From a bacterium (GTDB lineage Bacteria; Patescibacteria; JAEDAM01; Absconditabacterales; Absconditicoccaceae), in assembly GCA_017442645.1 (NCBI GenBank), contig JAFRZH010000030.1, forward strand, positions 1 to 41,193: DNA of 41,193 bases, written 5' to 3'. Shown one piece after another: positions 1-41,193 of the stretch. Numbering within the stretch: the stretch's first letter is position 1; each line of letters starts with the position of its first letter. The translations under genes were made by a program, and so were the position numbers. The notes under the pieces are model-generated. The model searched no databases. It worked only from the letters and a program-made list of their open reading frames with translations, and was not told the DNA's origin.

Positions 1-778
1 AAACAGTCAATTTTCCAGATTTAACTTCAGTTTCTTCGTTATCACCAGAAGTTTCTTCTTCACTGTTATTATTTACATCTTTCATAGCTTCTTCACAAGC
101 TGATGTACAGTTACCTTCTAGGAGACACAATAATTGTTGTGTTGCTGTACATTCTTCAGTAGATTTTCCTACCATTCCAGCAGATCTTTGAAGCATCAAC
201 ATTACATATCCTCTAATTTCATTTTGAGAAGGATTAGAGATATCTTTCATGATAGTTACACCATTGTATGATTTATTCAATGCATTTAAATGGTATTTGT
301 AATATTGTACTCCAGCTCTTTGTTCTTCTTCAGTTGCATTGTTTTTGTCTCCCCAAAGAAGTCTAGACAAAGCAGTACCGAATTGAGCTCTTGTAACAGT
401 TCCATTTGGATCAAAGTTAGAAATACCTTGTCCCATGATTCCTAATTGACAAGCGTTTGTTACACCGTTGTCATAAGCTTTATCCATTGCAGATGAAACA
501 TCTGGAAATGAACAATCAAGAGATGTGTCAGGTTTTTTTCCAAGATTATTGATAGCATAATTAGCTAACATTTTAGCCATTGCTACTCTTGTCAAATTAC
601 CCATCATATTTGCTTGATCAATAGTGTCCATAGTTGTAACACCATTTTCGTATGCCCATTTATAAGCTGATTGAAGCTCTTCAGAATATTGAGCTCCCAT
701 TACAGTTGTAGCTGGCATAACACTACTTACTGCTATCACTCCCGCAGCGATAGCACTAATTTTTTGTTTGCTATTCAT
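1..778 (-). CDS. S-layer-type surface protein, expressed head (partial, runs off left edge)
   Basis: Secreted surface protein. The N-terminus (MNSKQKISAIAAGVIAVSS...) is a typical signal peptide ending near VMGA. It is followed by two S-layer-homology-like repeats; the second has the signature GQGISNFDPNGTVTRAQFG. A four-cysteine linker (CTATQQLLCLLEGNC) comes next, then an acidic Asn/Glu/Ser-rich hinge that leads into a tail beyond the window. The start at 778 gives the cleanest signal peptide. An in-frame ATG at 820, preceded by AGGAG, is an alternative that would add 14 residues. No TGA codon occurs in this part. The linker codons contain the near-palindrome shared with the two start-less tail cassettes, so this is the only copy in the window with a promoter and start. 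SLH proteins anchor to the cell envelope; that this one does so is inferred. Confidence 0.85.
   Translation of the reverse strand, partial: MNSKQKISAIAAGVIAVSSVMPATTVMGAQYSEELQSAYKWAYENGVTTMDTIDQANMMGNLTRVAMAKMLANYAINNLGKKPDTSLDCSFPDVSSAMDKAYDNGVTNACQLGIMGQGISNFDPNGTVTRAQFGTALSRLLWGDKNNATEEEQRAGVQYYKYHLNALNKSYNGVTIMKDISNPSQNEIRGYVMLMLQRSAGMVGKSTEECTATQQLLCLLEGNCTSACEEAMKDVNNNSEEETSGDNEETEVKSGKLTV
54..141 (-). repeat. Inverted repeat arm A (head/tail junction)
   Basis: Read on the minus strand, this 88-bp stretch matches 1256-1343 on the plus strand with a single mismatch. It starts with CACAACAATTATTGTG (126-141), a 16-bp near-palindrome in which 7 of 8 base pairs are symmetric. It lies inside the head reading frame and encodes the QQLLCLLEGNC linker. 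Sequence upstream of the palindrome is unrelated in the three copies, so homology begins exactly at the palindrome edge. Confidence 0.9.
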
Positions 779-821
779 AGCTTTCGTGTAATAAAATATA
801 AAATACTTTTTCAGAGTCATT

Positions 822-835
822 CAACTCCTAAGTTG
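822..835 (-). promoter_or_regulatory. Leader hairpin overlapping an AGGAG ribosome-binding motif
   Basis: On the minus strand CAACT-TAGG-AGTTG forms a 5-bp stem with a 4-base loop. Loop and 3' arm contain AGGAG, placed just before the upstream in-frame ATG at 820. The hairpin could limit access to that start; the effect is inferred. Confidence 0.4.
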
Positions 836-876
836 CAAGGCTCCTGTCTCCACAAGAATAAACCTTTGTAATTCAT

Positions 877-904
877 ACTATAGGAAGTTGATTTCTTTTT
901 TCAA
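877..904 (-). promoter_or_regulatory. Promoter of the S-layer head
   Basis: On the minus strand, -35 TTGAAA (899-904), a 16-base spacer and -10 TATAGT (877-882) lie about 100 bases upstream of the start codon. The same hexamers and spacing recur at 31568, 32241 and 34411. The promoter lies inside the putative invertible segment and would move with the head. Confidence 0.7.
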
Positions 905-1255
905 GAGATTTTAATGACAATTTACGACATCCACTGTCTAAATCAAAAGAATTAGATTAGGAAGAGTATTTTCTCATTAATCTCTTGTCCAAACCTTTTG
1001 AAGATTTGAAATAAAAGACTCTTACATAATAGATTACGGAAGATTTTTAATTTTGTGACAAAAAAGTTTTATTTTTTACCAAAAAAGAAAAGAAATCTGA
1101 CTTCCGAATATGGAAAACTTTTTTGACTTTTTTCAGCTTTTTCTTCTTTTTTTATTTTATTCAGATTTTTTTGTTGTTTTTTTTGCGGAGGGGTTGTCAG
1201 ATTTTGACAAGTAAAGTTTTTTTTAATTGTTTTAGATAACCTCGAAAACGATATG

Positions 1256-1343
1256 CACAACAATTATTGTGTCTCCTAGAAGGTAACTGTACATCAGCAT
1301 GTGAAGAAGCTATGAAAGATGTAAATAATAACAGTGAAGAAGA
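1256..1343 (+). repeat. Inverted repeat arm B (silent cassette 1 junction)
   Basis: This is the plus-strand copy of the 88-bp arm, with the 16-bp near-palindrome at 1256-1271. The reading frame entering it meets TAA at 1237 and no start codon in between. The ATG at 1253 is out of frame and stops within nine codons. Together with arm A it flanks the head in inverted orientation. Confidence 0.9.
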
Positions 1344-3885
1344 TGACAACACTACTTCAGATGATAAAGTTAAGAGTGGTAAATTAGTAGTAACTAATGA
1401 AAAGAATGAAGGAGCTTCTGTTCTTTCTTACGGTTATGATTCTGAATTGGACACAATTAACTTCTCAACTGATGAAGAAATTACTCTTAATAGTATCACT
1501 CTTGAGAGATTTGGACTTTCTACAGCTGAATCAATTGATTCAATTTGGTTAGAAGATACAGAAGGTAACATTGTAACTTCTGAAAAATCTCTATCAAGTT
1601 CAAAAGATACAGTAACTCTTTCTTTGAAAAAAGAATATAAGAATATTGATGGAAATACTTCATTCATCGTTGTTGTAAAAACCATTGATGCACCAAGTAG
1701 TGATTTAGGAACAAATGTTGGTTTCAAAGTTGTTGATATTGATTCAACTGCTGAAACAACAAAAAACAATGTTTCTGCTAAAGCTAATCTTTATGCTTTC
1801 GCTGATTACACTGGAGAGGGTGTACAAGTTGCTTTCAAAGGTAATGCAGGAGAAAAAACATATAATTATTCTGAGAATGAAATGTATGAAGTTGCTAAAT
1901 TTAAAGTAACAGCTTCTAGCTCTGCAATTGAAGTAAATGGATTTACTTTAGCAAATAAAGGAAATTTAAAACTTGAAAAGATTAATGATGTTGAAATTTT
2001 AGTTGATGGAACTGCTATTAAATCTTCTTATACTGTTAAAAATGATGATTTACAAGTTTCATTTGCAGCACAAGAAATTGCAATCAAAAAGAGTTCAACA
2101 TTTACTGTAAGAGTAAGTTTGGCAGATTACGATGATTTTGGAAGCAAAATCAATATGTATTTTGATGAAACAAGCGACTTAAATGTTGTTGAATCTAAAA
2201 ATTCAGTAAGAGTAAAAATTGATACTACTTTAGCTGATCTTGTAAGTCCTACAACTTATATCTTTAATGGATCAAAAATTGTTCTTACAAATACAAAAAT
2301 TAATGCTACAGTAGATGCAGCTCAAGATTCTGATGATGTAACTATTGCTAAAGGAACGATTGCTATCAATGGACAATCTATTAAGATTCCTTCTCTTACA
2401 ATTAATCCAGATCCAGATTATGAAGATGATATTGAATCTATTAAATTGGTTATCAATGGAGATTCTTATGAATTTACTTCAAAGAAAGATTGGACAGTAA
2501 GAAATGTAACAATTGATGAAGATGCTGATGTTGAAATTACTGCTGATGTAGCTTCTGATGCTATTAGTGGACATGTTGTATCTTTCGTTATTGGAGGAAG
2601 TACTGGAGTTATTAACACATCTGCTCTTTCTGGAGCTCAATATGAAAATGATAAATCTGCTGAAGTTATCTTTAATGGAAGTATTTCTATATCAAAATTA
2701 AAAGTTCAAGCAGCTAAAGCTTCATTTGTAAATAATATTACTAAAAAAGCTCAATTTAAAGTAAAAGAAACTACTACAAATACAGTATTTGAAGGAGTTT
2801 ATACTGCTAAAAAAGGAGAAACAAAAGTTAATGAAGTTGTAATTTCAAAAACAGCTGGTACTATTAATACAGGAGATACTATTACATTTAATGTTTATCT
2901 AAATGGAAGTTCTAAACCAGTTGCTTCTGCTGACTTTGATGTGAAAAATACAGCTGATGCTAATGAGACATTTAGTGCAATTACTGTAGATGCTGGAGCT
3001 GACATTAATGTAAGAGTTGATGCTACAGTATACGCTACAACAGGAACAGAGTCTGACTTGAAATTTACAGTTCAACTTAAAGGAGAAGATACAAACGGTA
3101 ACGATGTTAATTCTTCTGCTGTTGAAATGGTAAATATGGAGTTTGTTGATTCTCAAGCCATTACAGTTACAACAAATGCTGCTATTAAAGAACAAGATAT
3201 TATTCTTGCTAATAGTAATCAAACTGTTGCTAAATTCTTGGTAAAACCAGGTAATAAAGCTGAAACTGCAACACTTGATACTTTAACTATGGAGGTTGGA
3301 AGTTTTGATCTTCCTGCATCTGCAAACTTTGATGATTATTTCAGATTAACAATTGGTGGAACAGAAGCAGATAATGTTGAAATTCAGGGCGATGGTGCAA
3401 GTGCAATCATTACTGTTGAAGATCTTAATGAAAATGTTAAAGGAGAAGTTGAAGTTGAATTAGTTTATAAGAAAGAACTTACTGCAAATACAGATTATGA
3501 AGTTGTTCTTAGTGATGTAAATGGAAAAAATCCAGCTAGAACATTCAAGAGAAAAGCTGTTAATGCAATTGTAAGAGTAATTTCTCAAACAAATACTACA
3601 GCAACTACAAAATATCGTTTTGATATTGATTATTCTGATAATGCTAATAATGAAACAATCGCTTCTGTAACATTTACATATAAAGACGGTAATAATGAAA
3701 CTTGGACAAATGTTCAAGAAGCTAAAGATTATTCTTATGTAAATACTGATAAATCTTCTCAAGTAGAAACAATTGAATATACAGATGGAGATTGAAATCC
3801 AGTAACAATATATAAAACGGATTATGAAGATTTCTTTAAGGTTGGATCTAATGACGAACCTTTAATGAGTTATGCAAATAACTAG
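1267..3885 (+). CDS. Silent S-layer tail cassette 1 (no own start)
   Basis: A long open frame of about 872 codons that begins inside the shared linker (LCLLEGNCTSACEEAMKD) and continues as a beta-rich, Thr/Ser/Val/Asp-rich extracellular protein with repeated Ig-like segments. It has no signal peptide, SLH repeats, credible start or promoter of its own; the first codon given is only the TTG in the linker. In-frame TGA at 3793-3795 is read as Gly, and the frame runs on to TAG at 3883-3885. This is the only TGA in the cassette, although glycine is common. Its first 200 residues resemble cassette 2 (KSGKL..., SITL..., STAE...). It is predicted to be expressed only after joining to the SLH head. 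Confidence 0.8.
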
Positions 3886-3904
3886 AAACTTCGATATAAA
3901 GATT

Positions 3905-3935
3905 AAACTCTGATTTCGGTCAGAGTTTTTTCTTT
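3905..3935 (+). terminator. Rho-independent terminator of cassette 1
   Basis: AAACTCTGA-TTTCGG-TCAGAGTTT gives a 9-bp stem followed by a T-run, 20 bases after the cassette stop. Confidence 0.85.
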
Positions 3936-4025
3936 TCTCTTGTATAATGAAGAAGAAAAATGAAATTGAAATTCCAAAAAATTTTTCTATCATATGAGGT
4001 AGTTTTATACTTTATTTGGATCATA

Positions 4026-4211
4026 ATGTATCAAGATACACAAAATATTACTCTTCCTAGGCATCTTTTTGATGATATCTTACTTGAATTACATAAAATG
4101 AATAAGTTATGCGAAGAAATTGATCATTATCAAGCTATGGAAGAAGTAAAAAATAACGATACAACTCAATATAATAATGTAGAAGATTTTTTAGATAGTT
4201 TAGATGAATAA
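4026..4211 (+). CDS. Small acidic antitoxin of a RelE/ParE-type pair
   Basis: A 61-residue acidic protein (MYQDTQNITLPRHLFDDI...) directly upstream of a RelE/ParE-like toxin, with stop and start overlapping as TAATG. The N-terminal strand followed by helices suits an antitoxin of the RelB/ParD type, but no specific family is recognisable. The frame is open back to an ATG at 3960; I prefer 4026 because the extra residues are hydrophobic and unlike an antitoxin. A TATAAT box at 3943 lies upstream. The role is inferred mainly from gene order and size. Confidence 0.6.
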   Translation: MYQDTQNITLPRHLFDDILLELHKMNKLCEEIDHYQAMEEVKNNDTTQYNNVEDFLDSLDE

Positions 4212-4477
4212 TGTCACGAACAATTCTAAAAACCAAAAGATTCCAAAAAAATTTTAAAGAGTTACCTTCACATATTCAGTTAAAATTCAAAGAGATTATC
4301 CCTTCTTTTGTACAAGATCCTTTTCTTCCTTTTTTGAAAACACACAAATTAAAAGGAAATTTAGAAGGATTATATTCGAGTAGCATTTCGCATAACTATA
4401 GATTTGTGACTATTATTGATTTTGAAAAACAAGAAATGACCTTTGTAAATGTTGGAACTCATGCAATTTATCAATAA
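4211..4477 (+). CDS. RelE/ParE/YafQ-superfamily toxin
   Basis: An 88-residue basic protein with the fold pattern of RelE/ParE toxins: N-terminal helices with a basic stretch (LKTKRFQKNFKELP), the HKLKGNLEGLYSSSIS strand motif, YRFVTII, and the C-terminal VGTHAIYQ that resembles the H-x3-Y ending of YafQ/RelE mRNA interferases. It is translationally coupled to the preceding small acidic gene. Ribosome-dependent mRNA cleavage is expected for the YafQ/RelE branch and gyrase poisoning for ParE; the sequence does not decide between them. A terminator follows at once. Confidence 0.8.
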   Translation: MSRTILKTKRFQKNFKELPSHIQLKFKEIIPSFVQDPFLPFLKTHKLKGNLEGLYSSSISHNYRFVTIIDFEKQEMTFVNVGTHAIYQ

Positions 4478-4485
4478 AAAAGAAG

Positions 4486-4514
4486 ACTCCGACCGAAGTC
4501 AGAGTTTTCTTTTA
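4486..4514. terminator. Terminator between convergent toxin-antitoxin units
   Basis: ACTCCGAC-CGAA-GTCAGAGT is an 8-bp stem with one C-A mismatch and a T-rich run. It separates the plus-strand RelE-like toxin from the minus-strand gene that ends at 4528. Confidence 0.75.
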
Positions 4515-4527
4515 TTTAATCTTCTCT

Positions 4528-4725
4528 TTATTTACATACTGTTTTCTCATTGTTAAAATCCATTACCAAAAAAGGAATATTTGCTTCTATTCTATCAGAA
4601 TCTTCTACGTATTTCGCTTTAAACTCTTCCATTTCTTCATCAGAAAGAGAAACACTTTCTTCTATGAATAAATTTTCTTCTTCTAATTCTTCTTTTGTCA
4701 AATTTTGCACATCATATCTTGTCAT
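4528..4725 (-). CDS. Small acidic protein, probable antitoxin partner of the BrnT-like gene
   Basis: A 65-residue, strongly acidic protein (KEELEEENLFIEESVSLSDE...) starting 6 bases after the stop of the BrnT-like gene. I do not recognise a family and it lacks a clear ribbon-helix-helix. Position, size and charge suggest the antitoxin of a toxin-first pair; this is inference. Confidence 0.5.
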   Translation of the reverse strand: MTRYDVQNLTKEELEEENLFIEESVSLSDEEMEEFKAKYVEDSDRIEANIPFLVMDFNNEKTVCK

Positions 4726-4731
4726 TATTGA

Positions 4732-5004
4732 TTAATTACTAAGATAAAGCTTTTTCATTTTTCTGCTAAAGTAAGCAGTTTTTAAGAATAATTTATTTCA
4801 ATCGTCTACAAATGGGACGCAACAAATATATCATTCATAAAGTAAAATAAACATTCTTTGATTTTCTCTACTAGGAACTTTTCTGATATCTATAAATTTT
4901 CATGCATGTATCATTGCAACAATAATTGCTAAATCTATTCCTCTTTCCTTTAGTAATAATGCTCTTTTTTCTTCATTGTATTGGATAGGATACATGGATT
5001 CCAT
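4732..5004 (-). CDS. BrnT-like (DUF497-type) toxin
   Basis: A 90-residue protein visible only when TGA is glycine: three in-frame TGAs fall in HAGKFIDIR, YEGYICC and DDGNKLF. The pattern YNEEKRALLLKERG, then NQRMFILLYEGYICCVPFV, then FLKTAYFSRKMKKLY is that of a common BrnT-related toxin family (N-terminal E-K-x-x-x-L...RG, central strands, C-terminal SRK...KKLY). The start at 5004 is preceded only by weak signals; a second in-frame ATG lies three codons later. It is followed by a small acidic gene, giving the order toxin then antitoxin. BrnT proteins are ribonucleases; activity here is inferred. Confidence 0.65.
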
Positions 5005-5133
5005 ACGAAATAAATTAGCAATATCTTATATAATTAAAAACTATAAAAAATCAAGTCCCCACTAAAACAAAAAATAGCTTTATATTCAGAATAAAATCCA
5101 AGAATTGAATTTTGCTACTGCATAGGATAAAAA

Positions 5134-5159
5134 ACGGGGATATAAGTCCTCATTTTTTT
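5134..5159 (+). terminator. Terminator-like hairpin of the ACGGGGA family
   Basis: ACGGGGA-TATAAG-TCCTCAT followed by seven T. It is the same hairpin family as those at 32948, 34286 and 36378 in the accessory island. No gene on this strand ends just before it, so it may mark a deleted accessory unit. Confidence 0.5.
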
Positions 5160-5252
5160 AAAAATCTCAAAGACTCAAAATAAAGACTTCTTGTGTTTTT
5201 CTTTCTTTTCTCTATACTTCATTTTTAGTCTCATTTATTTTATCAGAAAAAA

Positions 5253-7496
5253 ATGAACCTTTCTGAACAAACTCAATATCTTCAAACCTTTTTACAAACG
5301 GATCTTTCTACTATTCCGAATGTTAAAGAAGTATATCAGATGCTTATCGACTGTCTTGTAGAACATAATCACCTTTATTATTTAAAAAACGCTCCGATTA
5401 TTTCAGACTTTGATTATGATCAGCTTTTTTCTCTTTTGAAAAAAATTGAAACAGAATATCCTCAAATAATTTCTTCCAATTCTCCTACTCAGGGGTTGAT
5501 AGGACAAATAAGTGATGGTTTTAAAAAAGCAGAACATAAAACTCCCCTTCTTTCTCTTGAAAATAGTTATAATGCTGAAGATTTAAAAATATTCGATGAG
5601 AGAATTCAAAAAATTTTGATGAAAGAAGGAGTCTATGAATATTATTATGGAGTGGAACCAAAGTATGATGGGCTATCTGTAGAATTAATCTATGAGGAAG
5701 GTATATTTAAACAAGCGATTACGCGTGGAGATGGGTATGTAGGAGATGATATTACGGTAAATGTGAAGATGATCGATAATATTCCTAAAATACTTTCTCA
5801 AAATTTAAAAATTCTTCGTGTGAGAGGAGAAATCATGATGCCAAAATCTGTATTACAATTACTCAATAAACAAAGAGAAGAAGAAGGTTTAGAACCTTTC
5901 GCTAATACGAGAAATGCAGCGGCAGGAAGTATTAAACTTTTGGATAGTGGAGAGGTAAAAAAAAGAAAATTAGTTTGTTTCATTTATGATCTCTTAGAAG
6001 CAGAAAATGAAAAAGGGGAAAAATTTGAACCTCATTTAAAAGACTTAGGTTTTAGTCAAGTAGATTTGAATCTCTGAAAACAAACGATTAACGGAATTCA
6101 AAATATCTGTACCAATAATGAAACGAAACAAAAATTAAATGAATTAGATTATGATTTTGATGGATTGGTTATAAAACTTCTGGAAAATACTTCTGATAAA
6201 ATTTCTCTAGAGAACGAAGAAAATAGTCAGGCTCTTTTTTCTTTGATAGATAAAGATCAAGAAAAAATAAAAGAAGAAAAGTCTGTTTCTCTTCGTAAGA
6301 TTCTTGGAACCACTCAACATCATCCTAAATGGGCAATTGCATATAAATTTCCAGCCCAGCAAGCAAGTACCCAAATTATTTCAGTCGATTTTCAAGTGTG
6401 AAGAACAGGAATTATTACTCCTGTTGCAAATCTTCAGCCTGTACAGTTAAGTGGAGTAGAAATTTCTAGAGTAAGCTTACATAATTTTGATTTTATCAAT
6501 GAAAAAGATATTAAACTTCATGATTTTGTTCGAATTCAAAGAAGTTGAGAAGTTATTCCTTATATTACAAGTGTTATAAAAGAGAGGAGAACAGGAAGCG
6601 AAGAAAAAATTTCAGCCCCGCTTTTTTGTCCTTCATGTAATGCTCCTATTATAAATATCGATGCATTGTATTATTGTACAAATACTCATTGTAAAGCTCA
6701 AATGAAAGAGAAATTAATACATTTTGTTAGTAAAGAAGCAATGAATATTTTATGATTTGGAGAGAGTGTTATTGAGGTTTTACTTGAACAAGGAATTGTA
6801 AAAGATGGTGCTGATTTATACAAATTAGAAGAAGTGGAGACCCAAGTCCTTTTGAGAAAAATTCCCTGATTTTGAGAAAAGAGAATAGAAGAGCTTATCA
6901 AAGAACTTAATCATTCCAAGCATAATGAAGTTTGGAGACTCATTAATGCCTTAGGAATTCCTAATATTGGTAAAAAAGTAGCACAAGATATAGAAAAATT
7001 TCTTGCTCTTAAAAAGATTTCTTCTCTTCATGAGCTTCGGGAAAGTCTTTGAAATAAAGAAGAACTAGGAAATATCTATGGAATTGGAGAAAAGACTCTT
7101 CTTTCTTTAGAATATTTTTTCTCAGATGAAAATAATACTTCCTTACTCACAAAATTGGAAGAAAGGGGGATTAAATGTGTCTTTTCAAAAACAAAAGAAG
7201 AGAAACAAGAAAAAGTCTGATTTTCTATTACAGGAAGTTTTGAGTTTTCACGTGAGGTTCTTATTTCTGCATTTGAAAAAGAAGGATATGAATTTCATGA
7301 ATCTCCAAAGAAATCGACTCAATTCCTTCTTTGTGGTAAAAATCCATGAAATAAAAAAGAAAAAGCAAGTGAACTTTGAATTACTATTATAGGAAACCGA
7401 GAAGAAATAATAACAAAATTTCCCTTTATTAAAAAGATAAAAGAACAACAGAAAGAATCTAATAATACTAAAAATATCCAACAAAGTCTCTTTTAA
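5253..7496 (+). CDS. ligA: NAD-dependent DNA ligase LigA
   Basis: Seals nicks in replication and repair using NAD+. 747 residues with the full domain order: N-terminal Ia region, adenylation domain with the catalytic lysine K137 in [13 protein letters not shown] fold beginning [12 protein letters not shown] (about 380), a four-cysteine zinc finger starting at C459 (CPSC...CTNTHC), helix-hairpin-helix repeats (about 535-620) and a C-terminal BRCT domain (about 650-735). Several TGA codons occupy invariant glycines, for example the first G of GRTG. A Lys/Glu-rich insertion of about 28 residues (around 315-345) between KLLENTS and [16 protein letters not shown] makes it longer than the usual 670-700. 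It ends at TAA 7494-7496. Confidence 0.97.
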
Positions 7497-7533
7497 AAAA
7501 CTCCTCTCATTGATTTCCTCATACTATCTTCTC

Positions 7534-7560
7534 TTGATTTTCGTTTTGTTTTTATATAAT
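7534..7560 (+). promoter_or_regulatory. Probable promoter of ddl
   Basis: TTGATT (7534-7539), a 15-base spacer and TATAAT (7555-7560), 31 bases before the ddl start. The spacer is short, so the -35 is uncertain. Confidence 0.45.
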
Positions 7561-7591
7561 TATTTTTGTTTTATTTTATACATCAATCTCA

Positions 7592-8734
7592 ATGAATATT
7601 GGTTTTATTTTCGGTTCAAGAAGTACGGAACACGATGTTTCTATTGCATCAGCGTTCGGAATTATGCAAGGATTTTTGAAAAATACCGCACATCATTTGT
7701 ATCCTATCTATATTACGACTTCTGGACAATGGGTCTATGAACCTGATTTCCTCGATCCAGCCAAAGTAAATGATTTACTCCATAAAGATTATTCAGATTT
7801 AGACTTTTCGATTGATTTTTCCAAAATGGGAAGATTCTGTGCGACTCAGAAGAAAAAAAGCTTTTTCAAAAAACCTCAGCACCTCGAATTAGATCTCGTT
7901 TTCCTCATGCTTCATGGAAAAAATGGAGAAGATGGAACCGTTCAATGAATCATGGAAATCCTTGATGTTCCTTATGTTTCTCCAAGTCTTATCGGATCAG
8001 CTTGTGGAATCAATAAAATTGCGATGAAAGAACTTTTTAAAGCCAATGAAATCCCTATGGTTGAGCAAATTTTTCTCACAAAACAGCCTGAAGATTTGTC
8101 AGAAATTGAAGCAATGGGATATCCTCTTTTCGTGAAACCTGCGAATCTTGGATCTTCTATTGGAGTAAGTAAAGTGGACAACCGCGAAGAATTAGAACAA
8201 GGGTTAGAAGTAGCTTTTCATTATGACCATGAAGTGATTTGTGAAAAAGGAGTAGAAAATCTTGCTGAACTCAATTGTTCAATCTTGATCGATAAAGGAG
8301 AGGTGAGACATTCTCTGATCGAAAGAATTAATACCAAAGCTAATTTCCTTTCTTTTGATGAGAAATATATCGCAGGAGGAGGAACGATGCAAGGAATCGA
8401 AGAGAAAGTGCAAATCCCTGCAAAAATCCCTGAACATGTAGAAAATGAGATTTATGAACTTTGTACCAAAGTTGCAAAAGCTTTACATATCGATGGATGA
8501 GCTCCAAGAATTGATTTTCTTCGAGATGAAAAAAATGACAAGCTTTATGTCAATGAAATCAACACAATCCCAGGAGCAATGCAGATTCATTTGCGAAATG
8601 CTTCAGGTTTGGAAGTAAAAGATTTTTTCAATACGCTCATTGATTCTGCTTTTTATAGACAGAAACAGAAACACGAAGTTTCAACCGATTTTTCTTCTTC
8701 CATTGTGGATTTAACTGTGCATTTGAAGAAATAA
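7592..8734 (+). CDS. ddl: D-alanine--D-alanine ligase
   Basis: Makes the D-Ala-D-Ala dipeptide of peptidoglycan precursors with ATP. 380 residues of the ATP-grasp family: N-terminal IGFIFGSRSTEHDVS, MLHGKNGEDGTVQG, the nucleotide loop KPANLGSSIGVS (about 180) and the metal-binding NEINTIPG (about 320). TGA codes for the glycines after GTVQ and in IDGGAPRIDFL. The stop overlaps the next start as TAATG, so the downstream hydrolase is translationally coupled. Confidence 0.96.
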
Positions 8735-9480
8735 TGGAAACTAAAGTTATGATCGTTGATAACCTTTCCGTTTCCTATTGCTTTTTCGCGTGAAAATCCT
8801 CAGACTTTTTTGTCTTTTTGCATGGACGAGGACGCACCAAAGATGATTGGAATTGGTATTTTGAAAAGTTAAAAGAAAAAGAAATCTGATTTTTGGCTCT
8901 CGATTTCCCTTGATTTTGAAAGAGTCAAATGCCTTCAGAAGTTCGAGGAGTAAAGGAATATTCAGACTTCGTTTTGCATTGTTTACAAAAACTTAAAATT
9001 TCCACTCCTGTTTCGTTAGTTTGTCATTCTTTTTGAGGAAGAATCGCTTTCCGACTTGCTTCTCATCAAGCTCATTGAATCAAAAAAATGCTTCTTTGTG
9101 CTCCTGGAGGAGTCGAGAAAATTCTTTCTCCTTTCCGTAAAAAACTCCTTTCCATCGCAAAAAAAGTATTCTCTCTTCCTTTTTTGAGACCCTTGAAAAA
9201 CTTTTTAATCAAAAAAAGAGGTTCTGCAGATTATCTCAGTAATCCCATGATGAGAAAGATTTTAGTTAAAGTTGTGAATCAAGATCTTCGTTCCTATTTC
9301 CCTCAAATTCAGCAAGAAACTTCTCTTTTCCGAGGGACTGCTGATGATCAAATTCTTTCTTGGCAAATCGAAGAGATGAAAAAAGGAATCAAATACCTGC
9401 ATTATCATGAATTTACAGGAGGAAGTCATGATATTCACTTCGAACAAAAAGAGAAAATTTTGAAAGAGATGATAAGGTAA
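8734..9480 (+). CDS. Alpha/beta hydrolase
   Basis: A 248-residue alpha/beta-hydrolase-fold protein. The oxyanion region FLHGRGRTKDDW, the DFPGFGKS motif and the nucleophile elbow CHSFGG with Ser99 are all present. RGTADDQI supplies the likely acid and GGSHDIH the likely catalytic histidine (H232 or H235). Four of the key glycines (DFPGFGK, HSFGG, QAHG) are TGA-coded. No signal peptide is seen, so it is probably cytoplasmic. The substrate cannot be told from sequence. It is coupled to ddl by a 1-base overlap and converges on ung with a 3-base gap. Confidence 0.88.
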
Positions 9481-9483
9481 AAA

Positions 9484-10158
9484 CTATTCAATCCTCCAAT
9501 CAATCGGACTGATTCCCTGCTCCACTAGATACGCATTTGTCTGAGAAAAAGGCTTACTTCCAAAAAAACCTCTATCCGCAGAAAAAGGAGAAGGATGCGG
9601 AGCGGTCAGAATTTTGTGCTTTGTATCATCAATTAAAGCTTTCTTTTGTTGTGCAAATGCTCCTCGAAGAATAAAAACCAAATGTTCTTTTTTCTGAGAA
9701 AGTAAAGAAATAACCTGATCCGTAAAAATCTGCCATCAAATATCTTTATGGGAATTGGCTTTATCTTTTTCTACCGTTAAGGTGGCATTAAGGAGAAAGA
9801 CTCCTTGTGTAGTTCGCGGAGTAAGATTTCCCGTTGTTGCAGGAGTAATCCCTAAATCACTTTGCATTTCTTTGTAAATATTTCTGAGAGAAGGTGGAAT
9901 TTTAACCCCATCTTGCACTGAAAAACAAAGTCCATGAGCTTCTCCTTCTCCATGATAAGGATCTTGCCCTAAAATTACGACCTTTACCTTGTCGAACGGT
10001 GTCAAATTAAAAGCATTAAAAATATCTTGTCCTTTAGGGAAAATTACTTTTCATTGTTGTCTTTCTTTTACCAGAAAATCTTTGATTGCATAAAAATACG
10101 GTTTCTGGAATTCATCAGCGAGAACTGCTTTTCGTGAAGACTCGATTTGCACGTTCAA
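9484..10158 (-). CDS. ung: Uracil-DNA glycosylase, family 1
   Basis: Removes uracil from DNA. 224 residues, the family's usual length. The water-activating loop [18 protein letters not shown] and the minor-groove loop [18 protein letters not shown] are intact. In-frame TGAs give DIGWQIF and RQQGKVIFP, matching the conserved GWE/GK positions. There is no ATG at the expected N-terminus; TTG at 10158 (LNVQIESS...) fits the family, and GTG at 10152 is an alternative. It is third in a minus-strand run secF, PAP2, ung with a 33-base gap to PAP2. Confidence 0.94.
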
Positions 10159-10191
10159 AGGAACATTTTTCTGTCAATCCATTCAGATTTT

Positions 10192-10830
10192 TTATCTTTT
10201 AAAAATTTTTTCTTGAAGATTGATACAAGGAGTGATAAGATATTTCTTCATCAAAGAGAAAAGAGAAGTCTGACTGAAAACAATCGTAAGGATCAAAGAC
10301 AAAAGGATCCCTCCAATAATATCGCTTGGCCAATGCACAACCGTAAAAATCCTACAACAACACATCACTAACGAAATAACCACAAACGTATATCCTGCAA
10401 AAATCATTTTTTTATTCTTCACCTTATACCCTCGAAAAAGCGTTGCTAATGCAAATGACATAGAAACAACCGCATGATCAGAGGGGAAAGAACTTTCAGG
10501 TAAAAATTGATGTAAAATCGTTTCTTCGGTATCATCGTATAAAATAGCATTAGGTCTTTGTTTATAGAAAAATCGTTGAATTCCTATATTGATGAGCGTA
10601 CAAAAAAGACAGGAGAAAAAGATAAATAAAGCTCCTTCTTTAGATTCTTTCTCTTTTTTGATAATTCCTTTGAGATAAAGAACAACCAAAAAAATCGGAT
10701 ATAAAAAGACAAAAATATCAGCACCAATAGGAGCAAATTGTTCTAACCAAGGATTTTTATTTACGATTTCAATCGCTTGATGTAAAAGTTTTTCTCACCA
10801 TTGAGGCTCGATAAGTGCAATTTTATGCAT
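10192..10830 (-). CDS. PAP2-family membrane phosphatase (undecaprenyl-diphosphatase type)
   Basis: A 212-residue integral membrane protein with the three PAP2 motifs: KQRP (about 89), PSDHA (about 114) and R-x5-H-x3-D in CRIFTVVHWPSD (about 160-170). The N-terminus (EPQWGEKLLHQAIE) and hydrophobic helices are like BcrC/YbjG enzymes, which dephosphorylate undecaprenyl diphosphate to recycle the cell-wall lipid carrier. That substrate fits the peptidoglycan genes nearby but is inferred; phosphatidic acid phosphatase is the alternative. It starts 54 bases after the secF stop. Confidence 0.88.
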
Positions 10831-10884
10831 GAATCATTCATAAACTAAAATCTTCTAGAGTAAAACTCACGAAGAATCTCTTTT

Positions 10885-11844
10885 CTATTTCTTGATAACT
10901 TTATTTTTAAATACTTTCATAAACAAATTAGTAAGTGAACCTCATAAGAATATAGAAGATACTGTAGAAATAACAATTCCCATTCCAACAGTAAAAGCAA
11001 ATTGTTGAAGTACAGAAGCCCCACCACTAAAACAGAACATTCAAATTAATACCAATAAAGTAGAAAATGATGTTCCAATTGATCTTCTCATAGTTTGCCA
11101 AAGACTATCTTCTACAACATTTGCTATTTGAAGAGATTTTTCTTTTGAACCTTTGATAATATTTTCTCTAATTCTATCAAAAATTACAATTACATCATTA
11201 ATTCCATAAGCCACAATTGTAAGTAATGCTGTAATAAAAATAGTATCTACTTGTACGGTTTTATTCACCATCATCCAAAATCCATACACTCCTAATGTTA
11301 CACAAATATCAAATACAAGTACACAAAAAACAGTAGAAATAAGAACTTCAGCTGGTATTTCTTTCCTAATCTTCCCAAAGGCAAATAATACATAGATTAC
11401 CATTAAAAGAATTCCAATAATCAAAGCTTTAAAAGCGGTGCTTTGCATGTAATCTCATACACTTGGTCCTATGAGAGTTTGTCCATTTAATTCATCTACA
11501 GAATTAATCATTTTTTCAGAAAGAAGAAAAGTCTGAATATCATGAGAAAGTTCTGTAATCTTTTCATCGTTTTCAAGATCTGCATTAATTTTTATTGTCA
11601 TTTCTTTATCTTCTTGATTTACATTAATACGAGTATCTTTATATCCCTGATTCTCAAGAAAATTTTCTAATTTTTCTTGGAAATCGTTATCTTCTTTGTT
11701 AGAATTTAAAGAAATACTTACTCATCAAGTAAATTCTTCAGAATATTGTGCTGTAAAATAAAATAAAAAAACAGAACAAACAACCAAAATTCAAGCAATT
11801 CCTGCCCAAAGTAATGACTTCCCTACAATATTAAATCTTTTCAT
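10885..11844 (-). CDS. secF: Protein translocase subunit SecF
   Basis: 319 residues, one N-terminal transmembrane helix, an extracytoplasmic domain, then five more helices, as in SecF. The FTGG motif after helix 1 is encoded ACT TGA TGA. Conserved features include LIGPSVG before helix 2, AYGINDVIVIFDRIREN and SLWQTMRRSIGTS. Works with SecD to pull exported proteins through SecYEG. No secD is next to it; the upstream neighbour is divergent. Heads a minus-strand run with PAP2 and ung. Confidence 0.95.
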
Positions 11845-12083
11845 TGTATAAAAAAATAAATAAATTTTCTGTATTATATATTTTTTTCTTGTAGTTTCAA
11901 CAAGAACTTTTTCAAGGAAAATTTTTCTGTTAGAAAAAAACTTAGAAAAAGCTTAGAAAAAAACTTGATTTTTTACTCTAAATAAATAATTAATTATAAT
12001 TAAAGTTCATTGTGATCTCTTAAAAATAAAAACTTCGATAGAGAGAAACAAATGAGTTTTCTTTTATTCTAATTGCTCATTTT

Positions 12084-13484
12084 ATGAATAATTTTCATTT
12101 TACAAAGATTATTGCTAGTGTAAGCCCCATTCTTGCAAAAGAGACAGTACTTAGTAAAATTATTAATTTAGTAGACGTTTTTTCTATTACCTTATCTCAT
12201 GGATATGATGATAATAATAAGAAATATATTGATACTCTTATGAAATTGGATAATAGTAAAACTATTATTATTGAAACAAGAGGGAATAATATTAGAGTTA
12301 AAAATACAGACTCTGTTCCTGTAGCTTTGGGACAAAATATCATTGTTGATTATTCAGAATATACTCAAGAATCGGAGAAAAAAATTTATATTGATTATGG
12401 ACATCTTGATTTATTAGATATTTGAGATGAAATTATCTTTGAACAATCTCAAGCAATAGCTAAAGTAAAATCAAAAAAGGAAGATTATGTTGAATGTGAA
12501 ATTACTAGAGCAGAAAAAAAGAAAGTGCTTCTTTATGATAGAGTTTCTCTTCAACATAATGAAGAAGAAAAAAATAGTATTTCAGAGCAGGATAAAAAAG
12601 ATATTCTATGGGGAGTAGAATATGGTGCTCATATTGTGTGTTTAGCTGCTTGTAATAGTTTAGCTCATCTTGAAAGTTGTAGATTCTTTCTTGAGGATCA
12701 TAATCATGAAACAGTGAAGGTTTTTGCAAAAATAGAAACCGAAACTTGATTTAAAAATATTGAAGAAATTAGCACTATTGCTGATGGGATAATATTAACC
12801 GTTGATATGATTGAAGAACTTCAGAACGAAGATATTCTTTCCCAAATGATTGATAATCTAAGAGAAAAAGGACTTCCTGTTATTATCACTTATGCAAAAA
12901 AACAAGGAACCTTAGATTATCCTTTCAATGAGGAAAAATCTATTGAAAAAATATGTCAATATGGAGTAGATGGAATAATGATGGAAACCCTAATTGACGA
13001 AGAAACAGTTTTTGATGTAATTGATGCTTTAGGGAAAAATGTAGAAAAGTATGAAACTACAGTTGAATCAAAAAAGCTATCTAAATTTGAAAAAAATGAA
13101 AACGAAATTAGGGATTATATCATTTATAATGCTTATAGAGTTACTAAAGAACTTGATATAAAAGCAATTGTTTGTTTTACAGAAACTTGATATAGTGCTG
13201 CTAAAATTGCATCATTAAATCCCAAAGTCCCTGTTATTACTTTTACAAAAGAAAATTCTACATACAGATTTTTAAATCTAATTTGGGGGGTAAAGGGGTA
13301 TAAAATTTCTCAGTCTTTTAATTACGAAAGTTTAAAGAAGATAGGGAAAGAGATGATTAGAATTATCTTTAAGTGAAATATTTCTTTAGATGATAAAATT
13401 CTTATCATTCAAACGAATGAAGATAATTCAGATGAAAAGAAAGAAATGAATGGTATTGAACTTTATAATTTTAAAAATATTTAA
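12084..13484 (+). CDS. pyk: Pyruvate-kinase-like protein with eroded active site
   Basis: 466 residues aligning end to end with pyruvate kinase: TKIIASVSP at the N-terminus, SHG motif, B domain, KIETETGFKNIEEI (canonical KIEN.eG...NIDEI) and the C-terminal allosteric-type domain (AIVCFTETGYSAAKIASLNP). The catalytic signatures are lost: R-x-N-x-SHG is S-x-T-x-SHG, MVARGDLG is replaced by IILTVDMIEE, DTKGPEIR by ETRGNNIR, and the NPxPTRAE region is absent. The lysine of KIE remains. Loss of phosphoenolpyruvate and metal ligands suggests it is not an ordinary pyruvate kinase. Start ATG 12084; TATAAT at 11995 may serve it. Confidence 0.8.
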
Positions 13485-13488
13485 TATA

Positions 13489-13516
13489 AAAGAGAGGATT
13501 TTATTCTCTCTTTTTT
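13489..13516. terminator. Terminator between convergent genes
   Basis: AAAGAGAG, 9-base loop, CTCTCTTT and T-run, between the pyk-like stop (13484) and the minus-strand stop at 13518. Likely works on both strands. Confidence 0.85.
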
Positions 13517-13517
13517 A

Positions 13518-14351
13518 TTAATCAATCAATGAAAATTGATAAGGAATGGTCAATCATCTTGTCACGGTTCGTAGAAGTTTTTTTTCTTGAAGAAAAAATG
13601 CTTCACTCTGATTAGAATAAATATCCAAAGAATACTCCAAGGTATTTTCTGTTTTTTGATGAGCAATTTTTTCGTAAACCTTTTCAAAACTCCTTTCAAT
13701 AAAAGAAAAATCATGAAACCTTATTTTATGAAAATTGAAGAAAGATTTAAAAGTTCTCTGCATTTGAAAAAAACGGTAATGAAGAGGAATAATAGTATCT
13801 ACTCCAGCATCTTTAAAATATCTTAAATCATTTTTCATAGTCTTAATCAAAAAAGGATTATGCACTCCTAAATCCTGAATATTATACATTCGAGATCATG
13901 CAGCTTTTACTCGATAAGCAAAAGGGAAATGAAATTTTTTTGTTGCCTGTTGTTTATCTGTAAGAGAAAATTTATTTTCCTCTTGAGCGATAAGATTTTG
14001 AGATATTTCCCTACTAGAAAAATCTGTTAAGATGCCTATTTTGCCTACTAGTGAAAAAGGGAAAACGAATTCTTGTAAATAACATGAAAAAAGAGGGAAA
14101 ATCTGATTCTTATATAGATTGTCTTGCAAAAAATAGAGTTCATAGACTGGATCAAGAATAATCTTTTCTGCTCACTTTTTTCTTAAAAAATCTATTTCTT
14201 TTTGAAGATTCTTAATAATAAAATTAAAATCCTTACTTCCAAAAGGATACAATGTCTGATCTCTGAAAATTACGTAAGAATGATTGAATTTTGTTAATAC
14301 CGAAAAAAGACTTAAAGTATCGTTTCATGAACTAATAATCCCTATTTTCAT
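13518..14351 (-). CDS. Asp/Glu-racemase-fold protein lacking both catalytic cysteines (MurI-like)
   Basis: 277 residues. The order IGIISSGNDTLSLFSVL, YPFGSKDFNFII, RKKGAEKIILDP, GKIGILTDF and AGVDTIIPLHYRF mirrors glutamate racemase (DSGVGGLTVL, PYGTK, GvkaiViACNT, GviGT, GcDtliLGCTHYP). Where MurI has the cysteines of ACNT and GCTHY, this protein has ILDPVYE and IPLHYRF. Glutamate racemase supplies D-Glu for peptidoglycan; without cysteines that reaction is not expected. It overlaps the upstream gene by 20 bases. TGA encodes glycines in SSGND and KKGAEK. The assignment rests on motif order and is moderately certain. Confidence 0.6.
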
Positions 14352-14985
14352 TAATATTTGCTTGATATGTAAAATATTCTTTTGTTGCTACGATTAAGTT
14401 TTCTAAAGAATCTGCATTTTGAAGAGATTCGATGAGATTCTTAAAGTCTTTTAACTGGGAAATTTTATCTTCTAATTGTTTAGCTTCTATCATTTCTTCT
14501 TGAGAAAATCATTCTTGTTTTCCACTAAAAAGATCTTGTGTCTTATTTATCTCCCATTGAAATTTATTGATTTTATATTGAAGTTCCCATTCTTTTAATT
14601 TGATAGGCAACAAAATTTTCTCCTTGTATTTTATAAAAATCATTTTTTCGAAATTTTGAATTTGTCACAATAATTGGTTTTTATATTTTTCCAAAAACAA
14701 AAAATGTTGTTGTTTTTCTTTAAAAAGATTGCTCCAATATACTACATCCTGTTTATTTTGGATACGACGATAAATACTCTCAAGTTCCTTATAAGTTTGA
14801 TTCATATTTTGTTCTAAGGTATTGAGATAAAGATTGCATTTTTTAGTATTATCCGTTTCATTAAAATAAATGGTAAAATTATCCCCAATAATACTACAAA
14901 AAAGATATTCTTCTAAATATGCAAAAACTCCTCAAAAGAGGCTAAAAAAACTTCCAAGTATTATTACATATTTTATAAATTTCAT
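14332..14985 (-). CDS. Unknown exported or membrane-anchored coiled-coil protein
   Basis: 217 residues. An N-terminal hydrophobic segment (VIILGSFFSLFGGVFAYL) acts as signal peptide or anchor. The rest is helical with long charged stretches predicted to form coiled coils (QNMNQTYKELESIYRRIQ, QEEMIEAKQLEDKISQL). I do not recognise a family. It lies between holA and the MurI-like gene and overlaps the latter by 20 bases, so the three are probably co-transcribed. Confidence 0.7.
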
Positions 14986-15069
14986 CTTTTTAAAAGAATA
15001 AAAGTCAGAATTTTTATCTTATGGTTCTCTTTTTATATTTTAATGTTTAAGGATTTTATTTGTGACCTC

Positions 15070-16068
15070 TTATTTTATTTTCTCTTTTGCGAAGAGCAGT
15101 TTTTTTATTTCAAGTCGAAAATATTCCTCTGTAATAATCCCTTTTTTTATTCCTGATTCTATCCGTATTAATCCATGAAGAAAATTAATGATATATGTTT
15201 TTTTTTCAAGTAAAGACTTTATTTTTGTTAATGTCTTTTTTAAAACAAAGGGGTGTATTTTAAGTTCAGATGCTAAAATTTTTTGATCTTTTATCCCTTT
15301 TTCATAAGCATCAATTAATAACAAATCATTTTTTATTCCCCAATGAAAGAACCCCATTGTCATAACCCAATTATTCCCCTCTTCTTGCATATGTTCAATA
15401 TATTTTATTGCTTTTTCAGGAGAATCAAGTAATGCATCAAAAAATTCAAAATTATTTACTTCTGGAGTAAGAAATAAGAAATTTTCCATATTTGCAGAAG
15501 TAAAATGAAAATCAGGGTGAATATTTTTATACCATGCTAATTTATACAATTCGCTTTCAATACGAAACTGATCACTCCCAATAAAATGAAAAAATGTATC
15601 AATTTCTGAACTTCAGAAATTTAAAGATAAAGAATCAGATTTCTCTTTGATAAATTGTTTTAGTTCTCTTTCATCAAGAAGGGGAAAATTTTTGATATTC
15701 TCTTGGGGAAAAGCTTTAAAAAATTTTGTTCTTTTATCTGGCTTATAAGAAACCAAAATCAAAACTACCCCATCAGGGATATTACGGTTAAGAATATCAT
15801 TAGCAATATCCTCTATTTCTTCTATCTTTAAAGTATTTCACGGCGTAGAATCTAACGGTATTCCATTAAGAATAATGATTTTATGAGAAGAAAAGAGTCA
15901 TCATCAGTAAAGTTGCTGTTCAATTTCCTCCACATTCCGATTGATTGGAGTATAGTAATGAAGAGAAGCTTCAGGATATTTTAATAAAAAACTTGTATAT
16001 CGTCTTGTGATTTCTTGAGTAATGGTACATTGATTTTCTCCAGTAAAAAGCGTAATAGTTTTTTGCAT
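15070..16068 (-). CDS. holA: DNA polymerase III delta subunit (clamp loader)
   Basis: 332 residues. The N-terminal ITLFTGENQCTITQEITRRY, LYGGGLFSSHKIIILNG and NIPDGVVLILVSYKPDKRTKFFK form the AAA+-like module typical of HolA (normal form SLF...r.vvve). The central SEIDTFFHFIGSDQFRIESELYKLAWY and the C-terminal GFFHWGIKNDLLLI with LASELKIHPFVLKKTL match domains II and III. Delta opens the sliding clamp. TGA gives glycines in YGGGLFS and LNFGSSE. It is first in a minus-strand run and divergent from the flippase. Confidence 0.88.
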
Positions 16069-16096
16069 ATTTACCATAACAAGGGGAAATAAAATT

Positions 16097-16124
16097 TTAG
16101 CATTTTATAAAAAAACAATATAGT
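16097..16124 (+). promoter_or_regulatory. Probable promoter of the flippase gene
   Basis: TTAGCA (16097-16102), 16 bases, TATAGT (16119-16124), about 22 bases before ATG 16147. The -10 and spacing match the S-layer head promoter; the -35 is weaker. Confidence 0.45.
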
Positions 16125-16146
16125 AATCTTAGCTTTTTTTTCAAGT

Positions 16147-17748
16147 ATGAAGTGTCATATTGATTTCCCTTCACAAAACATTACAATATCAAAAACTTTT
16201 ACTGACTTTTTTCTCATGAATTCTGATCATAAATTAGTAATAAAAGATGCGGCTTGGCAACTCTTTGGGAGAATTATTAGTGCTCTCTTTGGTTTTGTGA
16301 TTACCAAAATTATTTCTTCCTACTTAGGGCCTTTGAGATATGGAGATTATGGAACGATTTTTAGATATTTTGCTTGGTGGACAGCATTAGTGGATTTTGG
16401 AATCTATGTTATTGCGGTCAAAAGACTCGGAGCGATCAAAGAAGAACAAGGAGATGACTCTTCCGAATTGAAAGAAAATTATCATAAATTTTTGGGAACG
16501 AGGGTTTTTATGATTATGCTGATTTATACGTTTGCGATTATCGTTGCTTATCTCATTCCTGCTTATACTTCCAATGAATTTATCATTCGAGGGCTTCCGC
16601 TTGCGATGCTTTATTCTGCAAGTAATATGTTTGTGGGGATTCAGCAACTTCCACTCCAACTTTTTTGGAAAATGAATAGATTGAGTTGGTCGCTCATCGT
16701 TGCAAGATTATCGCAATTAGTTATTCTGATTCCTACGGTTTTTTTCTTTTTCAAAGATCTGAGCTTCGAAGGAGAGATTACAACAAAAACGATGGTTTTG
16801 AGTTTTTGTTTGGTGGTTTTTTCCGTCGTTGCAAGTGCGATTGGTCAAAATGTCGATGTCCATTTGAGGAGTAAAGAACTTTTACCGTTCAAAATTCGTA
16901 TCGATAAGATCTTTATCAAAGATATTTTCAAGTCTAATCGAAAATACGGTTTTGCTTATTTTTTTAGTAGTTTTCATACTTTGATAGTCCTCATGTTTAT
17001 GGGGCGATTTTTCCCGACTGCCGAAGGATTCAAATATTCATGATTTTGGGCGTTATCTTTGTCTTTGATTGAAATTCTTTTGATTATTCCGTCCTCTCTA
17101 GGGAATAGTCTCCTCCATAAAATTCCTAATTATGAAGAAAAAGAAAAGAAGAAAAGTCTGGGGAATCTTCTCAATTTAGTAGTGCGAATTGGAGGAATTA
17201 TTGCCATCAACTTTTGGATTTTTAGCAAAGAAATTATCACTATCGTTTCCAATGCAGACTTCCTTGGAACTTGGGAAAGTCGATGATCCGATCAGATTTT
17301 ACCTTTTTTGGGAATTGTGTTGGTTTTAAGTTTTATTAAGCAAATCTTCAATTATCTTTTTGTAGCACTTGATAAACAAAATGTCCTTTTTAAAAATAAT
17401 CTCATTGGAGTGATTGTAGGGGTAATTGTGGGGATTTTTGTGATTCCCAAGCGAAATTTGATAGGAGGAGTGATTACACAAATTTTGATTGAAAGTTTTT
17501 TTACTTGAGGAGCGATTCTTATTGCAAAAAGAGAAAAAAGTCTGCCTATTCTACAAAAAAAGAATTCCTTAATGATCGGAGGAATCCTTGTTTGAATGGC
17601 TCTCCTTGGTCGATGAATCAGATTTTTTTATCCTGAACAATTCTCTCTAGGAATGTTTTTCCTTGTCGCTGGAATTTTGAATCTTTTTATCGTCGGGATT
17701 TCCTTTCCCGTAATCAAAAAAGTTGCTAAAGGGTTAACAAAAGAGTAA
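16147..17748 (+). CDS. Polysaccharide/lipid flippase, Wzx/MATE-like (MOP superfamily)
   Basis: 533 residues with 12 or more transmembrane helices. The N-terminal AAWQLFGRIISALFGFVITK followed by YLGPLRYGDYGTIF is the Wzx/RfbX signature of MOP-superfamily exporters, which flip undecaprenyl-linked sugars across the membrane. TGA-coded glycines occur at 17041, 17284, 17506 and further on. The start could be ATG 16147 or ATG 16216 (MNSDHKLVIKDAAW...), which fits the family better. Whether it moves lipid II or another glycan cannot be told. It ends 12 bases from the convergent lysozyme-like gene. Confidence 0.88.
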
Positions 17749-17760
17749 AAAATGCTATTT

Positions 17761-18693
17761 TTAGAGTTTTTTTTGATATTCTTTTGCAAATCTTGCATAA
17801 TCATTTGCTCTATTAGTTCCATTAATAATCTTTCTTGCACCGACAAAATCCTGTTTGTTTCATGAAATATATTGATTTAACCTTGCTCATGTAAAACTTC
17901 CATGCATCATACCATAAACTAAAATAAAAGCAGCCAAATCATTGCTTTGTAAAATTAAATCAGGATTTTTAACAAGATCAATGTTTCCCATTATTTTCCC
18001 TTTATTATCTTTAAATCTCCTTCATGATTTTTGGATAATTTGAGTAAATTTGTTATAATTTTCTTTTCGTGTAAGTTGTACATATCATCTTCCATAATAA
18101 ACCTGCCCCGTTTGGGAATCTTTAATTCAATAGTTTTTTCCTCTTCAGCATCCAATTTCCCTTATATTTTTAAATGAACATTCTCCTTTCACAGTTGCTA
18201 AAATATATGCAATTTGTCCTTTATCAGTAACTCCCATACATTTTGCTCGTTTATAAATAAAGTTTTCTTGTTGATTTAGGCTAGGTAATTCATTAACACT
18301 TTCTGGACTTTTAATATTTTGAGCCAAAAGATTCAACTGTTGTTTAGTCTCTTGTTCGATTTGTTTTTGTTTTCATTCAAGAGACTTAAAAAGTTTTTCT
18401 TCTTCTTTCACGGGGAAACAGTTTGTAAAAAGAAAAGAAGTCATATTTCTCCAATTATTTAGAGCAAAATTTTTAAATTTTCACCAATCCTTAAAATTAT
18501 CTCGAGATCGATGATTTTCATTTCCTTTATTTAAATCAGAAAAATGTTCTGGTATTTGAGTTTCGCCTTTAAGAATTTTTTTAATATCACCCTCAAGGGG
18601 AAATAAAATCATTTTTTGAAAAAATTTCAATTCTTTTTTGAATTCATCTAAATATTTTTCAGTGACTTGTTCTTTAACGGTTTCTGGATTCAT
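17761..18693 (-). CDS. GH19 chitinase/lysozyme-type cell-wall hydrolase
   Basis: 310 residues. The C-terminal half has the GH19-type endolysin pattern: IAYILATVKGECSF with the likely catalytic Glu, REIGCGRGKNYGI, then YYGRGYVQLTRKENYNKF, NPDLILQSNDLAAFILVYGM and NGTNRANDYARFAKEY. Such enzymes cut peptidoglycan or chitin. The N-terminal 140 residues are helical and charged, with no signal peptide seen. TGA supplies glycines in GCGRGKNYG and GRGYVQ. It may act in wall remodelling, attack on a host cell, or derive from a phage; the missing signal peptide argues for a phage-like or holin-dependent route. Confidence 0.82.
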
Positions 18694-18719
18694 GAAAATA
18701 GAATATTAAAAGTATTTAT

Positions 18720-18748
18720 ATTATACTTAAAAACAAAGAAAAAAGCAA
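18720..18748 (-). promoter_or_regulatory. Promoter of the GH19 hydrolase
   Basis: On the minus strand TTGCTT (18743-18748), 17 bases, TATAAT (18720-18725), 27 bases before the start codon. Confidence 0.65.
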
Positions 18749-18831
18749 CTATTCCCCTAATACTGTTAATCAGCTAATAAATTGCAAATTTCCCCTATTT
18801 CTCCCATAAAGTCTCTACTATTCTTGAATGA

Positions 18832-19281
18832 TTAACCAATACCTAGTTGATATCATAAATGATGAATCATCGTTGCAGGTCCACATCACAAAAGAAAGAA
18901 ATTATACCAATTAAAATAGCTAGCTCCATACACCAATACTAGTAATATCGCAAATTCAATCAGATTTTTTTTCTTTTTTTTGATAATACAAATAGATAAA
19001 ATACACAATGAAGTTAAAAAACCAAAAAAACATAATAAATCTCACGGAGTAGACCTGAACATATAAAAAAAACTGTTTGACATAAGATGACTAATAATGA
19101 ATTTTGGAGAATCTATTATAATTTCTTTATTTTCTTCTAAATCTAAATATGCTCGTAAAGTACTTCAAAATTCTGGTAACACAAATCAATAAATAAAGAT
19201 TCCAAAGAAAAAAAGAAAAACAAGAATCCAAAGCAAATAGGGTATTAATTCAGAAGATTTTTTTTTATTTTTATCATGCAT
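18832..19281 (-). CDS. Small membrane protein, unknown
   Basis: 149 residues with about four hydrophobic helices (LIPYLLWILVFLFFFGIFIY, LLCFFGFLTSLCILSICII, LIEFAILLVLVYGASYF, and a weaker last one). It is readable only with TGA = Gly (for example FIYGFVLPEFGS, LLGCGPATM). No family recognised. It starts 9 bases after the stop of a second small membrane protein, so the two are likely a unit. Confidence 0.65.
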
Positions 19282-19290
19282 TATTCAAAC

Positions 19291-19677
19291 TTACTTAAAT
19301 AAAAAATAAAGGATCATTCCTCAAACAATAAGTATTCCAAAAGGAATAAGAACACTCTTTGTAAATGTTTTTTGTTTTTTAAGGTAAAAAATACAGAAAA
19401 TACTAAGAGCAAGTGAAAAAATAACCCCTCATAATGAATAACATCTATAAGCATTTCAAAACAATTCTTGTACAAGATCGAGAAAAAACTGTTTTTTATC
19501 TTGGAGATCAAGATTATCTCATCGAAATAATATTGATCCACTGTATCGAAAATCTTTTTGTGTTAAAAGGTAAGATCCCAATAAGATACTTCCATACATA
19601 ATTGCTCACATTACATGATACACTAATCCTATGGCGAATGCTCATCGAACGAAAGAGGAAATTTTTATATTTTTCAT
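19291..19677 (-). CDS. Small membrane protein, unknown
   Basis: 128 residues with three hydrophobic segments (FAIGLVYHVMGAIMYGSILL, GGVIFSLALSIFCIFYL, VLIPFGILIVGGMILYFL). The loop FRYSGSILFRGDNLDLQDKKQ may be exposed. Several TGA-coded glycines lie within the helices. No family recognised; upstream of and probably co-transcribed with the 149-residue membrane protein. Confidence 0.65.
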
Positions 19678-19846
19678 GAAATAGTATAAAAATTAAAACA
19701 ATCCCATTATAAACACATGGATGAATAAATGCAAAAAAATTTGACTTTAAATACAAAATAATTATCCTCTTACTTTGTGATCATGATTTAAAAATAAAAA
19801 GAGAAGTTATTTCTATTGTAGATTTTATTTCTCCAGCAAAGTAAAA

Positions 19847-19957
19847 CTCTGAATCAGAGAAAACTTTGATCATAGATTTATCTATGGTGGGCAGGATATT
19901 GTCCCGGTTACTCAGGCTAGTAAGCTATTTATCCCTCCGAAGAGTTAGAAAACTTCG
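19847..19957 (+). ncRNA. Structured intergenic region, possible RNA or leader
   Basis: In the 370-base gap before the gene at 20047 there is a run of hairpins: CTCTG-AAT-CAGAG (19847-19859), CATAGA-TTTA-TCTATG (19871-19886), a GGGCA...TGTCCC pairing, and CGAAG...CTTCG (19938-19957). The stretch is also richer in G+C than its surroundings. No RNA family could be assigned. It could be a small RNA or the 5' leader of the downstream gene. Confidence 0.35.
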
Positions 19958-20046
19958 CAAAAAAATGAAACAACAAGTAAAGAAGGCTGTAACAAATGAT
20001 AGTTTTTCCTTTACTGAAAAATTATGAAAATAAAAATTAAAATAAA

Positions 20047-20481
20047 ATGAGGAATTTATTAATTCTTTTAAGTTTCATAGTATGTATCTTTACATCTTGT
20101 GAAAAAACGGAAACAGAAACAACTATCGTTAGTATTTCTGATACAATTTCACAGCATGTTTTATCAAAAGTAATTGCTGGAAAATCAGAAACGAAAAGTA
20201 CAAGAACATCTGGGAAGATTTACTTTAAAATTCCTAAAGGAAGTGAAAAAATTTTTATTTCCTTTGGTAGCGATGATTCTTATAGAATGAATTGTACTAT
20301 TATTGAGGCTTCTAATGGGAAATATAATCCTGGGAGGACAATCTTTAATAGATCTGTTTCCTGCAATGAAAATTTCAATCCCATTAATATTAGATCGACA
20401 ACTGATGAGATTGAAATTACACTGACCTACAATGATAAATACTTCCTTCCAAGTAAGTTATTTATTACGGTAGGTTATTAG
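20047..20481 (+). CDS. Possible lipoprotein, unknown function
   Basis: 144 residues. N-terminus MRNLLILLSFIVCIFTSCEK is a signal peptide with a lipobox-like FTSC followed by Glu-Lys, a form common in Bacteroidota. The mature part is Ser/Thr-rich and beta-like (SGKIYFKIPKGSEKIFISFG, DEIEITLTYNDKYF). It has no TGA codons, unlike most neighbours. A strong terminator follows. No family recognised; acquisition from another phylum is possible but unproven. Confidence 0.6.
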   Translation: MRNLLILLSFIVCIFTSCEKTETETTIVSISDTISQHVLSKVIAGKSETKSTRTSGKIYFKIPKGSEKIFISFGSDDSYRMNCTIIEASNGKYNPGRTIFNRSVSCNENFNPINIRSTTDEIEITLTYNDKYFLPSKLFITVGY

Positions 20482-20487
20482 TTTATT

Positions 20488-20519
20488 AGTTCCCCCTTTT
20501 TTTAGGGGAACTTTTTTTG
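20488..20519. terminator. Strong terminator between convergent genes
   Basis: AGTTCCCC, 9-base loop, GGGGAACT and seven T, between the stops at 20481 and 20537. Confidence 0.9.
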
Positions 20520-20536
20520 TAAATACATCTTTATTA

Positions 20537-23500
20537 CTACCCTTCCCATAAGATTTTAAAATACTTCTTTTTTCTTGTTTCATAACAATTTTTGAGTGAT
20601 TCAGGGAGAAGATTAACAACTTGATTCACCACATATTCTTGGACACTCTGATTATACTGTTTTTTGAAAATCTGGGAAACATCGGTAATTTTGATAGGAA
20701 TTCCATTCCACTCATAATTCTGATTTCAAGCTTTGATCTGTTTTTTTACCGTTGAATACAATGAAAAATAATCTTTTAAATCTGACTGATAGAAGAGGAG
20801 TGAATAGTCATTTTTGAGATAGGTTTGAAGTTCAGAGAGCAAATTATTTTGAAACGAAAGAAGTTTTTTGTCTTGTTCTGTCGTGGAATTAGGAATTTTC
20901 TTGCAAGTAAAGGTGACTTTATTGTACACGACACACAATTGATCTCCATTTTTTACGAGAGAAATCTTTTTGAGTAAAGACAAATCTTCTGTTTGAATTT
21001 GTTCAATTCTTTCATTATTTTGTTTAAAAATCGTTCATTCTTTCGATTTTTCATAACAAAACGTATCGAGAAGATGGTCTCATTTTTGCAGACTTACACA
21101 AGAAGCGGAGTTTGGAAGAGAAAAATTTCATTTTACCGTAATTTCTTGAGAAGGAATCAGAATTCCTGAGATCTTTTTTTTGGTCTTTCCATTAATCAAA
21201 AGAGAAAAATCCTGACTTAAATCAAGTTCTAACGGTTCTTCATCGATTCTCTCTCGGAAGAGGGTAATTTCCTCTTTATCGATGTCTTTTCCGGAAGGAT
21301 TAGGAACCGCGGAAAGAATTTTCACCTGAGGAATAATCAGATTTTCATTCTCTTTTTCCAAAAGATCAGAAGTCGGATTATAACAATAGGTATCAAAAGT
21401 ATATTCTTTATATTTGAGGGAAACACAGGTCGCCTTGGAATTTGGGAAAGAAAAATCTCCTGTAAAATCCATTGTAGGTTGAATCGTTTGAAGTCAAAGG
21501 TCTGAAAGGGATTTATTTTTAGTTGTTCACGTAGCAAATTCTCCTCGTGGAAAGATTTGAAAACTAAAATTATCAGAGAAGTCAATTTCTGTACCACTAA
21601 ACTCGGAAGCATCGACTGAAAGACTAAAAGCTTCTTTATTTTTATCGGTTCCTTCAGGATCGTAAAGAAGATTCGTAATTTTAATATGTAATTTGTCATA
21701 GTCTTTTTCTCGTACTTCTGGTTCATCTGCTAAGGAAGTTCCACAAGTTTGAGAAGATCGGAGTCCTTTTTGATAAGTTTTTGCATCTTGTTCAGATTCT
21801 TGAAACTCTTTTTGAAATTGGTAGGCGGTTTTAAAGGTGTATTCTTTCGCATATCCTTCGGAAATCATTTTCTGATTGATCAATTCGCCGTCCAAGTAGA
21901 CATAAGCGACATATCTTCCATACAAGTCAATTTGTTCTTGAGAATCATCAAATTCGAGGCGGACGTTTTTATTTTTCAAGAGCTCCGTAAGATATTTTTT
22001 CGCTTCAAGTCCAAAACATTCCGTCGTACGGAATCTTGTTTTATTGGATTCTGGTGCATCTGCTCAAAGAAGTCTTACGGATTGTAAGGTTCCATCTTCT
22101 TTACGGAAACGGAAGGTATCTCCATCAAGAACGGAATATACTTTCACTGTTCAAGTCTGATTTTCTACTTTTTTATTGGGATTGTAGGAATAGGTATCAA
22201 AAATTTTATCTTCATAAAACAGAGAAATCACTACATCTGCATTGTCTTTCGTAGAATTTGGAAATCAAAATGTTCCTTTCAAACTCTTCATTTCTCAGAT
22301 TTCAAGTTCTCAACTTAATTTTTTATTGGTTGAATTCACTTTCATTTTTATTTTTGAAAGATTGACGGGAGTAGAGGAAAGATTTTGAATCGTAATTTCC
22401 TCATTATTAGTATCGGTTCCTTCAGGATCATAAAGGACATCGATAATTTTGAGAGTATACGACGAAGCATCAAATTTTTCCTCTTTTTTTTCTTCTTTCT
22501 CTGAAACAGTCTGGTCTTTTCCCTCTTTTTCTTTTACCGGTTTAGTATAACAATACTGATCAAGCTGAAAATCTCACGAATAAAGCGAAATACAAGCTCA
22601 AGCATCTGGAAATCCAAAATTCTTCTCAAAGGTATCAACAGAGAACGATTTTAAAGTTCAAGTCAAGTATTTCTTCGTCGTTGAAGTGGAACTTTTAAGA
22701 TAAAACGATTTCTGCGACAAATCTACATCATAGGTTAAAAAAGATTGAAGAGTTATTGCTTCTGGACTAAGATATTGAAGATCAATAATTTTGATTTTGG
22801 AAGAAAGAGAAGAAAAGTCTGACGGTACTGAAAGAGCGTCTTGATTTCATGAAAGGAGATTTTCACCTTCGTTATCAAGGGAATGATTTAAAGAATCTCA
22901 AGTTCCTTCGATTGTTTCCTGTTTTCCACAAAGTTGTTCCTTCGTTGGACAAGAACATCATCAACCACCTCATCACACATATTTCACCGTTTCAACCGTC
23001 TTGATATTGAATTTCGATGTCGGAGAAAAATATGTCAAAACATCTTCAGAGAAGCCTGGCGAAAAATCGTCCACTTTATCAAACTCAACCCCACAGACAT
23101 CTATCTTTTTTGTTTTATATATTGACTTTTCTAAAATTCAGGTATAAATTAGTATTTTGTCGAAAAGCTGTCTACTTTGTCCATCGTCTCATCGTAATTC
23201 AAGGTTACCATTGAAAGATTTAATTTCGAAATCATCATGCAATAAAAGAGTTAGCAATCCTGCTTCTGCAAGTTGTCACGGCTTCTGAGTTATTAAAACT
23301 CTCGAATTCTTCTGTAAATAGGAAAATTCATAATTTTCTGTTGACTCTTGAAGATTGATTGTAATGGAGTTTTTAAGAATTCATCCAGAAAGAATCAGAT
23401 TTTTATACTTTTTGGGTAAATCTTTATGAAGCAAAATCTCCACATACGGATCATATCTTTCTCCTCAAGCAAAAATTTCAGCGATTTCTATAAGATCCTC

Positions 23501-25252
23501 AACACATTCTGAATCGCTTGGTTCTTCAGGCTCGTCAGGTTCCTCTGGATCAGGATCGGGATTATGAGGGGTCGTTGCTTTCGGTTTCGAACAATCAATC
23601 ATTTCGGTGTCAGAATCCGAATAAACCACTCAAGGATTTGCTTGTAAAGGAGTCGGGATATTCTGAGAATCATGGGTAATTGCTTGAGTCACAATTCCCT
23701 GTGAAGTTTTCATGACTTTATGAAAAGACATCAGATAATCATCTTTTTTAACGACTCGCTCTTTATCAACCATAAATGAATCCTCTTTTCTCTCCTCTCT
23801 CCAAAGTTCAACATGAATAGCTTGATCATCAGGAATCAATAATCTCGGATAATCCAATCCTAATCACAAAATTCCCTCATTGAGAGATAAAAAAGTAGGA
23901 TCATTGGCTAAAATAAGGAATCCCCCTGCAGGAATATACATTCCCTCAAAAGTAATGGCATTTGTAACTTCAAAAACCTCTCCAGAAAGAGTAAAACTTC
24001 AAAGAAAATCTCAAGTTCCAATATTAGAAATTTCTATCCATTCTTTCTGATTGACAATCACATCACAAATCTCTTCTTCTGTACAATCATCATACCAAAC
24101 TTCTGAAATCACTAATCTCGCAGTATCATTATTCACTCAAGTTAGATTTGTTCCTGTTTCTACCGTTCAAGTTAAGATTTCTCAAGTTCCAGGAGTATCT
24201 GGATTTTCTCAAGTTCAAGATTCATTTCAAGTTCCATTTTCTGATTCGGTTTTAATTTTTGTCGAGATTCAAGCAATGATTTCATCGGTTTCAAGGTTCC
24301 TTTGAAAAGAATATTTCTTTTTTTTATTAGGGTCATTAGTTCCATTCGCATTAATAGGAAAAGAATCTATTACACTTCAAGAAAAATAAAGATAAATCGG
24401 ATCTTTTTTAGTGTCTGATATAACAAATGCTGGATTTTGATTGCTTACCATAATTCATTGTTTAAAATCAACAGTACCATTTGTAAAAATCGAAGAAGAA
24501 TGAGCTTTAATAAAAATATTTTCTCAAGTTCGATTTCAATTTGATTTTTTCACTCATTCTAAGACAAAATCCCCCTCAAAATCTTCATCTCATATATTTG
24601 TAATTTCAATCCATTCATCACTTGATCGAATATAGACTTCCGTAATTTTTAAATTTGGTAAGTTCTCTCCAGTTTCATTTTCATTTCAACCATCATTTCC
24701 ACTTCAAGAAGTATTTTCATCTTCTGAAAGAATTCAATCTCCGTTTTCATTCACGACTCAACGAAGAGAAGTACTTTTTTCATTCTTTTTTTGATCGTTT
24801 TCATTTTCTTCTTCATCGTTTTTTCAAAATGCATCGTTTGGTTCAAATTCATCATCAAATTTTGAATCAAATTCTTCTTCATGTTCAAGATTAACCGAAA
24901 TTTCGTCGTTTTCTCATTTTTCATCAGGTTCCTCAGAATTTTCTTCTTTTTCTGAATCTTCTTCTGTCTTTTCTTCACTATCGCTTGCAAGACTACTATC
25001 ATCTTCTTCAAACAACCCCGTTCCTTCTCAAGAATCACTTTCTCACTCATCAGAAAAATTTTCTTCCTCTCACGATTCATTCTCTGGCAATTCTTCCTCA
25101 TTCTCTGGAAATCCATTTGTATTCTCAGAAATTATATTTCAATTCTCTGGCATTACCCCAAATTCTCAGGAATTTTCCTCAGCAAAAACTTCCTTTGGAA
25201 ATAACGAAAAAAAGAGGAAAACTCGTACTATTACGGTCGTTATTTTTCTCAT
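20537..25252 (-). CDS. Giant secreted protein: lamin-tail-like repeats around a staphylococcal-nuclease domain
   Basis: 1571 residues in one TGA = Gly frame. Signal peptide MRKITTVIVRVFLFFSLFP...VFA; acidic Glu/Asp/Asn-rich region (about 25-190); lamin-tail-like beta domains opening with LKITEVYIRSSDEWIEITN (about 199) and RLVISEVWYDDC...EWIEISN (about 377); a Pro/Asp/Glu hinge (about 570); further related domains (about 585-1030). A thermonuclease-type domain (about 1033-1165) has VLDGDTFRF, VRLLGADAPE and LYGRYVAYV, so the equivalents of D21, R35, D40, E43 and R87 are all present. Two more lamin-tail-like domains opening KITNLLYDPEGTD and KILSAVPNPSGKD follow, then a helical C-terminus. Secreted SNase domains degrade DNA and RNA. 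It starts 22 bases after murG. Domain boundaries are approximate. Confidence 0.88.
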
Positions 25253-25274
25253 CAATGATAAAAAGTAATTAAAA

Positions 25275-26381
25275 TTATCCAAGGATCGCTTGTAAAATAA
25301 TCTCTTTTGTTTTTGTTACTTCCTCAGAACAAAGAGGAAAATGTTCTTTTTTATAGTCAGCAAATTCTCGCAATATTTCTCCTAAATCCTTTTCAAAATA
25401 TTGATCGTCTTGATCTAAAACGATATCGTGAAAGTGTTTTTCATAATATAAGGCATTGTCCATTTGGTCATGAGTTCGCGGAATTGGAACAATAATAGTC
25501 TTGAGGTGAAAGATCTTTTGTTCTGCAAGAGAAGTTGTTCCCCCGCGAGAAACTGCTAAATCAGACAAGGAATACAAATATCCCATCTCCTTTTGAGAAA
25601 GAAAATCAAATACGATCGCACCTTTTTTCTCGAAATCTTCCTGCAAATCTGCATTCAATTTTCCTAATGATACCACCATTTGGATTTTTTCCGCGAGTTT
25701 CTCATCAAAAACCTTTAATAAACTTTCATACAAGCTTTTGGCTCCCTGAGATCCCCCACTCACAAAAAGAATCGTTTTCGAAGGATCTAATTTTTCCACT
25801 TTTTTTAAAAAAGAAGCAGAAAAATCTGACTCTCCATCTTTAGATGCGAATAAATCTTCTGACAAAATCTGTCCAACTACGGTCTCTTGAGGAAAGATAT
25901 TTTCAAATCCTGTAAAAGTTTTTGTAGCCCATTTAGAAGCGATACGATTTACCAATCCAGGATGAGTATCTGATTCATGCACGATGATTTTTTTACGAAG
26001 GATTTTCCCTGCAACAACGACAGGTAAAGCGACATATCCTCCTTTACAAAAGATCACATCAATCTTTTTTCTTCGAAGCAACCATAAACTCTGAATCACC
26101 CCGATAAAAAAAAGAAAAAAATCTCTCACATTTTTCACTAAAGCAGAAAAAGACTTTTCACGACGAAATTTTCCAGAGAGAATGGTCTGAAATTGAACTT
26201 CTTTAAATTCAGAAGCCACTTGCTGTTCTAAGGAATTTTTGGTTCAAAATCGGAAAATTTGCTTCACTTTAGAAGAATACTCTTTGTTTTTTGCAAGAGT
26301 GGAAAGCAATGAGCGAATAGGAAAGACATGTCCTCCTGTTCCTCATCATGCCATAGCGATATTCTTCTGCTTCATACTCAT
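25275..26381 (-). CDS. murG: UDP-GlcNAc--lipid I transferase MurG
   Basis: Transfers GlcNAc to lipid I to form lipid II at the inner membrane face. 368 residues. The N-terminal glycine loop AGGGTGGHVFP begins GCA TGA TGA GGA, a tandem pair of recoded glycines. Also present are CKGGYVALPVV, HESDTHPGLVNR, VSGGSQGAKSL, SRGGTTSLAE and PIPRTHDQMDNA. ATG at 26381 or 26375 can serve as start. Followed on the same strand by the secreted nuclease gene. Confidence 0.96.
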
Positions 26382-26502
26382 TTTAGAAATAAAAAGATGT
26401 CTATATTTGACAGATTTGTCTAAAAAAAGCAAGGGAAAAATCCTTTTTGTCGTTCTATTTTTACAAAAACAGTTGACTTTATTATTATTTTATATATACA
26501 TA

Positions 26503-26508
26503 TATAAT
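26503..26508 (+). promoter_or_regulatory. -10 box upstream of the 426-residue unknown gene
   Basis: TATAAT at 26503-26508, 20 bases before ATG 26529, in a very AT-rich TATATA stretch. TTGACT at 26473 is 24 bases upstream and too distant to pair with it, so the -35 is unclear. Confidence 0.45.
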
Positions 26509-26528
26509 ATTACTTATCCTAAAAAAAT

Positions 26529-27809
26529 ATGAATATTAGAGAAATAATTGAAGATCATAGCACTACAACAGAGGGATTATGTAAAGCTGTTTCTTTTTTT
26601 GTTGAAAATATCGACGATATTCCAAAAGAGAAAATCAATCAAGACTTTTATCCAATAGATCCTCAAAAACTTATCAATATTCTATCTGACCATGAGAGAA
26701 CTAAACCTTTAGCAAGATTACTACAAGATTTACAAAAAGAAATCGGTTATATTATCGGATATACAAAAAAAGACATTGATAACTGTATTTCTACTACAAA
26801 AGACTGAATTACCAATATTCTTATCCGTACGCCTGAAACAATTTTTTCAAAAATTTGCTCATTTTTTTCTTCAAAACCTTCTCTCAATTCCTTTATGAAA
26901 AGTGCTTCTTTATGAGTTATTGCTCATATCAATAACAGAATTTCACCCATTAGGCTTTATGAGCTTATTCAAAAAATTTTAGATAAAAATTGAACTTTTT
27001 TCTCTCCTAATACTTACACAGAACTCAATAAAGAAGAAATTGCAAATCAACTTCTTTTGTATTATTGCATTAATCCTGAGAATTTAAAGAATTATCTTGA
27101 TGATCGTTTTTCCAAAGAGAAATATCGTCCTACCACAGAAGAAGTGGACAGTCACACAGATTTAAAAGCTTGGTGTCAATCCTTTAAAGATTCTATTTTT
27201 GGTACTTATTTTGATGAAGATTTAAAAAATCAGATTTTTCAAGAAGTTGAGAAGCAAAAAAAGAAATACGATCATGCACTTCAATGTACTCAAGAATATC
27301 ACCATACTATTCAAGAATTCTTTACTGAAGAGTCTCAACAAAATAAATTTATTGCTTTTGAAACTTGCATGTTTATCTTAAAAGAACAAAATCAAGTCTT
27401 CAAAGATTTTTCTCTTGAGCAGTTTATTGAAGGAATAAAAGAAATGTATACAGAATCACCAGCAAACTTCAAAATTTTTCTTAATCAATATTTTAAAGAA
27501 AATTTTTCTTTCTATGATCAAGGATTGATCGATAAAACTTATCAAATGATAGAAAAAATAAGAAATACTGAACAAAAACTCAACGATCGTATTGCTCGTA
27601 TAAAAGAAGACAATGAAATCATCTCTGATATGGAGAATGAAGAAATCAAACAAGCTCTTTTTCAAATTTCACAAAAAGATCAAAAAGAAAACACTGAAGA
27701 ACTTAAAGGGGTTTTAGTAAAGCTTATCCCAGAGACAAAAGATAAACAAGATGTTGTCGAAGATACTTGTAAAGTGGTACAATTGCTATCTCAGCAAAAA
27801 GCTGCATAA
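26529..27809 (+). CDS. Unknown helical cytoplasmic protein
   Basis: 426 residues, almost entirely helical and charged, no signal peptide, with coiled-coil-like stretches (QEVEKQKKKYDHALQCTQEY, MIEKIRNTEQKLNDRIARIK). TGA codons at about 26805, 26908 and 26991 are read as Gly and join what would be three fragments. No family recognised. It converges on the ABC-2 permease with a 29-base gap and no clear terminator. Confidence 0.75.
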
Positions 27810-27838
27810 TTCTTATAATTATTCTCGTCTGCGATATC

Positions 27839-28597
27839 TTATTCTACTTTCATCTTTTTGAAACAACAAGCTCCGATTAACAACATCAATACCAATAAAA
27901 TTCAAAGAACTAAGAAATCGATCCCAATGGAAAAATAACTTTCTCCCGTCAAAGCTCGTCTCATTCCATCGACTCCATAAGCAAGAGGATTACATTTTGC
28001 GACGATTTGCATCCAAGGAGCTGCTGTTTGTAAAGGATAGAATGCTCATGAAAGCATCATAAGAGGCATAATCAAAAAACTATTTACAATTTGAAACCCT
28101 TGAAAATCAGGAACTAATGAAGCAAAAATCATACTAAAAGCGGAAAATAAGACCGCAATTCCAAGCATAAAGAGTAAAACAAGAAGAATATTTGAAATTC
28201 AATTAATCGACAATCCAAGAAAAGAACAAATCAAAAGAAGAATTCCTCCTTGAAAGATTCCAATACTTGCTCCTCCAAGCGTTTTCCCGATCATGAGATG
28301 AAGTCTTTTTACAGGAGCGACAAGGTATTCTTTGATAAATCAGAATTCTTTATCTCGAATCAATTCAAAACCACTTCCAAAAGAACTCATCATCGTATTT
28401 ACTGCAACTACTCCCGCGACAACGAAGGTAAAATAATCTTCTTGTCCTGTCGCTTCAAACATTCATGAAAATCCTGCACCAAAAGCAAAAATCATCAACA
28501 GCGGTTGTCCAATAGATCCAAAGAGTCTTGCTTTTTTTCTAAAAAATCTTTTAACTTCTCTCCATCGGAGAATATAAATTGTTCTTCGTGCTATCAT
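27839..28597 (-). CDS. ABC-2-type transporter permease
   Basis: 252 residues, six transmembrane helices. RRTIYILRWREVKRFFRKK at the start, SSFGSGFELIRDKEFGFIKE, LVAPVKRLHLMIGKTLGG and MLSGAFYPLQTAAPWMQ..NPLAYGVDGMRRAL are hallmark ABC-2 permease features. Members export drugs, polysaccharides or lipids together with an ATPase. No ATPase gene is adjacent: the upstream side is the silent S-layer cassette 2, 130 bases away. The partner may lie elsewhere, or the locus may have been rearranged. Confidence 0.9.
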
Positions 28598-28725
28598 TAA
28601 TAACTTTATAAACTAAAATAATATATTATAATTATTGTAATAATAATTTTTTTTTCAAATTTTTTGAAAGTTTTTTCAACTACATTATTGGCAATATATT
28701 TGAAAGAATCTTGATTAAAGATTTG

Positions 28726-28790
28726 CACAACAATTATTGTGTCTCCTTGAAGGTAACTGTACATCAGCTTGTGAAGAAGCTATGAAGGAT
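28726..28790 (+). repeat. Junction repeat of silent cassette 2
   Basis: Third copy of the junction, beginning with the same CACAACAATTATTGTG (28726-28741). It is identical to the head copy over 65 bases except for two changes. Upstream sequence is unrelated to the other two copies, and the entering frame meets TAA at 28716. Same orientation as arm B, inverted with respect to the head. Confidence 0.9.
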
Positions 28791-31496
28791 ATCAATAACG
28801 GAAGTGATGAAGAAACTTCTGATAATGATAACGATGATAAAGAAGTTAAATCTGGAAAATTGACTGTTAATGTTGAAAAAGAAGTAGATACTAAGGATAT
28901 TCCTACAACAGGAACTGTTATTGTTGATAGTATTGAATTGTCTTCTTCTGAAGAAATGACAGTAAAATCTATTACTTTAAAACTTTCTAATTATACAAAA
29001 GCTGATAATATCTCTTCTGTATGGTTTGAAAAAGATGGTCAAACTATTTCTAATGAAAAATCAACTTTCAATAATAATGAAGTAACTCTTACATTAAAGA
29101 AAGGATTGACTGTAAAAAAATCTGAAACTATTGACTTAGTTGTTGAAACTAAAGGAGCAGAAACTAATGCTGTTATCGGATTCGAGGTAGTGAAAGTAGA
29201 ATCAACTGCTGAAAGTGTAAAAATTAAAAACGCTATGACAACTTCTTGCAAAACTATTCCTTATGAAACAGCTAATATTGTAGTTACAGAAAAATGAAGT
29301 GGAGCTTCTTATGAAAAAAATAATGAATCTCATGAATTTGGACAATTTAGAGTAGAAAATAAAGGAGGTAAAAATGGTAAAACTGTAAATCTCTCTTCTA
29401 TTACATTTACAGTTGCATGAGAAAATGTTGATAACCTTACTGACTTTGAGATTAAAGATAATGATGGTAAAGTTGTATCAACTAGTTATGTTGTAAATAA
29501 AGATAAAGTTACTATTTCTTTGAAAGATTCTATTGAATCTCAAAAAAATAAAAATTATTATCTTATGGCTAAAGTTGATGAAGTAAGATCTGCTGAAGAT
29601 TCTTATACTTTCAAATTAGATGAAGCAGGAGACTTTGTGGCTTATGAAGAATGAACATCAGCTAGAGCAACTGCAAATACTTTCGAATTAAAAACTTATA
29701 AAGTTATTGGTGGAGATTTTACTCTTGCTTCAACTCAAACACTCAAATCTGTACAAGGAAATCGAGGAAAAGAAGTTATGGTTGCTGAAGGAACATTTGA
29801 TGTTATTGAAGCTATCGTTCTTAAAAAAGAAAATCAAGGATATACTAAAGGAAAGACATCTGCTCTTAAAATTACAGGAAAAAATTTCTCTGGTCTTAAT
29901 ATGTTAACTATTAATATTGATGGACAAAATTATGATGCTGTAATTGATTCTGATTATGAATCAGCTTATGTAACAGATGATATTAATATTCCTGAAGGAA
30001 CTTCTAAAATTAAAGTATATGCTGAATTATTAACTACAAAACCAAAAGGATTTTCTGGAAATATTACATTCGATAATATTACTACAGATTCATTTACTCA
30101 TACAGGAAAATATGAAGAAAATTCTGAAAAAGAATTCTCTGTGGCTGCTAAAATGGTAGGTACTTTGACTATGGCTAATGTAGAAATTGATGGAGGACAA
30201 GTTATCCTTGAAAAAAATACTACAACTAATCTTGTATTAAATCAAACTAAAGTTAATGGTAATGTATTTGAAGGAACTATTAAAAACGAAGGAAGTTTTG
30301 ATCTAAAAATTGATAGTATTTCTTTAACAGGAAAAGTTATTTTCTCAGGTTACACAAAAGCTGATGCCGGTAACGATAATATTGCTATTGCTCTATCTGC
30401 TGGTGGAAAAGCTGGAAGAACTTCTGATAAAAAGATTGCTATTAAAGATCTTTCAGGAACTAATAATGATACAACAACTAAAACATTTACATTTGATTCT
30501 CCTGTAATTGTTAAAGCTGGAGATTCTGTAAATGTATCATTAGATGTAACATCTGCTGCAATTACTATGACAGGAGCAAATAAAGATGAAGATTATATGA
30601 AAGGTATAGAATTCCAAGTATCAGTAAAAGTTATGGATAATGAAAATGGAACAGAAATAGAAACACCATCTAATACGATTACAGCTACTGTTGATGTTAA
30701 ATCTGTTAAGATTGAAAAAGGAACATCTACAAATAAATCTTCAATTATTCTTCATAAGACATCTAAACAACTTATTGGACAAGGAGAAATCCAAATCAAA
30801 AATGGAGATGCACAATTGAAAAATATTGAAGCTATCATTAGTGGATCAAGTACTGATGATCAGAAGAAAATGACATCTGTGTTAGTTGAAATTGATGGAG
30901 TTAATAATGGAACAAAAACTTATTCTATTGTTAATGAAAATGATGGTAAGAGCTTTAAAACTACAGGTATTTCTCAAACAATCTCAGAAGGATATCATAA
31001 AGTAAGATTATATGCTTCATTTGGAGATTTTGAAAAAACAGCATGATCTTTTAATGTTTCAGGTATTACATTAGGATTTGATGAAGGAACGGGTGTTATT
31101 GAAATTAACACAACAAAATCAATTTATCCTGCTAAACTTAATGTTGCAAGATCTAATGCTCTTAGTGAAAATAAATTAGTTCTTAAAGTTACAAATGAAG
31201 GTTCTGATACTGTATATGTTAAAACTATTTCTGGAACAAATTTAACTGGTACTAAAATTACTGTTGATGGGGTAGAATATACTGCTGGTGAAGAAAAAAA
31301 AGACAATTTTGTTGCTATTTCTGCATGAAGTTCTATTGAAGTTAATGTAACAGTTAAAGAAAAAGATACTAAAGAGGTTAAAGCCTTTGTTGAAAATATT
31401 GAATATACATTAGATACAGCATCTGCTAGTTCTCTTAATGTAGATTCAGTTAACTTTAGTGAACTTGATTGGGCTAATTTCTATGCTGTATTCTAG
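28737..31496 (+). CDS. Silent S-layer tail cassette 2 (no own start)
   Basis: An open frame of about 919 codons beginning in the shared linker and continuing as a Thr/Ser/Lys/Asp-rich beta protein. Five in-frame TGAs (about 29295, 29418, 29652, 31044 and 31326) are read as Gly and link what look like separate fragments; it ends at TAG 31494-31496. It has no signal peptide, SLH repeats or in-frame start. Its first residues after the hinge (EVKSGKLTV) match the off-window tail now joined to the head more closely than cassette 1 does (KSGKLVV). The first codon given is only the linker TTG. Predicted to be expressed only after recombination with the head. Confidence 0.8.
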
Positions 31497-31514
31497 TATG
31501 ATCTAGTAAAACTA

Positions 31515-31543
31515 AAAAGAGGGGAGAAATCCTCTCTTTTTTT
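31515..31543 (+). terminator. Terminator of cassette 2
   Basis: AAAGAGGGGA, GAAA loop, TCCTCTCTTT (one mismatch) with a T-run, just after the cassette stop. Confidence 0.8.
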
Positions 31544-31567
31544 GTCAAAAAAAATAGAGAAAAGTGA

Positions 31568-31595
31568 TTGAAAAGATGAAGGAGATAGATATAGT
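31568..31595 (+). promoter_or_regulatory. Recurrent promoter, copy 1
   Basis: TTGAAA (31568), 16 bases, TATAGT (31590-31595), preceded by TGTCAAAAAAAATA and followed by AGAGATGATTTATAT. Closely related copies lie at 32241 and 34411. It drives the gene at 31626. Confidence 0.65.
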
Positions 31596-31625
31596 AGAGA
31601 TGATTTATATTGATAATCTATCATT

Positions 31626-32087
31626 ATGGAACTTTCTCAAAGTAGGAATCTCGCTTTTAACAAATTCAATCAATTACTTGCAAATCCTCTTCTTTGTCCT
31701 GCTTTATGAATAATTGTAAAATTTACCCATGAATGATTTTCTCATATTACCTATAAAGACGAAAAACATAGAAGAAATGACAAAGAACAAATGATCAGAT
31801 TTACCTGTTTTTTAGATGTGGAAGAGATTATTACGAAATCTCATTTATATCAAGAATATAGAGAAAGAGAAGAAACAGTTAAAGTAAGAAAATATGGTAA
31901 AACTACAAAAGAAATTAAAAAAGCTGAATATTTTTGATTTGTCGGTGTTGTTGAATGTTGAGCAGAGAAACATAGAGTTAGAGTTGTCATAAGAAAAGAA
32001 CAAGGGAAAGAATATGCAGAATATCATTCAGTTATGCCTGCATGGAATATGCAATGATATAGAAATTTTATGGGAAGCTTAGAATAA
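31626..32087 (+). CDS. Putative small nuclease-like toxin (barnase/EndoU/RelE-like)
   Basis: 153 residues. The N-terminal half has THEGFSHITYKDEKHRRND, a GF-x-H-x-x-Y-K pattern, then a helical region, KKAEYFGFVGVV and RVRVVIRKEQGKEYAEYHSVMP. This resembles phage-linked small nucleases of the barnase-EndoU-ColicinE5/D-RelE-like group; the assignment is by general pattern and tentative. Five TGA codons become Gly. It has its own promoter and no obvious antitoxin next to it. It opens the accessory island. Confidence 0.5.
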
Positions 32088-32105
32088 AAATTTTTAAAAA
32101 AAAAG

Positions 32106-32163
32106 AAAAAGTTTGATTCCAGATCAAACTAGTCCGAGCCGGTGCGAACACCACAAACTTTTT
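32106..32163 (+). ncRNA. Alternative-folding element
   Basis: Two competing pairings are visible. AGTTTGAT-TCCAG-ATCAAACT (32110-32130) forms a local hairpin. Alternatively AAAAAGTTTG (32106-32115) pairs with CAAACTTTTT (32154-32163) and encloses GGTG-CGAA-CACC. The second form ends in a T-run like a terminator. It follows the nuclease-like gene; a -10-like TATAGTATAAT comes right after. Confidence 0.4.
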
Positions 32164-32240
32164 CACCTATAGTATAATGAAAAATTTTTCAAAATCAAGT
32201 TTTTATAAAAATAAATTGTCAAAAAAACAAAGAAAAGAAG

Positions 32241-32268
32241 TTGAAACGATGAAGAAAATGGGTATAGT
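32241..32268 (+). promoter_or_regulatory. Recurrent promoter, copy 2
   Basis: TTGAAA (32241), 16 bases, TATAGT (32263-32268), inside a stretch matching the copy at 34411 (ATGAAGAAAATGGGTATAGT in both). It drives the broken NYN gene. Confidence 0.65.
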
Positions 32269-32295
32269 AGAGATGATTTATATCTTTTTTTCTCA

Positions 32296-32820
32296 ATGTG
32301 AAATTATGCTTTTATTGATGGTCAAAATCTCTATCGTTGAATTCAAGAAATTGATAATGAAGAAACTTGGAAATTAGATTTAAAAAATTTAGAACTTATT
32401 TATATGAGAAATATCATATTCAAAAAGCTTATTATTTTATTGGATACAGTCAAAACATCAATCAAGATTTATATACTTTTTTACAAGAATGTGGTTTTAT
32501 TATCTGTTTTAAAAAACAAAATAAAGCAATGGAAACTCACAAAAAGGGGAATATTGATAGTGATTTAATTTTTACAGTTATGCAAAAATTGATAGATGAA
32601 GCAGATCAATTTGATAAAATTCTTTTAGTTTCTTGAGATGGTGATTTTAAAATTTTAGTAGATTTCTTGATTAAAAAAGAGAGATTTTTAAAAATTTTGT
32701 TCCCTAATAAAAAATACGCATAATAAAAAATACGCATCATCATTATATAAATCATTACCCCCAAGTTTGTATGACTATCTATCAAATTTAAAGTCAAAAA
32801 TTCAATTAGAAGATGAATAA
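32296..32820 (+). pseudogene. NYN-domain (LabA/DUF88-like) ribonuclease, frameshifted
   Basis: The intact form would start ATG TGA AAT (M-G-N) and read YAFIDGQNLYRGIQEID, then KFRTYLYEKYHIQKAYYFIGY, KGNIDSDLIF, SGDGDFKILV and a tail ending SKIQLEDE. The acidic residues of NYN/PIN-like nucleases (FIDGQN, NIDSD, SGDGDF) are conserved. Two lesions break it: six A at 32382-32387 where seven would keep frame, and a 16-bp tandem duplication at 32706-32737 that brings in a stop. Both are of the slippage type, so it may be a decayed gene or a phase-variable one. Confidence 0.75.
32706..32737 (+). repeat. 16-bp tandem duplication in the NYN gene
   Basis: AATAAAAAATACGCAT occurs twice in direct succession (32706-32721 and 32722-32737). 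Removing one copy restores the reading frame to the natural stop at 32818. Confidence 0.9.
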
Positions 32821-32947
32821 AAAAAATGAAGAGTCTCCACAAAGCACCTACACTTTTAGGATTCTCTTCTTCTTAATGTATAATCATTATACTTAAAAAA
32901 AATTCAAAATCAAGTTTTTTACAGAATAAATTTATATCATCTGAAGA

Positions 32948-32974
32948 ACGGGGATGAAAGTTCTCGTTTTTTTT
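32948..32974 (+). terminator. Recurrent terminator, ACGGGGA family
   Basis: ACGGGGA-TGAAAG-TTCTCGT and eight T. Similar elements lie at 5134, 34286, 35444 and 36378. Confidence 0.8.
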
Positions 32975-33032
32975 GTAAAAAAACTTGATTTATAATATTT
33001 TATCCATAATATATGGATATATTTGTACATAT

Positions 33033-33611
33033 ATGATAGTTAAAATGATACAACAATTATTAAATCATGAGAATACTTGTTTTACTTTTCAGGAGATTTT
33101 TAATCTTTATCAAAAAAATGAAGATTCGTTAAGACATCTCTTAACAAGGTATAAAAAACAAGGAATTTTATTAAATCCTAAACAAGGAATACGGACTCTT
33201 CCCCACTATAGTCAAGAAGAATTAGCTTCTAAATTATTTCCAGGATGATATCTTTCTTTGGAAAGAGTATTGTTTGATGTTGGAGTTAATTTTCAGCGAT
33301 ATGCTTGAACCCAAACAGTAATTTGGACCAAAAATACTTCTCTTGATGTGAACGATGAACATTATCTCAGCTACAGTATTAAGTCAGATTTATACCACAA
33401 TTCTTTATATATTCAAGAATATAATGGCATTCGTAAAGCCATGCCAGAAAGGGCATTATGTGATTTAGTCTATCTAAATCCTAATACATGACTTGATAAT
33501 CCACAATATTTTCAGACAGATCAGAGTATTCGTAGATTAAAAAAACTTCTTCCCTTTTATCCCAAATCTACTCAACAACATGTGATGAAATTCCTTACTC
33601 AGCAGATATAA
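33033..33611 (+). CDS. AbiEi-like antitoxin of a type IV toxin-antitoxin system
   Basis: 192 residues. An N-terminal winged-helix part (FTFQEIFNLYQKNEDSLRHLLTRYKKQG) is followed by GGYLSLERVLFDVGVNFQRYAGTQTVIW and MPERALCDLVYLNP, the pattern of AbiEi regulators. AbiEi represses its own promoter and neutralises AbiEii; the pair can give abortive-infection phage defence. A second ATG at 33045 is a possible start. TGA gives glycines in PGGYLS and YAGTQ. It overlaps the next gene. Confidence 0.82.
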
Positions 33612-34284
33612 AGCTAAACATGAAGCTTATATGAAAGAGATTTTAAATCTGATTTATACTGGAGATTTTAAAGATAGTATTGGGTTTAAATGAGGAAATC
33701 TTGCTTTTTTGAAATATGGATTAACAAGATTTTCTACAGATATCGATATTGATCTGATAGATAAATCCAAAGAAAAAGAGGTTATTGAATTTTTTGATGA
33801 TAATTTAATCGCATTTGGATCGGTTGAAAAGATCTTAGGGAAAGATTTACACCGTTGGAGATTATATTATGAATTGTGAAGTCGGATTATTAAGATCGAA
33901 CTCAATAAAAGAGAAAATCCTTATACTCAGTATGAAAAAATTACGATTGATCAGTTAGAAATTACTGCTCAAACAATAACTTCAATGTTTGGTAATAAAC
34001 TATGTGCATTATGAACAAGACGATATAATAGAGATTTATATGATGTAAACTTCTTTTTACAACAATGATTCTCCATTGATCCTCAAATTATTTTTCAACA
34101 AACTTGATTCTCACTGAAAGAATGGATCCAATATTTAATCAAGCATATTCCTATAAAATTTTCAGAGAATACCATTTTACACCAATTGTGAGAAGTGTTA
34201 GAAGATCATCAAAAAGGGCGAGTCAAAAAGGAACTAATTGAAGATACTATCAAAAGATTACAAGAGTATCTTAATCATCTTTAG
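33580..34284 (+). CDS. AbiEii-like nucleotidyltransferase toxin
   Basis: 234 residues from ATG TGA TGA at 33580, or 217 from ATG 33631. The motif FKGGNLAFLKYGLTRFSTDI followed by DIDLID is the nucleotidyltransferase signature of AbiEii (GG, S/T, DxD). IKIELNKRENP supplies the third acidic residue and RRYNRDLYDVNFFL the conserved C-terminal motif. AbiEii-type toxins block translation or growth by nucleotide transfer. The first Gly of KGGN is TGA-coded. It is translationally coupled to AbiEi. Confidence 0.88.
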
Positions 34285-34285
34285 A

Positions 34286-34311
34286 ACGGGGATGAATGTC
34301 CTCGTTTTTTT
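34286..34311 (+). terminator. Recurrent terminator after abiE
   Basis: ACGGGGA-TGAATG-TCCTCGT and a T-run, 2 bases after the AbiEii stop. Confidence 0.8.
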
Positions 34312-34330
34312 AAAATCTCACCATAATGAA

Positions 34331-34378
34331 CCTCATCCGTCCTTCGGGCACCTTCTCCTTAGCAAGGAGAAGGAGAGG
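34331..34378. repeat. REP-like palindromic element 1
   Basis: CCTCATCCGTCCTTCGGGCA followed by the perfect hairpin CCTTCTCCTT-AGCA-AGGAGAAGG and GAGAGG. It is far richer in G+C than its surroundings and of a type I recognise as a dispersed intergenic repeat in unrelated phyla. It lies between the abiE terminator and the next promoter. Confidence 0.65.
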
Positions 34379-34410
34379 TAAGCGTGTCAAAAAAAATAAA
34401 GAAAAATTAA

Positions 34411-34438
34411 TTGAAATAATGAAGAAAATGGGTATAGT
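34411..34438 (+). promoter_or_regulatory. Recurrent promoter, copy 3
   Basis: TTGAAA (34411), 16 bases, TATAGT (34433-34438), within the shared block that starts TGTCAAAAAAAATAAAGAAA. It transcribes towards the palindrome at 34489 and the KilA-N gene. Confidence 0.65.
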
Positions 34439-34488
34439 AGAAATGAAGTTATGACCTCTTTATCTTATGATATAAAAATACAAAATGT

Positions 34489-34513
34489 AAAGGGGTCGAA
34501 TTCGACCCCTTTT
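34489..34513 (+). promoter_or_regulatory. Perfect 24-bp palindrome before the KilA-N gene
   Basis: AAAGGGGTCGAA/TTCGACCCCTTT plus one T, with no spacer, 24 bases before the KilA-N start. It can act as an intrinsic terminator of the leader from promoter copy 3 (attenuation), or as an operator with half-site GGGGTCGAA for the DNA-binding protein. Confidence 0.6.
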
Positions 34514-34536
34514 AAAATATTACCTTGTTAATAACC

Positions 34537-35406
34537 ATGATCAAAACTCTTGCAAAAATCAATGTTCAAGGACATGATATATGAATGAAAAAAATAGGAA
34601 AAGAAGATTATATTTGCCTTAGCGATATGGTTAATGGATTTGGTAAAGAAGATAGTATTAAAAATCGATTAAGAAATAAAGATACTATTGAATTTTTATG
34701 AACACGGGAAAAACTTCATAATTCTGATTTTAATGAAGCTTGATTTTTAGAATTACGATCACAATCTTGAACTAGTAGATTTGTTCTTTCTCCTCAAAAA
34801 TGGAAAGAAAATACTAATGCAATATGAATTCAATCTACCCCTTGAAAATGATGATGAACCTATGCACATCTTGATATTGCTCTAGAATTTGCTGCTCATC
34901 TTCATCCTGCATTTAGATTATTTCTGATAAAAGATTATCAAAGATTAAAAAATGAAGAACAATATAAATTAGAAACCAATTGGGATTTTAAAAGATGACT
35001 AACTAAGATTAATTATGGATTTATGACAGATTCTATCCAAACCCATTTAATTCCTCATAAATTAGATTCTAAAACTGTTCCTATGATTTATGCTGAAGAA
35101 GCTGATTTAATTAATCTAGCATTATTTAATATAACTGCTCAACAGCGAAGAGAAACTCATATAAAGGAGTCTAAAGAATGATATAATATGAGAGATTTTG
35201 CTACACCAGAACAACTTGTTGTATTAACAAATCTTGAGTTTAAAAATAGTGAAATGATTACTGATTGAATTCCCCAATCTGAAAGATTAATGATTCTTAA
35301 TAAATTAGCCATTCAACAAATGACTAAACTGACAAAAAAGCAAGAAATGCCAATCTTACCAAATCCTATAGAAACATTACAAATAGGGAAAGAAAATGAG
35401 AGATAA
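34537..35406 (+). CDS. KilA-N domain protein
   Basis: 289 residues. The N-terminal KilA-N domain has YICLSDMVNGFG, EFLGTREKLHNSDFNEAGF and GTYAHLDIALEFAAHLHPAF followed by RLFLIKDYQRLK, the family signature. KilA-N domains bind DNA and are typical of phages, large DNA viruses and mobile islands. The C-terminal half is helical (HKLDSKTVPMIYAEEADLIN..., MRDFATPEQLVVLTNLE). Many TGA-coded glycines, including three in a row in PGKGGGTY. Preceded by a palindrome that may control it and followed by a recurrent terminator. Confidence 0.88.
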
Positions 35407-35443
35407 TCAATACACTCACTGTTGAATACGGAATTTTAAAAAG

Positions 35444-35472
35444 AACGGAGATGAAAGTTCTCTCTCTTTTTT
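35444..35472 (+). terminator. Recurrent terminator variant
   Basis: ACGGAGA-TGAAAGT-TCTC with a CTCTTTTTT tail, followed directly by TGTCAAAAAAAATAAAGAAA as in the promoter module. Confidence 0.65.
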
Positions 35473-35546
35473 GTCAAAAAAAATAAAGAAAAAGAAGTTG
35501 CTTTTATGTATATTGGAGGTAGTTATTATTTATTAATAAAGTATTC

Positions 35547-35801
35547 ATGGATAAAATTTCTTTGATTCATATTAAAGTTAAAGAATGTCATGAAAATGAA
35601 GAGACTTATTTTTTGTGAACAAGTCCTGAATTAGAATGATTACTTATAGAAGCTAAATCTATTGAAGAATTAGAAAGCAAGGCTCCATGAGTGATTAATG
35701 CGTATCTCCAAACACTTCAAGAAGTGAAAGAAATGCAAAATATCTATGACCATAAATTAAGTATCTTTTTCAATTGGGAAAAAATGTTTACTTTAGCTTA
35801 A
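35547..35801 (+). CDS. hicB: HicB-like antitoxin
   Basis: 84 residues. A beta strand region (SLIHIKVKECHENEETYFLG) and TSPELEGLLIEAKSIEELES with helical KAPGVINAYLQTL form the HicB partial RNase-H-like fold (canonical PdlpGl.teGdt.eEa...). No C-terminal DNA-binding domain is obvious. It lies 12 bases before the HicA-like gene, the reverse of the more usual hicA-hicB order. TGA encodes Gly in FLGTSPELEGLL and APGVI. Confidence 0.72.
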
Positions 35802-35813
35802 TATCACTCAGGA

Positions 35814-36041
35814 ATGAATATATGGGCTACATTTACTTATAAAAAGATTTCTAGTATTCTTAAAGGTTATGGTTGTAAATATATGAGAACGAGTTGAAGT
35901 CATGAAATCTGGTATAATCCAAAAGATAATGCAGTATTTGTGGTGGTACATCATAAAAATGAAGCAATGAAAATAGGAACTTAAAAAAGTATGATCGAAC
36001 AATCAAAAATTCCAGAAGAATATTTTCTCAAAATGAGATAG
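35814..36041 (+). pseudogene. hicA: HicA-like toxin with premature TAA
   Basis: The frame reads YKKISSILKGYGCKYMRTSG, SHEIWYNPKD, VFVVVHHKNEAMKIGT, then TAA at 35982-35984, then KSMIEQSKIPEEYFLKMR and TAG at 36039. HicA proteins continue kGTLrsIlkqagis.eeFl here, so TAA replaces a leucine TTA by one substitution. The catalytic His of GSH is present, but the C-terminal helix is cut off (56 of 75 residues). HicA cleaves mRNA; the truncated form is probably inactive. Confidence 0.75.
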
Positions 36042-36070
36042 CAATAAATTTATTGTGATAATCAAAGTTC

Positions 36071-36367
36071 ATGAATACTACACAAATCAATTTTAGAATT
36101 CCTCTTGAATTAAAACAAATGGCTCAATTAAAAGCAGAAGAATATGGGACAAATCTGAATTTTTTAATGAAACTTTTTTTAACGAAATTTGTCCAATGAG
36201 AGAATATCGTTACTTTTACACAAGAAATTGATATGGAAAAAATCTTTGATGAAGGAGTTATCTCTTATCTTTCATCAAATCAATGAAAAAAACAAATCAA
36301 AAAGCTTAATTCGATGATTATGGAAATTGTTGATAATCCTGAAGAAGAGAAAAAATATTTAGTATAA
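36071..36367 (+). CDS. RelB/DinJ-like antitoxin without a visible toxin
   Basis: 98 residues. N-terminal NTTQINFRIPLELKQMAQLKAEEYGTNLNFLMKLFLTKF is a ribbon-helix-helix of the RelB/DinJ kind. The C-terminal half (TQEIDMEKIFDEG..., KKLNSMIMEIVDNPEEEKKY) is an acidic helical toxin-binding tail. No toxin follows; a terminator comes 11 bases after the stop. It may be an orphan antitoxin or the regulator of the preceding pair. Confidence 0.7.
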
Positions 36368-36377
36368 ATGTTAAAGA

Positions 36378-36403
36378 ACGGGGATGAAAGTCCTCGTTTT
36401 TTT
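36378..36403 (+). terminator. Recurrent terminator after the RelB-like gene
   Basis: ACGGGGA-TGAAAG-TCCTCGT and seven T. Confidence 0.85.
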
Positions 36404-36411
36404 ATCTGTAT

Positions 36412-36440
36412 GGACGACGGCCTGCCTCGTCCTTTTTTTC
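36412..36440 (+). terminator. Second, GC-rich terminator-like hairpin
   Basis: GGACGA-CGGCCTGCC-TCGTCC followed by TTTTTTTC. Its G+C is unlike the surroundings, as with the REP-like elements. 36368-36618 holds this, the terminator before it and REP-like element 2, and no gene. Confidence 0.6.
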
Positions 36441-36517
36441 TTTTTTTTACTTGTTTTTTAGAGTCCTTTTCTCTATAAAGAGAGATACAAAAAATAAATG
36501 AACATGACGAATTTGAT

Positions 36518-36593
36518 GTCATTCTGAGTGAAACGAAGAATCTTAATGTATTACAAGATGTTTCGCTATCGCTCAACCTGACGAATAAGTGTC
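36518..36593. repeat. REP-like element 2
   Basis: GTCATTCTGAGTGAAACGAA, GAATCTT..., AAGATGTTTCGCTATCGCTC, AACCTGAC. The ends form imperfect inverted repeats. This GTCATTCTGAGCGAA...TTCG..GCTCA..TGAC form is familiar to me as a dispersed repeat in Bacteroidota and other phyla. It ends 25 bases before the helicase start. Confidence 0.65.
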
Positions 36594-36618
36594 AGACTTT
36601 TACTCTTTTTTAAATGTT

Positions 36619-38340
36619 ATGACTACTGAAAATACTGCTCAATATACGACTTTTTCAGATCTTGGGCTTTCTGAAGAAATTCTTGCTTCCTTGAAAGAAA
36701 AAGGATTCGAGAAACCTTCTCCGATCCAAGAAAAAGTGATTCCCGTTTTACTGCAAGGACAAGGAAATATCATCGGACAAGCTGCAACGGGAACAGGAAA
36801 AACTGCGGCTTTTGGACTTCCGATTTTGGAAAAATTTATTCCTCAAGAAAGAAGTTCCAACCATGCTCCTCAATTTCTGATTTTAACTCCAACCAGAGAA
36901 CTTGCGATTCAAATCACGGAAGAGCTCAATTCTTTTCAATCACATAAGAAGAAAAAGGCACATATCGTTTCGATTTACGGAGGGCAGAGTTACACGATTC
37001 AGCTTCGTGCTTTGAAAAAAGGTGCGGATATCATCGTGGCGACTCCAGGAAGAATGATCGATCATTTGCATAATGGGGTGATTAATTTGAAACAGATAAA
37101 AACGCTGATTCTCGATGAGGCAGATGAAATGCTCAATATGGGATTTATCGACGATATCGAGGAAATTTTTGAAAATACGCCGAAAGACAAACAAGTTCTT
37201 CTTTTTTCTGCGACCATGCCAAAACCGATTCTCAATGTTGCGAAAAAATATATGGGAGAATACGAGCTTCTTTCTGTGAAGACCGAACAATTAACCACAA
37301 CTCAAACGACGCAGATTTATTTTGAGGTCCGTGAGAGTGATAAATTCGAGGCTTTATGTAGAATCATTGATATTGAGCCAGATTTTTATGGAATTATTTT
37401 TACTAAGACAAAGTTGGATTGCGATTTTGTTGCTTCAAAATTTTCAGAAAGGTGATATCCTTGTCAAGGACTCCATGGTGATGTGCAACAGAAACAGAGG
37501 GAGAGAATCTTGAAAGATTTTAAAGAAAAAAAGACAAAAATTCTGGTTGCTACAGATGTTGCAGCTCGTGGAATCGATGTGAATAATATCTCTCATGTGA
37601 TCAATTATTCCCTTCCTCAAGATACGGAAAGTTATATCCATAGAGTAGGAAGAACGGGAAGAGCCGGGAAAACAGGGAAAGCGATTACGTTTGTGACTCC
37701 GCAAGAATATAGAAGAATTTTATTGATTCAGAGAGTCACGAAAACCGATATTCAGAAAGGTGCGATCCCAAGTGTCGAAGAAATTATCCAAGCAAGGAAG
37801 CAAAAACTCAAAAATGATATTGATGCCGTTCTTTGAGGAAAGAAGTATCAACAATATTTATCATTAGCAAAATTCCTCCTTGAGAATAGGACTCCAGAAG
37901 AAGTGATTTCTGCACTTTTGAAATTGAATTATCAAGATGGACTCACTCCCGATGAATGTAAAAAGATCGAAGAAATCTCACTTGATCAAACAGGGACAAC
38001 CAGACTTTTTATTGCTCTTTGAAGAAATCAAGGATATTCTCCTCGTTCTCTCGTGGAAATGCTTCAAGAAGAAACTGGAATCAAAAGCAGAATGATCGAT
38101 GATGTCCGTGTTTTAGAAGATTTTTCGTTTGTTACCGTTCCTTTCGAAGAAGCGGAGATTATTCTTCAACTCTTTTCGAAAAAGAAGACGAATGGAAGAT
38201 CTTTGATATCTAAAGCAAAAGATAAGAAATCTGACTCTTCCTCAAGAAGATCTGAAAGACCAAGAAGAGAATCTTCCTCTCATTTTCGTAAGAGAGATGA
38301 AGAAAGAAGAAAGTTTTATAAAGGAAGAAAAGAAAAGTAA
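36619..38340 (+). CDS. DEAD-box ATP-dependent RNA helicase
   Basis: 573 residues with all helicase motifs: Q motif (KPSPIQ), Walker A AATGTGKT (about 55), PTRELA, TPGR, DEAD (about 164), [13 protein letters not shown] and [10 protein letters not shown] (about 340). A DbpA/CsdA-type RNA-binding domain follows (about 465-525), then a basic Ser/Arg-rich tail ending [10 protein letters not shown]. Such CsdA/DeaD-like enzymes unwind RNA in ribosome assembly and cold adaptation. ATG 36619 is preferred over GTG 36589, which lies inside REP-like element 2. TGA-coded glycines in SERGYP, VLGGKK and ALGRNQG. Confidence 0.95.
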
Positions 38341-38360
38341 CTTTTATTTTTCATGGTACC

Positions 38361-39188
38361 ATGGCTAGAAGATTATTTTGTTCCCTATCTCCAATGACTT
38401 ATAAAATTTCTTATTATAAAGAAATTCTTTTGCGTAAGATTAAAAATCTGTTGATATTTTGGAAGTTTGCAAATAAAAAATCAGAGGATAAACTTCCTAT
38501 TTTGATCAAGAAAAGTAATTCATTGATCCGTCGTCGTTTAGGAAATGTTGATATGCGTTTACAAGAAAACAAAGCCGTTAATCTTTCATTAGCTGCACCT
38601 AAAATCAGTAATATTATTATCAAACCTGGAGAAATTTTTTCTTTTTGGAAACTTGTTGGTAATCCTACAGAAAAAAAGGGATATAAAGAAGGATTAACAT
38701 TATATTTTGATGAGATAAGATCTGGTATTGGTGGGGGTATATGTCAAATGACAAATTTATTGCATCGACTTGTCTTACATTCTGATTTAAAAATTATAGA
38801 ATATCACCATCATAATCGTTTTGATTTATTTCCAGATTTTAAGAGAGTAATTCCATTTTGAACAGGAACTGCTATTATGTATAATTATTTTGATTATAGA
38901 GTACAAAATATCAGCAAAGATAATATTTATCAAATTATTCTCTATACCACGAACAAGTATTTGTGTGGAGAACTTCGTTGTACAAAAAAACTTCCCTATT
39001 CTTATCACATTCAAGCAGAGAATGAATATTTTTCAAAAGAACAAGGAATAGTTTACAGAAATGGGGAAATTTATAGAAAGACTATCGATAAAAGAACAGG
39101 AAATATGATCAAAAATGAACTCATCGTAAAAAATCATGCAAAAGTCTGTTATTCAACAGACCATTTAAAAATCATTGAGAAGAAATAA
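38361..39188 (+). CDS. VanW-family protein
   Basis: 275 residues. IIKPGEIFSFWKLVGNPTEK, KGYKEGLTLYF, GIGGGICQMTNLLHRLVLHS, EYHHHNRFD and VIPFGTGTAIMYNYFDYRVQN are the VanW core motifs. VanW proteins occur near peptidoglycan and vancomycin-resistance genes but have no settled biochemical role. The TGA at 38859 gives the Gly of PFGTG, invariant in the family. It lies 20 bases after the helicase stop and converges on dprA. Confidence 0.88.
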
Positions 39189-39214
39189 TATTGATCGATG
39201 CAACGGTTAAAGTT

Positions 39215-40243
39215 TTAGGCCTTTACTGTATAAATCCCAGGAGAACTTTGATAAATTGCCCCTTTAATTTCAAGCATCGTTAAAAGAGAAAGAACTTCTG
39301 CTTGTGGAAGAGAAATTTTATCGATCCAAAGCGTATAATCTTTATTTTCATATTGTTGCAAGAGTTTAATAATCTGTACTTCGTTTTCAGTCAGATTTTT
39401 TTCTTCTTTTGGAATTTTTTCTTCTCTTACCGTATCATAGCCTCAAGAGATTTTTGGAGAAAAAAGAGAAGAAATCTGATCGAAATTAACAAGCATTTCT
39501 GCTTTCTTTTGTGCTAGGAGAAGATTACTTCCTTTCCCATTTTGAGCAAAGAACTGGTTTGGGGCGATGAAAATCTTTTTTTTATATTTCATGGCAAAGT
39601 CAGCAGTAATAAGGCTTCAAGAAGATTCTTTAGCTTCTGGAATGAAAAGATAATCAGCAAGTCCTGCAATCAATCTATTTCTCTGAGGAAAACTTCGATT
39701 TGTTGGCTCAAAATTAAGTTTAAATTCCGAAATAACACAACCTCCATTTTCGACAATTTCTTGGAGAAGATGTCTTTCTTCTCAGTCAAGATACTTTCTA
39801 AAACCTCATCATAAAACGGCAATCGTAGGAAGATGATATTTAAGAGAAAGTTTGTGACATTTTTGGTCGATTCCTTTTGCAAGTCCAGAGACAGTAACGA
39901 CTTTTTTATTAGATAAAGTGGGAAACATTTCTTCCAAAAGCTGTTCGGCATAGGGAGACATTTGTCTTGGTCCCACAATTCCAAGGATTTTCTGTGATAA
40001 AAGAGAAAGATCACCGATATAATAGAAGAGATAAGGACTTCAAGGGATAAGTTTAAATTTTACAGGATAATCTTCTGAAAATTCGGTAATCCCTTGAAGA
40101 TTGTATTTCTCCATTCGTTTGATAAGTTTTTCTTTTCTTTCGGGATCATTTTCAATTGACGATTGTTCTTTGAGTTGTTTAGGAGTGATGTCAGCATTTA
40201 AAGAATAATAATAGATTTTTTCTTGTTCTTCTCTTGTATTCAT
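39215..40243 (-). CDS. dprA: DNA-processing protein DprA (Smf)
   Basis: 342 residues. A SAM-like N-terminal domain, then the Rossmann-type core: KILGIVGPRQMSPYAEQLLE, VSGLAKGIDQKCH, LGGGFRKYLDGEERHLL, GGCVISEFKLNFEPTNRSFP and QRNRLIAGLADYLFIPEAK. A C-terminal winged helix (TENEVQIIKLLQQY...LLTMLEIKGAIYQSSPGIY) completes the family layout. DprA binds incoming single-stranded DNA and loads RecA during transformation. The start at 40243 (MNTREEQEKIYYYSL) fits the family. ComEC and type IV pilus genes are not in the window. Confidence 0.93.
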
Positions 40244-40343
40244 CAAAATATCAAAAAATAAACGTATATGATAATATTTTTTGACAAACAAAAATCAACT
40301 TTTTTTTAGACAAAATAAATTTAAGAATCCTCTAAAAAGGAAA

Positions 40344-41193
40344 TTAGAAAATAATTTCTTTTTCGCTTGGAGTTTTTTTGAAGGTATAGATTTTGAAAGG
40401 TTTTAAAAGCATAAAGAGCAAAAATCCAACAAAACTAATAACCCGAAGAATAAGTTTAAATACTCCAATTAAAATAAGATAAAGAACAACGATTACAGTT
40501 ACTTGAAGTCCATCATTTAATTGAGTTTTTCTCAATAATCCCATAGCATATTCACAAGTATTTTTACTAATCGTTCCTTGAATATCAATTACTTCTTCTT
40601 GAAGATAATTTTTACTATTTTGAAAAAATGCGCCTATTCAAGTTTTCGTTTCTCAGGTTTGTGTCGCTTGTTTTGAAGTTTTAAATCAATGTGAATTGCT
40701 TATAAAATCAAAATCTTTTAAGGTTTTTTGTTGAGGGAGTTCTTCGATGTCTTCAGAGGAAAACACTCCTTTTACTTCATTCCATCAGTCTTTAAAGAAA
40801 TCTTTTACTTGTGTTAATTTATCTACTTGAGTCTCAACCACTTTCTGTGGAAAATCCTCAATATCATCACAAGTAAAGGGAATTTGAGAATATTTACCCA
40901 TTAAAAGAACACTAAAAAAAAGAGTTAATGTTGCAGCTATTAAATATCCTCATTCTGTAAAATAAGAAAAAGAAGAAAATTCTGAACGATTTTTAAGTTG
41001 ATACAAAAGAAAAAGAAGAAGAAAAAGAATTGCAGAATTCAGTAAAACTACTGCTAAATACATATGCCAAGTACTTCCTCGGAGACCAATACATTCAATC
41101 AGAATTAAAAGAAAATAAGCAAGTCGAATCCATATTTTTCTTTTGTGAAAAAGATCAATAGCAAGAAAATAAAGAAAAATAAATAAAAAGACA
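40344..41193 (-). CDS. Membrane protein, unknown (partial, runs off right edge)
   Basis: At least 282 residues. Hydrophobic segments at the visible N-terminal side (LAYFLLILIECIG, VVLLNSAILFLLLFLLY, GGYLIAATLTLFFSVLLMG), an external loop with a few Cys and a charged helical region (QKVVETQVDKLTQVKDFF), then two C-terminal helices (VTVIVVLYLILIGVFKLIL, VISFVGFLLFMLL). Several TGA-coded glycines join the pieces. No family recognised; the start lies beyond the window. Confidence 0.7.

Follow-up and report, generated by a model that had tools for sequence, protein, structure and literature searches.

Near its left end the window, the whole 41,193 nt stretch of DNA analysed here, carries the first part of a probable surface protein gene between two inverted repeats. 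The question that this locus raises is whether that part of the gene, the head, can be turned around, so that it is joined now to one protein tail and now to another. An earlier note on this DNA proposed a switch with two sites and two tails. The observation is real and is larger than first reported, because there are at least three of each, the site at 28726 having been missed. The locus is probably an expression cassette, predicted to invert by site-specific recombination, by which one head would be joined to one of at least three tails.

Inverted repeat, core and sites

An inverted-repeat search places the two arms at 54–141 (minus strand, site A) and 1256–1343 (plus strand, site B). As first described, they form an 88 nt inverted repeat with one mismatch (99 % complementary), with 1114 nt between them. 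Both arms open, again as described, with a near-palindrome of 16 bp, CACAACAATTATTGTG. Comparison for identical cores found this core unchanged at 126–141 (minus strand, site A), where it lies inside the coding linker (QQLLC), at 1256–1271 (plus strand, site B), and at the third site, C, at 28726–28741 (plus strand). On this contig, 16-mers with at least seven of eight palindromic pairs occur at 29 of 41,178 positions. With up to three mismatches allowed, the first 28 bases of the repeat have three copies on the contig and none in 100 shuffles; the third copy, at 28726–28753, has one mismatch. The inverted repeat and the third site are far above chance.

Similarity among the sites extends from the core towards the tails, into the linker. 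On the other side, the sharp stop of homology reported before holds for site A, where the head-side bases adjoining the core match site B at 1 of 6 positions and site C at 1 of 6, but not between B and C, which match at 5 of 6. Further out on the head side, B and C agree at 10 of 20 bases, therefore the site may reach slightly beyond the core. The core was also compared with the chromosomal dif site, as represented by the dif sequences of E. coli and B. subtilis. For likeness to E. coli dif, sites B and C rank within the top 0.15 % of contig positions, and for B. subtilis dif within the top 2.9 % and 0.9 %, respectively; site A is not special in either comparison, and the likeness carries little weight.

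The head and its leader

The head gene starts with an ATG at 776–778 on the minus strand. Based on Pfam, fold prediction and a copy search, its head (142–778, minus strand) comprises a signal-peptide-like start and an S-layer homology (SLH) anchor, and runs to the linker; the start of protein P0001 is signal-peptide-like by eye. There is one Pfam SLH match above the cut-off (residues 90–133). The ten best PDB matches of the predicted fold (mean pLDDT 66) are all SLH domains, with modest E values of 0.01–0.08, and the head sequence has no match among solved structures. Of the SLH repeats claimed earlier, an SLH domain is thus supported by Pfam and by the fold matches, although a single Pfam match passes the cut-off. 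The cassette likely encodes an S-layer-like surface protein. Long reading frames on the contig need TGA to be read as glycine (table 25), and the named relatives of the head are from Absconditabacterales and SR1 (P0018 and P0024).

Inverted sites A and B flank the head, leader included, and the copy search of the contig found no second head, in agreement with the claim that the sole copy lies between the repeats. The leader (779–1255, minus strand) is 477 bp long, and a promoter is expected here. The promoter reported on this segment does not, however, stand out: the promoter-match scan found 20 promoter-like matches in 1–4000 against 20.0 expected, which is the chance level.

Tails and reading frame

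As assembled, the head is joined in frame to tail 0, of which the first part, including the linker, lies at 1–125 (minus strand) and is cut by the window's end. These 125 bases past the core differ from tails 1 and 2. The in-frame junction is as the earlier note had it. The note placed the rest of this tail outside the window, but the window's own protein P0124 is recorded with a longest contig of 41,193 nt, equal to the length of the window. The contig therefore most likely has nothing beyond the window, and the remainder of tail 0 is missing from it.

The other two tails both start inside the core, and were delimited by open reading frame and frame reading. Tail 1 (1267–3885, plus strand) has 872 codons in table 25, from a TTG at 1267, and matches the start-less tail of about 870 codons in the linker frame that had been claimed. 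Reading back in frame, there is no ATG, GTG or TTG before the TAA at 1237–1239 (plus strand) that closes it upstream. Tail 2 (28737–31496, plus strand), with 919 codons in table 25, is likewise closed by an in-frame TAA at 28716–28718 (plus strand), with no start codon before it. Neither tail has a match in Pfam or NCBIfam. Tail 1 is predicted to be beta-rich (mean pLDDT 85, pTM 0.45), and Foldseek, although with low TM-scores, gives many strings of Ig-like or comparable beta domains among its top matches.

In the proposed switch, a recombinase encoded elsewhere in the genome would cut within the core. The leader would carry the promoter, and only the tail attached to the head would be made. 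Exchange between A and B would invert 1.1 kb, the predicted invertible segment being 142–1255 (1114 bp, no strand assigned), and would join the head to tail 1. In silico, this inversion gives an in-frame, full-length protein of 1088 aa. Exchange between A and C would invert 28.6 kb and join the head to tail 2, with an in-frame, full-length product of 1135 aa in silico. The frame is therefore kept on flipping, as had been predicted for tail 1, and it is also kept for tail 2. Among the 120 relatives of the head that are listed (the best 120 of 287), 108 are 950–1221 aa long and 12 are shorter. Cells of one population would then differ in their surface tail.

Gene neighbourhood

The surrounding genes look chromosomal, and include DNA ligase, D-Ala-D-Ala ligase, uracil-DNA glycosylase, SecF, pyruvate kinase, a murG-like glycosyltransferase, and DprA. 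Among these housekeeping genes are both silent tails, tail 1 adjoining the head segment and tail 2 being 27 kb away. Sites B and C are direct repeats around the ligA-, ddl-, secF-, and murG-like genes, which are usually essential. Recombination of B with C would remove 27 kb, these genes included, and be harmful, so that a functioning switch would have to prefer sites in inverted orientation, or the cells in which B and C recombine would be lost.

No site-specific recombinase was found among the 37 contig ORFs tested. Of 29 related genomes, 27 encode tyrosine recombinases and 13 encode serine recombinases, therefore a recombinase acting in trans is possible. An Rfam scan of the window found nothing.

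Directly after tail 1 is a pair of small genes (3960–4477). The second resembles a YoeB/YafQ toxin, with a Pfam match below the cut-off, and the first could, by position, be the antitoxin. An AbiEi/AbiEii-like type IV toxin–antitoxin pair is present at 32985–34284, 1.5 kb past tail 2, the AbiEi match being weak and below the cut-off. Toxin–antitoxin-like pairs near both silent tails might protect the tails from deletion. Elsewhere in the window, 20537–25282 encodes a 1581 aa protein with staphylococcal-nuclease and lamin-tail domains.

The terminal 141 bases of the window run precisely to the border of the site A core that faces the head. MEGAHIT uses k = 141. It is only an idea that an assembler with k = 141 would stop there if the core and tail 0 had two left neighbours in the reads.

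Heads and tails in related genomes

A search with the head found 287 proteins, and the linker was included in the alignment for 113 of the 120 listed. There are 77 protein pairs with heads that are at least 95 % identical, of which 61 have tails that are less than 50 % identical, seven have tails of 50–80 %, and nine have tails of at least 80 %; because the 90 % clustering of the database hides pairs with the same head and the same tail, these counts are evidence of swaps and not of their rate. In the 61 tail-divergent pairs, involving 38 proteins, the first difference is at a median of 2 residues past the linker (range 0–13). The reverse pattern, in which the tails are more alike than the heads, is seen in eight pairs with heads less than 90 % identical. 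These mosaics support modular swapping of heads and tails in the relatives. For example, P0002–P0004 have heads that are 96–97 % identical and tails that are 36–48 % identical.

The search with tail 1 found 48 proteins and that with tail 2 found three, the window's own P0124 being in both. Without P0124 there are 49 tail homologues, 21 with a head, two with a partial head, and 26 without a head as annotated, the last status being from protein records, so that wrong start calls or contig edges are possible. Reading of TGA as a stop was considered as a cause of the missing heads and rejected: in 23 of the 26, tryptophan stands at positions that are glycine in relatives, which shows that TGA had not been taken as a stop there. 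Less certain as head-less are P0135, P0140, and P0122, which are without this tryptophan-for-glycine mark, and P0129 and P0147, which keep a short end of the head. P0122, on another contig, opens with MCLLEGNCTSACEEAMKDIN, the same junction as in the window. P0130, on a 196 kb contig, starts at the corresponding junction of P0002–P0004. Five other head-less proteins open with a short flank that is not from a head, DELYVMLML in four and EVYVMLMM in P0123.

A genome scan with the head alone found no locus. With the head alignment, 72 loci were found, the better-covered of which are at most 54 % identical to the head, therefore none of these comes from the species of the window. No closer relative was found when the class was searched with P0001 (192 genomes) and with P0003 (353 genomes). 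Repeats around the head were sought in 20 of the 72 loci; 15 of these 20 have the cysteine linker. No such inverted repeat was seen among the best five matches of each. Exact matches among these best five per locus are only 13–16 bp, besides one tandem repeat; for L011 and L019 the sequence stops short on the upstream side. Inversion sites are therefore not general in the lineage. A search for the 88 bp repeat in 20 related genomes gave no match, an empty answer that carries no weight. In viral contigs, the site as an exact 22-mer was not found, and the head alignment found one distant locus.

Among the matches listed from a class-wide tail search of 353 genomes there are at most two candidates per genome. 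Tail copies were counted anew, with all candidates scored, in 26 of the 29 genomes used. The tail is present in 21 of these 26, and extra full-length head-less copies are present only in UBA3291. Tail fragments were seen in G003, G008, and G020, and in G004 the second linker-bearing copy has a head. In SR1 bacterium RAAC1_SR1_1, there are four short, weak matches in a row to the cysteine linker alone (G007:C1:1166106–1166432, L007), perhaps from a protein with repeated linker-like motifs.

Silent tails in UBA3291 and alternative explanations

In the metagenome-assembled genome (MAG) UBA3291 (G018, containing L019), the gene is complete on one contig, and three tails without a head are found on others. 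All four copies have in common a junction repeat opening TATGTAATGCTAATGC, at a junction that differs from the window's in being earlier in the protein. No inverted repeat was found by the UBA3291 head, the contig beginning approximately 350 bp upstream. In two of the silent copies (L116:605–1085 and L118:793–1273), a common upstream flank of approximately 480 bp is mostly non-coding and ends in a short frame, FGLKKSKKLPDDELY, resembling the flank of the head-less proteins P0142 and P0128; the third copy is cut by a contig end, 81 bases upstream of the junction. An Rfam scan near these cassettes found only a tRNA, by one cassette.

This common flank fits homologous exchange as well, and so bears on the main rival explanation, in which sequence from the silent tails would enter a single expression locus by homologous gene conversion or unequal exchange, without dedicated inversion, and the repeat is linker homology only. 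Pilin and VlsE cassettes are silent donors of this kind, with gene conversion into the expression locus, and on the contig there are both truncated silent copies that could serve as donors and one expression site. The closest pair of UBA3291 tails falls from 98 % similarity at the junction to 55–72 % at the end, which also favours conversion. In addition, the head and tail mosaics of strains require no inversion, and none of the 20 related loci has repeats around the head. On the contig itself, however, similarity begins at the near-palindrome, and the left flank of A is unrelated to those of B and C, an argument that is tempered by the agreement of B and C at 5 of 6 bases by the core. The silent tails are, moreover, complete, so whole-tail swaps at one point would be expected. 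Gene conversion from silent tails is, on balance, unlikely.

It is less likely still, to the point of being improbable, that these are static paralogues, in which head-less tails are the leftovers of duplication or rearrangement and are never re-expressed. A single orientation of the segment was assembled and the 37 contig ORFs include no site-specific recombinase, as would suit such leftovers. Against this, the two silent tails are intact, at 872 and 919 codons, and in the head's frame, 26 of the 49 tail homologues are annotated without a head, and different tails follow near-identical heads in 61 of 77 pairs. Likewise, the expressed UBA3291 tail and the nearest silent tail have a dN of 0.23 and a dS of 0.62 over 883 codons, a ratio of 0.37, which suggests coding constraint, although a pairwise ratio cannot separate the two copies. 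That the inverted repeat is an assembly or amplification chimera at the contig end is scarcely credible. It does lie less than 1.4 kb from the end of the window, where the contig probably ends too, but its arms differ by one base and lead on to tails that are not alike, the identical core recurs at site C, 27 kb inside the contig, and a protein from another contig, P0122, begins at this junction as well.

Inversion of the head by site-specific recombination is thus the preferred explanation. Of the earlier claim that an invertible head chooses among tails, the anatomy, the kept frame, the start-less tails, and the mosaics of the relatives are in support, whereas no promoter stands out and no site-specific recombinase was found among the 37 contig ORFs tested.

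Comparison with known systems

Shufflons of the Rci type keep the head in place while several tail segments are inverted behind it, and the recombinase gene is adjacent. The locus had been likened to a shufflon, but here it is the head, not a tail, that lies between inverted sites A and B, and the 37 contig ORFs tested include no site-specific recombinase. Diversity-generating retroelements have a reverse transcriptase together with template and variable repeats; this candidate was rejected, as no reverse transcriptase match was found in the 37 contig ORFs tested.

The S-layer protein is changed by chromosomal inversion in Campylobacter fetus (sap) and Lactobacillus acidophilus (slp). In both, the silent genes keep a conserved coding part and the promoter segment moves. 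Tails 1 and 2 are without a head, in contrast to the silent sap copies of C. fetus, which keep the conserved N-terminal part. For omp1 of Dichelobacter nodosus, Moses is said in 1995 to have described a segment with the promoter and 5′ coding region that inverts, joining alternative 3′ ends at several sites. The product is an outer-membrane protein and is not known to be SLH-anchored. The present locus would be like omp1, as reported, in the inverting of a 5′ segment onto alternative 3′ ends, and is unlike it in having an SLH anchor.

The vsa system of Mycoplasma pulmonis has the recombinase HvsR and the vrs box. One expressed 5′ region is joined in it to silent 3′ regions (PMC10502178). The vsa genes are in a cluster, unlike the silent tails here, which are 0 and 27 kb away among housekeeping genes. 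In Clostridioides difficile, cwpV is a phase-variable cell-wall protein gene with short inverted repeats and with the recombinase RecV encoded away from the switch (PMC2784873). It is an ON/OFF switch, in which the 195 bp inverted piece has neither promoter nor coding sequence (PMC2784873); the predicted segment here differs in carrying the head, and would choose among tails. Hypervariation in a gracilibacterium was also considered and rejected as the same phenomenon, since it concerns synonymous tripeptide repeats (PMC6851277).

The closest match in print, by analogy, appears to be the UU172 element of Ureaplasma (PMC3047005). There, the N-terminal part of the gene is turned around between two repeats, of which one belongs to its 5′ coding region and the other to the spacer next to it. 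The inverting part of the UU172/mba system has a signal peptide and a potential anchor, and it becomes fused to a silent partner of opposite orientation. A further gene has a third repeat, and inversion was shown by experiment (PMC3047005). The present locus is like UU172 in that one of its inverted repeats falls within the 5′ coding region and the other precedes the gene, and in having a single-copy anchor on the predicted invertible segment. Silent, start-less tails in the same frame at further sites are shared with the UU172/vsa type. UU172 concerns mycoplasma membrane proteins with repeats of tens of nucleotides (PMC3047005), whereas the locus here, known from sequence alone, has an 88 bp repeat and an SLH-anchored, S-layer-like protein, and belongs to a bacterium close to Absconditabacteria that reads TGA as glycine. 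The moving of the anchor rather than the tails, by which the earlier note had set the locus apart from a shufflon or promoter-inversion switch, therefore has a precedent in Ureaplasma (PMC3047005). In a literature search, with most subscription journals outside its scope, the titles and abstract openings listed reported no comparable switch, whether in Absconditabacteria, in Gracilibacteria or for an SLH protein.

Biological implications

The chances are about even that there is a lineage-wide S-layer plug-in, in which a mobile head inverts among scattered, complete, head-less tails and clonal epibionts vary their coats; this would be the first switch of the antigenic-variation type in the candidate phyla radiation. 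A reversible head–tail switch, if true, would explain the near-identical heads with unrelated tails in the databases. It would also be testable in existing long-read metagenomes, as coat variation within a population and as tails that track host or phage. The two cultivated Absconditabacteria are predators (PMC11452946). In a predatory organism, such a switch, if true, would make cells differ in adhesion, in the prey that they can take, or in how far phages and grazers can reach them.
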